The position numbers and the translations under genes are program-made. A DNA stretch of 64,000 nucleotides from contig JAFSDJ010000057.1 in NCBI GenBank assembly GCA_017436305.1, positions 1-64,000 of the forward strand. The letters are read 5' to 3'. Numbering within the stretch: position 1 is the stretch's first letter; every line of letters starts with the position of its first letter. Source of the DNA: Lachnospiraceae bacterium. Lineage in GTDB: Bacteria; Bacillota; Clostridia; Lachnospirales; Lachnospiraceae. This document shows positions 1-64,000 of the stretch, piece after piece. The notes under the pieces were generated by a model. That model was not told the origin of the DNA. It did no database searches and saw only the letters and a list, made by a program, of their open reading frames with translations.

Positions 1-147
1 AAATTTGTAAGCCTTGGTAAGATGACAGACTTCATCAAAAAAGGTGATGATCCTAACACAGCTTATGAAAAAGCTTGCGGACAGTATGGACGTGTTGCTG
101 ATGCTGTTAAGATTATTGACCCAAGAACAGATGAAGAAGTGAAATAG
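1..147 (+). CDS. C-terminal end of Fe-S cluster assembly scaffold-like (NifU-like) protein, partial
   Basis: The frame is open from base 1 and stops with TAG at 145-147, giving the last 48 residues of a protein whose start lies outside the window. The tail contains LGKMTDFIKKGDDPNTAYEK and ends in a VKIIDPRTDEEVK-type sequence. I recall this tail from the NifU-like iron-sulfur scaffold proteins that sit directly before GGGtGRT genes in Lachnospiraceae. It ends 18 bases before the next start, so the two are probably co-transcribed. Only the tail is visible and no scaffold cysteine can be checked, so the family call is moderate. Confidence 0.6.
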   Translation, partial: KFVSLGKMTDFIKKGDDPNTAYEKACGQYGRVADAVKIIDPRTDEEVK

Positions 148-165
148 AAAGAGGAGGAAACTATA

Positions 166-1176
166 ATGGCTTTATTTGAATCATATGAAAGACGTATTGA
201 CCAGATCAATGCAGTATTAAACAATTATGGAATCGCTTCTCTTGAAGAAGCTGAAAAAATTACAAAAGATGCAGGTTTGGATGTATATGCAATGGTAAAA
301 GGCATTCAGCCAATCTGTTTTGAAAATGCTTGCTGGGCATATATTACAGGTGCAGCAATCGCTATTAAGAAAGACTGCAGAAAAGCTGCTGACGCTGCTG
401 CTGCAATCGGTGAAGGTCTTCAGGCTTTCTGTATTCCGGGTTCTGTTGCAGACACACGTAAAGTAGGTCTTGGACATGGTAACCTTGGTAAAATGTTATT
501 AGAAGAAGAAACAGAATGTTTCGCATTCTTAGCAGGTCACGAATCATTCGCAGCTGCTGAAGGTGCTATTGGTATTGCTGAAAAAGCTAACAAGGTTCGT
601 AAGAAACCATTACGTGTTATCTTAAATGGTCTTGGAAAAGATGCTGCTCAGATTATTTCCCGTATCAACGGATTTACATTTGTTGAAACAGAATACGATC
701 CATACACAAACACAGTAAAAGAAGTATTCAGAAAATCTTACTCAGAAGGTCTTCGTGCTAAAGTTAACTGCTACGGTGCAAACGATGTTTGTGAAGGTGT
801 AGCTATCATGCACAAAGAAGGTGTTGACGTTTCTATCACAGGTAACTCAACAAACCCAACAAGATTCCAGCACCCGGTTGCAGGTACTTACAAAAAAGAA
901 TGTCTTGAACAGGGCAAAAAATACTTCTCAGTTGCTTCAGGTGGTGGTACAGGACGTACACTTCACCCAGACAACATGGCTGCAGGTCCGGCTTCTTACG
1001 GTATGACAGATACTATGGGACGTATGCACTCAGATGCACAGTTCGCAGGTTCTTCTTCCGTACCGGCTCACGTTGAAATGATGGGTCTTATTGGTGCAGG
1101 TAACAATCCGATGGTCGGAATGACAGTTGCAGTTGCAGTTAGTATCGAAGAGGCTGCTACAGCTGGTAAATTTTAA
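166..1176 (+). CDS. GGGtGRT family protein
   Basis: A 336-aa soluble protein carrying the signature that names its family, SGGGTGRT at residues 258-265, followed by LHPDNMAAGP. The family is widespread in anaerobic Clostridia, usually beside an Fe-S scaffold-like gene as here, and its biochemical role is not established. The start is supported by a GAGGAGG ribosome site at about 151-157. Codon use is strongly biased (many GGT, CGT and GCA codons), like ilvC in this window, which suggests high expression. A clear terminator follows at 1255-1304. There is no signal peptide or membrane segment. Possible links to Fe-S or redox metabolism come only from the neighbour. Confidence 0.88.
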   Translation: MALFESYERRIDQINAVLNNYGIASLEEAEKITKDAGLDVYAMVKGIQPICFENACWAYITGAAIAIKKDCRKAADAAAAIGEGLQAFCIPGSVADTRKVGLGHGNLGKMLLEEETECFAFLAGHESFAAAEGAIGIAEKANKVRKKPLRVILNGLGKDAAQIISRINGFTFVETEYDPYTNTVKEVFRKSYSEGLRAKVNCYGANDVCEGVAIMHKEGVDVSITGNSTNPTRFQHPVAGTYKKECLEQGKKYFSVASGGGTGRTLHPDNMAAGPASYGMTDTMGRMHSDAQFAGSSSVPAHVEMMGLIGAGNNPMVGMTVAVAVSIEEAATAGKF

Positions 1177-1254
1177 TTAAAACCGGTCAGATAGTTTGAA
1201 TTAACGGTGAGATTGAATTCTTGTGATTCAGATTGACCCAACCATAAAAAATCA

Positions 1255-1304
1255 AAGGACTTCCTAACCGCTTAAATGCGGTGTGGGAAGTCCTTATTTT
1301 GTTT
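1255..1304 (+). terminator. Rho-independent terminator after GGGtGRT gene
   Basis: A perfect 10-bp stem, AAGGACTTCC at 1255-1264 with GGAAGTCCTT at 1286-1295, is followed by a T-rich run. The loop contains an inner ACCGC/GCGGT stem. It closes the scaffold-GGGtGRT transcript. Confidence 0.85.
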
Positions 1305-1457
1305 GGTTATATTGTCTAAAATAAAGTCTTTAAAACGGGAAAAATTGTAGATTTTTATTTGGATATAGGATATAATAAAAGAATAAAATTAAAGGGTCAA
1401 ACATGTTCTATGAGTAAGCTACAGTTGGGCTTAAATTTTGATAAAAGAGGTGGTTAT

Positions 1458-2534
1458 ATGAAAACAACTTCCGGCGTAATGCCACAAAATGTAGTGAAAT
1501 ATGTTGCAATGGGAACAAAGCTAATTAATTTAGTGTTGTTAATATGTCATATAGGTTTTGGAATTTTGTTTTGGCTATATGATGCACATGTATTGTTTGC
1601 TTATAACTGTGTCAATTCACTTGCCTTTCTTTTTGCATGTATAATGTTGCATAAAAAAAAGAAATGGACGTATATTATTACCATATATTTAGGCATTTTT
1701 ATTTTTATGATTCTTGCAGTTTTGTATTTAGGGTGGGATTACGGTTTTCAGCAGTATTGCATAGGCTTTGTAGCATCCTTTGTTTTTACGGATTTTTACA
1801 TGAGCCGCGAAAGGAAATTTTCCCGGTTTACCAAGTTTATAGTAGCTTTTGATATAATTTTATATGTGGGATTACGACTTTGGACCTATGAACATCCATA
1901 TATATATTTCATAGATAATAAGAGTTTAGTTTCTTTCTTTTATATATCCAATTCTTTAATAGGATTTTCATTTTTAATTATGTATTTGTGTATTTATTCA
2001 AGCACAGTACATAGACTTGAAAACTCTTTGACAGAAATGGCAAACTTGGATCCACTGACAGGGATTTCCAATCGTAGAAAAATGCAGCAAATGCTTAAAT
2101 ATGTAATGGAAGAATATGAAACACAACAGTACCAGACTGTGATTGCAATGATAGATATTGATTATTTTAAGAAAATCAATGATACATACGGGCATGATGC
2201 AGGTGATGAGGTTTTGGTAATGTTGGCAAAGATTCTTCGTGATAAGCATGAAGAGAATGAAAGTTTTCATGTAAGCCGATGGGGTGGTGAGGAGTTTTTA
2301 GTTTTTTATGAAAGACATCAAAAAAGTAGAGAGGAAGTTATTCAGGAATTTGATGCTTTGCGCCAAAAGATTCAAGATACAGTAATTCAGTATAATCAGA
2401 GTAATATAAATATTACGGTGACTATTGGATTAGCATTTTATGAAAAAGGTGAAACAATACATAGTCTGATAAAAGTGGCAGATAAGAACCTTTATGAAGG
2501 TAAAAATGCTGGAAGAAACAGAGTTGTTTCATAA
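1458..2534 (+). CDS. Membrane-anchored diguanylate cyclase (GGDEF domain)
   Basis: The first half has about six hydrophobic helices (roughly residues 15-185) and serves as a membrane sensor of no recognised type. The second half is a GGDEF domain with NLDPLTGISNRRKM, IDIDYFKKINDTYGHDAGD and the active-site GGEEF at residues 276-280. It is predicted to make cyclic di-GMP from two GTP. The RxxD inhibitory site that normally sits five residues before GGEEF is absent (NESF is there), so product inhibition is probably missing. I chose ATG 1458 because AGAGGTGG lies just before it; an in-frame ATG at 1359 would add 33 unconvincing residues without a ribosome site. It appears to be monocistronic. 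Confidence 0.9.
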   Translation: MKTTSGVMPQNVVKYVAMGTKLINLVLLICHIGFGILFWLYDAHVLFAYNCVNSLAFLFACIMLHKKKKWTYIITIYLGIFIFMILAVLYLGWDYGFQQYCIGFVASFVFTDFYMSRERKFSRFTKFIVAFDIILYVGLRLWTYEHPYIYFIDNKSLVSFFYISNSLIGFSFLIMYLCIYSSTVHRLENSLTEMANLDPLTGISNRRKMQQMLKYVMEEYETQQYQTVIAMIDIDYFKKINDTYGHDAGDEVLVMLAKILRDKHEENESFHVSRWGGEEFLVFYERHQKSREEVIQEFDALRQKIQDTVIQYNQSNINITVTIGLAFYEKGETIHSLIKVADKNLYEGKNAGRNRVVS

Positions 2535-2546
2535 ATAAAGGGCGAA

Positions 2547-2565
2547 GGGAACTTTTTAAGTTCCC
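2547..2565 (+). terminator. Hairpin after diguanylate cyclase, possible weak terminator
   Basis: An 8-bp stem, GGGAACTT with AAGTTCCC, lies 13 bases after the stop codon. It is not followed by a good T tract, so termination is uncertain. Confidence 0.4.
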
Positions 2566-2688
2566 TCCTATGCTTTATATGGGAGAAGAGATTTAAACTT
2601 AATGTTTGTGGTAAAGTGTTGCTAAATAATTTGAAAATAAAAAGAAAGTAAAGAAGTTGTAAAAGAGAAAGTAATTTGGGGGAAGCTT

Positions 2689-5292
2689 ATGGAAGGAAGA
2701 TTAAAAAACATTCATATTATCAACCTTTTCAAAAAACTGCCAGCACAAGCAATACTGATTTTATCGCTGGCTGCTTTTATTATGTTAAACCCTATAACTA
2801 TTCAGGCTGCTGACCCCTCCAATGCACCCACAAAGGGGAGCATTGTAGCCGGTTATTTAAGCGACCCGGAACTTCAAACTGTTAGTGCCAACAGTGTTTA
2901 CAAAGCACCAGAAGGAGAAATTAAAGCTACCTTCACAAGTGTAGCTGACATGAGGATGAATGCAACGGACCTTGAAAATGGTGATTACATACAGACTTTA
3001 AATTATTATGAAGGAGTGGCTGGTGGCGGTGCCGTTTATCAGGTGGAAAAGTCCCAGTATAATACCGACAACGGCGGTACTATTATTGATCTGTCGGGGG
3101 ATATTCGCTGTAAGTTAGTTTCCGGCAATAATACTGTTTCGCCCATGCAGTTTGGAGCCTATGGTGATGGTGTGACAGATGACCATGCGGCATTAGAGGC
3201 AACTTTTAAATCGGGCTTTGGTACGATTATTTTAGAGGGACGTACATACATTTCCAATGACACAATCTGGATTGCCACAAGTGATATTACCATTGAAGGT
3301 ATGGGGGCTACCATAACCTGCGATAATAATTTTGGCAGTTATCAGGAAGAAGGTAAAGCCAATCATACAATGATGTACATTACAAACTGCTCCAATATCA
3401 CTTTGAAGCATTTTAGGCTTTTGGACGGACAGACTACAACACATACAAGGGGTGGCTTGTCTTTTCAGTCCGTAACAAATGCTCATATGTCATGGTGCAG
3501 TCTTGTTATTCCCCAGTGGGATGCAGAAACTGCAGGCAGATGTGCCAGCACCTTGTCTTTCCAGAATGGCTGGCATAACGTATCTGTTACTCATTGTGAG
3601 ATAATAAATATGGCAGGAGTATACGAAGGGGGAGCAATCGGATTTAATGATATGTATGCTTCGGGAAGTGATAATGCCTTATTTGAAAATAATGTAGTTA
3701 TATACAATGTAAAAGATGAAGTGATTGCTATTTTTTCCCATTCAAGGGGTGGTTCCGATTATTTTGGAAGAGATTCTTATATTCGGAATGTTCTTATCCG
3801 CCATAACGAGTTTTACGGACCAAAAAGTGATACATATAAACGGGATCTGGATTTTTCTGTAGGTTATGATGACAGTCTGGAAGTTGATAATGTGGTTTAT
3901 GAAGAAAACTATTTTGAAACTGACGCAGTGTGGGCATTTATGACATTTTCTAAAACTGCCACCAATTGTGCGGCAAGAGGTAATGTAATTAACATATGCC
4001 AAACTTCAAACCAAAATTCCATGACGGTGTTTAAAAGCTCAGGAACTAATCAGGCAGTTGTAGAGGATAATATTATTACAATTTCTACAGAAAATGATAA
4101 TATGCCTGCCAGTGTAGCCATGGGAAATATATTGTTTCAAAACAATCAGGTGACGGCTAATTGTGACATGATATATCTTTTCGAATATGGAGTTGTTTCC
4201 GATAAGAACAAGATTCTGGTAAATGGTACATTAAAAAAAGCACTTTCTTATCAGGGTGGCAATATGACTGATACAAATATTACAATAACCGGTAAATGTG
4301 GTGCCATGTACGAAAGTTATAACATGGTTATGAAGAAAGATATTTTATGGAAAGGAAATAATATTCAGATTCCAAATGCCACAGCAACAGGTTGTGTCCT
4401 TAACTTTAATGGCATTACTATGAATGGTTATAGGTTTATTATGCAGGACAACGTGATTGCAACTCCCAGCGCAGAAAAAAATTCCATGCTAATTTATGAT
4501 TCGTTACAAGATGCAAATCCGTCTGAACAGCAGGTTATTATGACTGGCAATCAACTTGGAGCATTTTACTGTAAGGGAAACAAGGTTTCCGTATATAGAA
4601 CCAATAATGTGATTAACTCTTATGATAACACCACAATTAAAGATTATGAAGTAGTGTTTGATTTAGATGGAAAGGGAGAAGCAGATTCTCAGTCTGTAGT
4701 TGAAGGAGAAACGGCAAAAGAACCGGAAGTAAAGAATTTAACAGGTTATAAGCTTTTAGGGTGGTATACAGACAAAACTTATGAAACTCCTTGGGATTTT
4801 GCTGCAAATATTATTAATGAAAATACCACAATTTATGCAAAGCTTGAAAAACTCCCGGATAAAGATACGCCATCCAATTCAGCAAATGACAATGGACAGG
4901 AAAGTGATTTGCCGGAACTTTCCAGTGAACAAATAGAAAACAGTGAAAATGCCGATACAGTTGCAAATACCAAAACCTTAAAGAAACCGGCAAAAGTAAC
5001 TAATGTAAAATTAAAAAAAGTAAAGGTTACTTCCAAAACAAGCAAGAAAAGAAAAGTAAAAATCACATGGAAGTCTGTAAAGGATGCAACGGGCTATCAG
5101 ATTTACGTTTCTACTAATAAAGGCAAGAAATACAAAAAAGTAAAAACAATATCTGCAAAAAAGAAATGTACTTATACATACACATCCCAAAAAGGAAAGA
5201 CTGTATATGTAAAAATTAGAGCTTACAAGAAAAAGGATGGTATGATAAAATATGGTAATTTTAGTAAAGCAAAAAAATTAGCGCTGAAATAG
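2689..5292 (+). CDS. Secreted pectate-lyase-like beta-helix protein with InlB B-repeat and fibronectin-type tail
   Basis: An 867-aa exported protein. Residues 1-41 form a signal peptide ending AADP. At about 150-220 is MQFGAYGDGVTDDHAALEA, the start of a Pect-lyase/RHGA-type right-handed beta-helix that continues through Asn-rich turns to about residue 660. It is followed by a Listeria-Bacteroides (InlB B/Flg_new) repeat with YKLLGWYTDKTYETPWDF, then an acidic linker and a very Lys-rich fibronectin type III-like domain (VKITWKSVKDATGYQIYVS) to the end. No sortase motif is present; the Lys-rich tail may bind the wall. The fold suggests polysaccharide binding or cleavage; no catalytic residues can be assigned. 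The start follows GGGGGAAG. Confidence 0.82.
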   Translation: MEGRLKNIHIINLFKKLPAQAILILSLAAFIMLNPITIQAADPSNAPTKGSIVAGYLSDPELQTVSANSVYKAPEGEIKATFTSVADMRMNATDLENGDYIQTLNYYEGVAGGGAVYQVEKSQYNTDNGGTIIDLSGDIRCKLVSGNNTVSPMQFGAYGDGVTDDHAALEATFKSGFGTIILEGRTYISNDTIWIATSDITIEGMGATITCDNNFGSYQEEGKANHTMMYITNCSNITLKHFRLLDGQTTTHTRGGLSFQSVTNAHMSWCSLVIPQWDAETAGRCASTLSFQNGWHNVSVTHCEIINMAGVYEGGAIGFNDMYASGSDNALFENNVVIYNVKDEVIAIFSHSRGGSDYFGRDSYIRNVLIRHNEFYGPKSDTYKRDLDFSVGYDDSLEVDNVVYEENYFETDAVWAFMTFSKTATNCAARGNVINICQTSNQNSMTVFKSSGTNQAVVEDNIITISTENDNMPASVAMGNILFQNNQVTANCDMIYLFEYGVVSDKNKILVNGTLKKALSYQGGNMTDTNITITGKCGAMYESYNMVMKKDILWKGNNIQIPNATATGCVLNFNGITMNGYRFIMQDNVIATPSAEKNSMLIYDSLQDANPSEQQVIMTGNQLGAFYCKGNKVSVYRTNNVINSYDNTTIKDYEVVFDLDGKGEADSQSVVEGETAKEPEVKNLTGYKLLGWYTDKTYETPWDFAANIINENTTIYAKLEKLPDKDTPSNSANDNGQESDLPELSSEQIENSENADTVANTKTLKKPAKVTNVKLKKVKVTSKTSKKRKVKITWKSVKDATGYQIYVSTNKGKKYKKVKTISAKKKCTYTYTSQKGKTVYVKIRAYKKKDGMIKYGNFSKAKKLALK

Positions 5293-5319
5293 GATTCTTT
5301 TGGTTTCCCTGCCCAATTC

Positions 5320-5348
5320 TTGACAAATTTTATTCAAACATATATAAT
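5320..5348 (+). promoter_or_regulatory. Consensus sigma-A promoter TTGACA-17-TATAAT
   Basis: TTGACA at 5320-5325 and TATAAT at 5343-5348 are separated by 17 bases, a full match to the vegetative consensus. Transcription would start near 5355 and meet a strong hairpin at 5365-5410, about 115 bases before the next gene. Confidence 0.75.
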
Positions 5349-5364
5349 TTTTTTGTTGCAAAAT

Positions 5365-5410
5365 AATCAGAAGACAAAGATGTCTATTTTTTGTTTTCTG
5401 ATTTTTTTTT
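5365..5410 (+). terminator. Terminator-like hairpin in the leader of the 5525 gene
   Basis: AATCAGAA at 5365-5372 pairs with TTCTGATT at 5396-5403, extended inward by ACAA/TTGT, and is followed by nine T. It may end the upstream gene, but it lies downstream of a consensus promoter, so it could also release a short RNA of about 55 nt or act as an attenuator. Confidence 0.7.
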
Positions 5411-5524
5411 GTATAGAAAATACTTCAGAAGTTTTTGTGCATGAAAAGTACTTGGGGAAATCATTTTTATTAAACATGAATTTTATAAATATATAGGACA
5501 TAGATTTAATAGGAGGAAAACTGT

Positions 5525-6124
5525 ATGAAGAAAATAATAACTATAAGCAGGGAATTCGGTGCCGGTGGCGGAGAAATTGGTGAGAGACTGGCAAAAGAAT
5601 TAGGATATGTATGCTACAATAAAGAATTAATTTTAAAGGCAGCCAGCGAATCAAATGCAGACATGAAAAGTATTATGAAATGGGATGAAAAAATTCCGGC
5701 AGACTTTGGAAATACAAAAAGCCTTTTGGATTTTTATAATATTCCTTTAAGTGACAGGCTGTTTGAATGCCAACAGCAGGTAATCCGGGAGTTTGGAGAA
5801 AAAGGAAACTGTGTTATTATTGGCAGAAATGGTAATCATGTTTTAAAAGAATTTGACAATTGTCTTCACGTTTTCATTCACGCAGATCCCCATTGGCGAC
5901 TAAAACGCATGAAAAAGAAAATGCCGGATGTATCAGAGTCCAAAATAAGTGAACAAATCCGTTCTATAGACAAAATGAGAAAGAAATATTGTACATATTA
6001 TACAAATACAGAATTTGGCAATTCGGAAAACTATGACATTTGTTTAAATACTTCAAGGCTTGGAATTAGTACCTGTCTGGATATATTGGTGAAGCTTGTC
6101 AGGGAAAATGAAAAAAGAAAATGA
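5525..6124 (+). CDS. Cytidylate kinase-like family protein
   Basis: A 199-aa protein beginning KKIITISREFGAGGGEIGER, the P-loop-like start of the cytidylate-kinase-like family (PF13189). It continues with the typical GNCVIIGRNGNHVLK segment near residues 97-110 and HADPHWRLKRM near 117. These proteins resemble nucleoside monophosphate kinases, but many act on unknown substrates and are distinct from Cmk. The start is supported by AGGAGG at 5511-5516. The AGCS symporter starts 27 bases after its stop, so the two probably form an operon. No membrane segments are present. Confidence 0.82.
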   Translation: MKKIITISREFGAGGGEIGERLAKELGYVCYNKELILKAASESNADMKSIMKWDEKIPADFGNTKSLLDFYNIPLSDRLFECQQQVIREFGEKGNCVIIGRNGNHVLKEFDNCLHVFIHADPHWRLKRMKKKMPDVSESKISEQIRSIDKMRKKYCTYYTNTEFGNSENYDICLNTSRLGISTCLDILVKLVRENEKRK

Positions 6125-6150
6125 TAAATTGAGGAAAAGGTGCATTTAAA

Positions 6151-7539
6151 ATGAACATTCTTGAAACAATTCAATCAATTGTAACATCTATAAATGATGT
6201 ACTGTGGGGACCACCAATGCTGATACTTTTATTTGGAACCCATTTGTTTCTTACTTTCAGAACAGGTTTTATTCAAAAGAAAATATTAACAGCCATTAAG
6301 CTTTCCGTTACAAAGGATCCGGACTCAGAAGGTGATATTAGTCAGTTTGGTGCTTTAACTACAGCCTTGGCATCTACCATAGGTACAGGGAATATTATTG
6401 GTGTTGGTACGGCAGTAGCAATTGGCGGACCGGGGGCAGTGCTTTGGTGCTGGCTTACAGGTGTATTTGGAATTGCTACCAAGTATGCAGAGGCATTGAT
6501 TGCAGTTAAATACAGAGTTAAAACAAAAGACGGACGTATGCTAGGTGGTGCAATGTACGCATTAGAACGTGGTCTTAATATGAAATGGCTTGCAGTTCTA
6601 TTTGCTTTATTTGCCACAATCGCATCTTTTGGAATTGGATCTATGGTTCAGACAAATGCCATTGCCAGTGTATGGAAGACTAACCTTAATTTCCCGGGAT
6701 GGATTGTAGGTGTAGTATGTGCTTTGCTTGCAGCGGCAGTTGTTTTTGGCGGTGTAAAAGCAATTTCTAAAGTGTGTGAAAAATTAGTTCCATTTATGGC
6801 CATTTTTTATGTAATTGGCTGTGTTATTATTCTGGGATATAATTATGATTTTATTATTCCTGCTATAAAAACAATTTGTGTTATGGCATTTAGACCCGGT
6901 GCAGCTGTCGGTGGACTTGTAGGTTCCGGTATTATGATGGCTGCCAGATATGGTATTGCAAGGGGGCTATTTTCAAATGAATCCGGTATGGGTTCTGCTC
7001 CAATTGTAGCAGCTGCTGCCCAAACAAGAAATCCGGTCCGTCAGGCCTTAGTATCCGCTACCGGCACATTTTGGGACACCGTTGTTGTATGTGCTATGAC
7101 TGGCCTTGTATTAGTAAGCAGTATTATGAAAAATCCGAATATTGATGTTCGAAACATTACTGACGGCGGTGAATTAACATCTTTGGCATTTGCACAAATT
7201 CCGTATGTAGGGAAAATTATCTTAATTGTAGGTATTGTTTCTTTTGCTTTTTCCACCATTTTAGGATGGGCTTATTATGGAGAACGATGTGCAGAGTATT
7301 TAGGAGGTTCTAAGGTGCTGATTCCTTATCGAATTTTATATGTGGCATCCATTGCAATTGCACCTCTTATTACGTTAAATCTTGTTTGGGATTTAGCAGA
7401 TGCATTTAATGCGTTAATGGCAATTCCAAACCTGATTGCCCTGTTACTTTTATCTAAGGTAATTGTAAAAGAAACAAAAACTTATATAAATGATTTGGAC
7501 AAAAAAGACATGTCAGAAATCCCTACAGTAGGTAAATAA
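6151..7539 (+). CDS. Alanine/glycine:cation symporter (AGCS family)
   Basis: A 462-aa integral membrane protein with about ten helices, matching the AGCS (AlsT/DagA) sodium-coupled alanine/glycine uptake family in length and motifs. GTHLFLTFRTGFIQ is near the N-terminus, then ALASTIGTGNIIGVGTAVAIGGPGA, AMYALERGL, and ARYGIARGLFSNESGMGSAP near residues 265-285. It imports a small neutral amino acid with Na+. It is in the same direction and close to the cytidylate-kinase-like gene. The exact substrate cannot be read from the sequence. Confidence 0.93.
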   Translation: MNILETIQSIVTSINDVLWGPPMLILLFGTHLFLTFRTGFIQKKILTAIKLSVTKDPDSEGDISQFGALTTALASTIGTGNIIGVGTAVAIGGPGAVLWCWLTGVFGIATKYAEALIAVKYRVKTKDGRMLGGAMYALERGLNMKWLAVLFALFATIASFGIGSMVQTNAIASVWKTNLNFPGWIVGVVCALLAAAVVFGGVKAISKVCEKLVPFMAIFYVIGCVIILGYNYDFIIPAIKTICVMAFRPGAAVGGLVGSGIMMAARYGIARGLFSNESGMGSAPIVAAAAQTRNPVRQALVSATGTFWDTVVVCAMTGLVLVSSIMKNPNIDVRNITDGGELTSLAFAQIPYVGKIILIVGIVSFAFSTILGWAYYGERCAEYLGGSKVLIPYRILYVASIAIAPLITLNLVWDLADAFNALMAIPNLIALLLLSKVIVKETKTYINDLDKKDMSEIPTVGK

Positions 7540-7593
7540 AATCGACAAAATTTGTTTAAATTTTACAATTTTTATATAAATTTAATAATTTTG

Positions 7594-7622
7594 TTGCATA
7601 ATAAGCTCTTGTTCGATATAAT
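7594..7622 (+). promoter_or_regulatory. Promoter TTGCAT-17-TATAAT
   Basis: TTGCAT (7594-7599) and TATAAT (7617-7622), 17 bases apart, lie 36 bases before the start of the small membrane protein at 7658. This indicates independent transcription of that gene. Confidence 0.65.
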
Positions 7623-7657
7623 TAATGGCGGTATAAAAATCACAGGAGGGAAAGAAA

Positions 7658-7948
7658 ATGGATAAGAAAGCTACAGGAATCATAGCATACATCACATTAG
7701 TTGGTTTGATTATTGCTTTTTGTGCAGGAGATAAGGAAGGTGCAAAATTCCATCTTAATCAGGCATTAGCAATTTGGATTGTAAACCTTGCTTTAACAGT
7801 TCTTGGTTGGATTCCGGTTATTGGATGGATTTTAAGTCTTGTTGGTGGAATCTTCGTTTTTGTTTGCTGGGTAATGGGTCTTGTTTATGCAATCAAAGAA
7901 GAAGAAAAAGAAGTTCCATTAATTGGAAAAATTCAGATTCTTAAATAA
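7658..7948 (+). CDS. Small DUF4870-like membrane protein
   Basis: A 96-aa protein with three hydrophobic stretches (about residues 5-22, 37-58 and 60-82) and the pattern DKEGAKFHLNQALAIWI, in which the short loop with H and Q between the first helices is typical of the DUF4870/Tic20-like family. Function is unknown. AGGAGGG at about 7644 sets the start. It has its own promoter and terminator, so it is monocistronic and perhaps well expressed. Confidence 0.75.
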   Translation: MDKKATGIIAYITLVGLIIAFCAGDKEGAKFHLNQALAIWIVNLALTVLGWIPVIGWILSLVGGIFVFVCWVMGLVYAIKEEEKEVPLIGKIQILK

Positions 7949-7972
7949 TTTACATAATTTGAACGACCGAAA

Positions 7973-8000
7973 GGCGGCTGATATTCAGCCGTCTTTTTTT
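7973..8000 (+). terminator. Rho-independent terminator
   Basis: GGCGGCTGA at 7973-7981 pairs with TCAGCCGTC at 7985-7993 (one G-T pair), followed by seven T. It closes the DUF4870-like gene. Confidence 0.85.
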
Positions 8001-8020
8001 GTCTTAACGGATTGACACGT

Positions 8021-8051
8021 TACCGTTCAGTCAGCAACAAAACACTTGCTG
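8021..8051 (+). repeat. Copy 1 of a dispersed 31-bp repeat with hairpin potential
   Basis: These 31 bases match the complement of 25332-25362 at 29 positions, with a perfect 23-base core at 8029-8051. In this copy CAACAAAACA (8034-8043) also pairs with TGTTTTGTTG downstream, enclosed by ACGTT/AACGT, so the site can form a long hairpin. It lies just upstream of the metH promoter. Confidence 0.65.
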
Positions 8052-8099
8052 TTTTGTTGCGTATGAACGTGATTTGACACAATAGATTTTCAGAGTTTC

Positions 8100-8128
8100 T
8101 TGCAGTAAACCCCATTTCATGTTACACT
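8100..8128 (+). promoter_or_regulatory. Probable metH promoter TTGCAG-17-TACACT
   Basis: TTGCAG at 8100-8105 and TACACT at 8123-8128 with a 17-base spacer give a short leader of about 65 bases. No cobalamin or SAM riboswitch core is visible in that leader. Confidence 0.5.
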
Positions 8129-8146
8129 AGTAGGGTGTTTATTTGT

Positions 8147-8170
8147 TACTGGTCGCGGAGCGAACAGTAA
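8147..8170 (+). repeat. TTACTG / CAGTAA inverted repeat in metH leader
   Basis: TTACTG at 8147-8152 and CAGTAA at 8165-8170 flank a loop containing a CGC/GCG mini-stem. It may form an RNA hairpin or bind a regulator. Nothing more can be said from this one copy. Confidence 0.35.
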
Positions 8171-8200
8171 TATTTAATATTTAGAATTAAGGATGAAACA

Positions 8201-10648
8201 ATGACAAAGCAGGAATTTAAACAATTTATAAAGGAAACACCCATTTACTTAGATGGCGCGACCGGTTCCAATCTCTTGAAAAGAGGCATGCCCGGTGGTG
8301 TTTGTCCGGAAAAGTGGATTTTAGAAAATAAAGAAGTCTTAATTGGTCTCCAAAAAGAATATGTGGAAGCTGGTACCAATATTTTATATTCCCCAACTTT
8401 TTCAGGAAATCGTATTAAGCTAAAGGAATACGGACTGGAAGGAAAGATTCGTGAAATGAATCTGGAGCTTGCCGCCCTTAGTAAAGAAGCAGCAGGTGGT
8501 AAAGCTTTGGTCGCCGGCGATATTACTATGACCGGTGAACAGCTTGCGCCAATGGGCACTATGGAATTTGAAAATCTCATCGATATTTATAAAGAACAGA
8601 TTCGTTATTTGGTGGAAGCTGGAGTAGATTTACTTGTAGTAGAGACAATGATGAGCCTTCAGGAAACAAGAGCCGCTCTTATTGCTGCAAAGGAAGTATG
8701 CGATTTGCCGATTATGGCTACCATGACCTTTGAAAGTGATGGTCGTACTTTATTTGGAACCGATGCAAAAAGCGCAGCTATTGTGTTAGAAAGTCTTGGT
8801 GCAGATGCCATAGGAGCCAATTGTTCTACCGGACCGGATTTGATGAGTCAGATTATTGCAGATATGGCAAGTGTCACAACTGTACCGATTATTGCAAAGC
8901 CAAACGCAGGTCTGCCTTCCGTGGACGAAACAGGGACAACTGTTTATGATATGGATGCAGTCACCTTTGGAAAAGAAATGGTGCAGTTAGTAGAAGCAGG
9001 AGCCTCTATTTTGGGTGGGTGTTGTGGTACCTCACCGGAATACATAAAAGAATTAGTAAAAAATACAAGAACCCTTTCGGTAAAAAAGAGAGAAAAAAAC
9101 GGCTACCGTTATCTGGCCAGTGAAAGACAGTCCTTAGCCTTTTCTTTGGATGGGAATTTTATTATTGTAGGTGAGCGCATTAATCCTACCGGTAAGAAAG
9201 CATTGCAGGCTGAACTTAGAGAAGACAATCTGGAAATGGTTGAAAGATTTGCCGAAGAACAGACAGAGTGTGGCGCAGGCATATTAGATATTAACGTAGG
9301 CATGAGTGGTATTGATGAAAAAGAAATGATGTTAAAGGTGTTAGAAACCGTTGGAAATATAACATCCCTGCCACTTGCCATTGATTCAAGCCATATAGAT
9401 GTTATGGAAGCAGCACTTCGGAAATATCCGGGGCGTGCTTTGATTAATTCTATTTCTCTTGAAAAAGAGAAGTTTGAAAAGCTTCTTCCTATAGCAAAAA
9501 AATATGGTGCTATGTTTATTTTGCTACCATTATCGGATGAAGGGCTTCCAAAGGATTTAGAAGAAAAGAAAAAAATCATTCATATTATATTAGATAAAGC
9601 TTTAGAACTTGGCATGACAAAGGAAGATATTGTAGTAGACGGACTTGTTGCTACAGTAGGTGCTAATAAAAAGGCAGCCTTGGAAACATTAGAAACCATT
9701 TCCTACTGCAAAGGGCTGGGGCTGGCTACCATATGTGGATTGTCTAACATTTCATTTGGACTTCCCGAGCGGAGTTATGTAAACACTGCATTTTTAACAA
9801 TGGCAATTGCCAATGGACTTACTATGGCAATCGCCAATCCAAGTCAGGAGCTTTTAGTAAACAGCGCATTTGCCTCTGATTTACTCTTAAATAAAGAAGG
9901 TGCTGACATTTCTTATATCGAAAGAATGAATGCACAGAAAGAGAAAAAAACTTTGACAGATAGTGGAGTACTACAGGAAAAAGTCGCTGTTTTAAAGAAA
10001 GAAGGAACAAAAAAAGCAGAAACAGATTTACTTTATGAAGCTGTTTTAAAAGGTAATAAAAAGAATATAGTGGAACTTACTAAAAAGGCAATAGAAGCAG
10101 GAAATGAACCGAAAGCATTACTTGATAACTGGTTACTTCCGGCTATTAATGAGGTGGGAGAGTTGTTTGATAAGGGAAAATATTTCCTGCCGCAGCTTAT
10201 TGCCAGTGCAGAGGCCATGAAAACTTCCATCGAATATTTAGAGCCCTTTCTGTTAGAAACAGGAGGAAGCAAGGAAATGCCTACGGTTGTGATTGCCACG
10301 GTGGAAGGTGACATTCACGATATTGGCAAAAATCTGGTGGCACTTATGCTTAAAAATTATGGCTTTAAGGTCATTGATTTAGGAAAAGATGTTCCAAAAG
10401 AAGAAATTATAAGGGTGGCACAGGAAGAAAATGCCAGTGTAATTGCCTTATCAGCATTAATGACTACTACCATGCAGGAAATGAAGCATGTGATTGAGTA
10501 CAAAAAGGAAAAACAGGTAGATGCAAAGGTTGTCATTGGCGGTGCTGTGATTACTCAGGAATATGCCGACGAAATTGGAGCTGACGGCTATTCCAAGGAT
10601 GCTGCCGATGCAGTAAAACTTTTGAAAGGGTTACTGAAAACAGAATGA
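8201..10648 (+). CDS. metH: Methionine synthase, B12-dependent, short form
   Basis: An 815-aa three-module enzyme that transfers a methyl group from methyltetrahydrofolate to homocysteine through cobalamin. Residues 1-290 form the homocysteine-binding domain with zinc ligands Cys208 (GANCSTGP), Cys274 and Cys275 (GGCCGTSP). Residues about 310-580 form the pterin-binding domain (VGERINPTGKK). Residues about 600-815 form the cobalamin cap and B12 domain with DIHDIG, its axial His at 706. The C-terminal SAM-dependent reactivation domain of the 1200-aa E. coli enzyme is absent, as is usual in Clostridia, so a separate reactivation protein is expected elsewhere. ilvB follows after 45 bases. Confidence 0.93.
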   Translation: MTKQEFKQFIKETPIYLDGATGSNLLKRGMPGGVCPEKWILENKEVLIGLQKEYVEAGTNILYSPTFSGNRIKLKEYGLEGKIREMNLELAALSKEAAGGKALVAGDITMTGEQLAPMGTMEFENLIDIYKEQIRYLVEAGVDLLVVETMMSLQETRAALIAAKEVCDLPIMATMTFESDGRTLFGTDAKSAAIVLESLGADAIGANCSTGPDLMSQIIADMASVTTVPIIAKPNAGLPSVDETGTTVYDMDAVTFGKEMVQLVEAGASILGGCCGTSPEYIKELVKNTRTLSVKKREKNGYRYLASERQSLAFSLDGNFIIVGERINPTGKKALQAELREDNLEMVERFAEEQTECGAGILDINVGMSGIDEKEMMLKVLETVGNITSLPLAIDSSHIDVMEAALRKYPGRALINSISLEKEKFEKLLPIAKKYGAMFILLPLSDEGLPKDLEEKKKIIHIILDKALELGMTKEDIVVDGLVATVGANKKAALETLETISYCKGLGLATICGLSNISFGLPERSYVNTAFLTMAIANGLTMAIANPSQELLVNSAFASDLLLNKEGADISYIERMNAQKEKKTLTDSGVLQEKVAVLKKEGTKKAETDLLYEAVLKGNKKNIVELTKKAIEAGNEPKALLDNWLLPAINEVGELFDKGKYFLPQLIASAEAMKTSIEYLEPFLLETGGSKEMPTVVIATVEGDIHDIGKNLVALMLKNYGFKVIDLGKDVPKEEIIRVAQEENASVIALSALMTTTMQEMKHVIEYKKEKQVDAKVVIGGAVITQEYADEIGADGYSKDAADAVKLLKGLLKTE

Positions 10649-10693
10649 ACAGTAACCATTAGATAAATACAGTTAGAAAGGATGTTGAAACTT

Positions 10694-12310
10694 ATGATAG
10701 GCGCAGATGCCATGGTGAAATGTTTAGAAGAAGAAGGAGTTCAGGCAGTATTTGGTTATCCGGGCGTTGCAATTTGTCCATTTTACAATAGTGTGTTAAA
10801 TTCCTCTCTTGAGAGTATTTTAGTACGTACAGAGCAAAATGCAGCACACGCAGCCAGTGGACTTGCAAGAGTATCCGGAAAGGTAGGAGTTTGTGCAGTT
10901 ACTTCCGGTCCCGGTGCAACCAACTTAATTACCGGAATTGCCACAGCTTTTGCTGACAGTATTCCTCTTGTATGTATTTCAGGACAGGTAAACAGTGAAC
11001 TTTTAGGAAGTGATGTATTTCAGGAGGCAGATATTACCGGAGCAGTAGAATCATTTGTAAAATACAGCTATCTTGTAAAAAATCCGGAGGATATTCCGAG
11101 AGTATTTAAAGAGGCATTTTACATTGCAAATACCGGAAGAAAAGGCCCCGTTTTAATTGACGTTCCAATCGATGTGCAAAATGCACAAATTAGCAAATTT
11201 AAATATCCAACAGATGTGAATTTACGTACATATAAACCAACTGTAAAAGGACATGCCGTACAGATAGCTAAAGTTGTTACAGCTCTTAATAAAGCAAAAC
11301 GTCCTATTATTTGTGCTGGTGGCGGTGTATTATTATCAGATGCAGAAAAGGAACTTCGTGAATTTTCCAATCGATACGGCATTCCGGTAGTTTCCACTAT
11401 GATGGGAATTGGTGCAATGCCTACCAAAAATCCACTGTATTTTGGTATGGTAGGTAATAACGGTAAGCCTTATGCAAACCGGGCTATGAATGAATCTGAC
11501 TTATTGATTATGATTGGTGCCAGAGTGGCAGATCGTGCAGTTAGCCAGCCGGATTTAATAACTAATAACAAAACACTGGTGCATATTGATGTAGACCCGG
11601 CTGAGATTGGCAAAAATGTAGGTCCTCATATTCCAATTGTAGGAGATGCAAAACATATTTTCTTTGATTTTGTAAAATATGAAATAGATGCAGATTATAG
11701 CGATTGGATTGAAACATTAAATGGATACAAAAAAGCAATGGAGCCAAAGAGAAATCCAAATCCGGACTATGTGGATCCGGCAGCCTTTATTACTATGCTT
11801 TCCGAAAAGATGGAGGATGATGGTATTTACGTAGCTGACGTAGGACAAAACCAAATCTGGTCTTGTGGATACCATATTGTAAAAGATGGTCAATTCTTAA
11901 CTTCCGGAGGCATGGGTACTATGGGATATTCCATTCCGGCAGCAATGGGTGCCAAATATGCTAAGAAAGACAAACAAGTCATTGCAGTGTGTGGTGATGG
12001 CTCCTTCCAGATGTCCATGATGGAATTTGCTACAATGAAACAACATGGAATTAAGGCAAAGGTTATTGTTCTTAAAAATAGCTATTTAGGTATGGTACGT
12101 GAATATCAACACTATACTTATGAGGATAATTATTCGGTAGTAGATTTATCAGGCAGTCCTGATTTAGAGCATCTTGCAAAAGCTTATAATATGCCGTTTA
12201 TCAGAGTTCATAATATGGACCAGGCAGAAGAGGCAATTGATAAGTTTTTAGCAAGTGATGAATGTATGTTAATGGAATGTCTGATTGATCCAATGGATTT
12301 AGTAAAATAG
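10694..12310 (+). CDS. ilvB: Acetolactate synthase, catalytic large subunit
   Basis: A thiamine-diphosphate enzyme condensing pyruvate (or pyruvate plus 2-oxobutyrate) in the first common step of valine, leucine and isoleucine synthesis. The catalytic Glu is at residue 47 (VRTEQNAAH), GFD-type and FAD-binding middle segments follow, and the diphosphate-binding GDG is at 434-436 (CGDGSFQMSM). I chose ATG 10694 because AAAGGA lies 11 bases upstream; an ATG at 10682 would sit directly on that site. It is followed after 9 bases by the first regulatory subunit. The 538-aa length is slightly short for IlvB but all core motifs are present. Confidence 0.92.
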   Translation: MIGADAMVKCLEEEGVQAVFGYPGVAICPFYNSVLNSSLESILVRTEQNAAHAASGLARVSGKVGVCAVTSGPGATNLITGIATAFADSIPLVCISGQVNSELLGSDVFQEADITGAVESFVKYSYLVKNPEDIPRVFKEAFYIANTGRKGPVLIDVPIDVQNAQISKFKYPTDVNLRTYKPTVKGHAVQIAKVVTALNKAKRPIICAGGGVLLSDAEKELREFSNRYGIPVVSTMMGIGAMPTKNPLYFGMVGNNGKPYANRAMNESDLLIMIGARVADRAVSQPDLITNNKTLVHIDVDPAEIGKNVGPHIPIVGDAKHIFFDFVKYEIDADYSDWIETLNGYKKAMEPKRNPNPDYVDPAAFITMLSEKMEDDGIYVADVGQNQIWSCGYHIVKDGQFLTSGGMGTMGYSIPAAMGAKYAKKDKQVIAVCGDGSFQMSMMEFATMKQHGIKAKVIVLKNSYLGMVREYQHYTYEDNYSVVDLSGSPDLEHLAKAYNMPFIRVHNMDQAEEAIDKFLASDECMLMECLIDPMDLVK

Positions 12311-12319
12311 AGGTGTAAA

Positions 12320-12811
12320 ATGAAGAGAATATATTCCGTATTAGTAGAAAACCGTTCAGGTGTTCTTTGCAAAGTTGCAGGGCTTTTTTCCAGAAGATGC
12401 TTTAATATTGAGTCTCTTGCAGTAGGAGAAACAGATGATAATAGTGTCTCCTGTATGACAATTGTTTCAAGTGGCAACCAAAGGACTATGGAACAGATTG
12501 AAAAACAACTAAACAAAAAACTTGATATTATTAAGGTAAAAACTTTTGATGAGCCGCATAGTATTTCAAGAGAATTAATGCTTATGAAGGTAAAATACAA
12601 TAAAAACAATCGTAGAGACATTGTTGAGCTTTGTGATATAATGAAAGCAGACATTGTAGATATATCAAAAGCTCATATGATGATTCAGATATGTGATACA
12701 CCTGAAAGAATCAAGTTGATGCTTACTATGTTTAAATCAATTAGCGTAGTGGAAGTTGCAAGAACCGGAACTTTGGCATTGCAAAAATGTTCAGAAAATG
12801 AAAAAGAATAA
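12320..12811 (+). CDS. ilvN: Acetolactate synthase small (regulatory) subunit, copy 1
   Basis: A 163-aa protein with an N-terminal ACT domain (YSVLVENRSGVLCKVAGLFS, residues 5-24) and the C-terminal domain that activates the large subunit. It normally confers feedback inhibition by valine. It starts nine bases after ilvB with an AGAGGTG site overlapping the ilvB stop, so it is coupled to it. It differs clearly from copy 2 (about a third identical by eye), with SLAVGETDDNSVSC where copy 2 has SITAGVTADPKFTR. It may therefore respond to a different ligand or assemble with a different catalytic subunit. Confidence 0.85.
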   Translation: MKRIYSVLVENRSGVLCKVAGLFSRRCFNIESLAVGETDDNSVSCMTIVSSGNQRTMEQIEKQLNKKLDIIKVKTFDEPHSISRELMLMKVKYNKNNRRDIVELCDIMKADIVDISKAHMMIQICDTPERIKLMLTMFKSISVVEVARTGTLALQKCSENEKE

Positions 12812-12820
12812 TAAATAGTT

Positions 12821-12845
12821 TTATTATAACTTCAAGTTATAATAA
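12821..12845. promoter_or_regulatory. Palindromic LysR-type operator upstream of second ilvN
   Basis: Twelve bases on each side of one central base form a perfect inverted repeat. The core ATAACTTCAAGTTAT (12826-12840) contains T-N11-A, the consensus of LysR-type regulators. Its centre, 12833, is about 69 bases before the predicted transcription start, the usual place for the recognition site of such activators. A near-identical core occurs upstream of leuC at 17182-17196. Confidence 0.65.
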
Positions 12846-12865
12846 GCATGAGTTGTTTTCATACA

Positions 12866-12895
12866 TTGACAAGGGCACTTATCTGCTGTTAGAAT
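12866..12895 (+). promoter_or_regulatory. Promoter TTGACA-18-TAGAAT for second ilvN and ilvC
   Basis: TTGACA (12866-12871) and TAGAAT (12890-12895) are 18 bases apart, 27 bases before the start codon at 12923. This splits the ilv cluster into ilvB-ilvN(1) and ilvN(2)-ilvC transcripts, the second under the palindrome just upstream. Confidence 0.6.
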
Positions 12896-12922
12896 AAGTA
12901 CCGAAAGGAAAGAGGTTGTATT

Positions 12923-13420
12923 ATGCAGAAAAAAGTATTTCAACTCTTAGTGGATAACACACCCGGAGTTTTAAGCCGTATTTCCGGGCTGTTTAGCCGC
13001 AGAGGTTACAATATTGAAAGTATTACTGCAGGCGTTACGGCTGATCCGAAGTTTACCCGTATTACTATCGTTACAAGTGGTAATGACGAAATTTTAGATC
13101 AGATTGAAAAGCAGGTAGGAAAACTGGTAGACATTCGTGACATTAAAGAATTAAAGCCGGGAGAAAGCGTATACAGAGAGCTTTGTCTGATTAAAGTAAA
13201 AGCAAGCCCTACAGAAAGACAGGGTGTTATTGCAATTGCAGATGTTTTCCGTGCAAAGATTATTGATGTGTGCACAGAAAGTCTTATTGTGGAACTGACA
13301 GGTAATCAGGAAAAAATCGAAGCCTTTATTAATTTATTAGAAGGTTATGAGATTTTAGAACTGGCAAGAACCGGAATTGCAGGTCTTGGCAGAGGAATTG
13401 AAAACGTTACATATTTATAA
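12923..13420 (+). CDS. ilvN: Acetolactate synthase small (regulatory) subunit, copy 2
   Basis: A 165-aa protein with the classical IlvH/IlvN layout: ACT domain at 4-75 (FQLLVDNTPGVLSRISGLFS, then RRGYNIESITAG) and a C-terminal activator domain ending ELARTGIAGLGRG. It looks closer to the standard family than copy 1, so it is likely the main partner of IlvB. The ribosome site GAAAGGAAAGAGG precedes ATG 12923. It has its own promoter and a LysR-type operator upstream. ilvC follows after 127 bases. Confidence 0.9.
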   Translation: MQKKVFQLLVDNTPGVLSRISGLFSRRGYNIESITAGVTADPKFTRITIVTSGNDEILDQIEKQVGKLVDIRDIKELKPGESVYRELCLIKVKASPTERQGVIAIADVFRAKIIDVCTESLIVELTGNQEKIEAFINLLEGYEILELARTGIAGLGRGIENVTYL

Positions 13421-13535
13421 AAACGAATTTAATATTTGCACATTTATGTATTTACAAGATTTTAAGAAATATTATTTACGTAAGATTAGTTAGCCAATAC
13501 TAACTTTCAATAAAAATTATTTTTAAACATATTAG

Positions 13536-14564
<1,029 letters not shown>

Positions 14565-14647
14565 TCTTTTGATAAATAGCATAGTAGATAAAATGTTACC
14601 GTCCATTGAAAGAACGGTAGCAAAAACAGAGTAATTGATAAATAGGA

Positions 14648-14740
14648 AGCCCCAGTTCTGCCTAGGCAATTTCTTCATAAGCTACAACACCCGTTGTTAT
14701 GGTTTGAACAGAAACAGACTAAGCAGGACTGGGGCTGATT
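14648..14740 (+). terminator. Long branched hairpin after ilvC, possible terminator
   Basis: AGCCCCAGTTCTGC at 14648-14661 pairs with GCAGGACTGGGGCT at 14723-14736 (one G-T pair), followed by GATTTTA. The 60-base interior can form a second stem (CATAA..CAAC with GTTG..TTATG). It is larger than an ordinary terminator and could be a structured RNA. Confidence 0.55.
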
Positions 14741-14809
14741 TTACAGTTTAAATATTTTAATCTAATAGTAAAGTTGATTCAATTTATGAAAGAGAGAGGG
14801 GATTTTCAC

Positions 14810-16039
14810 ATGGATGATAAAAAACCAGGCTTTTTAAAGCAAGTAGGAATTACCATTTTCAGGCCGGATTTATACGGAAAGCTGACTGGCATCAGCATTG
14901 GAAGAACAGTATTGTTTGTTATATTGTTTACGATTTTATATATGACCATATGGTGGACAAATCTTTATTACACTTTAATCTGGGATGATGATGGACTAAT
15001 CAAGGGAGTGGCAGAGATTTTGCCGGATTTTTATATAGAAGATAGTAAACTATATTTAGAAGAGAGAAGTGTAGTGGATGAAAATGGCACCTTCATCTGT
15101 GCAGATACAGATATTGAGCAATATGATTTAAATGATTTGCAGTATATTATGGATAAAGGTACATATACCCAGGTATTGTTAATTAGCAAGACGAATATTG
15201 TGATGATAAGTGATGTAGGTGAGATTAAACAATTTAAATTTTCGGATTTTAATTTACATGGCAAATATACCCGGGATGATTTATTAAATATTCTTATGGA
15301 ATATGCCAATAAGTTTTTTGTGCCATTGCTTTTAATACTTATTGTTTTTGGTGTTATTGGTTATACCGTTATGGGACTTATATACCAGATTTTTGCAGGG
15401 ATTATTGCTATTATCTTTAGAAAGTCATTGTTAGGCGGACAGCTTTATCGAATAGGGCTTCATACTTATGTAATGTTGTCTGTGATTGAACTTGTTTTTG
15501 GTTTCCTTCTGATAGGACTTATCCCTTCAAGGGTATTAAATATCATTCGTTTTGTACTAGGCTTAGTTTATCTGATTTTGGGTGTATTATCTGTAGATGC
15601 CTATAATGAAGCCAAAAGAAGACGATATACGCAGATAGTAACTGGCGCTTATGTTCCGGATTACTCTGATAATAATGTGCCACCATCAAATGGTATGGCA
15701 ACCTATCAAAGTAGTACATTTTCAAGTATACCTATGGGAATGGACACAACTTCCCAGGGAAATGTGTATGGAATGGGTGGCGGATATACAACTGTAGACA
15801 ATGGTTATCAGAATACCCAGACAAACCCTGTAGGTTATACACAACCACAATCCGCTACAGTAGACCATATTTTAATTAGTGGTGTTCCATGTAAGAAAAT
15901 GGATTTGGATTTAGTGAATAATTATTTGGCAGTAGGACTTAGAGAAAATGCAATTGATACATTGTGCGGACTTTTAAATTGTTCCAAAGAACACGCAGAA
16001 GAAATTTTAAATAACTGGAATTTGTATTACCGGCCTTAA
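14810..16039 (+). CDS. DUF1189-like multi-pass membrane protein
   Basis: A 409-aa protein. TM1 is near residues 28-48. An extracytoplasmic domain of about 110 residues follows, containing YIEDSKLYLEER and a VLLISKTNIVMI segment typical of DUF1189. Three or four more helices lie at about 165-265, then a Gly/Ser/Thr/Gln-rich linker and a C-terminal domain (about 350-409) with ISGVPCKKMDLDLVNNYLAV. ATG 14810 is chosen because AGAGAGGGGA lies eight bases upstream; the frame is open further up. Function is unknown. It stands alone between two hairpins and is not part of the ilv operon by sequence signals. Confidence 0.65.
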   Translation: MDDKKPGFLKQVGITIFRPDLYGKLTGISIGRTVLFVILFTILYMTIWWTNLYYTLIWDDDGLIKGVAEILPDFYIEDSKLYLEERSVVDENGTFICADTDIEQYDLNDLQYIMDKGTYTQVLLISKTNIVMISDVGEIKQFKFSDFNLHGKYTRDDLLNILMEYANKFFVPLLLILIVFGVIGYTVMGLIYQIFAGIIAIIFRKSLLGGQLYRIGLHTYVMLSVIELVFGFLLIGLIPSRVLNIIRFVLGLVYLILGVLSVDAYNEAKRRRYTQIVTGAYVPDYSDNNVPPSNGMATYQSSTFSSIPMGMDTTSQGNVYGMGGGYTTVDNGYQNTQTNPVGYTQPQSATVDHILISGVPCKKMDLDLVNNYLAVGLRENAIDTLCGLLNCSKEHAEEILNNWNLYYRP

Positions 16040-16068
16040 AAGTATAATAAGTAATATTCTATATAATT

Positions 16069-16117
16069 AAAAAAAGCTATGTCATATGTAAAAATGTGCA
16101 TATGATATAGCTTTTTT
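16069..16117. terminator. Bidirectional terminator between the DUF1189-like gene and lysR
   Basis: A-rich bases plus GCTAT (to 16080) and TCATATG pair with CATATGA and ATAGC followed by six T, ending at 16117. The A and T runs on both sides let it end transcripts of the convergent genes in both directions. Confidence 0.8.
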
Positions 16118-16181
16118 GATATATAGAATTCTAAAACTCCAATATTTATGAAAAAATAAATTATATATCTTAGGTTAGAGG

Positions 16182-17069
16182 CTATGTAAAATAGGAAATA
16201 AAATGTTTCATGCTATCTGTTACATGCTCGCTATTTTCATAAACAAACCCGATTTTACGTTTAGAAACAGCATGCTTTAAAGGAATTTCCACAAGAGTTC
16301 CCTGTTTTAAATCTTCCTCTACAAAGTTTTTTATAACACAGGCTATGCCTAAGTCAATTTTAGCAAAATCAATCAGCAAATCCATAGTATCTACTTCAAT
16401 AATATTGCCAATTTCAATTTGGTTTTTAGAAAGGTAGCTATCAATGAATTTTCTGGACATATTTTCTTTGTTTAGCATCATAAACGTAGCATTTTGAAAA
16501 AGATGGTTTTTGTCTGTGCCTTCCCTGATTTTTAAGTTTTTCAAATAGGTTTGTGTGGCAATGAATGTATCTTGAATTTCAGCAATAGGAGTATAAACTA
16601 AATTTCCATGATTAGCCGGTATTCCAACTATACCTATGTCAAGTATTCCTTTCTCAATAGCCGCAATGGTTTCCAAAGAGGATTTACACACAATACTGAC
16701 CTTAATATGAGGATTTTCTTTTATAAATTGCTTTAAATAGGGAAGTAGTACATATTTGCAAAGGGTAGTGCTGACTCCGATGGAAAGAGTGGAAATTCCT
16801 AAGTCAGCCGCTTTTTTTAATTGCTGTTCCCCGTATTTAATAGATAAAAATGCCTTTTTTACCTGTTCAAATAAAAGTTCTCCTTCAAAGGTTAAAGTTA
16901 CCCCTCTGGAACTTCTGGTAAATAATTTGGTTTCCAGATTCTGTTCCAGCTTTGAAATTGCCTTGCTAATAGCAGGCTGGCTGATAAATAGCTCCTTTGC
17001 AGCACCGGAAATATTTTTGTGTAGTGCCACAGTATAAAAAATATAATACAAATGCAGATTGTTTTCCAT
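16182..17069 (-). CDS. LysR-family transcriptional regulator, probable regulator of leu and ilv genes
   Basis: A 295-aa regulator. The helix-turn-helix lies at residues 5-60 (HKNISGAAKELFISQPAISK, then AISKLEQNLETKLF) and the effector-binding domain at about 90-290. It is transcribed away from leuC across a 289-base gap that holds a T-N11-A box at 17182-17196, the classical LysR arrangement in which the protein controls the divergent genes. The same box precedes ilvN(2)-ilvC. The effector is unknown; a pathway intermediate such as acetolactate or isopropylmalate would be logical by analogy with IlvY and LeuO-type systems, but that is inference. Confidence 0.88.
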   Translation of the reverse strand: MENNLHLYYIFYTVALHKNISGAAKELFISQPAISKAISKLEQNLETKLFTRSSRGVTLTFEGELLFEQVKKAFLSIKYGEQQLKKAADLGISTLSIGVSTTLCKYVLLPYLKQFIKENPHIKVSIVCKSSLETIAAIEKGILDIGIVGIPANHGNLVYTPIAEIQDTFIATQTYLKNLKIREGTDKNHLFQNATFMMLNKENMSRKFIDSYLSKNQIEIGNIIEVDTMDLLIDFAKIDLGIACVIKNFVEEDLKQGTLVEIPLKHAVSKRKIGFVYENSEHVTDSMKHFISYFT

Positions 17070-17181
17070 ACAGACTCCTTTCTTTTAAACACTGATGTTA
17101 ACTTTATAAAATGACCAGTTTACAATTTATTTAAATCATATACTATTAATAATTATAGAAGATATCAGTCCTTATATTAGC

Positions 17182-17196
17182 ATAACTTCAAATTAT
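17182..17196. promoter_or_regulatory. LysR-type operator upstream of leuC
   Basis: ATAACTTCAAATTAT differs from the ilv core at one base and keeps T-N11-A (17183-17195). It is centred at 17189, about 65 bases before a start predicted from TATGAT at 17242-17247. It lies between the divergent lysR and leuC genes. Confidence 0.6.
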
Positions 17197-17358
17197 AGTA
17201 AATATAAATAATATGTATTTTAATTATAATAATATCTATGCTATGATTAATAAAAGAAAATCACAAGCAGCAACTATTAGGACTTGAAATTGGTTCATTT
17301 TAGATGCCAACAGTAACGAAAAGCTGCATTGGAATAAAACAACAGGAGGAAATTTGAA

Positions 17359-18621
17359 ATGGGTATGACAATGACTCAGAAAATTTTAGCTGCCCACGCG
17401 GGACTTGATAAAGTAGAAGCAGGACAGTTAATTGAGGCAGATTTGGACTTGGTTTTAGGAAATGATATTACCAGCCCGGTTGCTATTAAAGAAATGGAAA
17501 AAATGAAGGTTGATGGAGTATTTGATAAAGATAAAATTGCTCTTGTTCCGGACCATTTTGTTCCAAACAAAGATATTAAATCAGCAGAGCATTGTATGTG
17601 TGTTAGAAAGTTTGCATACAAAAATGAAATTACTAACTATTTTGAAGTTGGTGAAATGGGAATTGAACATGCACTTCTTCCGGAAAAAGGTTTAACAGTT
17701 GCCGGAGATGTAATTATCGGTGCGGACTCCCATACTTGTACCTATGGTGCTTTAGGTGCTTTTTCTACCGGTGTAGGAAGTACAGATATGGCTGCCGGTA
17801 TGGCAACCGGTAAAGCATGGTTCAAAGTACCTGGCGCAATTAAGTTTAACTTAGTTGGTAAGTTAAATGAATGGGTAAGCGGTAAAGATGTAATTTTACA
17901 TATTATTGGTATGATTGGTGTAGATGGTGCATTATACAAATCTATGGAGTTCGTTGGAGAAGGTATTAAGAGTCTTTCCATGGATGACAGATTTACTATT
18001 GCAAATATGGCAATTGAAGCAGGCGGAAAAAATGGTATTTTCCCGGTGGATGAGTTAGCAGAAGCTTACATAAAAGAACATTCAAATAAGCCATATACCA
18101 TTTACCAGGCTGATGAAGATGCTGTCTACGATGAGGAATATACCATTGATTTAAGCACTTTAAGACCAACCATTGCATTTCCACATTTACCGGAAAATAC
18201 AAAGACTATCGATGAAATCACAGAAGATATTAATATTGATCAGGTAGTAATTGGTTCTTGTACAAACGGAAGAATTGATGATTTAAGAATTGCGGCAAAA
18301 GTGTTAAAAGGACGTAAGGTAAAAAAAGGCATGCGTCTGATTGTTATTCCTGCAACACAAGCTATATACATGCAGGCAATGGAAGAAGGACTTCTCAAAA
18401 TTTTCATTGAAGCAGGCGGTGTTGTAAGTACCCCAACCTGTGGACCATGTTTAGGTGGTTACATGGGAATTTTAGCAGAAGGCGAGCGTTGTGTATCTAC
18501 TACAAACAGAAATTTTGTAGGACGTATGGGACATGTAAACAGTGAAATTTATTTAGCAAGTCCGGCAGTAGCTGCTGCAAGTGCCGTAACCGGAAAGATT
18601 TCCTGTCCTTGCCAGCTGTAA
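17359..18621 (+). CDS. leuC: 3-isopropylmalate dehydratase, large subunit
   Basis: A 420-aa aconitase-family subunit isomerising 2- to 3-isopropylmalate in leucine synthesis. The three 4Fe-4S ligands are Cys301 (GSCTNGR), Cys361 and Cys364 (TCGPCLGG). HACA-type segments [20 protein letters not shown] are near residue 125. At 420 aa it is the short, archaeal/Clostridia-type LeuC rather than the 466-aa enterobacterial form; short forms can also be homoaconitase or dimethylmalate dehydratase. The neighbouring ilv genes and leuD favour leucine. AGGAGG precedes the start. leuD follows after 102 bases. No leuA or leuB is in the window. Confidence 0.92.
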
Positions 18622-18723
18622 GTTTCAGTTTTATTTCAAATAACTGAACAGGAAAAGCAGTAATGCAACTTACAATGAAATCAGAAAAATAAAAATAATG
18701 CAATAAAAATAAAGGAGAACAAC

Positions 18724-19209
18724 ATGAACGCAAAAGGAACTGTTTTCAAATATGGCGATAATGTGGATACTGATGTAATTATCCCGGCAAGATATTTAAA
18801 TTCTTCCGATCCGGCAGAGTTAGCAACACATTGTATGGAGGATATTGATAAAGAATTTGTAAATAAAGTACAGAAAGGTGATATTATCGTAGCAACAAAG
18901 AATTTTGGTTGTGGCTCATCCAGAGAACATGCACCAATTGCTATTAAGGCTTCCGGTGTAAGCTGCGTCATTGCAGAAACCTTTGCAAGAATTTTTTACC
19001 GCAATGCTATCAATATTGGTCTACCCATTATTGAATGTAAAGAAGCGGCAAATGGAATTGAAGCCGGCGACGAAGTAGAAGTGGACTTTGATTCAGGTAT
19101 GATTTATAACCGTACAAAAGGAACAGAGTTCAAAGGCCAGGCATTCCCTGAATTTATGCAGAAAATTATTGCTGCAGAAGGGCTTGTAAATTATATTAAC
19201 AACAAATAA
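18724..19209 (+). CDS. leuD: 3-isopropylmalate dehydratase, small subunit
   Basis: A 161-aa swivelling-domain partner of Leu[21 protein letters not shown] is at residues 11-30 and the substrate-loop motif [10 protein letters not shown] at about 62-71, followed by [15 protein letters not shown]. The length fits the short LeuD that pairs with short LeuC. AAAGGAGAAC precedes the ATG. The terminator at 19217-19272 ends the leuCD unit. Confidence 0.93.
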
Positions 19210-19216
19210 GTAAAAA

Positions 19217-19272
19217 TAAAACATCCTGCAAAGCGACTGAGAAAACAATCGGTTTACAGGATGTTTTATTTT
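19217..19272 (+). terminator. Rho-independent terminator after leuD
   Basis: AAAACATCCTG (to 19228) pairs with CAGGATGTTTT (from 19257), with a shorter AAxCG/CGxTT extension, and runs into TTTTATTTTG. Confidence 0.8.
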
Positions 19273-19481
19273 GTTTATTTGATGTCATTTGAAGGTTATG
19301 ATAAAAGGGTTTACAAGTCGTTTATTATTTGATAATATAAAGTATAATATATAAAAAATAACCAAAAAATAACCATATTTTAACTTGTATTTGGCACTTA
19401 TGTACATTATGGTTATCTGTCTAAGTGTGTGCTAAGGGAGATAACTAATTGTGTGATATATAAAATATAAGGAGGAATTAT

Positions 19482-22400
19482 ATGAAACGGAGAAAAATGA
19501 GTAATCGTTTTCTTGCATGTATGCTGGCAATGGTACTTTGTATAACTTCTATTGGCAGCAATGCTTTTCTGATGCAAGTGCATGCAGAAAACATGGAAAG
19601 CGTCAGTGAAAATGACATTACAGATGTAAATCTGCAGCAAAAGCCTGTTTTAGAGGAGTCTAATTCAGTTACAGAAGAGACAAATGAGGAGAATGTCACA
19701 GAGGAACTAGTGGATGAAACTGTAGTTAGTAATGTTAGTGTTCCTCAAGAAGAAGTTGTGATAAGTGTTGGTGAGAATGATGATGATGCTGTATATAGTG
19801 CATGCATGGTTACTGAGGAACAGGCACGGCTGGCAGCTGTTGAAGGCATCTGGCCTGAGGGAGTAGCGGACGTAGCATGGATAAGTGCAGGGTCGTTGGA
19901 GGGCATCTTTGAACAGACAGCATCAAAATGGGTAGATGGTACAGTATCAGAAAATGGGATAGAAGTGCCATATACAGGTTATCTTTTTATTACATTAAAT
20001 AAATCGGCAAATGAAGAGTCTGTGATTATTCCCGAGATGATTAACGGCAAGAAGTTAAATAGTGTGGTTATCTGGTCATACGAGCAATGTCTTTCTGTTA
20101 AAGGTTTGACTATAAATAATAGTAATATTACTTTCAGAGGCGGAACTATAGAGGGCAATTTACCGCTAAATTTCACAGAAAATTCATATGAGGTAAGATT
20201 AGAGGATGTTAATATAAACGGAAGCATATATGCATGTGATGAAAATCAGGATGAAGTATCAGAACCTGAAGGTGAGCTTACTTTTGGAAATAATGTAACA
20301 ATTGGTGGCATCTATTCTGTTGATAAAGTCAAATTTAATTCTGATGTGAGGGTTGCACATGTGGCAGATGCAGACAGGGTAGAATTTTATCAGGTTGAAA
20401 CAAATAATCATAATGTAACACTGGTATTTGAAGGATATAATTCGGAAAAACTGCCTCAGTTCAATCAAGGGGTAAGCAGAGATGATGAGAACTGGCAAAA
20501 AGCATGCGAATACCGAATGGCAGTGGAAAACACAGACAAATATCCTGTAAAATGGTATCAAAATACGTTATATCTTAAGAAAGACAATAATTATTACAGA
20601 GTATGGGAGTATGACCGTGCAGTATGTCTGGAAGAAGGGAATGAACCTATATCAGTAGATGAGATTGATTGGGAAAAATCCAGTGAAAGCAATGAAGTAA
20701 AATTAGTCAATTCTCTTGCAGAGGAGTTTAATAACCCGGATGATGAGAAGTATTTAGCAGATGGAATAGAGCTTCGATTATTCCGATTTTTTGATAAGGA
20801 AGGAAATGAGAAATGTTATCTTGAAAAAGAAGAAAAATTATATCAAATTACAACAGAGGATGAAGAATTACAGAATAGCAATCTTGCTACGATAGAATCA
20901 GAGGGATTAGAGACATCAGCAGTGGTATTAGCGTATTATGATAGTGAAGGATGGGGAGGACTGGCAGAGTGCCCTAATATTACAGTACGTTACTTTACGG
21001 AAGAGTCTTTTGATGGAGAATGGCAGGATGAAGCATTGGCCTATGAAACTTCAGTAATAAACTATATTTTACCAGGTGTTTTACAGGAAGTTGAAGATTT
21101 TTCCTACTGGCAGGAAAGGTGGGACAAAGATTACAATGCAGATGATGCATATGTAGATGTGGATGGATGTGTTTATGACAGAAGTAATGCTGTAGCAGAA
21201 GTAGAGCGTTTTGTTGCAGGTTCAACAATGAATGAAGAAACAGGAGAGGAAGTAGTCTTAGACTCGGCTGAGGATTCCTTTATGCAATGCGGAAGAGGAT
21301 ATTATTGTTCAGAATATATAAATGGTGAATTTTCTACTATTCAAAATGCAATTTTGGCAATGAGGTCAGATGCTACTACACAAGATGGAGAAGGATATTA
21401 TCGTTTACGTCTCCGCGGTAATGTAGAAAACGTCAGCATGCTTCTAAACTCACCTTTTCTAAAGGGAATTGCCGTGGAAGCAGACTGGACAGGTGAAGGT
21501 GAAAATGCACAGCCAAACCGAATTGTATTGAATGGTATTAAATGGAAAAAATCAGATACGATTGTAAAGCTTGTTAATATCTATGCTGGAAATGCGGAGG
21601 AAAATCAACTTGAACCTGCAAGCTTTTCTATTAGAGGAGAAGGCAATAAAGTGATTTTCGTGGATTGTAAGATTAATCAGTTAGTAGAAAGCAGTGCGGA
21701 TATTGATTTAATTGGAAACAGTACGGCAAAAAGCCTTGTTATGACTGAAGGTGCTACATTAAATTATGCTGAGGGTGGAAGTGTATTAGGAATAGAAGAT
21801 TTTATGGACACTTCTGAAGCTGTTATTGCAGGTCATATCCGTCTGGTAGCCAGAAAGGATGCAAAAGTAATTCTTGGAGATATGAATAGTTTAACAGGTA
21901 GAACTATCAGTGAAAACTGTTTAGAAGGAAACAGTATTGAGTTTTATGCTGAAACAGATAATGGAAAGAGTACTGATATTGTATTAACAAAGGATTTCGA
22001 AGTTGGTTATCAGGTTAATATAAATAATCCGGACGATATTTACGAGAACAGTTTCGATATAAAAATGTTGGATGCCAACGATGATAATTGCGTATTTTCT
22101 AACTCTATGTATGGCATAGATTCATGTTTCTATATTGAAACGGAAGACTATCAGAATGAAAATTTTGATGATTACTATAATCATGTATTATATGATGCAG
22201 ACACCGTACAGAAGATTGTTACCATAGACAAGGCGCTTTATGATAAAACGGTGGATAAGCAGGCATTACTCAGAAAAATACAAGCAGAATATAAAGAGAT
22301 TATAGATGATAATTATTACGAAATATGGTTTAATAATATTGGTGGTCAGGAAGATAGAATTGCAGTAGAGGACAATCCTTTCTATGGAAAAACTGTTTTC

Positions 22401-23399
22401 ACAGAAGTTGGAAATGAAATTCGCTATGCAATGTATGCATGGAGATGGACTGAAACAGATACATGGGAAGACGATGTTTTGTTTGATAACAATAAGTATG
22501 TGATGGTATTAAAAGAAACTGATTTGTCTAAGGCTAAAATTGCCACTGTTTCGGAGCAGATTTATACAGCTAAAGCAATTACACCTTCTGTAACAGTTAC
22601 GTTAAATGGTACAGAGTTAGTAAAAGACACTGACTATGTGGTTGCTTATACAAATAATATTAATCCGGGAACAGCTACTATTACCATTAATGGAATTAAT
22701 AACTATAGCGGTGAAAATAGTATAAATTTCACTATTAAGAAAAAAACAGAGACGGCACCGTCTGTCAATCCACCAAAGGAGCCTGAAAAACCGCATACCC
22801 ATACAAAGGGAGACTGGGTTGTTGAAAAAGAAGCAACAGGTTCTGAAACGGGTTCAAAGGTACAGAAATGTACACAATGTGGGGCAATACTTGCACGTGA
22901 AACAATACCGAAATATAAGGTTACTTTAAATGCAAAGAAAATACCTCTTCAGGCAGGAAAATCTACTACTGCAATAAAAGCAACGGTTATGGATGGAGAT
23001 AAGGTAGTAAGCTGGAAATCTTCTAATAAAAAAATAGCAACAGTATCCAAAAAAGGAAAAATTACCGGTAAGAAAGCCGGAAAGGCAACGATTACAGTAA
23101 CAACTAAAAAAGGCGCAAAGGCGTCTGTACAAGTGGTTGTACAAAAGAAGCAGGTAAAAACAACAAAAGTAAAAGTTGATAAGAAAAAACTGACATTGAA
23201 GCCGAAAAAGAGTTATACATTGAAGGTTACCATTACTCCTGTTTCGTCACCGGAGAAGATTAAGTTTAGGAGCAGTAATAAGAAGGTTGCGACTGTAAGC
23301 AGTAAAGGTAAGATTACAGCAAAGAGGGTCGGAAAGGCAACCATTACGATTACATCCGGCAAAAAGAAAGCAACCGTAAAGGTAACGGTAAAGAAATAA
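19482..23399 (+). CDS. Large secreted surface protein with C-terminal BIG2 Ig-like domains
   Basis: A 1305-aa exported protein. The signal peptide ends near residue 37 (QVHAE). An acidic Ser/Val/Glu region extends to about 110. A large Asp/Glu-rich middle with parallel-beta-type stretches (NNVTIGGIYSVDKVKF; RLRLRGNVENVSML) is not assigned. At about 1010-1085 is the YTNNINPGTATITINGINNY module common in Lachnospiraceae surface proteins. Two BIG2 domains at about 1145-1305 (WKSSNKKIATVSKKGKITGK; FRSSNKKVATVSSKGKITAK) end the protein, rich in Lys. A CTQCGAIL motif precedes them. It is likely cell-wall associated. AGGAGG precedes the ATG. The ligand is unknown. Confidence 0.78.
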   Translation: MKRRKMSNRFLACMLAMVLCITSIGSNAFLMQVHAENMESVSENDITDVNLQQKPVLEESNSVTEETNEENVTEELVDETVVSNVSVPQEEVVISVGENDDDAVYSACMVTEEQARLAAVEGIWPEGVADVAWISAGSLEGIFEQTASKWVDGTVSENGIEVPYTGYLFITLNKSANEESVIIPEMINGKKLNSVVIWSYEQCLSVKGLTINNSNITFRGGTIEGNLPLNFTENSYEVRLEDVNINGSIYACDENQDEVSEPEGELTFGNNVTIGGIYSVDKVKFNSDVRVAHVADADRVEFYQVETNNHNVTLVFEGYNSEKLPQFNQGVSRDDENWQKACEYRMAVENTDKYPVKWYQNTLYLKKDNNYYRVWEYDRAVCLEEGNEPISVDEIDWEKSSESNEVKLVNSLAEEFNNPDDEKYLADGIELRLFRFFDKEGNEKCYLEKEEKLYQITTEDEELQNSNLATIESEGLETSAVVLAYYDSEGWGGLAECPNITVRYFTEESFDGEWQDEALAYETSVINYILPGVLQEVEDFSYWQERWDKDYNADDAYVDVDGCVYDRSNAVAEVERFVAGSTMNEETGEEVVLDSAEDSFMQCGRGYYCSEYINGEFSTIQNAILAMRSDATTQDGEGYYRLRLRGNVENVSMLLNSPFLKGIAVEADWTGEGENAQPNRIVLNGIKWKKSDTIVKLVNIYAGNAEENQLEPASFSIRGEGNKVIFVDCKINQLVESSADIDLIGNSTAKSLVMTEGATLNYAEGGSVLGIEDFMDTSEAVIAGHIRLVARKDAKVILGDMNSLTGRTISENCLEGNSIEFYAETDNGKSTDIVLTKDFEVGYQVNINNPDDIYENSFDIKMLDANDDNCVFSNSMYGIDSCFYIETEDYQNENFDDYYNHVLYDADTVQKIVTIDKALYDKTVDKQALLRKIQAEYKEIIDDNYYEIWFNNIGGQEDRIAVEDNPFYGKTVFTEVGNEIRYAMYAWRWTETDTWEDDVLFDNNKYVMVLKETDLSKAKIATVSEQIYTAKAITPSVTVTLNGTELVKDTDYVVAYTNNINPGTATITINGINNYSGENSINFTIKKKTETAPSVNPPKEPEKPHTHTKGDWVVEKEATGSETGSKVQKCTQCGAILARETIPKYKVTLNAKKIPLQAGKSTTAIKATVMDGDKVVSWKSSNKKIATVSKKGKITGKKAGKATITVTTKKGAKASVQVVVQKKQVKTTKVKVDKKKLTLKPKKSYTLKVTITPVSSPEKIKFRSSNKKVATVSSKGKITAKRVGKATITITSGKKKATVKVTVKK

Positions 23400-23431
23400 G
23401 TTTTATTTCAATAGAATAAACAGCCACCGGT

Positions 23432-23477
23432 AAAAAAGATAAGCCCTTGTTAAATAAGCAGGGGCTTATCTTTTTTT
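23432..23477. terminator. Rho-independent terminator after the surface-protein gene
   Basis: AAAAAAGATAAGCCC pairs with GGGCTTATC followed by seven T. The symmetrical A and T runs allow function in both directions. Confidence 0.88.
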
Positions 23478-23578
23478 GACCAAAATTCTTTTTGATTAAG
23501 ATACCACTTGAAACATATGTTCTGTTATGATAAACTGTTAACAGTGAAATATTATTAAAGTTGGACAGTGAGGTGTCT

Positions 23579-24205
23579 ATGATAGGATATTTAAGCGGGG
23601 AAATAGCAGAAATTACAGAAGATTTAGTAGTACTGGATGTACATGGTGTAGGGTATAATGTGCGGATTTCCGCAGATTTTGCTTCAAAGCTGCCAGGCAT
23701 AGGTGCCCGGACTAAAATCTTTACCTATACCTATGTGAAGGAAGATGCCTTTTTACTATACGGTTTTCCATCCAAGGTAGAATTAGAGTTATTTAAGAAA
23801 ATGCTTGGTGTAGGTGGCATAGGTCCAAAAGGGGCATTGGGTATATTATCTGTACTATCCGCCACTGATTTGCAAATTGCCATATGCTCAGGAGATGTAA
23901 AAGCAATTTCAAAAGCTCCCGGTATTGGGAAAAAGACAGCAGAACGTCTTATTTTGGATTTAAGGGATAAGATTAATTTAGAAGATACTTTAAGTGGCTT
24001 AAATGGTGAGAATATTGCAAACGATGATAAATTAGGTGCAGGTCTTGGAATGCCGGATAATCAGGTGAAAGCTGATGCCATTGAAGCACTGGTAGCCTTA
24101 GGATATTCCAGAGGCGACACAATAAAAGCAGTACGGAAGGTGGCTGTGACAGAAGAATCCACTACGGAAGATATTTTGAAGGAAGCACTGAAACAATTAT
24201 TTTAA
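23579..24205 (+). CDS. ruvA: Holliday junction branch migration protein RuvA
   Basis: A 208-aa DNA-junction-binding subunit that loads RuvB. The OB-fold is at residues 1-63 (MIGYLSGEIAEI, YTYVKEDAFLLYGF), helix-hairpin-helix motifs at about 70-130 (LLGVGGIGPKGAL-like and APGIGKKTAERLILDL) and the RuvB-contacting C-terminal domain from about 155. ATG 23579 matches the usual family start and has GTGAGGTG just upstream; an upstream TTG at 23561 is unlikely. ruvB follows after 124 bases. Confidence 0.96.
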   Translation: MIGYLSGEIAEITEDLVVLDVHGVGYNVRISADFASKLPGIGARTKIFTYTYVKEDAFLLYGFPSKVELELFKKMLGVGGIGPKGALGILSVLSATDLQIAICSGDVKAISKAPGIGKKTAERLILDLRDKINLEDTLSGLNGENIANDDKLGAGLGMPDNQVKADAIEALVALGYSRGDTIKAVRKVAVTEESTTEDILKEALKQLF

Positions 24206-24329
24206 AACATATTTTTAGACAATTATATTAAGATAATTATTTTATACAAGCCGGATTCATTTAGCAAATGGTTGTATTGGCTGTCTACAGATATAATCCG
24301 GACTTATTGCATATTTATCGAGGTATCAC

Positions 24330-25331
24330 ATGGGACAACGTGTAATTGAAACAAACATAACAGAAGAAGATAAAAAGATTGAAGGTTCTCTAAGACCCCA
24401 ATATCTGGCTGATTATATCGGTCAGACGAAAGCAAAGGAAACCTTAAAAATATACATAGAAGCCGCAAAGCAAAGAGGAGATGCACTGGATCACGTACTT
24501 TTCTATGGACCACCAGGGCTTGGCAAGACTACTCTTGCAGGGATTATTGCCAACGAAATGGGTGTAAATTTAAAAGTAACCAGCGGACCGGCTATTGAAA
24601 AGCCGGGAGAAATGGCGGCTATTTTAAATAATTTGGCAGAGGGAGATTTACTCTTTGTTGACGAGATACACCGATTAAACCGTCAGGTAGAGGAAGTGCT
24701 TTACCCGGCCATGGAGGATTATGCCATTGATATTATGATTGGAAAAGGTTCTGCAGCCCGTTCTATTCGTTTAGAACTTCCAAAGTTTACTTTAGTAGGT
24801 GCCACTACAAGGGCCGGACTTTTAACGGCACCGTTAAGAGACAGATTCGGCGTAATTCACAGGTTAGAGTTTTATTCTGTTGAAGAGTTGACCAATATTA
24901 TTTGCCATTCCGCAGTTATTTTAGGAGTAGAAATTGAAAAAGAAGGAGCTGTGGAGCTTGCCAGAAGAAGCCGGGGGACCCCAAGACTTGCAAACCGCAT
25001 TTTAAAACGTGTAAGAGATTTTGCACAGGTAAAATATGATGGTGTTATTACAAAAGAGGTGGCTTCTACCGCACTTGATTTGTTAGATGTGGACAAGTTA
25101 GGCTTAGACCATATAGATCAAAATATGTTAAAGACTATGATTTTTAAGTTTAATGGAGGTCCGGTAGGACTCGATACATTGGCTGCGGCAATAGGTGAAG
25201 ATGCAGGTACCATTGAAGATGTATATGAGCCTTATCTGATTAAAAACGGACTGATTAACCGCACACCAAGAGGAAGAGTTGCCACAAAAGATGCTTATCT
25301 GCACTTTGGACTTCCTTATGAAGAAACATAA
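24330..25331 (+). CDS. ruvB: Holliday junction branch migration ATPase RuvB
   Basis: A 333-aa AAA+ motor. Walker A is [11 protein letters not shown] at about residues 59-69, Walker B is [10 protein letters not shown] at about 107-116, sensor and arginine-finger segments are [18 protein letters not shown], and the winged-helix C-terminus ends [16 protein letters not shown]. With RuvA it drives branch migration in recombination repair. GAGG precedes the ATG by seven bases. Confidence 0.97.
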
Positions 25332-25362
25332 CAGCAAGTGTTTTGTTGCTGACTAAACAGTA
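25332..25362 (-). repeat. Copy 2 of the dispersed 31-bp repeat
   Basis: This is the inverted counterpart of 8021-8051 (29 of 31 bases identical on the complementary strand, 23 in a row at 25332-25354). It begins at the ruvB stop codon. The neighbouring AACAGT/ACTGTT at 25356-25370 can form a small hairpin. Confidence 0.65.
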
Positions 25363-25392
25363 CAACTGTTACAATAAAATTGTTAAAAAGTA

Positions 25393-25420
25393 TTGTTTTC
25401 TTTTGTTTTTTTGCTATAAT
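25393..25420 (+). promoter_or_regulatory. Promoter TTGTTT-16-TATAAT for zapA
   Basis: TTGTTT (25393-25398) and a consensus TATAAT (25415-25420) lie 67 bases before the zapA start and separate it from ruvAB. Confidence 0.5.
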
Positions 25421-25487
25421 AGATGTTGTATGAAGAAGTTTGGACGGTGGCATATCTTGTGCCGGATGGAATGTTAGGAGTGGACTT

Positions 25488-25886
25488 ATGGCAACAAAAA
25501 CAGAGACAGAAGTCATTATTGGTGGAAAGGTATTCACTTTAAGTGGTTATGAAAGTGAAGAATATTTACAGAAAGTTGCTTTATACATAAACAATAAAGT
25601 TGCAGAATATAATAAAATAGATGGATTTCGCAGACAGTCTCTAGATACTCAGGGAGTCCTTTTGCAGTTAAATATAGCAGATGACTTTTTTAAAGCAAAG
25701 AAGCAGATTGCTCTATTAGAAGAAGATATTCAGGAAAAGGAAAATGAGATTTATGATTTAAAACATGAACTTATTTCCCATCAAATTAAGTTTGAAGCTA
25801 TGGAAAAAGAGTTAAAAGAATTAAGAACATTAAAAGAGTCAAAAGAAGTAAAAGAAGTAAAAGGATTTAAAGAAGTAAAAAAATGA
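25488..25886 (+). CDS. zapA: Cell division protein ZapA-like
   Basis: A 132-aa protein with the ZapA N-terminal beta-hairpin EVIIGGKVFTLSGYESEEYL (residues 7-26) and INNKVAEYN, followed by a long coiled coil to about residue 115 and a Lys/Glu repeat tail (KESKEVKEVKGFKEVKK). ZapA promotes FtsZ bundling at the division site. ATG 25488 is preceded by TAGGAGTGG; the 16 extra upstream codons are not credible. The charged tail is longer than usual. The neighbours downstream (U32 peptidase, FtsW/RodA, PBP) are the usual Clostridia context. Confidence 0.85.
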   Translation: MATKTETEVIIGGKVFTLSGYESEEYLQKVALYINNKVAEYNKIDGFRRQSLDTQGVLLQLNIADDFFKAKKQIALLEEDIQEKENEIYDLKHELISHQIKFEAMEKELKELRTLKESKEVKEVKGFKEVKK

Positions 25887-25894
25887 TGTGGATT

Positions 25895-25921
25895 AGCTGT
25901 CTTACAACAGACAGCTTTTTC
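25895..25921 (+). terminator. Short terminator-like hairpin between zapA and U32 peptidase gene
   Basis: AGCTGTC and GACAGCT form a 7-bp stem with an 8-base loop, followed by TTTTTCTTAT. It may reduce read-through rather than fully stop it, because the next gene starts only 15 bases later. Confidence 0.7.
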
Positions 25922-25935
25922 TTATAGGTGTAAAT

Positions 25936-28212
25936 ATGGAGAAAAGAGTAGAACTTTTAGCACCGGCAGGAAATTTACAATGTTTCAAAGCTGCTATAAA
26001 TGCGGGGGCAGATGCTGTTTACATGGGTGGAAGTAAGTTTGGTGCCCGTGCCTATGCGGATAATTTTAGTGATGAAGAACTGATAGAAGCTATTCAGTAT
26101 GGGCATCTTTTTCATAAAAAAATATATTTAACTTTAAATACGCTGTTAAAAGATATGGAGCTTTCGCAGGTTACAGATTATGTAAAACCTTTTTATGAAG
26201 CCGGTCTTGATGGGGTAATTATTCAGGATTTTGGGGTACTTTCCCTGTTAAAAGAACAGTTTCCGGGAATGGAGCTTCATGCCAGTACCCAGATGACGGT
26301 TACAGGAAAAGAAGGAGCAGCACTGTTAAAGGATTATGGAGTATGCCGTATTGTTCCGGCAAGAGAGCTTTCATTAAATGAGATAAAGGACATTAAAAAG
26401 GAAGTAGATATCGAAATAGAAACCTTCATTCATGGTGCCATGTGTTATGCATACTCAGGCCAGTGTCTTTTTAGCAGTATGCTTGGGGGCAGAAGCGGTA
26501 ACAGGGGAAGATGTGCAGGACCATGCAGATTGCCTTATGATGGATTTTGTGAAGAGGGACAACTTAACAGAAAAAAGGAACAATATCTTCTTAGTCTAAA
26601 GGATATGTGTTCTATTACATTGTTGCCAAAGTTAATAGAGGCAGGAATTGATTCTTTTAAAATTGAAGGCCGTATGAAAAGCCCGGAATATGTAGCAGGT
26701 GTTACGGCTATTTATAGGAAATATATTGATGAATATTATGAAAACAGGAAAAAATCATCATATCGTTTTAATGTAAGACAAAAGGATTTAGAGCTTTTAA
26801 AAAAGCTTTATGTCAGAAGCGATTTGGAGACCGGTTATTATGAAAAACATAATGGGTCCGGTATGGTAACTCTTAGTAAGCCTTGCTATGAAACCGGAAG
26901 CAAAGAGGAGTTAAATAAAGTTACAGAAGAGTATATAAACAATACTTTGAAAATTCCTGTTTGGGGGAAGGTTATATTAGAAACCGGACAACCGGCAGTA
27001 ATAACAATAGAAACTAGTGACAATTGGGGGAAAACAGCTGTTTTAGTAAAAGGAAGTATTGTGCAACAGGCATCAAACAGACCTTTAGACATGGAAAGTG
27101 TGAAAAAACAGCTCTTAAAAACCGGAGGCACTTGTTTTGAATTTGAAAATCTGGATATAACATTAGGGAATAATTGTTTTTTATCTATTAAAGAATTGAA
27201 CGATTTAAGGCGCCAGGCTTTGGATTTGGTATTTTTGGAGATTACAAAAAACTGGAAAAGAAGCTGCGTGCCTCATGATTTTGAGAAACATAAAGAGAAT
27301 GATTCCATTAATGTTATAGATAAAATAAAAGAAATAGAAAATAAAGAGACATTTCATATTGTTGTAGCTACTTATGAACAACTGGAAGCCTTAGATGGGT
27401 TTTTGACTGAAATAGTTAATGGAGCAAATGAGAACAGTTTGACAATAAAAAGAATATCTGTTTCTAGTGATCTGTTTGGTCAAAATCAGTCAGTGTATCC
27501 TGTTATTGAGAAAATTTCCAATATGGGAATAGAGATTTCCCTTTCTTTTCCTAAAGTAGTGCGTAAAAATACTTTGCAAATTTTGGAGAAACAGCTACAA
27601 AAGGATATTTCCTGCGTTTCCTCTTTTTTAGTAGGTAATCTGGAGTTATTGCACTATTTTAGAAGATGTTATAAGGATAAATGGCTTTATGGAGATTATT
27701 CTCTTTACAGTTTTAACAAAAAGGCATATGAATTTCTATTAAAGCATGGAATCAGGGATGTTTGTATGCCTTATGAATGGAGCAGACACGAAATAGCCTC
27801 ATTTAAAAAACATCATCCGGATTTTATTGGAGAATGTATTGTATATAGCTATATTCCTTTAATGGAAAGTGCAGGCTGTATTTTAAAAACTACCGGAAAT
27901 TGTTTAAAAGAAAAAGCAAATGGGGATTTATTACATTCAGATGTTTATTTGCTGGATCGATATAAAAAGAAGTTATCTGTGAAGGTTCACTGTAACAGAT
28001 GCGAGAATACTATTTATAATAGCGTTCCTTATTCCCTTCATAAAAAACTTGATGAATTAAGAAATATGGGAATTAAAAGCTTTCGCATGGATTTTACTAT
28101 TGAAACAAAAGAACAGACTTTGAAAACACTGAGATTTTTCAGTGATAAAGAAAAAAGAGAACAACCCTTTTACGAATTTACTAATGGTCATTTTGGAAAA
28201 GGTGTTGAATAG
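25936..28212 (+). CDS. U32 family peptidase / RlhA-like protein
   Basis: A 758-aa protein starting VELLAPAGNLQCFKAAINAG, with the U32 signature ETFIHGAMCYAYSGQCLFSS and cysteines in GNRGRCAGPCR at about residues 163-200. Members such as E. coli RlhA/YegQ are now linked to RNA hydroxylation using these cysteines as Fe-S ligands rather than to proteolysis. The C-terminal 400 residues (DUF3656-like and a second Cys set near VHCNRCENTIYNS) make it a long-form member. AGGTG precedes the start. ftsW/rodA follows after 8 bases. Confidence 0.9.
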   Translation: MEKRVELLAPAGNLQCFKAAINAGADAVYMGGSKFGARAYADNFSDEELIEAIQYGHLFHKKIYLTLNTLLKDMELSQVTDYVKPFYEAGLDGVIIQDFGVLSLLKEQFPGMELHASTQMTVTGKEGAALLKDYGVCRIVPARELSLNEIKDIKKEVDIEIETFIHGAMCYAYSGQCLFSSMLGGRSGNRGRCAGPCRLPYDGFCEEGQLNRKKEQYLLSLKDMCSITLLPKLIEAGIDSFKIEGRMKSPEYVAGVTAIYRKYIDEYYENRKKSSYRFNVRQKDLELLKKLYVRSDLETGYYEKHNGSGMVTLSKPCYETGSKEELNKVTEEYINNTLKIPVWGKVILETGQPAVITIETSDNWGKTAVLVKGSIVQQASNRPLDMESVKKQLLKTGGTCFEFENLDITLGNNCFLSIKELNDLRRQALDLVFLEITKNWKRSCVPHDFEKHKENDSINVIDKIKEIENKETFHIVVATYEQLEALDGFLTEIVNGANENSLTIKRISVSSDLFGQNQSVYPVIEKISNMGIEISLSFPKVVRKNTLQILEKQLQKDISCVSSFLVGNLELLHYFRRCYKDKWLYGDYSLYSFNKKAYEFLLKHGIRDVCMPYEWSRHEIASFKKHHPDFIGECIVYSYIPLMESAGCILKTTGNCLKEKANGDLLHSDVYLLDRYKKKLSVKVHCNRCENTIYNSVPYSLHKKLDELRNMGIKSFRMDFTIETKEQTLKTLRFFSDKEKREQPFYEFTNGHFGKGVE

Positions 28213-28220
28213 GTGGAAGT

Positions 28221-29549
28221 ATGGCACATGTAATATCGGATTTATCTAAATATGCAATTGCAATTGTTATGGCAATTTATACCTTTGAATGTTTTGCTGT
28301 TTTTCGCCATAGCAATGAGGAAAAAAGAAGCGGTATTTATACAAGACAGATTATTTGTATGTTTTTAGTGCATTTTATGGGATTTGCTGCAATTTGCCTG
28401 GAAACAAGTGATGTTACTTATATTATTTTTTATGGTTTCCAGCAGATTACCTTGTTTGCAACCATTGCGCTTTTTAGGGTGATTTATAACGAAGCAAACC
28501 GCTTAATTATTAACAATATGTGTATGTTACTTGCCATTAGTTTTGTTATGCTTACCAGATTATCTTATGAAAAGGCTGTAAAACAGTTTAAAATAGTGGT
28601 AATTTCCCTGATTATAGGGTTGCTTGTTCCGTTTTTAGTGAAAAAATTAAATTTTTTAAAAAAGCTCACATGGGTTTATGGATTTGTTGGAGCGGGAGCA
28701 CTTTTAATTGTAATGATTTTAGGTGCTGTTACTAATGGCTCTAAGATTTCCTATACGTTGTTAGGATATACCTTTCAACCGTCGGAATTTGTAAAGATTA
28801 TTTTTGTATTTTTTATCGCAGGGCTGTTAACTGCATCCAAAGATTTTTCCCAGGTCATATTAGCTTCCGGTGCAGCGGCTATTCATGTGATTATCCTGGT
28901 AATTTCTAAGGATTTGGGAAGTGCACTAATTTTCTTTGTTGTTTATGTAGTCATGGTATTTATCGCTACCAGAAACTATTTATATCTGCTTTTGGGAATA
29001 GTAGCAGGCTCCGGGGCGGCAGTAATTGCGTATCAGTTGTTTTCCCATGTACGAAACCGCGTGATTGGCTGGCAAGATCCTTTCAATCATATTGAAACAT
29101 CAGGTTATCAAATAGCCCAGTCATTATTTGCAATTGGTACCGGTGGCTGGTTCGGAATGGGTATTTATCAGGGAGATCCTACATCCATTCCTTATGTAGA
29201 GGCGGACTTTATTTTTTCAGCCATTGCAGAAGAAATGGGAGTTATTTTTGCACTTTGCCTGATTTTGGTATGTACCAGCTGCTTTTTAATGTTTATGAAT
29301 ATTTCCATGAAAATTAAAGATGAATTTTACCGATATATTGCAGTTGGTCTGAGTATTACTTATATTTTTCAGGTATTTTTAACAATTGGTGGTGGTACAA
29401 AATTTATTCCATTAACCGGAGTAACTCTTCCCCTTGTAAGTTATGGCGGAAGTAGTGTACTGACTACGATTATTATGTTTTCCATTATTCAGGGACTGTA
29501 TATTATACGTTCCAAAGAAGGAGTAAAGGATGAAAAGAGAGAAGAATAG
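28221..29549 (+). CDS. FtsW/RodA/SpoVE family peptidoglycan polymerase
   Basis: A 442-aa integral membrane SEDS protein with about twelve helices. Recognisable segments are GYTFQPSEFVKIIFVFFIAG near residue 190, SKDLGSALIFFVVY near 233, GYQIAQSLFAIGTGGWFGMG near 295, EADFIFSAIAEEMG near 330 and TGVTLPLVSYGGSS near the end. SEDS proteins polymerise glycan strands together with a class B PBP, and the next gene encodes one, overlapping this gene by 20 bases. It has an unusually long N-terminal part (about 120 residues before the core). Whether it acts in elongation, division or sporulation cannot be read here. Confidence 0.92.
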   Translation: MAHVISDLSKYAIAIVMAIYTFECFAVFRHSNEEKRSGIYTRQIICMFLVHFMGFAAICLETSDVTYIIFYGFQQITLFATIALFRVIYNEANRLIINNMCMLLAISFVMLTRLSYEKAVKQFKIVVISLIIGLLVPFLVKKLNFLKKLTWVYGFVGAGALLIVMILGAVTNGSKISYTLLGYTFQPSEFVKIIFVFFIAGLLTASKDFSQVILASGAAAIHVIILVISKDLGSALIFFVVYVVMVFIATRNYLYLLLGIVAGSGAAVIAYQLFSHVRNRVIGWQDPFNHIETSGYQIAQSLFAIGTGGWFGMGIYQGDPTSIPYVEADFIFSAIAEEMGVIFALCLILVCTSCFLMFMNISMKIKDEFYRYIAVGLSITYIFQVFLTIGGGTKFIPLTGVTLPLVSYGGSSVLTTIIMFSIIQGLYIIRSKEGVKDEKREE

Positions 29550-30999
29550 GCAGGAAATACCGGAAACGGAAGTACCTGTCAAAAAAAAGAAAAAAAGAAG
29601 AAGTGTGGAAACCATTATAGTTACTTATTTCTTTGTATTTCTTATGCTTGCCATGATGGGAAATCTGGCATACTTCGTTGTAACAGAAAGTGAAGCAACT
29701 ATTAATAATACCTATAATACAAGGCAGGAGCTTCTGGCAAGTAAAAATATCAGAGGTAAAATTTTAGCCAGAGACGGCCAGATTTTGGCTCAGACAATAG
29801 TAGACAGTGAGGGAAATGAAACAAGAAATTATCCATATGAAAATCTGTTTTGCCATATAGTAGGTTATTCAACAAAGGGAAAAACCGGAGTAGAGGCACA
29901 AGGAAACATTCATCTTTTAACTTCTAATTCTTTTATTGGAGACAGAATAAAAAATGAAATGGATTCAACTAAGAATTATGGAGATAATGTAGTAACCACT
30001 TTAGACGTAGATTTACAGCAGGTTGCATACAATGCATTAGGTGTATATTCCGGCGCAATTGTTGTTTCTGAGCCATCTACCGGAAAAATACTTGCTATGG
30101 TGTCTAAGCCGGATTTTGATCCAAACCAGATTGTTTCTTTATGGGATGATTTGATTTCAGATGACTCCAGTAGCGTGCTTGTAAACCGTGCAACTCAAGG
30201 GCTATATCCACCGGGAAGTACATTTAAAATACTTACTGCGCTGGAATATTACAGGCAAAATCAAGGCAATGTAGATAGTTATTCTTATCAATGTGCAGGA
30301 AGCTTTGTATATGAAGGACACAAAATTAACTGTTATCATGGAAGTAATCATGGCAGGGTAAATTTCCAGAAATCCTTTGAAAAATCCTGCAATTCATCCT
30401 TTGTAAATATTGGTATATCTTTGGATTTAAACCAAATGGAAAAGGATATGAATAATCTGCTGTTTAATGAAGAACTGCCAACAGACCTGGTGTCTAAGAA
30501 AAGCAGTTATGTGCTTACGGCACAGGATGATACTTATGATGTAATGCAGACTTCTATCGGTCAGGGAAAAACTCAGATGTCCCCGTTGCATTTAAATATG
30601 CTTACTTGTGCAATTGCTAATGATGGAAAGCTTATGCGGCCTTATGTAATTGACCGAATTGAAAATCATAATGGTGCAGTTATGAAAAAATATTCTCCGT
30701 CTTCAGAAGGAACTTTGTTTACTACTGAGGAAGCGCAGTTTTTAAGAGAATTAATGGCAGGTGTTGTAGAAAATGGAACTGCCTCTAAATTAAAAGGACT
30801 TTCTTATACTGCAGCAGGAAAAACAGGTTCAGCAGAGTATAATGGAGAAACGGCCGATAGTCATGCATGGTTTACTGGTTATGCACCCACGGAAAATCCG
30901 GAGGTAGTTGTTACAATTATTGTGGAAGGTGCCGGTTCAGGTGGGGATTACGCAGTACCAATAGCAAGACGAATTTTTGATGAATATTTTAAAAAGTAA
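29530..30999 (+). CDS. Class B penicillin-binding protein (peptidoglycan transpeptidase)
   Basis: A 489-aa membrane-anchored transpeptidase. A Lys-rich cytoplasmic start is followed by a single TM at about residues 28-50, then the PBP dimer region (RGKILARDGQILAQT) and the transpeptidase domain. The catalytic Ser is at 230 in STFK (YPPGSTFKI), the second motif is SCN (EKSCNSSF) and the third KTG (AAGKTGSAE). It resembles the short PbpA type. It overlaps the SEDS gene, so the pair is translationally coupled and probably forms a synthase complex. Confidence 0.93.
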   Translation: MKREKNRQEIPETEVPVKKKKKRRSVETIIVTYFFVFLMLAMMGNLAYFVVTESEATINNTYNTRQELLASKNIRGKILARDGQILAQTIVDSEGNETRNYPYENLFCHIVGYSTKGKTGVEAQGNIHLLTSNSFIGDRIKNEMDSTKNYGDNVVTTLDVDLQQVAYNALGVYSGAIVVSEPSTGKILAMVSKPDFDPNQIVSLWDDLISDDSSSVLVNRATQGLYPPGSTFKILTALEYYRQNQGNVDSYSYQCAGSFVYEGHKINCYHGSNHGRVNFQKSFEKSCNSSFVNIGISLDLNQMEKDMNNLLFNEELPTDLVSKKSSYVLTAQDDTYDVMQTSIGQGKTQMSPLHLNMLTCAIANDGKLMRPYVIDRIENHNGAVMKKYSPSSEGTLFTTEEAQFLRELMAGVVENGTASKLKGLSYTAAGKTGSAEYNGETADSHAWFTGYAPTENPEVVVTIIVEGAGSGGDYAVPIARRIFDEYFKK

Positions 31000-31055
31000 G
31001 CCTATCTTTTTTTTGAAAGATAGTGTATAATGATGTAAGCAGAGGAGGTTTTCGT

Positions 31056-31943
31056 ATGTTTGATCAAATTTTTGGTAATTATTTAGTATCTGCCAATCGA
31101 CTTACAAAAGAACAATTAGATGAAGTGATTGAGCAGGAAAAAAGTATTCGTGTAAAACTTGGGTTAATTGCAGTAGCGGAAAAGCTTATGACTCAGGAAC
31201 AGGCTGATGAAGTCAATAAGCTTCAGGCAATTATGGACAAGCGATTTGGGGATATCGCAGTTGAAAAGGGATATCTGACAGACGATCAAATCGGTCAGTT
31301 ATTAAAAAAACAGGGAAATATCTATATGCTTTTTGTGCAGACTATTATAGACAAAGGTTATATGACTTTGGATGAAATAGATGAAGAACTTGTAAAATAT
31401 CAAGAAAAGCAAGGATTTACTCATTCTGATATGGATGATTTAGTAAGTGGTGATATTGACAGAACTGTACAACTGTTCTTACCTAATAGCAGTGAATATT
31501 ATAACAGAATTTGCGGTGTGGCGATTCGTACCATTATCCGTTTAATCGATTCCGGTGCTTATGTATCAAAGGCATTTTTAGTAGACGAGTTAAAAGTAGA
31601 TAATTGCGCACTTCAGAAAGCAGAAGGAGATCATGCAATATGGTCCGGCTTTGCTGGAACAGGAGATAGTCTTCTTAAAATAGCATCTATTTATGCAGAC
31701 GAAGAATTTGAAAAGGTTGATTTAGATGCATTAGATGCAGTTGGAGAGTTTACAAACTGTATTAACGGATTGTTTGCTTCAGAAGTGAGTCATGAAAATG
31801 TAAATGTTGATATGTTGCCGCCTAGCTTCTATGAAAATCCGGCTACTATTAAGGGAAAACGTTTTTGTGTATTCCCAATTACAATTCAAAATAAAGTAGT
31901 ACACTTTATTTTATCTGTTGATTCAGAATTTTCAGTAGAATAA
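31056..31943 (+). CDS. CheX-like phosphatase-domain protein with N-terminal MshEN-like helical domain
   Basis: A 295-aa soluble protein. Residues 1-125 contain repeated short helices (LTKEQLDEVIEQEKSIRVKL; LTDDQIGQLLKKQGNI; MTLDEIDEELVKYQEKQGF) resembling the MshEN/GspE N-terminal fold. Residues about 140-295 resemble CheX/CheC: AVGEFTNCINGLFASEVS carries the E-x2-N phosphatase-type motif, and a final beta strand pair ends FILSVDSEF. It is followed after 30 bases by a stand-alone CheY, its likely substrate. GAGGAGG precedes ATG 31056. No other chemotaxis gene is in the window. Confidence 0.72.
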   Translation: MFDQIFGNYLVSANRLTKEQLDEVIEQEKSIRVKLGLIAVAEKLMTQEQADEVNKLQAIMDKRFGDIAVEKGYLTDDQIGQLLKKQGNIYMLFVQTIIDKGYMTLDEIDEELVKYQEKQGFTHSDMDDLVSGDIDRTVQLFLPNSSEYYNRICGVAIRTIIRLIDSGAYVSKAFLVDELKVDNCALQKAEGDHAIWSGFAGTGDSLLKIASIYADEEFEKVDLDALDAVGEFTNCINGLFASEVSHENVNVDMLPPSFYENPATIKGKRFCVFPITIQNKVVHFILSVDSEFSVE

Positions 31944-31973
31944 TATTACATAATTGGATTTTAGGAGGATATT

Positions 31974-32333
31974 ATGGCAAACGCACTTATTGTAGATGAT
32001 TCAAGAACATCTAGAAAGATTTTAAGAACAATTCTTGAAACAAGCGGTTATACTGTTGTAGGAGAAGCTACAAACGGACAGGAAGGAATCGATAAATATA
32101 AAGAATTAAAACCGGATTTCGTAACTTTAGACATTACAATGCCGGTTAAAGACGGAATTGAAGTATTAACAGAAATTAAAGAATTTCATAAAGAAGCAAA
32201 AGTAATTATGGTAACAGCAGCAGGTCAGAAGGTTAAAATGGTTGAAGCACTTAAAATCGGTGCAGATGATTTTATTTCAAAACCTTTTGATACAGATGTG
32301 CTTTTAGAAACGGTAAAAAGAATAGTAGGCTGA
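31974..32333 (+). CDS. Stand-alone CheY-like response regulator
   Basis: A 119-aa receiver domain with no output domain. The acidic pocket is VDDSRTSRK, the phosphorylated Asp is at 53 (VTLDITMPVKDG), the switch Thr is in VTAAGQ and the Lys in FISKPFD. It lies directly after the CheX-like gene with an AGGAGG site. It probably acts by protein contact. No kinase lies nearby. Confidence 0.92.
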   Translation: MANALIVDDSRTSRKILRTILETSGYTVVGEATNGQEGIDKYKELKPDFVTLDITMPVKDGIEVLTEIKEFHKEAKVIMVTAAGQKVKMVEALKIGADDFISKPFDTDVLLETVKRIVG

Positions 32334-32414
32334 TTTTAGGTTGCTTTCTTCCCTAAAATGTTCTATACTGAGTTTAAGTCATATATAGACACACCAATTA
32401 CAGGAGGAATTGCA

Positions 32415-32867
32415 ATGATTGAAGCAACGAGCTGTGGCGGTGTGGTTATTTTTCGAGGTAAGATACTGCTTTTGTATAAAAATATTAAGAATAAATACGA
32501 AGGCTGGGTATTACCAAAAGGAACTGTAGAACCTGATGAGGAATATAAAGATACAGCACTTCGTGAAGTATTAGAAGAGTCAGGTGCAAGAGCTTCCATT
32601 ATTAAATATATAGGGAAAAGCGAATATACCTTTAATGTACCTGATGATGTTGTAGAAAAAGATGTCCATTGGTATTTAATGATGGCAGACAGCTATTACA
32701 GTAAACCACAGCGTGAGGAATTTTTTGTTGATTCGGGCTTTTATAAATATCATGAAGCCTATCACCTATTAAAATTTGCCAATGAAAAGCAAATTTTAGA
32801 AAAAGCTTATAATGAGTACCTGGATTTGAAAAAAGCAAATCTATGGGGAAATAAAAAGTATTTTTAA
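32415..32867 (+). CDS. NUDIX hydrolase
   Basis: A 150-aa enzyme with a complete Nudix box G-x5-E-x7-REVLEESGA at about residues 37-59, hydrolysing a nucleoside diphosphate linked to another moiety. The preceding VLPKGTVEPDEE is typical of diadenosine-polyphosphate/MutT-like members. ATG 32415 is chosen for the CAGGAGGAATTGC site upstream; a further 19 codons are open. The substrate is not predictable. A terminator follows. Confidence 0.9.
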   Translation: MIEATSCGGVVIFRGKILLLYKNIKNKYEGWVLPKGTVEPDEEYKDTALREVLEESGARASIIKYIGKSEYTFNVPDDVVEKDVHWYLMMADSYYSKPQREEFFVDSGFYKYHEAYHLLKFANEKQILEKAYNEYLDLKKANLWGNKKYF

Positions 32868-32876
32868 ACAAATAAA

Positions 32877-32924
32877 GGAGCTGCTCTTATAGCCAGAATT
32901 GCTATAAGATGTAGCTCTTTTTTT
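32877..32924 (+). terminator. Rho-independent terminator after NUDIX gene
   Basis: GGAGCTGCTCTTATAGC pairs with GCTATAAGATGTAGCTCT (with small mismatches), followed by seven T. Confidence 0.85.
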
Positions 32925-32985
32925 GCTGTTTTGAATTTGTATTTTAGTTTGTTTTCAGATTATATTTTAATTTATATGGTTTATA

Positions 32986-33034
32986 GTAGCTTATATTGCC
33001 AGGGGAAATGGCAATATAACTGCTACGGTTTTTT
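32986..33034 (+). promoter_or_regulatory. Attenuator-like hairpin directly before the ABC exporter operon
   Basis: GTAGC (32986-32990) and ATATTGCCA (32993-33001) pair with TGGCAATAT (33009-33017) and GCTAC (33022-33026). A T tract then touches the GAGGAGG ribosome site at 33034-33040. The position, between any upstream promoter and the start codon at 33047, suggests control by transcript termination or masking of the ribosome site. Confidence 0.5.
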
Positions 33035-33046
33035 GAGGAGGATATT

Positions 33047-34069
33047 ATGATTGAAGTAAAGCATATTAGCAAGGATTTCGTTTCGCCAAAAAAGTATCCG
33101 GGCTTAAAGGGTGCGATAAAGGGACTTTTTTCTAACGAAAAGGTTGTAAAGAAAGCAGTTGACGACATTTCATTTACTATAAAGGATGGGGAAATAGTAG
33201 GATATATTGGTAGTAATGGTGCAGGAAAGTCTACTACAATTAAAATGATGACCGGAATATTGGCACCTACCGATGGAGAATGTCTGGTAAATAGCATTAA
33301 TCCAAGTAAACAGAGAAAAGAAAATGCTCAGAATATAGGAGTTGTTTTCGGACAGAGAACCCAGCTTTGGTGGGATTTACCACTTAGCGAATCCTTTACT
33401 ATTTTAAAGGAAATTTATAACGTTTCCGACGAAGATTATAAGGAACGGATGGAATTTTTAAATAATGTTTTAGAGCTTTCAGAGTTTTTTGACAGACCGG
33501 TCCGTACTTTGTCTTTGGGACAACGAATGAGAGCAGACTTAGGAGCTGCGTTATTACATAATCCTAAGGTACTTTATTTAGATGAGCCTACAATTGGACT
33601 TGATTTGGTAGTAAAGGACAATATTCGGAAAGCTATTAAAGAAATTAATGAAAAGTACCAGACTACGGTTATTTTAACCACACATGATATTGGGGATATT
33701 GAGGAACTTTGTAGCCGAATTATTATTATAGATGAAGGAAAGAAGATATATGATGGTTCTTTGGAAGCATTAAAGGATACTTATGGAACAAAAAGAAAGG
33801 TTTCCATGGAAGTTAAGAAACCGGAGAAACTTAAAAATCTTGATTTGGCTGGAAAATTGGGCGTTTCTTTGAAGGATTGTGAAATGGAATTTGATAAGGA
33901 GAACAACCTATTGTCCGTTACTTTTGATAAACATAAATTGCAGGTACCCCAAGTGATGAATGCGGTTATGGATGTTACAGAGGTGAAGGATATTCAGATT
34001 CAGGAAACAGAACTGGCTGAGATTGTAAAAGAAATTTATAATCATGGTCTTGCCGATGAGGCTGTTTAA
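33047..34069 (+). CDS. ABC transporter ATP-binding protein (COG4586-like)
   Basis: A 340-aa ATPase: an N-terminal extension (KDFVSPKKYPGLKGAIKGLF), Walker A GSNGAGKST at about residues 63-71, signature LSLGQRMR at about 152-159, Walker B VLYLDEPTIGLD and H-loop TTHD. The C-terminal 100 residues are regulatory. The N-terminal insertion and the pairing with two six-helix permeases mark the COG4586/4587/3694 exporter type. It is clearly paralogous to the protein at 44981-45949 (same ISFTIK.GEIVGYIG..GAGKSTTIKM pattern). The transported substrate is unknown. Confidence 0.9.
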   Translation: MIEVKHISKDFVSPKKYPGLKGAIKGLFSNEKVVKKAVDDISFTIKDGEIVGYIGSNGAGKSTTIKMMTGILAPTDGECLVNSINPSKQRKENAQNIGVVFGQRTQLWWDLPLSESFTILKEIYNVSDEDYKERMEFLNNVLELSEFFDRPVRTLSLGQRMRADLGAALLHNPKVLYLDEPTIGLDLVVKDNIRKAIKEINEKYQTTVILTTHDIGDIEELCSRIIIIDEGKKIYDGSLEALKDTYGTKRKVSMEVKKPEKLKNLDLAGKLGVSLKDCEMEFDKENNLLSVTFDKHKLQVPQVMNAVMDVTEVKDIQIQETELAEIVKEIYNHGLADEAV

Positions 34070-34113
34070 ATGAAAAGAGGAAGTTCTTTTTATATTATAA
34101 TGAGGGAGAAGAA

Positions 34114-34932
34114 ATGACAAAAAAATTACGAATTTACATTCCCTTTGCCAGTAATGAATTAAAACGTCAACTGGCATATAAGGGAGCATTTTACTTATTT
34201 ATTTTTATAAGTCTCTTTGGGGCTTTCATCCAATATTTTCTTTGGATGGCTATTTATGGAAGTACAGATAATGCCTCACTAGGAGGCTTAACCCAGAATG
34301 AAATGATTGTCTATGTATTTATGGTGTATGTAACAAGCTCTATGGTAATGATTACCATATCAGACTGGGTAAGTGAGGATGTGGTAAAGGGCATGGTTGC
34401 CATGAATTTAATCAAACCAATTGATTATCGTGCAAGTTTAATTTCAAGAGCAATGGGTCAGGCAGTATACCGTTTTTTAGTACCGGGCGTTTTTATCTGG
34501 ATTGGACTGGAAATTTATAAAGTAAAGGTACTTGGGATGAGTGTTACAAGCATTACTAATATATTGCTTTATTTAGTAAGCTGTATAATGAGTTTTTTAA
34601 TCTGCGTGTTGTTTGATTTTTGTTTTGGAATGGTGGCATTTTTTACTACATATATCTTTGGTATGCTTATGGCAAAGGAAGCTCTTATGAGCTTTTTAAC
34701 AGGACAGTTAATTCCACTTAGTTTTTTTCCGGGGATAGTGCAGAAGGTGTTTGATTTTCTGCCTTTTTCCTCTATGGTGTATACGCCGGTTATGATTTAT
34801 CTTGGAAAATATAGTGGCAGTGAGCTTTACTTTGTCTTAGGAAGACAGCTGGTGTGGGTTGTGATCTTATATGTGCTGGGCAGTATTATCTGGAAACAGG
34901 TAACAAAGCGGCTTGTTGTGCTTGGAGGTTAG
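34114..34932 (+). CDS. ABC-2 type permease (COG4587-like)
   Basis: A 272-aa protein with six hydrophobic segments (about residues 25-45, 60-85, 115-130, 145-170, 175-200 and 235-260), the first permease of the exporter. GAGGGAGAAG precedes the ATG. It aligns with the permease at 45949-46737: both contain LIKP/LKPV after the second helix, a SFFPGI/MWFMPA turn, FTPVRIYLG/YTPVMIYLG and end in a KRLVVLGG/KKLVVQGG motif. It works with the ATPase upstream and the permease downstream. Confidence 0.87.
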   Translation: MTKKLRIYIPFASNELKRQLAYKGAFYLFIFISLFGAFIQYFLWMAIYGSTDNASLGGLTQNEMIVYVFMVYVTSSMVMITISDWVSEDVVKGMVAMNLIKPIDYRASLISRAMGQAVYRFLVPGVFIWIGLEIYKVKVLGMSVTSITNILLYLVSCIMSFLICVLFDFCFGMVAFFTTYIFGMLMAKEALMSFLTGQLIPLSFFPGIVQKVFDFLPFSSMVYTPVMIYLGKYSGSELYFVLGRQLVWVVILYVLGSIIWKQVTKRLVVLGG

Positions 34933-34998
34933 AATATTGAGAATAGCGAAGCTTGAAATAGTTAGCTTAGAAACAATGAATTAGGGAATGGAGAGATT

Positions 34999-35820
34999 AT
35001 GATAAAGACGGCAAAACGATATTTACGACTTTATAAAGTGTTAATTGCACAGTTCTTTAAGGTGATTTTACAGTCGAAAGTAGATTTCCTTATGGGACTT
35101 TTAGGATTCTTTTTTACACAATTTATGGGAATTGCTTTTTTATATCTGGTGTTTCAGCAAATTCCATCTTTAAAGGGGTGGACACTGGAGCAGCTGATTT
35201 TTATTTATGGATTTGCCCAGATACCAAGGGGAATTGACCATTTGTTTACGGACAATATATGGATGGTAGCGTGGCGAATTGTTATTAATGGAGAGTTTGA
35301 CCGGTATATGTTACGTCCCATGAATGTTTTTTTTCAAGTAATCAGTGAAAAGCTACAACCGGATGCGTTAGGAGAGCTTTTGGTTGGAAGTATTTTGGTA
35401 ATAAGCAGTCTTGTAAAAGGAATAGTAGTAGTGGATTTTGAGCATGGATTGTTGTTTGTAGTGTCTGTTTTTGCAGGGGCATTAATATACACTTCCATTA
35501 AGCTGTTTTTTGCGTCCTTAGCATTCTGGGTAAAAATCAGTGGGCCATTTTTACAGGTAGCTTACGAGATGGCGGATTTTGCCAAATATCCTACAGAAAT
35601 TTACGCGAAGGCTATCCGGTTTATTATTACATGGATTATTCCTTTTGCTTTTGTGGCATATTTGCCAGCCAGTTATTTTTTAGGCGTAGGTGGATTTTTA
35701 GGAATGAATAGTAATGCGGTAGTAATTGGAATTGAATGTATCATCGCTATTGTATTCTGGATTGTGGCATATGCAGTATTTCATAAAGGAACTATGATTT
35801 ATGAAAGTGCCGGAAATTAA
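34999..35820 (+). CDS. ABC-2 type permease (COG3694-like)
   Basis: A 273-aa six-helix protein forming the second half of the channel. Characteristic segments are WMVAWRIVINGEFDRYMLRP near residue 90 and FAKYPTEIYAKAIRFIITWIIPFAFVAYLPASYFL near 195. Its paralogue at 46742-47545 carries the matching FDRLMLRPRG and FAGYPISIYNKLIQTLMMYVVPFAFVNYFPAQYLL. It lies 66 bases after the first permease with GGAGAG upstream. The operon ends here. Confidence 0.87.
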   Translation: MIKTAKRYLRLYKVLIAQFFKVILQSKVDFLMGLLGFFFTQFMGIAFLYLVFQQIPSLKGWTLEQLIFIYGFAQIPRGIDHLFTDNIWMVAWRIVINGEFDRYMLRPMNVFFQVISEKLQPDALGELLVGSILVISSLVKGIVVVDFEHGLLFVVSVFAGALIYTSIKLFFASLAFWVKISGPFLQVAYEMADFAKYPTEIYAKAIRFIITWIIPFAFVAYLPASYFLGVGGFLGMNSNAVVIGIECIIAIVFWIVAYAVFHKGTMIYESAGN

Positions 35821-35837
35821 ATAAGTGCATAGTTGCT

Positions 35838-35999
35838 ATGGGCAAGGCAAGAGCCACCAAAGGAGTAGCTTTTTTATATTTAGAGAAGATATGTCTGTCG
35901 AAAACTACCCAAAAGGCTTATGTGGCGGATCATGGAGAGTATAATGAGAAAGGCGATTTTGAGGAATTGCTTAAGTACTTTTTGGAGTTTCTTTGGTAA
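35838..35999 (+). pseudogene. Short open frame, probable gene remnant
   Basis: A 53-codon frame from ATG 35838 with no ribosome site, ending DHGEYNEKGDFEELLKYFLE plus FLW. The tail looks protein-like (acidic, amphipathic), but I do not recognise it. It lies in the gap between the exporter and the M13 peptidase gene. It may be the end of a decayed gene or chance coding. Confidence 0.25.
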
Positions 36000-36074
36000 G
36001 AACTAAAATGATTTAGCCAAGTATTACCAATTAGAGTAGCTAATATAGATCAGATTATTAGAGGTTAAGATAAG

Positions 36075-38102
36075 ATGAAATTAAAAAGATATAGTATCAT
36101 ACTGGCAATTGTTTTTATTATAGCAAGCCCTTTGACAGGGTGTGGTCAGACAAAGAAAACAGAAAATATATCAACAGAAACGAATGATGAAATAATAAAA
36201 GAAACAGAAAGCGATGTAGAAAGTGAAGTAGAAAACCAAAAAGAAATCATAGAAGATTTCTATTACATGGTAAATAGTCAGTGGATTTTAGAAAACAAAG
36301 ATTTTTCAGGTTTTTATTACGGTTCTTTTGAAGAACAGGAAAATAAAGTTAAAAAAACACTGGATAATTACCTTAAAGAGTTATCAAATAAATATTTACT
36401 ACACCCGGAAATTTTAACTGACACAGAAGAAAAAGCAATAATTCTGTACGAGCAGGCAACCAATATGGAAAAGAGAAATGAACTTGGAATACAGCCTATT
36501 GAAGATATGCTTGCAGAAGTAGAACAGGTAACAGAGCTGGAAGGGTTGATTACTCTTTATAAAGATGAAAAAATCGGCTATTTCAACCCCTTATTTGGAT
36601 TTCGTGTAGAAAAGGATTCATCTGACGGAAGCTATCAGGTAGGTACCTATCCAAAACCTATTTGCGGTCAGAACGGTATGCTTACAGAGGAACAATTTGC
36701 ACATTATGAGGAACTGGTGAAACAGCTAATGATAGCTGCCGGTTATGAGGAAAATCGGGCTATAGAAATTGCAAAACACGCAGTAGATACAGAAAGAAAA
36801 ATCCTGGAATTAAATTTTTCACAGGTAAATAATTTTTCAAGATATGAAGAAAAGGGAATCGTATATTTGTTAAATAGCATTCCACTAATAGAAATTGCCA
36901 GGGAGCAGGGATATCTAAAAAATCGAGTTACCATTACCTGTGCCCCGGAACATTTAAAATTATTACAGGAATTGTTTGTAGAGGAAAATACGGAAGCCTT
37001 AAAGGATTATTTTTTGGCAGCAATTGTTGTGAAAAGTGCTCCATATTTAACAGAAAATATGTCAAAGTCCTATGAAACAGCTGTAAATGCCCTTATGGGA
37101 GCTGAAGGAAATAAGGCAGATACATATGTTGGTTACAAAGTTGTAAAATTAGCCATGGAGGATTTTCTGGCAGATTATTACATGGAAGGGTATGTTGGAA
37201 AAGATATGGAACAGGAAATAGAAGAGCTGACCGAAGAAATCAGGTGCGAATTAAAAACAAAAATAGAAAATGCAGACTGGCTAAGTGTGCAGACAAGAAA
37301 CTATGCGGTTAAAAAGTTGGAAGCTATGCAGCTAATTGTAGGAATTCCGGAGAAAACCCATGATTATTCCATTCTTACGATTACTTCCTATGAAGATGGT
37401 GGGAATCTTATTGAAAATATTCTGAATGTTTACATAAACGATCTGGATTTTCAAAAGGAGCTTTTAGAAGAAGAATGTGAGGATGTTTATTATTTTCATC
37501 CTCTGGAGGTTAATGCTACCTATGCGCCCGGGTATAATGCTTTTGCAATAAATGCCGCCATCATTACCCTGGACAACTGCAGTCAGGAATCAAAATATGA
37601 GGAAAAACTGGCAATATTAGGCTTTACTATAGCCCATGAAATTTCCCATGGTTTTGACGGAATCGGCAGCAATTATACCGTTGATGGGAAATACCAGAAT
37701 TGGTGGAGCGCAGAGGATAAAGCTGCCTATAGAGAAAGAATCAATAAAGTAAAACATTATTTTGATGGAATGGAAGTAACAGAAAATCTTACACTTGTAG
37801 GAGAAAAAGTTATGAACGAAACCTATTCCGATTTAAGCGCTATGAGTATTTGCATGGATTTATTAGAAAAGAGAGAAAACAGTGATTATAGATTGTTTTT
37901 TGAAACCTACGGAAAATACGAGAGAATTGCAGTAACGGATGAATTTTTAGAATATTTGGTAAACTATGATACCCACCTTCCCGGTAAAATCAGAGTAAAT
38001 CAAATCGTAAATCAGATGGATGAATTTTATGAGGTTTATAGTGTACCGGAGGATGGAGCGATGTATGTGCCTAAGGAAGATCGGTTGCAGGTTTGGGAGT
38101 AA
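36075..38102 (+). CDS. M13 (neprilysin/PepO) family metallopeptidase, lipoprotein
   Basis: A 675-aa zinc peptidase. Residues 1-24 are a lipoprotein signal ending in the lipobox LTGC. A long acidic helical region (about 30-440) forms the M13 lid domain. The catalytic domain has NAFAINAAII, then HEISH at 521-525 (zinc ligands His521 and His525, catalytic Glu522) and the third ligand Glu582 in NETYSDLSA. All active residues are present, so it should cleave small peptides at the outer membrane face of the cell. GAGG lies upstream. It could degrade peptides exported by its neighbours, but that is only a guess. Confidence 0.92.
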   Translation: MKLKRYSIILAIVFIIASPLTGCGQTKKTENISTETNDEIIKETESDVESEVENQKEIIEDFYYMVNSQWILENKDFSGFYYGSFEEQENKVKKTLDNYLKELSNKYLLHPEILTDTEEKAIILYEQATNMEKRNELGIQPIEDMLAEVEQVTELEGLITLYKDEKIGYFNPLFGFRVEKDSSDGSYQVGTYPKPICGQNGMLTEEQFAHYEELVKQLMIAAGYEENRAIEIAKHAVDTERKILELNFSQVNNFSRYEEKGIVYLLNSIPLIEIAREQGYLKNRVTITCAPEHLKLLQELFVEENTEALKDYFLAAIVVKSAPYLTENMSKSYETAVNALMGAEGNKADTYVGYKVVKLAMEDFLADYYMEGYVGKDMEQEIEELTEEIRCELKTKIENADWLSVQTRNYAVKKLEAMQLIVGIPEKTHDYSILTITSYEDGGNLIENILNVYINDLDFQKELLEEECEDVYYFHPLEVNATYAPGYNAFAINAAIITLDNCSQESKYEEKLAILGFTIAHEISHGFDGIGSNYTVDGKYQNWWSAEDKAAYRERINKVKHYFDGMEVTENLTLVGEKVMNETYSDLSAMSICMDLLEKRENSDYRLFFETYGKYERIAVTDEFLEYLVNYDTHLPGKIRVNQIVNQMDEFYEVYSVPEDGAMYVPKEDRLQVWE

Positions 38103-38139
38103 AAATGAGTTGATTTATATATTGCAACTTTGTAATGTA

Positions 38140-38178
38140 AAATCCGGAATTCATTGATAATGTGAATTCCGGATTTTA
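38140..38178. terminator. Rho-independent terminator after M13 peptidase gene
   Basis: AAAATCCGGAATTCA and TGAATTCCGGATTTT form a perfect stem of about 14 bp with a 9-base loop, flanked by A and T runs on both sides. Confidence 0.9.
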
Positions 38179-38253
38179 TTTATTATTTACAGGAAACTTC
38201 TTTGAATTTTTCTGAATTATAGCTTTAAGTAATAAAAAGCATAATTAATAATG

Positions 38254-38341
38254 TGCAAAATAAACTTTGCATTTTCTGCAAAATTAACTTGACATTTTAT
38301 GCAAAGTGAGCTATTCTATTTTTGCAAAGTAAACATTGCAA
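38254..38341. promoter_or_regulatory. Four iterated TGCAAA operator sites over a promoter
   Basis: TGCAAA(A/G)T starts at 38254, 38278, 38300 and 38323, spaced 24, 22 and 23 bases. The first and last copies are near-palindromes (TGCAAAATAAACTTTGCA at 38254-38271; TGCAAAGTAAACATTGCA at 38323-38340). The two inner copies overlap the -35 and the spacer of the promoter at 38289-38317. This is a strong candidate binding region for the XRE protein encoded at 38481. Confidence 0.65.
38289..38317 (+). promoter_or_regulatory. Promoter TTGACA-17-TATTCT for the XRE operon
   Basis: TTGACA at 38289-38294 and TATTCT at 38312-38317 with a 17-base spacer lie inside the TGCAAA repeat array. The predicted start is near 38324. 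Confidence 0.7.
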
Positions 38342-38373
38342 AAAAGAAGATTATTAAAAAGGAGATTATTATT

Positions 38374-38478
38374 ATGGATATGACAACCATTACAGCAATT
38401 GCAGTTATACTTTTAAGCGTATCAGCTCTTATTATTAAAAAAAGAAAAAGCCATGAGGACGAGAAAAAGGAGATTTAA
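38374..38478 (+). CDS. 34-aa single-pass membrane peptide
   Basis: A short gene with AAAAGGAG 8 bases upstream. A hydrophobic segment (ITAIAVILLSVSALII) is followed by KKRKSHEDEKKEI, so it is one TM helix with a charged tail. It ends two bases before the XRE gene and shares its promoter. I do not recognise it. The good ribosome site and the tight spacing support translation. Confidence 0.6.
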   Translation: MDMTTITAIAVILLSVSALIIKKRKSHEDEKKEI

Positions 38479-38480
38479 AA

Positions 38481-38687
38481 TTGAAAACCAAAATAAAAGA
38501 ATTAAGGAAGCAACACAAGCTGTCTCAGGCGGAGCTTGCAGATGCAGTAGGAACTACAAGACAGACCATTACCTCTATAGAGGTTGGGAAATATACAGCT
38601 TCGTTGGTGCTGGCTTACAAAATTGCAAAATATTTTAATATGACAATTGAAGAAGTATTTGATTTTTCAGAAGTGGAGGATGAATAA
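38481..38687 (+). CDS. XRE-family transcriptional regulator, short type
   Basis: A 68-aa Cro/cI helix-turn-helix protein: KELRKQHKLSQAELADAVGT at residues 5-24, with the recognition helix TRQTITSIEVGKYTASL. It is the compact YvaO/SMU-type regulator that commonly precedes small membrane proteins in Firmicutes. It starts with TTG, supported by AAAGGAG of the preceding peptide gene. It probably binds the TGCAAA repeats upstream and represses its own operon. Its stop overlaps the ribosome site of the membrane protein. Confidence 0.88.
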   Translation: MKTKIKELRKQHKLSQAELADAVGTTRQTITSIEVGKYTASLVLAYKIAKYFNMTIEEVFDFSEVEDE

Positions 38688-38688
38688 T

Positions 38689-39138
38689 ATGGAAAAATAT
38701 AAAAAAACTCTAATGAAGCGTATTTGGCTTATGGCAATTATAGGCATTGCAATTACATTAATGTATCTTTTAGACATTCCGGAAAAATTAAGACCCATTG
38801 ATAATGTACATTTTTTAGATTATATCAAAGGATTTCAGGCAGGAATGATTAGTGTACTTGATATTATGTTTGTGTATCTGATTGTGCGTTATATCACAAC
38901 TCTAAAAAATGAAGTTAAGCTAAAGAGATTATACAATGCAGAAATGGACGAACGACAGAAATTTATCAGAGAAAAAACAGGTGGGAATGTAATGTGGGTA
39001 TGTGCGGTAACAATTATAATCGGTGCTATTATTGCCGCATATTTCAATGAAACAGTATTCTTTACTATGCTAGGCTGTGGTGTGTTTCTTTTACTAACTA
39101 AAAAGTTTCTTAGTATTTATTATAATGGGAAATACTAA
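38689..39138 (+). CDS. Small four-helix membrane protein in the XRE operon
   Basis: A 149-aa protein with four hydrophobic segments (about residues 12-28, 44-66, 95-112 and 118-140). Between TM2 and TM3 is the cytoplasmic motif RLYNAEMDERQKFIREKTGG; a DERQKxIxxK loop of this kind is common in DUF2178/DUF3796-type proteins encoded next to XRE regulators. ATG 38689 fits the GTGGAGG site at 38673-38679. It probably works with the regulator or senses membrane state, but function is unknown. Confidence 0.7.
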   Translation: MEKYKKTLMKRIWLMAIIGIAITLMYLLDIPEKLRPIDNVHFLDYIKGFQAGMISVLDIMFVYLIVRYITTLKNEVKLKRLYNAEMDERQKFIREKTGGNVMWVCAVTIIIGAIIAAYFNETVFFTMLGCGVFLLLTKKFLSIYYNGKY

Positions 39139-39217
39139 AAAAATATTATCGTTGTTAAGAACGGAGCAGTAATATATTATATTTCAAACATAAATTCAGA
39201 AAAGGTGGTAATCTATT

Positions 39218-39454
39218 ATGAAAAAAACAAATTGTAAAACAAGTAAACCATTAATGTTAGGAGTAACAGCAAATTGTATTCAGTGTATTCTTAATCAGTT
39301 AGAATTTGCTAACACTGCAGCAGGAAATATGTGCAGGGGGGCTCTTTGTGGATTTGCCATTGTGATGATTGGAATAGGACTTTGGGATATGAAGCACGGG
39401 ACAACTGTTTGCCAGTTAAAGAAAAACTTTATTGCCAGATTGCGGGGACAGTAG
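39218..39454 (+). CDS. Small hypothetical protein (78 aa)
   Basis: AAAGGTGG upstream supports translation. The protein has five cysteines, a segment NCIQCILNQLEFANTAAGN and a hydrophobic stretch ALCGFAIVMIGIGLWDM that may be one TM helix. I do not recognise the family. It ends three bases before the isochorismatase-like gene, so the two are probably co-transcribed. Confidence 0.55.
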   Translation: MKKTNCKTSKPLMLGVTANCIQCILNQLEFANTAAGNMCRGALCGFAIVMIGIGLWDMKHGTTVCQLKKNFIARLRGQ

Positions 39455-39457
39455 AAC

Positions 39458-39970
39458 ATGAGAAAGGCATTATTGGTTATAGATATGCAAAATGTGTGCG
39501 TTGGAGAAGAACATGCTAACTTTTTTCAGTATGATAACCAAAGTCTGATTGAAAGTGTAAATCAGGCTATTAGGGAGAATAGCGACAATACAATTATTTA
39601 TATTAAAAATATAATGAAGAAAAATCTGATAAATTATTTTGCACCCTTTCAAGCCTATGCAGGAAGCAAAGAGGTGGAGTTTATAAATGAATTGGAAATA
39701 AAATCAGATTTTGTTTTTGAGAAGTATGTGGCAGATTCCTTTTCCAATCCTAAATTACATGAATTTTTACTTAGTAGGCAGATTGATACAATTGAAGTAA
39801 TCGGTGTAGATGGCGGTGGTTGTGTTGCCATGACTGCAATTCATGCCATTAAAAACGGATACCGTGTTATCGTCAATGAGAAAGCAATCGGAACCACACC
39901 GGGGCTAAAAAGAAAAAAGCTAAAATATGATAAGAAGCTGAAAAAGCTGGGAGCAGAGTTTATTTATTAA
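39458..39970 (+). CDS. Isochorismatase-family cysteine hydrolase
   Basis: A 170-aa alpha/beta hydrolase with the complete catalytic triad of the family: Asp9 (LVIDMQ), Lys89 (FEKYVADSF) and Cys122 (GVDGGGCVAMTA). Members include nicotinamidases, N-carbamoylsarcosine hydrolases and isochorismatases. The non-proline cis-peptide region is GVDGGG. The specific substrate cannot be assigned; no nicotinamidase metal-site motif was recognised. It ends about 135 bases before the toxin-antitoxin promoter. Confidence 0.85.
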   Translation: MRKALLVIDMQNVCVGEEHANFFQYDNQSLIESVNQAIRENSDNTIIYIKNIMKKNLINYFAPFQAYAGSKEVEFINELEIKSDFVFEKYVADSFSNPKLHEFLLSRQIDTIEVIGVDGGGCVAMTAIHAIKNGYRVIVNEKAIGTTPGLKRKKLKYDKKLKKLGAEFIY

Positions 39971-40106
39971 AGCGGGACAATTACATGCGAAATAAATATA
40001 TCTATGAATATGACGTAACCGGCCTAATACAACGAGAAGATTTATGATTTAAAGTACTATAAATATATAAATTTCAATTGCAAAAATAAAAATATGTAAT
40101 GAATAG

Positions 40107-40135
40107 TTGCCAAAATTAAAAAAAGTGCATATAAT
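40107..40135 (+). promoter_or_regulatory. Promoter of the type III antitoxin RNA
   Basis: TTGCCA (40107-40112), a 17-base spacer and TATAAT (40130-40135) place the transcription start near 40142, just before the RNA repeats. A strong promoter in front of the repeats is required in this class of system. Confidence 0.75.
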
Positions 40136-40171
40136 ATAATTAAGAACAGAAAAGTTCTGCTTCATCAGTGA

Positions 40172-40271
40172 TGAGTCCTGTGACGGTTCTGACAGGACGG
40201 TAAAATAAAAATTGACCGAGCGCTGAGTCCTGTGACGGTTCTGACAGGACGGTAAAATAAAAATTGACCGA
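40172..40271 (+). repeat. Two identical 48-bp tandem repeats
   Basis: The units at 40172-40219 and 40224-40271 are identical and separated by GCGC, a period of 52 bases. Each starts TGAGTCCTGTGACGG. Confidence 0.95.
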
Positions 40272-40287
40272 ATGATGAAGAGGTTAG

Positions 40288-40312
40288 CGAGAGGTTTCGG
40301 CCTCTCGTTTTT
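40288..40312 (+). terminator. Terminator between antitoxin RNA and toxin gene
   Basis: CGAGAGG (40288-40294) and CCTCTCG (40301-40307) form a 7-bp stem with loop TTTCGG, followed by five T. It lies 20 bases before the toxin start. In type III systems this leaky terminator sets the excess of antitoxin over toxin. Confidence 0.9.
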
Positions 40313-40332
40313 CTGCAATATAAGGAGAAAAT

Positions 40333-40812
40333 ATGAAGTTGTCGGATAATGATTTTCAAATTCTTAGATTAACAGATGCATTCTATAAAGCATATCCAAA
40401 TCCACCCCATGTTGAAATACTTAAGAAAAAGCAAAGAGCCTATAATTGCATATTGTTTCAGTCACATTATGACTATTTTGTATGTGTTCCGTATAGAACA
40501 GAGATTTCACATGCATATGCATATCACTTTAAAAATTCCAGACGAGCGAGAAAACATAAGTCGGGATTGGATTATACAAAAATACTGATTATTAATAAGT
40601 TGGACTATATTGATAGATGTGATGCGATTATTGATAATGATGAATTTAATGAAACCATGATTAATTTGGAAAAAATTAAAAGAGAAGCATTACGATATGT
40701 TGAAGAATATGTTGACCATGAAAATGGAGCAAATGTGTTACACCCTGAGGAATACCGAAGAAGATATACATACTCAACCTTAAAGTATTTTCATAAGGAA
40801 TTAGGTTTATAA
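40333..40812 (+). CDS. Type III toxin, CptN/ToxN-like endoribonuclease
   Basis: A 159-aa basic, Tyr/His/Arg-rich soluble protein in the size range of ToxN/CptN/TenpN toxins. The start FQILRLTDAFYKAYPNPPHV, then RAYNCILFQSHYDYFVCVPY near residues 35-55 and TKILIINKLDYID near 90, follow the ToxN pattern: a short beta barrel with a hydrophobic ...PL/P-R/S... turn, a KxxLIxN strand, then helices (MINLEKIKREALRYVEEYV). The assignment rests on this pattern plus the exact gene order promoter, RNA repeats, terminator, toxin. AAGGAG precedes the ATG. It should cleave RNA and be neutralised by the repeats. Confidence 0.78.
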   Translation: MKLSDNDFQILRLTDAFYKAYPNPPHVEILKKKQRAYNCILFQSHYDYFVCVPYRTEISHAYAYHFKNSRRARKHKSGLDYTKILIINKLDYIDRCDAIIDNDEFNETMINLEKIKREALRYVEEYVDHENGANVLHPEEYRRRYTYSTLKYFHKELGL

Positions 40813-40900
40813 AGAAAATCTGAATTAAGTATAGAATTTGATTTTAAGCCAAAGCTTGTAGCGTTAGAATAAACTTTTTACGTATATTTTAAATTTTATC

Positions 40901-40938
40901 TTGCATAGTAAACATCTATATGATATCATTGTGATATC
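40901..40938 (+). promoter_or_regulatory. Promoter with overlapping palindromic operator for the SPFH operon
   Basis: TTGCAT (40901-40906), 17 bases, and TATCAT (40924-40929). GATATCA-TTG-TGATATC (40922-40938) is a perfect inverted repeat covering the -10, so a bound protein would block transcription. The ribbon-helix-helix protein encoded second in the operon is the obvious candidate. Confidence 0.6.
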
Positions 40939-40959
40939 GAAAAGAAAGAAGGGATACAT

Positions 40960-41949
40960 ATGGAAGAAAAAATTTTAAAAGGAAGAAAGAATGGTATGCT
41001 TGTTTTGCTAATGACTTTGGTTATTTATGTACTGGCAATCATAGGAGTTGTTTTTGGAAGTATGATGCTTGAAAATACGGAAAATCCGGTATTGTTTATC
41101 ATTAGTATGATTTTTCTATGCACAACATGGATTCTATGGCTTGGCTTAAAAATTTTAAGACCGCAGGAAGCACTGGTTCTTACTTTATTTGGTAATTATG
41201 TGGGAACAATAAAAGAGCCTGGTTTTTACTTTGTAAACCCATTTTGCTCTGCAGTGAATCCGGCTTCTAAAACACATTTAAATCAAAGTGGAGATGTAAA
41301 CTCTAAAAATATTAGCCCCAATCAGGAGCCAGAAACAAAGAAGCTTTCTTTGAAAATTATGACATTAAATAATAATCGCCAAAAAATCAACGATTGTCTT
41401 GGAAATCCTATTGAAATCGGAATAGCTGTAACATGGCGTGTTACCGATACTGCAAAAGCCGTATTTAATGTAGATAATTATAAGGAATTTCTTTCCCTGC
41501 AGTGCGATAGCGCACTGAGAAATATTGTGCGTATTTATCCTTATGACGTTGCACCAAATGTAGACACAACAGGAGATGGTGTAGCAGATGAGGGAAGTCT
41601 TCGTGGTTCCAGCGAAATCGTGGCAAACAGAATTAAAGACGAAATTCAGAGCCGTGTTAATGAAGCCGGAATTGAAATTGTAGAAGCTCGTATTACTTAC
41701 CTTGCCTATGCAACTGAAATTGCAGCAGTTATGCTTCAAAGACAGCAGGCATCAGCCATTATCGATGCAAGAAAAATGATTGTTGACGGTGCTGTTGGTA
41801 TGGTAGAAATGGCTTTGGAACGTTTAAATGAGAAACAGATAGTAGAGTTGGATGAGGAACGTAAGGCGGCAATGGTGTCCAATTTGTTAGTTGTTCTCTG
41901 TGGTAATCATGACGCACAGCCTGTAGTAAATTCAGGCAGTCTGTATTAA
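40960..41949 (+). CDS. SPFH/band 7 domain membrane protein
   Basis: A 329-aa protein with two N-terminal TM helices (about residues 13-34 and 44-65), then the band 7 domain: [28 protein letters not shown] at 70-97, [22 protein letters not shown] near 150 and [30 protein letters not shown] near 215-245. SPFH proteins scaffold membrane microdomains. It is followed after four bases by a small ribbon-helix-helix protein, a pairing frequent in Firmicutes and actinobacteria. The acidic [11 protein letters not shown] loop may bind Ca2+, which is speculative. Confidence 0.9.
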
Positions 41950-41953
41950 AATA

Positions 41954-42160
41954 ATGGCTGAAAATAATAATAAAAAGCAGGTTCCCCTCAGGCTGTCTTC
42001 TAAATTGTACAATGCCATTGCTGCCTGGGCTGAGGACGATTTTCGCTCAGTAAATGGACAGATTGAATATCTTTTAACAGAGTGTGTACGTCAACGGAAG
42101 AAAAACGGAAAGTATGTCTCTGATGAAATTGATGTTCCGCCAGAGCTTGATATTGAATGA
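41954..42160 (+). CDS. Arc-like ribbon-helix-helix DNA-binding protein
   Basis: A 68-aa protein with [20 protein letters not shown] (residues 10-29), the beta strand plus first helix of an Arc/MetJ fold, then [19 protein letters not shown] as helix two, and an acidic tail. It is the partner commonly encoded after SPFH genes. It probably represses the pair through the palindrome at 40922-40938. No toxin partner is nearby, so I do not call it an antitoxin. Confidence 0.78.
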
Positions 42161-42206
42161 TGATAGACATTATCTGTTTTACAAACGGATATAAAATACG
42201 ATATAA

Positions 42207-42238
42207 TAAAAACCTTACTAATAATAGTAAGGTTTTTA
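42207..42238. terminator. Terminator between SPFH operon and LytTR genes
   Basis: AAAAACCTTACTA and TAGTAAGGTTTTT form a perfect 13-bp stem with a 4-base loop, usable in both directions. Confidence 0.85.
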
Positions 42239-42265
42239 TTATAATTTAAACGAGGAGAACCAGTC

Positions 42266-43024
42266 ATGTACAAAATTGCCATGTGCGACGACGAAAAAGA
42301 AATTCTAAAGAACATCTTAGAAAAAATAAAATTATCTTTTGATAAAAAAGACATTCAGGCAACTTATTATCAGATAAACGATTCCAGGGCTTTGATGGAG
42401 TTATTACAAAAAGAAAATCTGGATGTTTTATTTTTAGACATTGACATGCCATACTTAAACGGAATGGACATTGCCGGTTATATAAATGAGCAGGGACTTC
42501 ATACCATTCTTGTTTTTGTTACAAGCCATGATGCTTTGGTTTATCAGACTTTTGCCTACAGACCCTTTGGTTTTATTCGGAAAAGTTTCATAGAAAAAGA
42601 ATTAGACGAACTTACAGAAAGGATCAAAAGAGAGCTTATTGATAGAAAACAGGAATTAATTTTAGCAAAAGGAACAGAAATTGTAAGAATTTTAATAAAG
42701 GATATTGTCTATATTGAATCCGAAGGAAATTATTTGAACATTTATACCCACAAAAACTATTCCGGGCAAATTGCGTCTGATGCAAATGCAAGCAAAAGCC
42801 ATGTGATAAAATACCGGGAAACTATGACGAATATGGAGAAAGAACTGGTTCATAAAGGTTTTATCCGGTGTCATAAAGGATATTTAGTGAATGAAGATTA
42901 TATTGAAAAATTTAAAAGCAGCGAAATTGAAATAAAATACAAAGAGGAAACTAAGCTGATTCCCGTAGGAAGAAGCTACGAAAAGGATGTAAGAAAGAAA
43001 ATGCTTATACAGCTTAGAAAATAA
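42266..43024 (+). CDS. LytTR-family response regulator
   Basis: A 252-aa regulator. The receiver domain is at residues 1-120 with MCDDEKE, the phosphorylated Asp58 (FLDIDMPYLNG) and the RPFGFIRK switch region. The LytTR DNA-binding domain is at about 140-250 (VYIESEGNYLNIYTHKNYSG; FIRCHKGYLVNEDYI). LytTR proteins bind direct repeats 21 bases apart; such a pair lies downstream at 43901-43933. It is followed after 20 bases by its sensor kinase. It probably controls the ABC genes that follow. Confidence 0.93.
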   Translation: MYKIAMCDDEKEILKNILEKIKLSFDKKDIQATYYQINDSRALMELLQKENLDVLFLDIDMPYLNGMDIAGYINEQGLHTILVFVTSHDALVYQTFAYRPFGFIRKSFIEKELDELTERIKRELIDRKQELILAKGTEIVRILIKDIVYIESEGNYLNIYTHKNYSGQIASDANASKSHVIKYRETMTNMEKELVHKGFIRCHKGYLVNEDYIEKFKSSEIEIKYKEETKLIPVGRSYEKDVRKKMLIQLRK

Positions 43025-43044
43025 TAAAGGGCAGGCGCAATATC

Positions 43045-43833
43045 ATGAAAATTTCAATTGGTATTCTTTTAATCATTTTAATAATAGAAAGTGTATATTT
43101 ATTAAAAATATTAAAAGAGAAAAAAGAACAGAAAATTAAATACGAAGAACATGACAGGTTGCTAACTGAGTATGTGGCTGCAAATTTAGATATGGAAAAA
43201 CAGTTAAGAGATACACAGCATGACTTTGAAAAACAACAGGACATGGCAGAGGAAATAAAGAAAATTCAGGAGCAAAGCAGACTTCTAAAGCATGATATGA
43301 AAAATCACACCCTTGTTATGCTTTCTTATTTGGAGGAAGATAAAATAGAGGAAACAAAAAAATATGCCAGTGACATATTAGACAAGCTAAACAAAATGTA
43401 CACCTATGTAAATGTGGGAAATTCTCTGCTTAATTATATAATCAATAATAAGCTTTCTAAAGCAAAGGAAATGGGAATTGAAATCAAAGCAGAGATAGAA
43501 AACCTTGCTTTTTCCTATATTGACAGTGTTGATTTCTCCGCCCTGCTTAACAATATATTAGATAATGCCATAGAGGGGGCAATGGCTTCTAAAGATAAAA
43601 AACTGGAACTTCAAATATTTAACAAAAAGGGATTCGATTCCATTGTGGTAAAAAATACTATAGATGTATCAGTACTTGAAAATAATCCGGATTTTGTATC
43701 TTCCAAAGAGGAAAAAGGCCATGGATTTGGTATGAAACAAATACAAAAAATAACAGTAAAATACGAAGGATATTTGGATATATATGAAAAAAACAGAATG
43801 TTTGTTGTAGGCATTATGTTTTTGGAACAATAA
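43045..43833 (+). CDS. GHKL sensor histidine kinase, short AgrC-like
   Basis: A 262-aa kinase with a single N-terminal TM (residues 3-20), a coiled-coil linker, the phosphorylated His at 83 (LLKHDMKNH) and a GHKL ATPase domain (NILDNAIEGA at about 173; KGHGFGMKQI near 228). The multi-helix sensor part of AgrC is missing, so it either senses the membrane itself or takes a signal from a partner such as the ABC transporter encoded downstream. It forms an operon with the LytTR regulator. Confidence 0.9.
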   Translation: MKISIGILLIILIIESVYLLKILKEKKEQKIKYEEHDRLLTEYVAANLDMEKQLRDTQHDFEKQQDMAEEIKKIQEQSRLLKHDMKNHTLVMLSYLEEDKIEETKKYASDILDKLNKMYTYVNVGNSLLNYIINNKLSKAKEMGIEIKAEIENLAFSYIDSVDFSALLNNILDNAIEGAMASKDKKLELQIFNKKGFDSIVVKNTIDVSVLENNPDFVSSKEEKGHGFGMKQIQKITVKYEGYLDIYEKNRMFVVGIMFLEQ

Positions 43834-43900
43834 CATATTAGAGTAAACATTAGATATGTGCCATTTATAATAATGTGGCAGTTGGTTAGCAGAGACTTAG

Positions 43901-43933
43901 GTTGTTTATCCCGAATCAGCTGCTGTTTATCCC
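43901..43933 (+). promoter_or_regulatory. Pair of 12-bp direct repeats with 21-bp period, candidate LytTR site
   Basis: GTTGTTTATCCC (43901-43912) and GCTGTTTATCCC (43922-43933) differ at one base and start 21 bases apart, two helical turns. AgrA-type LytTR regulators bind 9-bp direct repeats separated by 12 bp, the same period. The second copy overlaps the terminator stem at 43929. Confidence 0.5.
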
Positions 43934-43960
43934 ACATGTGTTGACCTGTGGGATTTTTTT
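43929..43960 (+). terminator. Terminator/attenuator before the ABC genes
   Basis: ATCCCACA (43929-43936) and TGTGGGAT (43947-43954) form an 8-bp stem followed by seven T (through 43960). It ends the kinase transcript; it may also sit in the leader of the ABC operon. Confidence 0.8.
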
Positions 43961-44065
43961 ATGATATAGATAATTTGCCAAGGACACATTTTTATTCACT
44001 AATCCTAAATTCTATATGTGCACAGAAAGTATGTTATGAAAAAGTTTAAAATTGAGGGTAAGAAC

Positions 44066-44977
44066 ATGATTATTTTAAAGGATGTTAGGAAGCAATTAGG
44101 CAATAAAGAAGTACTTAATAGCATTTCCTTTCACATAAACCCCGGCGAAAGTGTTGGTATTATTGGTTTAAATGGAGCAGGTAAAACAACTCTTTTAAAT
44201 ATTATATCCGGCATATTAAGGCCTGATAGGGGATTTATCCGGGTAAATGGCACGGAAAATATACTAAGTGAATACAAAATGTTAAGAAATGTAGCGTATG
44301 TATCCGGCACAAAATCCCAATTGTGGCGGGATCTTACTATAAAAGCATCCTTGGAAAACTGTGTTCAGATGTATCATGTAGATAAAGAAAAGGCAGAAAA
44401 AAGATTAGAGGCTTTAAATGAAGTTTTTTCTATACAAAATCTGCTTTTAAGTAAGCCTGAAAATCTGTCTCTTGGTGAAAGAATCAGGTGTGAGCTTGTA
44501 TACGCTTTATTGGCAGAGACTCAGATTTTAATGTTAGATGAGGCTATGATTGGATTAGATGTTTCCATCAAACATAAGATTATGGAGTATTTTGAAGCAT
44601 ATAAGCAGGAGAAGAAAGCCACAATAATTTTTACCAGTCATAACCTTTTGGAAATGGAAAAGCTTTGTGACAGAGTAATACTCCTTCACAAAGGAACTAT
44701 CATTTTTGACGGAACTATTGAAAGACTTATGAATGAATTTGCGCCGCCTTATGAAATGAGGGTAAAAATAGAAGGAAATCTGCCGGATTTTGAAGATTTA
44801 CCCTTAGAGAAATTTTCCATAAAAAAGGATACACTTCATATTGTTTTTTACAGGCAGAAAATCGAAACAACCTATATTTTAAAACATATTCTAAAAAAAT
44901 GCCGGATAAAAGATGTAAAACTGACTGAACCGGACTTAGAAGGAACAATCCGCAAAATATATAAGAGGGAGGGTTAA
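44066..44977 (+). CDS. ABC transporter ATP-binding protein, first of the 44-47.5 kb operon
   Basis: A 303-aa ATPase: Walker A GLNGAGKTT at about residues 37-45, signature LSLGERIR, Walker B ILMLDEAMIGLD, H-loop TSHN. Glu follows the Walker B Asp (DEA), so it should be active. The C-terminal 90 residues are of the DrrA-like accessory type. ATG 44066 is chosen for the GAGGG site seven bases upstream; the frame is open from 44018. It is only distantly similar to the next ATPase, so the operon encodes two ATPases and two permeases. They may form one heterodimeric ATPase pair. Confidence 0.85.
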   Translation: MIILKDVRKQLGNKEVLNSISFHINPGESVGIIGLNGAGKTTLLNIISGILRPDRGFIRVNGTENILSEYKMLRNVAYVSGTKSQLWRDLTIKASLENCVQMYHVDKEKAEKRLEALNEVFSIQNLLLSKPENLSLGERIRCELVYALLAETQILMLDEAMIGLDVSIKHKIMEYFEAYKQEKKATIIFTSHNLLEMEKLCDRVILLHKGTIIFDGTIERLMNEFAPPYEMRVKIEGNLPDFEDLPLEKFSIKKDTLHIVFYRQKIETTYILKHILKKCRIKDVKLTEPDLEGTIRKIYKREG

Positions 44978-44980
44978 ATC

Positions 44981-45949
44981 ATGCAGATGATAGAAGTAAA
45001 CGGAATTAAAAAATATTATAAGGTAGCAAAAAGAGACAAGGGAATTACCTCTTCCGTGAAGCATCTGTTTCATAGAAATTATCAGGTGAAAAAGGCCGTT
45101 GACGATATTAGCTTTTCCATTAAAAAGGGCGAAATTGTAGGCTTTATTGGGCCAAATGGAGCAGGGAAATCCACTACTATAAAAATGCTTTCCGGAATCC
45201 TTTATCCGGACGAAGGAAAGCTTCAGATTAACGGTTACATACCATACAAGCAACGAAAACAGTACGTTAAAAATATTGGCGTTGTTTTTGGACAAAAATC
45301 ACAGCTTCACTGGGATTTACCATTGATTGAAAGCTTTGAACTTATGAAGTATATTTACAAAATCCCACAGAATTTGTATGAGGAAAATTTAGAGAAATTT
45401 ACAAAGCTTTTAGACATGGAGAATTTTATTAATCAGCCGGTGAGACAGTTATCTTTAGGACAGAGAATGAGGGGAGATATTGTAGCAGCTTTGCTACATT
45501 CACCGGAAATAGTATTTTTTGATGAACCCACTATTGGGCTTGATGTGGTAGCTAAAGAAAAAATCCGGGAATTTATTAAATACATGAATGAAACCGAACA
45601 GACTACCATTATTTTCACCACCCACGATATGCAGGACATTGAAAAGGTATGTGACAGACTGATTATCATTGATGAAGGCAAGAAAATCTATGACGGAACT
45701 ATTGATGGAATCAAAAATAAATATGCCAATTCTAAAACAATTGAAATTCTCTTAGAGAACGGCGAAAAAGAAGTAAAAACCTTTGATATTAATAAAACGC
45801 CTATGAATGAAGTGATGGAAGGTTTATTTTCTAAGTATCACATAAAGGATATTTCCATCTGTGAGCCGGAGATTGATGAAATCATAAGAGATATTTATGA
45901 AGGAAGAGTTGCGCTGAAAACTACCGATGGTAAAGTGGGGGAAATTTAA
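44981..45949 (+). CDS. ABC transporter ATP-binding protein (COG4586-like), paralogue of 33047 gene
   Basis: A 322-aa ATPase starting three bases after the previous gene. Walker A GPNGAGKST, signature LSLGQRMR, Walker B IVFFDEPTIGLD, H-loop TTHD. It shares the N-terminal insertion (RDKGITSSVKHLFHRNYQVKK) and long stretches with the protein at 33047-34069, such as IGVVFGQKSQLHWDLPLIES against IGVVFGQRTQLWWDLPLSES. The cassette was probably duplicated. Its stop overlaps the next start. Confidence 0.9.
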   Translation: MQMIEVNGIKKYYKVAKRDKGITSSVKHLFHRNYQVKKAVDDISFSIKKGEIVGFIGPNGAGKSTTIKMLSGILYPDEGKLQINGYIPYKQRKQYVKNIGVVFGQKSQLHWDLPLIESFELMKYIYKIPQNLYEENLEKFTKLLDMENFINQPVRQLSLGQRMRGDIVAALLHSPEIVFFDEPTIGLDVVAKEKIREFIKYMNETEQTTIIFTTHDMQDIEKVCDRLIIIDEGKKIYDGTIDGIKNKYANSKTIEILLENGEKEVKTFDINKTPMNEVMEGLFSKYHIKDISICEPEIDEIIRDIYEGRVALKTTDGKVGEI

Positions 45950-46737
45950 TGAGAACATATATAGAATTTGCATTGAAAAAATTCCAGAACAAAATGGCAT
46001 ATAGGCTTGAATTTTTTATGGGAATTGTGAATACAGTCATTACCATTGTTGTTTATTTATGTATTTATAAAGCCTTATATGGCGGGGCCACGGAGATTGA
46101 CGGGATTACTTTTCAGATGGTGGCTACTAATTTTGTGATTTCATTAGGACTTTCTGATGCATTTAAGTATAATGAAATGTTTCTTCAGGACAAAATCCAT
46201 GACGGAACTATTACAAATGAATTCTTAAAGCCTGTAAATTTTGTATTCAGGATGCTTTCTGAAAATATAGGAGAAGGGCTTTTTAAGATTATTTTTAACT
46301 TTATACCGGCACTTTTATTTACACTGTTGTATGCAAGCCTGTGCCCGCCAAAAAGTATACTGAATCTGTTTATTATGTTGGTTAGCATGATGTTAGGCTA
46401 TCTGATTTTATGGCTCATTAGTTTTATTGTGCAGACATGGAGTTTCTGGCTGTTTAGTGTGTGGGGAATTATCACCATAAAAAATGTGTTTGTAAATATT
46501 TTATCAGGTTCATTACTGCCTATGTGGTTTATGCCTGCTACCCTTAGAAAAATCATTTCCTTTACACCATTTGAATCTATTTATTTTACACCGGTGCGGA
46601 TTTACTTGGGGGAGCTTTGCGGAGCCGATATATTATCAGGCATGGCGGTGCAGCTTATCTGGATATGTATTTTGGCACTTGTTGCCGGTGCCTTTTGGAA
46701 AAATGGTGTGAAAAAATTAGTGGTACAAGGGGGTTAA
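45949..46737 (+). CDS. ABC-2 type permease (COG4587-like)
   Basis: A 262-aa six-helix permease, TAATG-coupled to the ATPase. It is the counterpart of the 34114 permease; shared features are NEFLKPVNF after the second helix, GSLLPMWFMPATLRKI, FTPVRIYLG and the terminal KKLVVQGG. It forms the channel with the next protein. Confidence 0.87.
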   Translation: MRTYIEFALKKFQNKMAYRLEFFMGIVNTVITIVVYLCIYKALYGGATEIDGITFQMVATNFVISLGLSDAFKYNEMFLQDKIHDGTITNEFLKPVNFVFRMLSENIGEGLFKIIFNFIPALLFTLLYASLCPPKSILNLFIMLVSMMLGYLILWLISFIVQTWSFWLFSVWGIITIKNVFVNILSGSLLPMWFMPATLRKIISFTPFESIYFTPVRIYLGELCGADILSGMAVQLIWICILALVAGAFWKNGVKKLVVQGG

Positions 46738-46741
46738 AAAG

Positions 46742-47545
46742 ATGGGAGAAATAAAAATTGCAGCTCAGTCTCTTAGAATGAGTATTCATACAAGAATGCA
46801 GTACCGGGTTGATTCTCTGGTGGCTACACTGGCTGTTTTTGTCAGAGAAGCTACGAATATTATTGTGATTTATCTGGCATTAATGAAATTTGATAAGATT
46901 AATGGCTGGAATGTAAATGAGATGCTGTTTCTGTTTAGTCTCTTATTTTTAACCTATGCTTTTGTAGTCTCTTTATTTGCGGATTTAAGGGATTTTTCCT
47001 GTATGATACGGGAAGGCAGATTTGACAGACTTATGCTTAGACCAAGAGGACTTTTGTTTCAGCTGATTTTAAATAATGCGGATATCATTGCGTCAATAGG
47101 ACATGGAACCTTGGGAATCTGCCTGTTTTTAATCTCAGCAAACAAAGTAGGAATTACTTGGGATATCCCAACTATTTTATATTACATCAGTGCTATTATC
47201 GGTGGGGTTTTAATTCAGGGCGGTATGTTCATTCTCTTTTCTGCATTAAGCTTTTATTTTGTGGAAACTAACAGTATTCGGGAAATCTTTTACTGGAATA
47301 TGCGGAAATTCGCAGGATATCCCATTAGCATTTACAACAAATTAATTCAGACTTTGATGATGTATGTGGTGCCTTTTGCATTTGTAAATTACTTCCCGGC
47401 ACAGTATTTGCTGAGAAAAGAGGATATGGCTGATTATAATGAAATGTATATGTACATTGCGCCTTGCGTTGGAGTGGTAATATATCTGACTGCTTATGGG
47501 TTCTGGCGTATTAGTGTGAAGCGGTATAAGAGTACTGGAAATTAG
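46742..47545 (+). CDS. ABC-2 type permease (COG3694-like)
   Basis: A 267-aa six-helix permease starting four bases after the previous stop. REGRFDRLMLRPRG near residue 88 and FAGYPISIYNKLIQTLMMYVVPFAFVNYF near 195 match the 34999 permease. It is the last gene of the operon and is followed by a terminator at 47547. Confidence 0.87.
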   Translation: MGEIKIAAQSLRMSIHTRMQYRVDSLVATLAVFVREATNIIVIYLALMKFDKINGWNVNEMLFLFSLLFLTYAFVVSLFADLRDFSCMIREGRFDRLMLRPRGLLFQLILNNADIIASIGHGTLGICLFLISANKVGITWDIPTILYYISAIIGGVLIQGGMFILFSALSFYFVETNSIREIFYWNMRKFAGYPISIYNKLIQTLMMYVVPFAFVNYFPAQYLLRKEDMADYNEMYMYIAPCVGVVIYLTAYGFWRISVKRYKSTGN

Positions 47546-47546
47546 A

Positions 47547-47588
47547 AAATAAAGCTGTAAGCATTTAGGTGCGGACAGCTTTATTTAT
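47547..47588. terminator. Rho-independent terminator after the second ABC operon
   Basis: AAATAAAGCTGT (47547-47558) and ACAGCTTTATTT (47575-47586) form a perfect 12-bp stem. Confidence 0.85.
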
Positions 47589-47589
47589 G

Positions 47590-47918
47590 TTGCTTTATTG
47601 CTTGATTTTGCGTATACTAGAAAAAGTAGTAATGAAGAATTATTTTATACTAGGTAACTGCGAAACTCGCTAAGCTCGTTCGCAATCCTGAGTGAAAACA
47701 TAGAAGAATTCGTGCTTGGCCCGAATTCAATGATAATAGTGGATAACGTTAAGTTTTAGGCGCACTTCCGGGCTTGATTTATGGTTTCCGGCAACTCCAT
47801 TATACCACAAACCGTGAGGATTTTTTTGATTTTAGCAACAAAAAAATGCCGTAATTATGCGGCCTGTGGCGTTTCACAAACGCCTAAATCATTCATATAA
47901 CAAAAGGAGGAAAAGCAA
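47590..47918 (+). promoter_or_regulatory. Promoter and long structured leader of the BspA-like gene
   Basis: TTGCTT (47590-47595), 17 bases, TATACT (47613-47618) predict a start near 47625, so the leader would be about 290 bases. It holds several inverted repeats: GCGAA/TTCGC near 47655-47685, GAATTC/GAATTC near 47707-47729, and GGCGTTT-CAC-AAACGCC at 47867-47883 shortly before the ribosome site. No known riboswitch core was recognised. Confidence 0.4.
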
Positions 47919-50372
47919 TTGAAGAAAAAAAGAAGTGCAGCAAAACGATTTATGAGCTTTGTGCTGTCCATGGTACTGGTGCTGACTGGCATGACAGTTC
48001 CTGTTAAGACCGTGCAGGCGACAGAAACAACAGGAGAGTGTGGAGAGAAGCTCACATGGACATTAGCAGATGGAGTTTTAACCATCGCTGGAACGGGAGC
48101 AATGACGGATTATGGAGGATCTACTAAATTTCCATGGTATGATTCAAAAGACAATATCACAAGCGTGGAGATTAAGGAGGGTGTAACCAGTATTGCAGAC
48201 GGGGCATTTTATAGTTATGAGAATTTGAAGAGTATCCAAATCCCAGCCAGCTTAGAGAGTATTGGTGAGTATGCATTTATGGAGTGCGATAATCTAAAGG
48301 ACGTTGATATTGCAGAAGGTAGTGAGTTAACCAGTATCGGAGTGAAGGCATTTTGCTGGTGTACCGGCCTTGAGGAGATTGAAGTTCCGGCAGGTGTGAC
48401 AGAAATCGGTACAGATGCATTTTTTGCATGTGGTGCATTGCAAATTTCTGTAGTTTCGGAAAATACAGTTTATGCATCAAGGGACGGTGCATTGTATGAT
48501 AAGAACATGACCACTCTGATAGCTGCTCCTGGAGCATCCGGTGAGTTTGTAATTCCATCCGGTGTGAAAAACATAGATACGTCTGCTTTTGCGTACTGCT
48601 CCAACTTAAGTAGTGTGAAAATTCCGGAAGGTGTGGAAAGTATCGGAGATCTTGCTTTTTATGATTGTTCTAAATTAAGCAGTGTTGAAATTCCGGAAGG
48701 TGTGGAAAGTATCGGAGATTCTGCTTTTGCCTATTGTGATCAGTTAAGCAGTGTTGAAATTCCGGAAGGTGTGACAAGTATCGGGAGTTATGCTTTTAGA
48801 CATTGTTATCAGTTAAGCAGTGTTGAAATACCGACAAGTGTGGAAAGTATCGGGAATTATGCTTTTGAGGTATGCTCCAACTTAAGCAGTGTTGTAATCT
48901 TAGCAAAAAATGTTAGTGGTTATAGCATTTTTGGGGAATGGACATATGTAGATACCGTCCTTTATCCGACAGACTGCACCTATAGTTTGTCTGACCTTGG
49001 TTTATCTGATGCATCAACACAGATTAGTATTGCGGATAAGGAAGATGGTACGGTTTCATTGCATGTAGAAAAAGTATCAGAGGAGATTGCGAATGGAACA
49101 AAGAGCCTGACACTCCCGACAGACCTTGGCGGTAAGAAGATTTCTGCTATCAGCTATGCAGAAGGAATTTCTAAGAAATCTATTTCCATTTCCCATGCAG
49201 AGCACAGCTTTGGCAATGGCACAGAAGCTTGTGTATGCGGATATGTGCCATTTACCGTATCGGGGAACTGTACATCTGTTAACCTGACCTATGGAAGCAT
49301 TAAAGGAGAGGAACTTTCCGTATCTGCCAATACAACCTTTGGAACGGAAACCCTTGCTTTTGAGTGGATGCTTGATGATAAAGCCATTGATGGTGCAACG
49401 AATAAAAACTATGCAATACCTGTAGATTTAAAGGCAGGAGATTATAATTTTAGTTGTACAGTAAGCAGTAATGGATACAGTCAGACTGTAGAGATTCCGG
49501 TTACAGTAGCGAAGAAGCAGATTACGATTCAGGCAGACAACAAGGAAAAGAAAAAGGGAGAAGAGAATCCTACACTTACTTATTCCGTACCGGAGGGTGT
49601 TTTGGTAGCAGGTGATAAGACAGCAGACTGGACAGTAAGTTTGATTACAACAGCTACAAAGGATTCTGCGGTAGGTACTTATAAGATTACGGGAACAGCC
49701 ACAAGTGAGAATTATGAGATAACCGTAACACCGGGTACATTAACGGTAAAAGCAGCACAGACAACGAATCCTGACGATAACTCTGATACATCAAAGGATG
49801 AGCCACAAAGTGGCAGCCCGGAGACACCAAAGGCTGAAGCACCTAAAAAAGGTAATGAAATAAAGGATGTGGATAATAAAGCTGTTTACAAGGTAACCAA
49901 AGTCGGGGATACTTCCGGTAAAGTAGGTACTGTTGAATATGTGAAGCCGGTTAAAAAGTCTGCAAAGACAGTAAGCATTCCATCCACAATTACGGTAGAT
50001 GGAATCAAATATAAGGTAACAAGCATTGCATCCAAGGCATTTAAGAGTAATAAGTACATAACCAAGGTTACAATCGGAAACAATGTTAAGACCATCGGTT
50101 CAAGTGCATTCTATAAATGTACAAAGTTAAAGACAGTAACCATAGGAAATGGTGTAACAACCATTAAAAGCAAGGCTTTCTATGGCTGTAAGAAATTAAA
50201 AACACTTACCATCAAATCAACCAAACTAAAAACCGAGAAGATTGGAAGTAAGGCATTTACAAAGACACCAAAGAGCATGACAGTAAAAGTACCAAAGAAG
50301 AAATTCAAGGGTTACAAGACGATGCTACTTAAGAAAGGTGTAAATAAAAAAGCGAAATTTAAAAAAATATAA
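47919..50372 (+). CDS. BspA-type leucine-rich repeat surface protein
   Basis: An 817-aa exported protein. It starts with TTG, supported by AAAGGAGG at 47904-47911. The signal peptide ends near residue 35 (VQATE). LRR_5 (BspA) repeats run from about 60 to 330, including an exact 69-bp DNA period (23-residue LSSVEIPEGVESIGDSAF-type units). Next come an Ig-like part near 430-530, an MBG-type domain near 530-610 (ITIQADNKEKKKGEENPTLTY), a Pro/Ser/Asp linker, and a second LRR block (YKVTSIASKAFKSNKYITKV) with a Lys-rich end. BspA proteins bind host or bacterial surfaces. No sortase motif is seen. Confidence 0.88.
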   Translation: MKKKRSAAKRFMSFVLSMVLVLTGMTVPVKTVQATETTGECGEKLTWTLADGVLTIAGTGAMTDYGGSTKFPWYDSKDNITSVEIKEGVTSIADGAFYSYENLKSIQIPASLESIGEYAFMECDNLKDVDIAEGSELTSIGVKAFCWCTGLEEIEVPAGVTEIGTDAFFACGALQISVVSENTVYASRDGALYDKNMTTLIAAPGASGEFVIPSGVKNIDTSAFAYCSNLSSVKIPEGVESIGDLAFYDCSKLSSVEIPEGVESIGDSAFAYCDQLSSVEIPEGVTSIGSYAFRHCYQLSSVEIPTSVESIGNYAFEVCSNLSSVVILAKNVSGYSIFGEWTYVDTVLYPTDCTYSLSDLGLSDASTQISIADKEDGTVSLHVEKVSEEIANGTKSLTLPTDLGGKKISAISYAEGISKKSISISHAEHSFGNGTEACVCGYVPFTVSGNCTSVNLTYGSIKGEELSVSANTTFGTETLAFEWMLDDKAIDGATNKNYAIPVDLKAGDYNFSCTVSSNGYSQTVEIPVTVAKKQITIQADNKEKKKGEENPTLTYSVPEGVLVAGDKTADWTVSLITTATKDSAVGTYKITGTATSENYEITVTPGTLTVKAAQTTNPDDNSDTSKDEPQSGSPETPKAEAPKKGNEIKDVDNKAVYKVTKVGDTSGKVGTVEYVKPVKKSAKTVSIPSTITVDGIKYKVTSIASKAFKSNKYITKVTIGNNVKTIGSSAFYKCTKLKTVTIGNGVTTIKSKAFYGCKKLKTLTIKSTKLKTEKIGSKAFTKTPKSMTVKVPKKKFKGYKTMLLKKGVNKKAKFKKI
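48606..48881 (+). repeat. 69-bp tandem repeats inside the BspA-like gene
   Basis: Units start at 48606, 48675, 48744 and 48813, and the next begins at 48882, an exact 69-bp period. The first three are nearly identical over AGCAGTGTTGAAATTCCGG and GTGGAAAGTATCGG. Units encode 23-residue leucine-rich repeats. Unequal crossing over could change their number. Confidence 0.85.
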
Positions 50373-50429
50373 TGATACCACAAAGTGGGGCGAATCCGTC
50401 TTACACCATTTAACTTTTTGTTTAAACAA

Positions 50430-50534
50430 TGGAAGAATCTGCAGGTTACAGGTTTATTAATGTATGATAAACGTGTAGATAAGGTACAGATTGTTGTAGA
50501 TGGGACAAAGGCAGTAGAAGGGGAAGAAGAATAA
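50430..50534 (+). pseudogene. Short open fragment downstream of the BspA-like gene
   Basis: An open stretch without a start codon context reads WKNLQVTGLLMYDKRVDKVQ and ends EGEEE at TAA 50532. It is protein-like but unrecognised, perhaps the tail of a lost gene. The rest of the 329-base gap (50373-50701) shows only a GGCTGGCTT/AGTCAGCC hairpin near 50579 without a T tract. Confidence 0.25.
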
Positions 50535-50701
50535 GATAAGAAATTTTGCTAAATAGTATATTGTATCTGATTTTATCGGGCTGGCTTGAAAAAGTCAGCC
50601 TGCTTCACAACTTGAATCACTGTTTGAATTATATATGAATTTTACACAACTAACATATTTTGCAAAGGCCTATTATTTTATACAAATGCAAGGAGTCTTA
50701 A

Positions 50702-51418
50702 ATGAACAATTACATACTAATCGTAGAAGACGATAACGATATCAGTCATATGTTAAAAGAATTATTACAACAAAACGGATACGAAACCGCACAGGCGTTT
50801 TCCGGAACAGAAGCACTATTTTATATAGAAAAAGAACTTCCCACAGCTATGATTTTAGATTTGATGCTGCCGGGCATGAATGGAGAAGAATTACTTTCAA
50901 AAATTAAAAAAGAACATCCGGAGATTGCAGTGATTATTTCCTCAGCTAAGGAAGACGTACAAACAAGAGTAAATATGCTTCGCAATGGAGCTGATGATTA
51001 CATTACAAAGCCTTTTGATACAGACGAGCTGTTAGCAAGACTGGAAGCAGTTCTAAGACGAAGTGGCAAATTTAATATGTCTAATAAAGAGAAGGAAGAT
51101 GAACAGACACAGGGAAGTGGGAAAACACTGAAATATAAAGATATTGTTATGGAACCGGAAGAATTCTGTGTTAGTGTAGCTGGAAGTGAGTTAAAGCTAA
51201 CTCGCAGGGAATTTATGATTTTACAGCTTTTAATGGAAAATCCGGGAAAGGTGTTTACCAAAAACAACATTTTTGAATCTGTATGGAACGAGGAGTTTTT
51301 AGGAGAAGACAATGCGGTAAACGTTCATATCAGCAATATACGCCAGAAGTTAGCTAAGGCTAACAGTGAAGAAACCTATATTGAAACAGTGTGGGGAATC
51401 GGATTTAAAATGAAATGA
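50702..51418 (+). CDS. OmpR/PhoB-family response regulator
   Basis: A 238-aa regulator: receiver domain with EDDND, phosphorylated Asp53 (LDLMLPGMNG), Lys in ITKPFD; then a linker of about 20 charged residues and a winged-helix DNA-binding domain from about 145 (LKLTRREFMILQLLMENPGK; VNVHISNIRQKLAKA). It is encoded ahead of an ABC transporter and histidine kinase in the same direction, the order of peptide-antibiotic sensing and resistance modules. AAGGAG lies upstream. Confidence 0.94.
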   Translation: MNNYILIVEDDNDISHMLKELLQQNGYETAQAFSGTEALFYIEKELPTAMILDLMLPGMNGEELLSKIKKEHPEIAVIISSAKEDVQTRVNMLRNGADDYITKPFDTDELLARLEAVLRRSGKFNMSNKEKEDEQTQGSGKTLKYKDIVMEPEEFCVSVAGSELKLTRREFMILQLLMENPGKVFTKNNIFESVWNEEFLGEDNAVNVHISNIRQKLAKANSEETYIETVWGIGFKMK

Positions 51419-51643
51419 ATATATATAAGTGCAAATTAAAAACTTTATGATTTCTTTAAACTTTACCTAATGTTTCTAAAATATCGCCTGATATGCTAAA
51501 TATAACCCATGACGGAAGCCTGATTTTGTTTTGTAAGGGAAATTTCCATGAAGGAAACCAAATGTTATGGATAAGGACGCAAACAGTAATGAAAAAGGGT
51601 AAGGTCAGATAAAAGGACAGAAAGGAATCATAGGTAATACAAA

Positions 51644-52555
51644 ATGGAATATGTGTTGAAAACAGAAAATATTACAAAAGTATACGGACAACATAAAGTT
51701 GTAAATCGTGTCAGTATGCATGTAAAAAAAGGTGCTATTTACGGATTTATTGGAAAGAATGGTGCAGGTAAAACAACCTTTATGCGAATGGTTGCAGGAC
51801 TTGCAGCACCAACAGAGGGCACTATGGAATTGTTTGGTTCTACTGAACTGGAAAAGCAGAGAAAAAGGATTGGAACGCTAATTGAAAATCCCGGTGTTTA
51901 TGCCAATATGACAGCCAGAGAAAATCTGGAAGTAATCAGAAAAAACTTTGGGATTACAGAAAAGCAGGCAGTAGATGATATGCTTGAATTTGTGGGACTT
52001 TCTGACACCAATAAGAAAAAGGTAAAGAATTTTTCCATGGGCATGAAACAAAGACTTGGCATTGCCATTTCTCTCTTCTGCAATCCGGATTTTCTTATTT
52101 TGGACGAGCCAATTAATGGGCTGGATCCGGAAGGAATTAAAGAAATCAGAGAGCTTCTCTTGAAATTAAACAGAGAAAAAGGCATTACAATCCTGATTTC
52201 AAGTCATATTTTAGGAGAGCTTTCCAAAATAGCCACACATTATGGTATTATCAGAGAAGGTGTTTTAGTAGAAGAATTTCCGGCCAGTGATTTAGAAGAT
52301 AGATGCAGACGCTGCCATAAATTAATTGTAGATAATACAGAACTGGCAGCAAATATATTAGAAAATAAGCTTCATATTAATAATTTCGATGTACCAAAAC
52401 AGGGAGTGATACGAGTATTTGACCATTTTGAGACCATGGAACAAATTAACAGAGAATTTATTTTAAATGGTGTCAATATAAAAGAAAGCTACCTGTCAGG
52501 TCAGGATTTGGAAGGATATTTTATGGAATTATTGGGAGGTGGAGTAAATGATTAA
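51644..52555 (+). CDS. ABC transporter ATP-binding protein, BcrA/lantibiotic-immunity type
   Basis: A 303-aa ATPase: Walker A GKNGAGKTT, signature FSMGMKQRLG, Walker B LILDEPINGLDPEG, H-loop SSH. The FSMGMKQRL variant and the segment TLIENPGVYANMTARENL are typical of BcrA/NukF/SpaF-like transporters that expel bacitracin or lantibiotics. It overlaps the permease gene by 8 bases. The 225-base gap before it contains a GGAAATTTCC palindrome near 51538 and could hold the regulator's site. Confidence 0.9.
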   Translation: MEYVLKTENITKVYGQHKVVNRVSMHVKKGAIYGFIGKNGAGKTTFMRMVAGLAAPTEGTMELFGSTELEKQRKRIGTLIENPGVYANMTARENLEVIRKNFGITEKQAVDDMLEFVGLSDTNKKKVKNFSMGMKQRLGIAISLFCNPDFLILDEPINGLDPEGIKEIRELLLKLNREKGITILISSHILGELSKIATHYGIIREGVLVEEFPASDLEDRCRRCHKLIVDNTELAANILENKLHINNFDVPKQGVIRVFDHFETMEQINREFILNGVNIKESYLSGQDLEGYFMELLGGGVND

Positions 52556-53375
52556 TTTATTTTCAGGAGAACTTTACAAATTACAGAAAAGTAAAAGTAT
52601 TTATATATGTTGTATTACCATGATAGCTTTCGTGTTGTTATTGTATGGAGCCTTTGCAACGGCGGAAAAAATTCAGCAGGGAGAACTGGAAAACGGCTCT
52701 TATGGTTTTGAAGTAGATGCAGAAGCCAATCATGGAGGAAACTCTGTATGGGAAGAAGTAAGTATGTTAGAAGTTGTACAGACGATGTTTGTAGGAATCG
52801 GTGGTATTATTTCAGCTATTTTTATTTCAATTTTTGTTTTTGGAGAATATGCCAACGGAGCAGTGAAGAATGTAACCGGAAAGGGTTATAGTAGATGGAA
52901 AATATTCAGCATAAAATACATTGCTACCATATTGGCAGCCCTACTCATGCTGATTATTATGATTGTGGCTGTTTTAATAGCAGAAATTCTCTTTGTTGGT
53001 ACCGGAAGATTTAACAGTGAGCTATTCAGTAATCTTGTAAGCTATGCATCTATGCAGCTTTTGCTGGCAACAGCATTTGGTGGAATTGTAATTGTTATCA
53101 ACCAGTTTTGCAGAAACCTGGGAGCCGGTATTGCCATAAGTGTATGTCTGATTATGTTTTCCACAATAATAACAGCCGGATTGGATATTGCTTTACGGTA
53201 CTTTGAATTGGATATAAAAGCATCTGATTATTGGATTGTGGATTTGATAAATAATTGTCCATTAAATGAAATAGATTCCGCTTATGCTACTCGTGCTATA
53301 ATTTCTTCAATTATCTGGATCATAGTAACATTTATAATTGGAAATGTACATTTTCAGAAAACAGATATCAAATAA
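52548..53375 (+). CDS. ABC transporter permease of the BcrB/lantibiotic-immunity type
   Basis: A 275-aa protein with six hydrophobic segments. Between TM1 and TM2 is a 45-residue outer loop, and then FISIFVFGEYANGAVKNVTGKGYSRWKIF near residues 95-125, a segment characteristic of ABC-2 permeases paired with BcrA-like ATPases. It is translationally coupled to the ATPase. It probably protects against a membrane-active peptide; the target is unknown. Confidence 0.86.
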   Translation: MINLFSGELYKLQKSKSIYICCITMIAFVLLLYGAFATAEKIQQGELENGSYGFEVDAEANHGGNSVWEEVSMLEVVQTMFVGIGGIISAIFISIFVFGEYANGAVKNVTGKGYSRWKIFSIKYIATILAALLMLIIMIVAVLIAEILFVGTGRFNSELFSNLVSYASMQLLLATAFGGIVIVINQFCRNLGAGIAISVCLIMFSTIITAGLDIALRYFELDIKASDYWIVDLINNCPLNEIDSAYATRAIISSIIWIIVTFIIGNVHFQKTDIK

Positions 53376-53398
53376 GGAATATTTCATTAGGAGGTTTT

Positions 53399-54325
53399 AT
53401 GCAAATACTATTAATAGGAATCAGTCTTATATTAGTTATCGTGGCGGGCATTTTGTCCGCCCGTTTGTGGTGCTATAAAAAACAGATTTCGCATATAAAA
53501 GAGGAACTTTCTTTTCTGGAAACTGAGGAAAGTAATTATAAGCTTACCTCCTATTGTAAGATTGGAAAAACAGAGGAAGTTATCCAATGTATAAACAGGC
53601 TGCTTGCCCAGGATAGAGAAGAAGAAAACAGGTTAAAAAGAGAAAACCGTGTCTATAGAGAAAGTATTACCAGCATTTCTCATGATATTCGAACGCCTTT
53701 AACCTCGGCAAAGGGTTATTTGCAAATGATGCAAAAAGAAACACTGCCAGAAGAAAAGCGACTGGAGTATATAAAGATTGTGGAGAGACGTCTGGACAAC
53801 CTGACTGATATGTTAAATCAGCTTTTTGAATATGCCAGAATTGAAGCAGGAGAGCTTAAGCTTGAACCGGAGATTATCAATGCCGGGAACGTATTTGCAG
53901 AAACGATTTCCCTCTTTTATGAGGATTTTCTGAAAAAAGATTGTGAGCCACAGGTACATATCACAGAAAATCCATGTAAGATAAATGCGGATAAGCATGC
54001 ATTTGTAAGAATTGTAGAAAATCTTATTAAGAATGCTTTAGTCCATGGGACCGGTGGGTATGAATTTTCACTAATAAAGGAAAAGGAGCATTGTATCATT
54101 TGCGTTTCAAACCTGACTGAGACTGTGGAAAATCAGGACATAGACCAGATTTTTGACCGTTTCTATACAACTGATAAGTCAAGAAGCAGAAAAACAACAG
54201 GGCTTGGGCTGGCTATCGTAAAGAGGTTTGCAATGCAGATGTGTGGTGATGCAAATGCAAACCTGAAAGGAAAGCGGTTTTCTATCCAAGTCCGGTTGCC
54301 GGTTTTGGCTGAGAAGGAGAGTTAG
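53399..54325 (+). CDS. Sensor histidine kinase
   Basis: A 308-aa kinase with a single N-terminal TM (residues 3-24), a coiled-coil linker, phosphorylated His95 (SISHDIRTPL), DHp helices, and ATPase boxes N (ENLIKNALVHG), G1/F (FDRFYTTD) and G2 (GLGLAIVK). It has almost no extracytoplasmic domain, like intramembrane-sensing kinases (BceS, NsaS type) that receive their signal from the linked ABC transporter. AGGAGG precedes the ATG. It is the last gene of the module. Confidence 0.92.
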   Translation: MQILLIGISLILVIVAGILSARLWCYKKQISHIKEELSFLETEESNYKLTSYCKIGKTEEVIQCINRLLAQDREEENRLKRENRVYRESITSISHDIRTPLTSAKGYLQMMQKETLPEEKRLEYIKIVERRLDNLTDMLNQLFEYARIEAGELKLEPEIINAGNVFAETISLFYEDFLKKDCEPQVHITENPCKINADKHAFVRIVENLIKNALVHGTGGYEFSLIKEKEHCIICVSNLTETVENQDIDQIFDRFYTTDKSRSRKTTGLGLAIVKRFAMQMCGDANANLKGKRFSIQVRLPVLAEKES

Positions 54326-54357
54326 GGAAGAACTTATTAAATGCTGAAGTATATTTA

Positions 54358-54395
54358 AAGACTGTCGTGATGTAGAAAAGGCGATAGTCTTTTTT
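54358..54395 (+). terminator. Rho-independent terminator after the kinase
   Basis: AAAGACTGTCG and CGATAGTCTT pair with one bulge, followed by six T. It marks the border of the RHS island. Confidence 0.75.
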
Positions 54396-54525
54396 GCGCT
54401 TAAATTAAAACTAAAAATAAAGAATCGTCATATTCGTTGACAAAAAAACCAAAAAAATGATATAGTTAAAATAATACTAAAATTGGTAAATCTGAACGTC
54501 TAATCAAATACAATGGAACGGAAGT

Positions 54526-55131
54526 GTAAAATACTCCTATGACTACAATCCATACGGAGAACTAACAAAGGGAACCTATGGACAGGTAATGTTCCTGTTT
54601 AATGGGCAATATGGTGTAGTATCTGATGATAATGGACTTTATTATATGCGTGCAAGATACTACAATATTTCTATTAAAAGATTTATCAATCAGGACATAG
54701 TAACAGGAAAGCTTACAGAGAGCCAGAGCCTTAACAGATATGCTTATGTGGAAGGTAACCCGGTTAGTTATTTGGATCCATTTGGATTAGAGCCATTGTT
54801 GACTGATGGATTACATGATTTTGCAGCAACTTTATCCCTTATAGGAACTATTGTGGGGGTCTTTGCACCGACATTAGGATTTTTAATTGGCATTGCCGCA
54901 TATGCATTCGATTTTGGGGTTTATATTAATGATATTGTTACATCAGGATTTGATCTCTATGTTATATGTAATGCGATTGGTAATTTATCGTATAATGCGA
55001 TGTTTTTAGTTTTAGGAACTATATCTTATGCACAATTGTATGAGGAAGCTTTGAATGCATCTATTGATTTTCTTTCACAACTATCATCGTATGTTTCGTA
55101 TTACTTGAGTAAAAAGGATGAATGGGAATAA
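54526..55131 (+). CDS. Orphan RHS C-terminal tip 1 (displaced cassette)
   Basis: From 54526 the frame encodes the conserved RHS end (VKYSYDYNPYGELTKGTYGQ, then RARYYNISIKRFINQD, closing with YLDPFGLE at 54792), and then a unique tip of 113 residues. An internal ATG at 54589 gives 180 aa, but no ribosome site supports it. Upstream, 54486-54525 reads LIKYNGTEV and stops, a remnant of an earlier RHS part in another frame, so the gene is truncated. The tip is hydrophobic (DFAATLSLIGTIVGVFAPTL and further helices) and may insert into membranes. Tips become active when recombined onto a full-length RHS gene. Confidence 0.75.
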   Translation, partial: VKYSYDYNPYGELTKGTYGQVMFLFNGQYGVVSDDNGLYYMRARYYNISIKRFINQDIVTGKLTESQSLNRYAYVEGNPVSYLDPFGLEPLLTDGLHDFAATLSLIGTIVGVFAPTLGFLIGIAAYAFDFGVYINDIVTSGFDLYVICNAIGNLSYNAMFLVLGTISYAQLYEEALNASIDFLSQLSSYVSYYLSKKDEWE

Positions 55132-55168
55132 TCTTCTAAAAAATTGTTAAGGAGGTAGATTTAATACT

Positions 55169-55678
55169 ATGAGCTTTCCATTAAAAGTCTTTATATATTC
55201 AATTTTGTATATTGTAATTGCGAGTTATTTTGAAGAATACATATTGGCAAGACATCTACTTTATAAAAGTCAATGTATTATAGGTAAAATAGTTAGTTTT
55301 GGGAAGTCTAAAATATTTTATGCTTCCAAAGCAGCTAGAGAATTTTACACAATCGTAGAGTATGTAAAAAATGGAGAAATATATACTACTAAAATATCCA
55401 GAGATGTCAAGGATGAAATTGGGAATCAAATTGTTTTGGCAGTTGGCAAAAAAAATAAATGGTGTGTAAGGTATAAGTGGTGTAAGCCTTATAATGAGCA
55501 TACAGGGCTTTATACAATGGCAGAGGGCATAGTTCTTTTAAGCGTATCGATTATATTTGAGGCGATATATGGAGATATTAAAGATGCTTTTCAAATATTA
55601 TCTGTAATTGCTGTTTTACATTATTTGATATTGTCTGGTTATATACGATTTAGAAATGACATGTGGAAACAGAATTAA
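55169..55678 (+). CDS. Putative membrane immunity protein for tip 1 (DUF3592-like)
   Basis: A 169-aa protein with an N-terminal TM (residues 5-22), a beta-rich domain at about 35-105 with VEYVKNGEIYTTKISRDVKD and a EIGNQIVLAV strand, and two TM helices near 115-160. The pattern (beta domain with D-x-I-G-x2-I between helices) recurs in at least four other proteins of this island and resembles DUF3592. AAGGAGG is present upstream, though 13 bases from the ATG. Immediate position after an RHS tip is the mark of an immunity gene; activity is inferred. Confidence 0.65.
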   Translation: MSFPLKVFIYSILYIVIASYFEEYILARHLLYKSQCIIGKIVSFGKSKIFYASKAAREFYTIVEYVKNGEIYTTKISRDVKDEIGNQIVLAVGKKNKWCVRYKWCKPYNEHTGLYTMAEGIVLLSVSIIFEAIYGDIKDAFQILSVIAVLHYLILSGYIRFRNDMWKQN

Positions 55679-55700
55679 TTGTTGAATAAGTAAGTTTTTA

Positions 55701-55919
55701 ATGAATATAAAAACCGGTAATGGAATTAACGTATACCTAAATCCAAACAGTTATACAACCTTCGTAAATGAAAATGCCATGAATTCTGTGGTAGAGGGAA
55801 CTTATATAAACGGTACTATGTATCTTGGCGGTTCAGTTTCGCAAAACAACCTTCCATCAGAGGATAATTCTGTTTCAGGAAATAGTGTATCTGAAAAAGT
55901 ACATAAAATGTGTTTATAA
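55701..55919 (+). pseudogene. RHS gene fragment (upstream of the core), truncated
   Basis: The frame reads NGINVYLNPNSYTTFVNENA and then GGSVSQNN..SEDNSVSGNSVSE, a Ser/Asn/Val linker also found in the fragment at 56539 (SGENSVSSNTVSGNAISENS). It runs without stop to about 55902, where sequence similarity switches to the 3' end of a lipoprotein gene and the frame soon ends. It is a recombination remnant. Confidence 0.6.
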
Positions 55920-56019
55920 TGTGGAAACAACAGAAAGCAAATATATCATAACAATACAGAGAGTTGAAGATTCAGAAGGATTGAATGAAATGACATGGTT
56001 CAATATTCAAAGAAATTAA
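55904..56019 (+). pseudogene. 3' fragment of a duplicate of the 56126 lipoprotein gene
   Basis: In another frame the bases encode CVYNVETTESKYIITIQRVE and NEMTWFNIQRN, matching CVYKVTTTEAEYNVTIIRVE and DEMAWFNLQRNL at the end of the lipoprotein at 56126-56533. Its 5' part is missing and is replaced by RHS sequence, so an older copy of the gene was cut by recombination. Confidence 0.65.
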
Positions 56020-56125
56020 TAAAGAAACATTTGATGTAAAAAACAAGTGAAATGATGCTTGCAGGATTATGCACGATTGTGGAAATTATAAAAGTTTTAA
56101 AATAATGAGATAGGTGAAGTTTGAG

Positions 56126-56533
56126 ATGAAAAAATATTTACTTTTTTTAATTACATTTTTATTATTAACAGGATGTGCAGTTTCATTAGAAGATGAAAAA
56201 TGTGATGCATATTTGGAAAATGCAATTGTAGCATTGGAAGGAAAAGATACAGATGCGTTTGTTGATTTATTTTGGGAAAAAGCATTAGAAGAAAATAGTA
56301 GAGAGGATATGGAAATCGCTATTGGCGATATGATCTCAATGTGGCAAGGACATGTGGTTAGCTATGAAATGCAAAGTAAAACTGTAAAAAGAAGGATTGA
56401 TTTTAAAACATATATACAATGTGTTTATAAAGTGACTACAACAGAAGCAGAGTATAATGTTACCATAATAAGAGTTGAAGGCACAGCAGGATTAGATGAA
56501 ATGGCATGGTTTAATTTGCAAAGAAATTTATAA
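56126..56533 (+). CDS. Small lipoprotein, DUF5104-like, possible immunity protein
   Basis: A 135-aa protein. Lys-Lys start, hydrophobic core and lipobox LLTGC (Cys at about residue 17), then an acidic domain with LEGKDTDAFVDLFWEKALEE and EIAIGDMISMWQGHVVSYEM, and a C-terminal beta part ending WFNLQRNL. This resembles DUF5104 lipoproteins. Position among RHS tips and a truncated duplicate nearby suggest that it served as immunity to a lost tip. ATG 56126 follows AGGTG; a GTG at 56114 is less likely. Confidence 0.6.
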   Translation: MKKYLLFLITFLLLTGCAVSLEDEKCDAYLENAIVALEGKDTDAFVDLFWEKALEENSREDMEIAIGDMISMWQGHVVSYEMQSKTVKRRIDFKTYIQCVYKVTTTEAEYNVTIIRVEGTAGLDEMAWFNLQRNL

Positions 56534-56538
56534 AATAA

Positions 56539-56952
56539 GTTATTGGCACTAAGGTAGAGGGAACCTGCCAGAATGGTGCAATCTGGCTTGGTGATACAGA
56601 GCCTGAAAATATCAGTGGAGAAAACAGCGTTTCGAGTAATACAGTTTCCGGAAATGCAATTTCAGAAAATTCAGTAACACAAAATAATGATGTATTAGAG
56701 GATAATTCAGGGGATAATCAGGATAATGTCGGAAATCAGGTTTCCTTTACTTATGATGCTGAAGGGAACTTAATTTCCGTAACAAGCAAAGGCGGTACCA
56801 CCAATTATTATGCCTATGACGCAGAACACCGGCTCATAGAAGGAAAAGATACCGCAGGAGAAGTCTTTGTCCAAAATACATATGACAAAAAGGGCAGAGT
56901 CCTGACTCAGGATGACGGAAATGCCCACACAAAGATTGTCGAAACCGATTAA
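56539..56952 (+). pseudogene. RHS core fragment 2a, ends in a frameshift joint
   Basis: Open from just after the lipoprotein gene: a Ser/Asn linker (SGENSVSSNTVSGNAISENS), then YD-repeat units VSFTYDAEGNLISVTSKGG and NYYAYDAEHRLIEGKDTAGE. At about 56934 it joins, one frame off, to a segment almost identical to 59010 onward, and stops at TAA 56950-56952. No start codon or ribosome site precedes it. Confidence 0.7.
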
Positions 56953-57542
56953 TTCAGGCAGGCAATACTAAGTATGAATACGACGCAGAAGATAATCGCA
57001 TAGCAGTTATTAAAAATGCCGGAACCGCAAATGAAGTGCGGACAGAGTATGTGGTGAATTCGGTAGAGGAGCTTAGCCGAACTCTGATGGCAACGGAAAT
57101 CAAAGCAGGAAGCGGAGAGGCAACCGCAAACAATGAAACAAGTCCAGAAGGTACAACAACTTATTTCTACTACGGAAACGGGCTTTTAGCACAAGAAAAT
57201 GCACAGGAAGGATATTTAATCTATCACTTTAACAACGTAGGAAGTACCAATACAGTAACAGACGAAAACGGAAAAGTAAAATATTCCTATGACTACAATC
57301 CATACGGAGAATTAACAAAGGGAAGCTACGGACAGGTAATGTTCTTATTTAACGGACAATATGGTGTGGTATCCGATGATAATGGACTCTATTATATGCG
57401 TGCAAGATATTACAATGTTTCAATTAAGAGATTTATCAATCAGGACATAGTAACAGGAAATTTTGCGGAAAGCCAGAGCCTTAATAGGTATGCCTATGTG
57501 GAAGGTAATCCGGTTAGTTATTTGGATCCGTTTGGGTTGGAG
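56934..57542 (+). repeat. Long RHS repeat copy A (609 bp)
   Basis: Aligned base for base with 59010-59618 at a constant offset of 2076 and only scattered substitutions. The last 267 bases also match 54526-54792 (offset 2750). It provides the homology for tip exchange. Confidence 0.85.
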
Positions 57543-57998
57543 AAAATTGACACAAGTGGATTGAATGGAACTTTTGAATCTGGTGTACAAGGAAATATCG
57601 GAACGGGAATTTTTACTATTTATGGTCAGGTAGGTCAGGCAAAGGATTTTCGCGGAAATAAGGATATTTTAATAACACTTGGCTTTGGAGTAGGACCATC
57701 TATAGGGGTTTCAGGTGGTATTTTTAGGTCGATTACTAACGCGCCTTCTATAAAAGAGTTGTTAGGTGATGGATATAGCGTAGGTGTTTCGGCAGGTGAA
57801 GTTGCAGTTGCTGGTGTTGATTATAGTATCATGCAAACTGATTCAGGAACATATCATGGAGTTTCTGAATCAATAAGTGGAGGTGCTGGTGCAGAAATTC
57901 ATGTTGGGCCATCATACACTTTTAAAATGAGTGATATTTTGGAAAAAGTTCTCGATAAGTTGATAGAATGGTATTTGGATGAGCATCCTTATCAGTAA
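57036..57998 (+). CDS. Orphan RHS C-terminal tip 2 with 169-aa RHS end
   Basis: The frame is open from 56934 (CRNRLIQAGNTKYEYDAEDN); GTG 57036 is only a nominal start without a ribosome site. Residues 1-169 are RHS end sequence (YYGNGLLAQE, YHFNNVGSTNTVTDENGK, YYMRARYYN, YLDPFGLE). The unique tip of about 152 residues is Gly-rich: GNIGTGIFTIYGQVGQAK, LGFGVGPSIGVSGGIF, VSESISGGAGAEIHVG, ending in an amphipathic helix. Its toxin type is not recognised; the alternating Gly/hydrophobic pattern suggests beta strands. The immunity-like gene follows after 18 bases. Confidence 0.75.
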   Translation: MRTEYVVNSVEELSRTLMATEIKAGSGEATANNETSPEGTTTYFYYGNGLLAQENAQEGYLIYHFNNVGSTNTVTDENGKVKYSYDYNPYGELTKGSYGQVMFLFNGQYGVVSDDNGLYYMRARYYNVSIKRFINQDIVTGNFAESQSLNRYAYVEGNPVSYLDPFGLEKIDTSGLNGTFESGVQGNIGTGIFTIYGQVGQAKDFRGNKDILITLGFGVGPSIGVSGGIFRSITNAPSIKELLGDGYSVGVSAGEVAVAGVDYSIMQTDSGTYHGVSESISGGAGAEIHVGPSYTFKMSDILEKVLDKLIEWYLDEHPYQ

Positions 57999-58016
57999 AT
58001 TATATTAGGAGTTATC

Positions 58017-58769
58017 ATGAAATATACAGTAAAAAAAACTAAATTGACATACGAACAATTAAAAGAGCGATTTGACCAAAGCATCACAAATAATAATTTT
58101 TCAAAAAGAGATCCGAACATACCTTATTATGGTGGGAGTTTTTCAGGGGATTACTTTAGTATTAGATGTGTATTACCTTGTTGGAGAGGTTGCTTGAATG
58201 GTTTACGTGGCAAAATAATAGAAGAAGATGGATATTGTACTCTTATCTACAAAATTAATTTACCATTGGGGTTATGTAAGATAGGTAGAGGATTGATTGC
58301 GTTTGCATTGCTTTCCCTAATGATTGCTTTTGCCTGGATTAGATTTAATACTAATTTTATGACTAGAGTTATGACAGAAAACATAGTTTTTCTGGACAAA
58401 TTAATCATCGCATATCCAATTTTTATGCCATTTACTTTGCTTTTTGGTATCGCAACATATAATATAAAAAAAGAGGGAGAAAAGTGTATAGAAAAGTTGG
58501 AAGAAATTATTGATGAAAATTATAAAATAAGGCCTTTAAAAGAATTACAAAAGTTTAGTGGGGATGTAAAAGTAATTCAGGCAAAAGTAATATTGATTGA
58601 TAATATTCATTTTCCAAAGTTATTGGTGTGTCAAACAGAAAAAGAAAATGGTTCATTGATTCAATATTATAAAGAAAAAGAAAATTCAGAATTTTATGAA
58701 AAAATAGGTGATTATGTAATGGTTGAAGTATATGGTGATAACTATAAAATTATTGAAAAAAATAAATAG
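58017..58769 (+). CDS. Putative membrane immunity protein for tip 2, two-domain
   Basis: A 250-aa protein starting after TAGGAG. N-terminal domain (1-85): KLTYEQLKERFDQSI and FSKRDPNIPYYGGSFSGDYF, shared with the protein at 62049 (NLTYEQLKQIFEAN; LSKRNEYFY). Two TM helices lie at about 87-105 and 122-145. The C-terminal domain (165-250), ILIDNIHFPKLLVCQTEKEN and EFYEKIGDYVMVEVYG, is shared with the end of the 62592 protein and the broken gene at 63426. It appears modular, assembled from two families seen separately elsewhere in the island. Function as immunity is inferred from position. Confidence 0.65.
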   Translation: MKYTVKKTKLTYEQLKERFDQSITNNNFSKRDPNIPYYGGSFSGDYFSIRCVLPCWRGCLNGLRGKIIEEDGYCTLIYKINLPLGLCKIGRGLIAFALLSLMIAFAWIRFNTNFMTRVMTENIVFLDKLIIAYPIFMPFTLLFGIATYNIKKEGEKCIEKLEEIIDENYKIRPLKELQKFSGDVKVIQAKVILIDNIHFPKLLVCQTEKENGSLIQYYKEKENSEFYEKIGDYVMVEVYGDNYKIIEKNK

Positions 58770-58775
58770 ATAACG

Positions 58776-59099
58776 AGGAATATTACTGTAAACAGTCAGG
58801 AATATACCTACGATGCAACCGGAAATATTACATCCGTATCATCAAGCCAGAATGGAAAGCTACAAAACAGTAACGAACTTTCCGAGACAGCTATGGAATA
58901 TGACAAAACAAACCGTCTTATCAAATACAATGGTAAAGAAGTGAAATACGACAAAGACGGAAATATGGTGTACGGACCGTTAAACGGCGTTATGACCAGC
59001 TTTACTTACGATTGCCGAAACCGATTAATTCAGGCAGGCACTACTAAGTATGAATACGACGCAGAAGATAACCGCATAGCAGTTATTAAAAATGCCTGA
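58776..59099 (+). pseudogene. RHS core fragment 3, interrupted by a nonsense codon
   Basis: Open directly after the immunity gene: YTYDATGNITSVSSSQNGKL, MEYDKTNRLIKYNGKEVKYD, SFTYDCRNRLIQAGTTKYEY, a YD-repeat series. TGA at 59097-59099 stands where copy A has GGA (Gly) at 57021, so one G to T change stops the frame. The same frame resumes as 59112-59969. Confidence 0.75.
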
Positions 59100-59618
59100 A
59101 CCGCAAATGAAGTGCGGACAGAGTATGTGGTGGATTCGGTAGAGGAGCTTAGCCGCACCCTGATGGCAACGGAAATCAAAACAGGAAGCGGAGAGGCAAC
59201 AGCAAACGATGAAACAAGTCCGGAAGGTACAACAACCTATTTTTACTACGGAAATGGACTTTTAGCACAGGAAAATACGGAGGAGGGATATTTAACCTAC
59301 CACTTTAACAACGTAGGAAGTACCAATGCAGTAACAGACGAAAATGGAAAAATAAAATATTCCTATGACTACAATCCATACGGAGAACTAACAAAGGGAA
59401 CCTATGGACAGGTGATGTTCTTATTCAATGGACAATATGGTGTAGTATCTGATGATAATGGACTTTATTACATGAGAGCAAGATACTACAATGTATTTAT
59501 CAAGAGATTTATAAATCAGGATGTAGTAACAGGAAAGCTTGCAGAGAGCCAGAGTCTTAACAGATATGCCTATGTAGAATGTAATCCGGTTAGTTATTTG
59601 GATCCGTTTGGGTTGGAG
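59010..59618 (+). repeat. Long RHS repeat copy B (609 bp)
   Basis: The partner of 56934-57542 at constant offset 2076. It ends at the DPFGLE motif, after which the tips diverge completely. Confidence 0.85.
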
Positions 59619-59969
59619 AAAAAAACGGCAGATGATAGACATGAGGTTTTAGGAAATATAAGTATTGGTAGTGCAATTGGCGTAATTGGAGGAACTATAA
59701 TAAGTGCCATTGCTGCACCAGCGGCACCAGTGATTGCATTTGCGGGAGAGGCTATAGCATATGGTTCATCATTGATAGGCACAATAGCAACAGTTGAAGA
59801 TATTGTTTTTTGGGTAGAGGATGCTTTAAAAAATAATGAGGAGATAGACAAAGCTGCAAATGGAATTGCAGAAGATGTAGTTTTTATGGTTATTGAAACA
59901 GTGTTGCCATCAGGCGTGAGAGAAACTATATATTTAGTTTGGCAAGGGGTAAAGGAGAAAACAAAATGA
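59112..59969 (+). CDS. Orphan RHS C-terminal tip 3 with RHS end
   Basis: In frame with the fragment before the nonsense codon. Residues 1-169 are RHS end sequence closing with YLDPFGLE (one Cys replaces Gly in YAYVECNPVSY). The tip of about 117 residues has a very hydrophobic Gly/Ala stretch (IGVIGGTIISAIAAPAAPVI, then AIAYGSSLIGTIATVEDIVF) and an amphipathic end, as expected of a pore-forming domain. The next gene overlaps the stop codon (ATGA), tight coupling typical of toxin and immunity genes. GTG 59112 has no ribosome site. Confidence 0.75.
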   Translation: MRTEYVVDSVEELSRTLMATEIKTGSGEATANDETSPEGTTTYFYYGNGLLAQENTEEGYLTYHFNNVGSTNAVTDENGKIKYSYDYNPYGELTKGTYGQVMFLFNGQYGVVSDDNGLYYMRARYYNVFIKRFINQDVVTGKLAESQSLNRYAYVECNPVSYLDPFGLEKKTADDRHEVLGNISIGSAIGVIGGTIISAIAAPAAPVIAFAGEAIAYGSSLIGTIATVEDIVFWVEDALKNNEEIDKAANGIAEDVVFMVIETVLPSGVRETIYLVWQGVKEKTK

Positions 59970-60412
59970 CACAGAAAAACAGTTATATAGCTCGAAGAAA
60001 AAAACTTCCATATGTGTTTTTGCTTATATTCGTTTTCTTTTTATCTGCTATATCAGATTACACAGTATACACATCAAATAAAGAAGATTTTACTGTGATA
60101 AATGGTACGATTGAGGAATACGGATATGAGGATACAGGAAAATTTGGGCGTTATTATAGTTTTATTAATGCTGAAATAAGTAATAAAGACCGAAGAATTA
60201 AAGTTATTAGAAGATGCAATGATAAAATAGGCAAGAACGTTTGTGTTGCGATAAAAAATTCTGATATAGATAATAACGAAATAGATGGAACATGGACAAA
60301 GCCTATTGTTTCGGTTCACATGCTTGTTTTAGCTGCTTTTGTAGTAAGCGCTGTAATATTAAGTTTTCTTGTAATATGGTATAAGAAAGTAAAGGGAGAA
60401 AGTATATGCTAG
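59966..60412 (+). CDS. Putative membrane immunity protein for tip 3 (DUF3592-like)
   Basis: A 148-aa protein starting inside the tip 3 stop (ATGA) with AAAGGAG upstream. TM1 is at about residues 12-30, a beta-rich domain with FTVINGTIEEYGYEDTGKFG and CNDKIGKNVCVAIKNS at 40-105, TM2 at about 115-137. Same layout as 55169 and 60406 products. Its coupling to tip 3 makes it the best-supported immunity candidate of the island. Confidence 0.65.
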   Translation: MTQKNSYIARRKKLPYVFLLIFVFFLSAISDYTVYTSNKEDFTVINGTIEEYGYEDTGKFGRYYSFINAEISNKDRRIKVIRRCNDKIGKNVCVAIKNSDIDNNEIDGTWTKPIVSVHMLVLAAFVVSAVILSFLVIWYKKVKGESIC

Positions 60413-60921
60413 GACAAGTAATCTGTATAATAATTGGAGTATTTTGTATTATTTCTTTGCTAAGAATTTTTTCTGATTATTTTGTGGCGATTAATCCTAT
60501 GTTTCATGGAATCATAAAAAAAGCTAAAATAGTTGGATTTTTTACGGATTGTACATGGAAAGCTGTAGCTGAGTTTTCAATTATAGAATTTTATGAAGGC
60601 AATAAGATAATTCACTCAAAAATAGAGCGAGCTAAAGACGATCAAATAGGACAAACTATTGCTGTGTTGCAAGAGAATCAAGCATATACAGTTAGAAGAT
60701 TTTTTTATATTCCGTATGATATAGCATATAAACTTCGGTGTGTAGGAACAGTTTTTCTTATGTTTATTATACAGTACTTATATATTCTCAAAGAAGATAA
60801 TTTAGGGATGTGGCTGAGTATCATAATTGGTGGAATAAGCGTCTTTTTGTATTATCCTTTTTGGGTTTACAAGATGTTTTATAAAAATTCTGGTAAAAAA
60901 ATTAAAGATGCTATCAAGTAG
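60406..60921 (+). CDS. Immunity-like membrane protein (DUF3592-like), 171 aa
   Basis: It overlaps the previous gene by seven bases with AAGGGAG upstream. TM1 at about 3-22, then FSDYFVAINPMFHGIIKKAK, a beta domain with SIIEFYEGNKIIHSKIERAK and DDQIGQTIAVLQENQAYTVR, two TM helices near 110-150. It is clearly related to the 62592 protein (FSDYFIARNFQIKGQKITAK; KDQIGDYIVVLAASYGYAVR) and to 55169. No own RHS tip precedes it, so it is an extra or orphan immunity-type gene. Confidence 0.6.
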   Translation: MLGQVICIIIGVFCIISLLRIFSDYFVAINPMFHGIIKKAKIVGFFTDCTWKAVAEFSIIEFYEGNKIIHSKIERAKDDQIGQTIAVLQENQAYTVRRFFYIPYDIAYKLRCVGTVFLMFIIQYLYILKEDNLGMWLSIIIGGISVFLYYPFWVYKMFYKNSGKKIKDAIK

Positions 60922-60955
60922 TTTTGAAGGATTAAGAGGGAGTTTTAATATATCT

Positions 60956-61981
60956 ATGAAAAATGAATTAGTATCAGAAATTGTATTTGTGCTAATTTTC
61001 TTTGTACTGTATTTTAGCAGAGATATTTCGGGAATTATTACTTATTATAGTAATCCGGAAGAATATAAAATTACGATTGCTACTATTTATGATTTTGGCT
61101 ATTTAAAAAAACAAGACCGACCACTATTACATGATGAAAGCGCGAAAATTACATATGAGTTTCAAGGAGAAAGTAAACTTGGGGAGGTTGGAAGAAGTTT
61201 TATGGATGGCATAAATCATAATATAAAAATTGCCATTCATATAAAGGATGGAACGGTAATAAGACCAAGCTTGCAAACAGGGTGGTTTGAATTAATAGCC
61301 TATTTGTTATCATTATATGGAATTTATTGTGTTGCAAAAGAAAAAAGAACCACTAAAAAAATACAATTTCAAGAGGATGCTCGTAGTGCATTAAAATCAA
61401 GTGGTAATTATTCTGAAAAGCTACAAAATTCATTGTTAGAAAATTTAATTTTTTTTGTAGGATTAGTATTTTTAGCTTTGAGTTTTGGACTTGAATTATA
61501 TACAAGGTTACATGAGGAAATGCCCCAAAATATCATATATATAACGTTTCTATTAGGGATAGTCTTGATGTTTTTGGGAATAAAACAGATAAGAAGCAGA
61601 GATAAAATTCAGGCACAGGAAAAGATAATATTAGCAAAAATGCTAAAAGAAAAGAATAAAATATTATTTAGACTAGGACAAACGGTAGTTCTAAAAATAG
61701 CATTTGAGTATGAGGACGATGAGACAGAATATTTCTTTTACAAAATAATAAGAGTTTCATTGTCCGAATATATTCATCTGAACAATATTGCATCCAAAGA
61801 AAATGAAATAACAGTCTATGCGCAAGAAGGAGCATACGATAATTATTTTATACCAAATGAGGAGCTTTCAAAGGCACTGGAAATCAATGCAAGAGGAGAG
61901 GTTAAAGTGCCGCTATTATTAACTATTTTTGTGTGTGGCATTGCATTTATAATGGGGCTATTACAATATATTTATTATTAA
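60956..61981 (+). CDS. Immunity-like membrane protein, long form
   Basis: A 341-aa protein (357 if it starts at ATG 60908, inside the previous gene). TM1 near 8-25, a beta domain with YKITIATIYDFGYLKKQDRP and SFMDGINHNIKIAIHIKDG as in the DUF3592-like group, TM2 near 100, then TM helices near 165-185 and 190-215 and a second beta domain (LRLGQ-like FRLGQTVVLKIAFEYEDDET) with a final TM. It looks like a fusion or duplication of the island's basic unit. I chose 60956 because GAGGGAG lies upstream, although 12 bases away. Confidence 0.55.
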   Translation: MKNELVSEIVFVLIFFVLYFSRDISGIITYYSNPEEYKITIATIYDFGYLKKQDRPLLHDESAKITYEFQGESKLGEVGRSFMDGINHNIKIAIHIKDGTVIRPSLQTGWFELIAYLLSLYGIYCVAKEKRTTKKIQFQEDARSALKSSGNYSEKLQNSLLENLIFFVGLVFLALSFGLELYTRLHEEMPQNIIYITFLLGIVLMFLGIKQIRSRDKIQAQEKIILAKMLKEKNKILFRLGQTVVLKIAFEYEDDETEYFFYKIIRVSLSEYIHLNNIASKENEITVYAQEGAYDNYFIPNEELSKALEINARGEVKVPLLLTIFVCGIAFIMGLLQYIYY

Positions 61982-62048
61982 TTTGTTAATTGTTAATCTT
62001 ATTAATGGCAAATATTTTCAAGTTCCATAAATTTAGGAGAAATTAGTA

Positions 62049-62573
62049 ATGAGTTGCATAACTATCGAAACAAACCTTACATACGAGCAATTAAAACAGA
62101 TATTTGAAGCAAATGTAACAGATGATAGAAATTTATTTAATCTTTCAAAACGAAATGAGTATTTTTATCGAAATGAACCGTTTTTCTTTGGAAATATATC
62201 AAAAGACACTTTTTTACTTCGGTGTTATGTACCTTTCTATGGTGATGGTGGTAACGGAATATATGGCATCATTGCAGAAAAAGATGGAAAATGCATTATT
62301 AATTATAAAAGATGTAGGTCAGATAAATTAAGCAAAATTGGTGAAGGAGCATTTTGGCTGGCCCTAATAGGTGTGTTTTCGTTTCTATTATGGTTAGGAA
62401 GTTTAGATATTGTTATTAATTTTGAACTATTAAAAAATTTACTATTACTAATATTTCTTTTCCTCTTTTTTGTGTTAATTTTTGGAATTATCTTTGGAAT
62501 TTCTGCAAAAAAGCAAGTGGATTTTTGTGAAATGAAATTGGAAGAAATTATTTTTGAAGAGCATAAAGGATGA
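62049..62573 (+). CDS. Immunity-like membrane protein, LTYEQLK family
   Basis: A 174-aa protein with ATAGGAG-type site (TTAGGAG) upstream. NLTYEQLKQIFEAN and FNLSKRNEYFYRNEPFFFGN at 8-55, a C-V-P loop (LRCYVPFYGDGGNGIYGIIA) matching LRCVLPCWRGCLNGLRGKII-like sequence of the 58017 protein, two strong TM helices at about 98-115 and 130-155, ending KLEEIIFEEHKG. It corresponds to the N-terminal two thirds of the 58017 protein without its C-terminal domain. Confidence 0.6.
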   Translation: MSCITIETNLTYEQLKQIFEANVTDDRNLFNLSKRNEYFYRNEPFFFGNISKDTFLLRCYVPFYGDGGNGIYGIIAEKDGKCIINYKRCRSDKLSKIGEGAFWLALIGVFSFLLWLGSLDIVINFELLKNLLLLIFLFLFFVLIFGIIFGISAKKQVDFCEMKLEEIIFEEHKG

Positions 62574-62591
62574 AAAAATGCAGGAGGAGTT

Positions 62592-63401
62592 ATGATTGTG
62601 AAAGCTTTTCTTTTAAAACTGTTATTTTATGTGTCCGGTAGCTTTTGGATGTATTTTAGCTTGAAAATTTTTTCGGATTATTTTATTGCTCGCAATTTTC
62701 AAATAAAAGGACAAAAAATAACGGCTAAAATTATAGGGTTCTATAGCAACCAGATATATGGCTTGGCAGAATACTTTGACGTAGTCGAGTACATAGACGA
62801 AAAAGAGCAAAAGAAGAAAGAAGTAATTGTAGCAAGAGCAAAAAAAGACCAAATAGGCGATTATATTGTAGTACTGGCAGCTTCTTATGGATATGCGGTT
62901 CGATATAACTGGTATTTACCCTACAAGATGTGGTTTAGAATTCAGGAACCAATTTTGTGTAGCTTTGTATGCATCTGCGCAATGGGATTCAGTGACAGTT
63001 CAATTGCAGAACTTTTGGTAGCATGGATTATTGGGGTGGCAATATTTTTTATTGTTTCTAATAAAAGATACAAAGAATATTGCGAAAACAGAGCGAAAAG
63101 CAGCATGAAAATCATGTATGCTGATGTAATATCTATTAAAAATTACCAAATGCCAAAGATAATAATGTGTCAATTGAAGGATGAGAATGAACATATACAG
63201 TTACTTACCAAAGAAAAAAGAAAAGGACGTTTTTATGAGAAAGAAGGAGAAATGGTAAGAGTTGTTCGGATTTCGGGAAATAATGAACTTGTTATATCGG
63301 TGAGAAATACAGAGTTAGAAAACTCGCAAAAACGTAAATTGACGGGAATGTTCATTTCTATGTTTGGAATGATTACAACACTTCTTCTGAATGTACAATG
63401 A
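62592..63401 (+). CDS. Immunity-like membrane protein (DUF3592-like with C-terminal domain)
   Basis: A 269-aa protein with GGAGGAG upstream (close to ATG 62592; a GTG two codons later would give better spacing). TM1 near 6-24, beta domain with FDVVEYIDEKEQKKKEVIVA and KDQIGDYIVVL at 50-100, two TM helices near 115-155, then a C-terminal domain with SIKNYQMPKIIMCQLKDENE and GRFYEKEGEMVRVVRISG, shared with the 58017 protein and the 63426 pseudogene, and a last TM. No RHS tip directly precedes it. Confidence 0.6.
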   Translation: MIVKAFLLKLLFYVSGSFWMYFSLKIFSDYFIARNFQIKGQKITAKIIGFYSNQIYGLAEYFDVVEYIDEKEQKKKEVIVARAKKDQIGDYIVVLAASYGYAVRYNWYLPYKMWFRIQEPILCSFVCICAMGFSDSSIAELLVAWIIGVAIFFIVSNKRYKEYCENRAKSSMKIMYADVISIKNYQMPKIIMCQLKDENEHIQLLTKEKRKGRFYEKEGEMVRVVRISGNNELVISVRNTELENSQKRKLTGMFISMFGMITTLLLNVQ

Positions 63402-63425
63402 TACTTAATATTAAAGGAACCATGT

Positions 63426-64000
63426 ATGATAAAAATAGAAATCAAAGACGGAAAAATGGCGCTCTCTTTTTGGGGGTGGATTATATTTGTTTTTATGGTG
63501 CTGTCTCTATTTGCGGAGTCAATTTTTATGAATTATCAATATTTTAAGATGAATAAAAATAGACATGAAGGATTCATTCTTGAAGAATGAGTAATTATTT
63601 CAAGCTATGACACTGGACAGCATGGTGCCGGAAAACCCAAAATAAAAATTGAATATCAGGATAATGAGGGAAAAATTTATGTAGCAACAATGTGACAAAG
63701 ATGGAATGATGATGTGGGAGATAAGATAGAATTTTATATTATGGAGAACGAAAAGGAATATGCTTGGTGGAATGGCATGAACCTTGCTAAATTTGGGTTT
63801 CTTGATTATATAGTATTTTTTATAATTTGTAATATCATCTTTTCACAAATCACAGGCAAATACATAACTATTGAAGAAGTTGTAATAAATAATAAAAAAA
63901 CAATATCCGCTGAGGTAATTCTGGTAGACAATCTACACAGCCCCAAAAAGCTTATCTGTCAGGAAAAGCGGGCAGACGGGACAGTAGTTCAATACAAAAA
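63426..64000 (+). pseudogene. Immunity-like gene with two in-frame TGA codons, runs off the window
   Basis: From ATG 63426 one frame stays protein-like to the end of the window: TM (LSFWGWIIFVFMVLSLFAES), a beta domain with KPKIKIEYQDNEGKIYVATM and DDVGDKIEFYIMENEKEYAW, a TM near codon 125, and EVILVDNLHSPKKLICQEKR, the C-terminal domain seen in the 58017 and 62592 proteins. TGA interrupts it at codon 56 (63591-63593, after GFILEE) and again about 35 codons later (after YVATM). No frameshift is needed, so it is a recent pseudogene of the family. Confidence 0.65.

What the first reader, a model, noticed from the sequence alone, without database searches (positions are those of the whole stretch)
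40107..40812. Complete type III toxin-antitoxin locus, CptIN/ToxIN-like
Seen directly: a TTGCCA-17-TATAAT promoter, two identical 48-bp repeats each with a hairpin, a strong terminator, and 20 bases later a 159-aa basic protein with its own ribosome site. Known: this exact order defines type III systems (toxIN, cptIN, tenpIN), in which an endoRNase toxin is held by repeat RNA it processes itself, often giving phage resistance by abortive infection. Inferred: the protein is a CptN-like toxin; its strand and helix pattern fits but identity to known members is low by eye.
Basis: partly seen in the sequence, partly recalled or inferred. Interest (0 to 1): 0.85.

Follow-up and report, generated by a model that had tools for sequence, protein, structure and literature searches.

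The report
TenpIN toxin-antitoxin locus with phage mimics
A gut bacterium carries a known kind of self-poisoning anti-phage switch, a toxin held in check by a small knotted RNA, and the same RNA knot turns up alone, without the toxin, among the transfer-RNA genes of several phages, where it may serve as a stolen antidote.

Summary
Window 40107-40812 holds a promoter-like site, two 52-nt repeats (50 of 52 identical), a terminator and a 159-aa gene. The gene is not CptN-like: it matches NCBIfam NF047358, type III TenpIN toxin, E 5.7e-47, 159.5 bits against a cut-off of 90. The locus is a new member of a known family.

Relatives show that the antitoxin is an H-type pseudoknot with compensatory changes (98.3% of cells paired, 0 of 500 shuffles equal it; 30 distinct units). 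A leader/trailer helix encloses the array (0 of 2000 permutations). Arrays with one unit mostly have broken toxins (8 of 9, against 3 of 35).

The most interesting lead lies outside the window. Of 28 viral contigs with such units, 25 show no TenpN in the fetched stretch, and 19 of those have tRNA genes beside the unit. Their pseudoknot is kept, but the linker GA found in 87 of 90 toxin-locus units is absent in all 19. I read them as phage-borne antitoxin mimics, like pseudo-ToxI of phage PhiTE. Function is untested, and the fold test could not be run.

The parts
40107..40135 (+). sigma-70-type promoter-like site, TTGCCA - 17 nt - TATAAT
   Evidence: consensus match only; -10-like TATAAT sequences at a similar place are visible in many relatives printed (read by eye, not counted)
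40143..40158 (+). hairpin near the predicted 5' end of the transcript (40143-40147 with 40154-40158)
   Evidence: fold; segment z -2.0 in the window, z below -1 in 31 of 37 loci whose toxin is not broken
40160..40167 (+). leader element CTTCATCA, 5' arm of the closing helix
   Evidence: pairs with 40273-40280 in the fold; over 37 loci own leader/trailer pairing is not reached by any of 2000 permutations
40175..40218 (+). TenpI unit 1, H-type pseudoknot: S1 40175-40181/40192-40198, S2 40184-40188/40214-40218, A-rich loop 40199-40213
   Evidence: coordinates; covariation
40219..40226 (+). internal linker AGCGCTGA, predicted toxin processing region; lacks the GA at positions 3-6 found in 87 of 90 toxin-locus units
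   Evidence: processing itself is inferred
40227..40270 (+). TenpI unit 2, same pseudoknot
40273..40280 (+). trailer TGATGAAG, 3' arm of the closing helix and predicted last processing region
40288..40312 (+). intrinsic terminator between antitoxin and toxin
   Evidence: not listed by the simple scan
40322..40327 (+). ribosome-binding site AAGGAG
   Evidence: sequence
40333..40812 (+). tenpN, 159-aa TenpIN-family toxin
   Evidence: NF047358 E 5.7e-47, 159.5 bits, cut-off 90; 21 of 397 genomes of the family have a match, the window's own included

Best explanation
This is a chromosomal TenpIN type III toxin-antitoxin locus. One promoter makes an RNA with a 5' hairpin, two pseudoknotted 52-nt TenpI units held between a pairing leader and trailer, and a terminator. 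Most transcripts would stop there and give excess antitoxin; read-through makes TenpN. TenpN is inferred to be an endoribonuclease that cuts the linkers, binds the released units and is held inactive by them; loss of antitoxin supply on phage infection would free it and abort the infection. Shown here: family of the toxin, order of parts, conservation of pseudoknot and closing helix. Inferred from the family: transcription, ribonuclease activity, self-processing, abortive infection.
For: NF047358 match far above cut-off; 46 of 46 aligned proteins match the same model at E up to 1. Two 52-nt units upstream, terminator between, RBS after. Both pseudoknot stems keep pairing across 30 distinct units, picked by me from 60: S1 has changes on both sides in 6 of 7 pairs, and four of the five measures exceed all 500 shuffles. 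S2 occurs as CGGUU/GACCG, CUGUU/GACAG and CGGUU/AACCG. The rival second hairpin has no pair with a change on both sides. Loci with a single unit have broken toxins in 8 of 9, loci with two or three units in 3 of 35, as expected if antitoxin and toxin are coupled. Remote ToxN resemblance: hhalign score 27.5 against a maximum of 22.1 in 100 column shuffles, lining up R35-x-Y37 and P53-x-R55-T56...H60 with the RxYIG and PLSSPKxKH of ToxN.
Against: No fold comparison was possible. The ToxN profile match is weak (probability 18.6%). One of the five covariation measures, the number of further pair types, is reached by 168 of 500 shuffles. The window's internal linker is one of only 3 of 90 without GA at positions 3-6, and the other two belong to loci with broken toxins, so processing between its two units may be impaired. 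Only 1 of 6 genomes of the genus, its own, has the locus. Covariation counts include related rows, so they count sequences rather than independent events.
Confidence: 0.92

Rival explanations
1. A CptIN locus: a CptN-type toxin with CptI repeats and a 2:2 ring.
For: Same gene order, similar protein length (159 aa against 162 listed for E. rectale CptN) and both occur in gut clostridia (PMC6315513 Table 3, passage seen). No TenpIN structure turned up, so a 2:2 ring cannot be excluded.
Against: The toxin matches TenpIN and no other family above cut-off; a 46-sequence profile finds no CptN chain among PDB sequences up to E 10. Unit 52 nt against 45 nt in CptIEr (PMC4627078, passages seen).
Confidence: 0.03
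2. A decaying or inactive TenpIN locus: the parts are present but the internal processing site is lost.
For: Internal linker AGCGCTGA lacks GA at positions 3-6; the two other exceptions, L060 and L067, have broken toxins.
Against: Toxin frame intact and 67-70% identical to the three closest relatives; both pseudoknots, closing helix and terminator intact.
Confidence: 0.12
3. The repeats form ordinary hairpins (regulatory attenuator of the downstream gene) and no RNA antitoxin is made.
For: Folds that do not allow pseudoknots also give hairpins.
Against: The pseudoknot arm covaries while the alternative hairpin does not; units occur alone, without a recognisable toxin downstream, in viral contigs.
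Confidence: 0.03

Closest known systems
TenpIN family, e.g. TenpINPl of Photorhabdus luminescens
   Same: Toxin family model, order antitoxin repeats - terminator - toxin. TenpINPl aborts phages (PMC5377504, passages seen). A gut tenpIN with a 158-aa toxin and 55-nt repeats, 2.1 copies, is listed for Clostridium hiranonis (PMC6315513 Table 3, passage seen).
   Different: Units belong to a type with GACGGUUCYG loop and A-rich GGUAAAAUAAAA loop. Photorhabdus, Xenorhabdus and enterobacterial plasmid relatives are about 25-37% identical in the toxin and have other unit sequences (by eye).
CptIN of Eubacterium rectale
   Same: Type III organisation; pseudoknotted antitoxin unit (PMC4627078, passages seen).
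   Different: Toxin is of another sequence family; unit 45 nt.
ToxIN / AbiQ
   Same: Type III organisation; weak profile similarity round the ToxN active-site loop.
   Different: No PF13958 match up to E 1; unit 34-36 nt (PMC5086642, first part of the text seen).
pseudo-ToxI of Pectobacterium phage PhiTE
   Same: Phage-borne copy of a type III antitoxin unit without toxin (PMC3475682, passages seen).
   Different: Wild-type PhiTE has 1.5 repeats that cannot form a full pseudoknot and sit between two protein genes; here the tRNA-array units are single complete pseudoknots (S2 one pair short in L129 and L131) beside tRNA genes, and the family is TenpI.
Racr, RNA anti-CRISPRs (solitary CRISPR repeat units of phages)
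   Same: A single repeat of a host defence array carried alone by phages as an RNA mimic (PMC10651486, abstract and passages seen).
   Different: Mimics a toxin's RNA antidote, not a CRISPR repeat; the word tRNA does not occur in that paper's main text.

Membership tests
TenpIN type III toxin-antitoxin | toxin sequence in the TenpN family | tested here: met
   NF047358 equivalog, 159.5 bits against cut-off 90
TenpIN type III toxin-antitoxin | tandem nucleotide repeats immediately upstream | tested here: met
   2 units, period 52, 50 of 52 identical
TenpIN type III toxin-antitoxin | Rho-independent terminator between repeats and toxin | tested here: met
   fold z -3.13 with T-run; the simple scan did not list it
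TenpIN type III toxin-antitoxin | antitoxin unit is a pseudoknot | tested here: met
   covariation on 30 of 60 distinct units, 4 of 5 measures beyond 500 shuffles; not probed by experiment
TenpIN type III toxin-antitoxin | toxin has the ToxN/Kid-like fold | tested here: inconclusive
   AF2 single sequence pLDDT 34.8; alignment job failed, tool off; hhalign weak but above shuffles
TenpIN type III toxin-antitoxin | toxin cuts its own antitoxin and cellular RNA | not testable with these tools
   needs expression or in vitro cleavage
CptIN | toxin sequence in the CptN family | tested here: not met
   only TenpIN above cut-off; no CptN chain found with the profile up to E 10. Whether NCBIfam holds a CptIN model was not checked
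ToxIN/AbiQ | PF13958 ToxN domain | tested here: not met
   no PF13958 match up to E 1 in the window's toxin nor among the families listed for the 46 aligned proteins
phage-borne RNA antitoxin mimic (pseudo-ToxI kind), for the viral units | antitoxin unit in a phage genome without its toxin | tested here: met
   25 of 28 viral contigs with units have no TenpN in the fetched stretch, with at least 652 nt held downstream of the last unit
phage-borne RNA antitoxin mimic (pseudo-ToxI kind), for the viral units | protects the phage from the toxin | not testable with these tools
   needs a phage and a TenpIN host

The most novel reading that the evidence does not exclude
Phages of gut bacteria carry solitary TenpI pseudoknots inside their tRNA arrays as RNA antitoxin mimics. 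They would be released by tRNA-processing enzymes, bind TenpN and blunt TenpIN abortive infection. Unlike toxin-locus units they lack the GA in the 3' linker where type III toxins are expected to cut, so they may bind without being processed: a decoy that is not a substrate. The host arrays, in turn, are enclosed by a leader-trailer helix that may control processing.
Probability: 0.5. Interest if true: 0.8.

Novelty: new member of a known kind. Interest (0 to 1): 0.6.

Why it matters
The locus itself is one more TenpIN; matches occur in 21 of 397 sampled genomes of its family, its own included. What it opens matters more. The unit gives a pattern that finds the antitoxin without the toxin. With it, solitary TenpI pseudoknots appear in phage stretches that share little other DNA: between L121 and L132, and between L120 and L144, the unit is the only blastn match. 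If they act on TenpN, RNA mimicry of type III antitoxins is a standing phage counter-defence placed in tRNA arrays, not only a rare escape mutation. The contrast in linkers (GA in 87 of 90 toxin-locus units, 8 of 9 units of toxin-less bacterial loci, 0 of 19 tRNA-array units) names a cut site that one in vitro assay can test.

Tried and rejected
CptIN assignment: rejected on family match. Hammerhead-like look of the unit start (my own passing thought): dropped; no Rfam family at gathering threshold and nothing above its gathering score with relaxed limits. Fold test: single-sequence model unusable; alignment job interrupted. Clean empty site in sister species: not found; the Band 7 and RHH genes to the right are present in 4 of 5 congeners but the left flank differs. 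Generic pseudoknot search in 18 distant loci: only 8 of 18 beat all 40 shuffles, several of those on stretches outside the array; used only as support. First unit patterns for viral contigs and genomes had a spacing error (six instead of five free bases); searches are void and were replaced by 95 and 96. Another TenpI type (L080-L082) occurs in 3 viral contigs, the same three in which one search had found a TenpN relative, so solitary carriage is not shown for that type. Closing helix in the phage units: suggestive only. Against 300 shuffles each, 11 reach it in the L120 group, 6 in L132, 3 in L143, 0 in L144 and 31 in L175, but 42 to 106 in the L121 group, 107 in L127, 139 in L174, 177 in L126/L141 and 202 in L136. 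In one search the script's choice of the S2 tail was ambiguous in many rows, which shifts some trailers by 4 nt; tails were taken instead. Solitary units also occur in bacteria: of 19 genomes with the unit, 8 have no TenpN match at E 0.001 and their loci show a lost, fragmentary or degenerate toxin (L149, L151, L154, L156, L157, L159, L160, L163), so decay can also leave units without a toxin. The GA test was framed after looking at the linkers.

Full report
What is there. A terminator follows, and 20 nt after its T-run a 159-aa ORF with an AAGGAG site. The transcript 40142-40318 folds better than each of 200 shuffles.

What the protein is. Pfam and PADLOC give nothing above threshold. NCBIfam gives one family above its cut-off: NF047358, type III TenpIN toxin, E 5.7e-47, 159.5 bits against 90. 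All 46 proteins of the relative alignment, the window's included, match the same model at E up to 1. A profile comparison with 17 ToxN (PF13958) proteins gives a weak but non-random match (probability 18.6%, E 0.0013; score 27.5 against at most 22.1 in 100 column shuffles and 11.7 for the reversed profile). It lines up the conserved R35, Y37, P53, R55 and H60 of TenpN with the ToxN loop that holds its active-site Thr, Ser and Lys (ToxN residues from PMC8860590 and PMC5086642, passages seen).

How widespread it is. 21 of 397 sampled genomes of the family match, the window's own included; 1 of 6 genomes of the genus, its own. A scan of one genome per species gave 53 loci; 26 of the 53 record titles say Lachnospiraceae, others name for instance Synergistales, Acidaminococcaceae, Treponema, Photorhabdus and Xenorhabdus. 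Plasmids: 42 records, 25 of them Escherichia or Salmonella, all under 60% identity. INPHARED phages: no protein match at E 1e-5 and no full match to the unit.

The antitoxin RNA. A script looked for the window's unit type in 81 loci and found 105 units in 57 of them, 60 distinct. Each has a 7-nt stem arm S1, a loop (GACGGUUCYG in 91 of 105), an A-rich loop and a 3' arm that can pair with the first loop: an H-type pseudoknot. On 30 of the 60 distinct units, picked by me for variety, 98.3% of cells pair, 6 of 7 S1 pairs change on both sides, and four of five measures exceed all 500 shuffles; the fifth, further pair types, is reached by 168 of 500. Sliding the partner by 1 to 3 columns drops pairing below 46%. 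S2 itself changes in step: CGGUU/GACCG in 87 units, CUGUU/GACAG in 9, CGGUU/AACCG in 6, against 3 units with a mismatch (2 CUGUU/GACCG, 1 CGAUA/GACCG). All three mismatched units (L010, L053, L066) belong to loci with broken toxins. The 9 CUGUU/GACAG units come from loci that look closely related, so that change is probably one event. The alternative hairpin has no pair changed on both sides and is broken in part of the rows. By eye the distant Photorhabdus, Bacillota and enterobacterial relatives have the same plan with other sequences, but a blind search supports this in only 8 of 18 of them.

Leader and trailer. The leader CUUCAUCA pairs with the trailer UGAUGAAG. Of 49 non-duplicate loci, 37 were used: L035 (array cut by the contig end) and 11 with broken toxins were left out, two without a start codon and two cut inside the toxin were kept. 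Over these, each leader fits its own trailer better than chance (mean score 17.8 against 14.4; 0 of 2000 permutations reach it; also 0 of 2000 on 29 distinct pairs). Classes with changed sequence on both sides exist: UUCAUCAC/GUGAUGAA, CUUCGCU/AGCGAAG, UCAGCU/AGCUGA. The trailer is the better partner than an internal linker in 24 of 36 loci with at least two units, equal in 9, worse in 3, so a helix that encloses the array is favoured over masking of each linker. A hairpin near the predicted 5' end has z below -1 in 31 of the 37. A leader that blocks processing of the first repeat is known for Cas13 arrays (PMC13187072, abstract seen); whether this one does so is open. The passages read do not describe these TenpI features, and the listings show none by title or start of abstract. 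The paper that named the three families (Nucleic Acids Res 2012, recalled) is not held, so predicted TenpI pseudoknots may already be in print.

Unit number and toxin fate. Of the same 49 loci, 44 have a whole array and a toxin that can be judged. One-unit arrays go with broken toxins in 8 of 9, arrays of two or three units in 3 of 35 (Fisher 8e-6). Left out: L035, two without a start codon (L002, L036) and two cut by the contig end (L063, L064). Loci share ancestry, so the p-value is too small, but the direction fits a toxin that needs at least two units.

Solitary units in phages. A pattern for the unit, which fits the window twice and never in 100 shuffles, finds in a slightly wider form 26 viral contigs; a second, looser one adds L174 and L175. 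The pattern read backwards finds none, and that read backwards none in 397 genomes where the true one matches 19. A TenpN profile finds the toxin in L119 and L137, and the contig of L128 is that of L022, which has it: 3 of 28. In the other 25 no TenpN was found in the fetched stretch, with at least 652 nt held downstream of the last unit. ARAGORN finds tRNA genes in 19 of these 25: 16 have the unit upstream of tRNA-Lys, with tRNA-Phe on its other side in 15 of them (the stretch of L134 begins inside that place), 2 have it next to tRNA-Leu and 1 next to tRNA-Gly. The arrays reach 22 tRNAs and some include tmRNA or ROOL RNA. Terminase and portal genes lie beside the arrays of L120 and L121, L144 has both and L136 a portal gene, so these are phages; apart from L132, the other contigs were not scanned for phage genes. 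Many of the 19 are near-copies: they reduce to 7 distinct units and about four phage groups by my reading. Yet in the fetched stretches L121 and L132, or L120 and L144, share no DNA that blastn detects other than the unit (44-48 nt, 89-98% identity); terminases of L120 and L144 are 31% identical. An alignment of the window's unit with 10 viral units keeps 99.2% of pseudoknot cells, with 4 S1 pairs changed on both sides (2 of 500 shuffles reach that). The one lost pair is in L129, whose 3' arm reads GACCA, as does that of L131. So the RNA, not the toxin, is kept.

A possible cut site. After the S2 arm, 87 of 90 units of the toxin-locus set have GA at positions 3-6 of the linker; 0 of 19 tRNA-array units do (18 of 21 against 0 of 6 distinct linkers, Fisher 2.8e-4). 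The test was framed after I had looked at the linkers. The 90 leave out 15 units from 8 duplicate loci and include 3 units of the viral TenpIN locus L022 and those of loci with broken toxins. As a control for decay, 8 of 9 units in eight toxin-less bacterial loci keep GA. Toxin-less viral units outside tRNA arrays are mixed: the first units of L136, L143 and L144 keep GA, L174 and L175 do not, and L127 has a damaged S2 arm and did not fit the script. CptN and ToxN leave a 3' end on an A (PMC4627078 and PMC8860590, passages seen), so a GA site is plausible for TenpN; this is inference. The three exceptions among the 90 are two loci with broken toxins (L060, L067) and the window's own internal linker, AGCGCTGA. 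On the 5' side all 19 tRNA-array units keep GAUGA (18) or GAAG (1), read.

Reading. For the window: a TenpIN system, very probably active in outline. For the phages: antitoxin mimics are the best reading, by analogy with pseudo-ToxI (PMC3475682, passages seen) and with solitary CRISPR repeats (PMC10651486, abstract and passages seen). Against it: no host is known for these contigs, expression is not shown, 8 of 19 bacterial genomes with the unit also lack a toxin match, the closing helix of the phage units is not significant in their largest group, and an unrelated use of a stable pseudoknot in tRNA arrays cannot be excluded. The interest score is about 0.3 for the locus alone and is raised by this lead.

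Noticed in passing
L122:795-980, L122:1460-1535, L122:2790-2996, L124:2895-2969, L124:1514-2124: Gaps in the phage tRNA arrays hold several short, closed RNA-like elements with a shared look (closing stem, then a motif near UAACAGCAA or GAACUGCAA). They may be a further family of small phage RNAs.
   Followed up: partly
L126:773-842, L141:1201-1270, L132:11103-11175: Skipping-rope RNAs (Rfam RF02924) lie within about 0.2 kb of the solitary TenpI unit in two phage groups.
   Followed up: no
L124:599-1208: ROOL RNA (RF03087, 348.5 bits) sits at the head of a phage tRNA array that also holds a solitary TenpI unit.
   Followed up: no
L143:7550-7830: Viral contig with two TenpI units, a terminator and a promoter-like sequence (by eye), but only a 25-codon ORF where the toxin should be: an antitoxin-only locus.
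   Followed up: partly
L053, L066: Single hybrid units (loop CUGUU, tail GACCG) that look like recombination between unit 1 and unit 2 of related arrays; pseudoknot mismatched, toxin broken in both.
   Followed up: partly
window 40333-40812: The toxin matches PHROG 8049, E 6.1e-15, listed as unknown function; that phage family is probably TenpN-like.
   Followed up: no
window 40960-42160: A Band 7 (SPFH) protein and a ribbon-helix-helix-like protein directly follow the locus and stay together in 4 of 5 congeners (80-94% identical) while the left flank differs.
   Followed up: partly
window 48561-48898: Tandem repeat, period 69 nt, about 5 copies, inside a large ORF (47919-50372), perhaps a repeat-rich surface protein.
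   Followed up: no
L002, L036: Two close relatives have no ATG, GTG or TTG near the expected toxin start although the frame is open.
   Followed up: no
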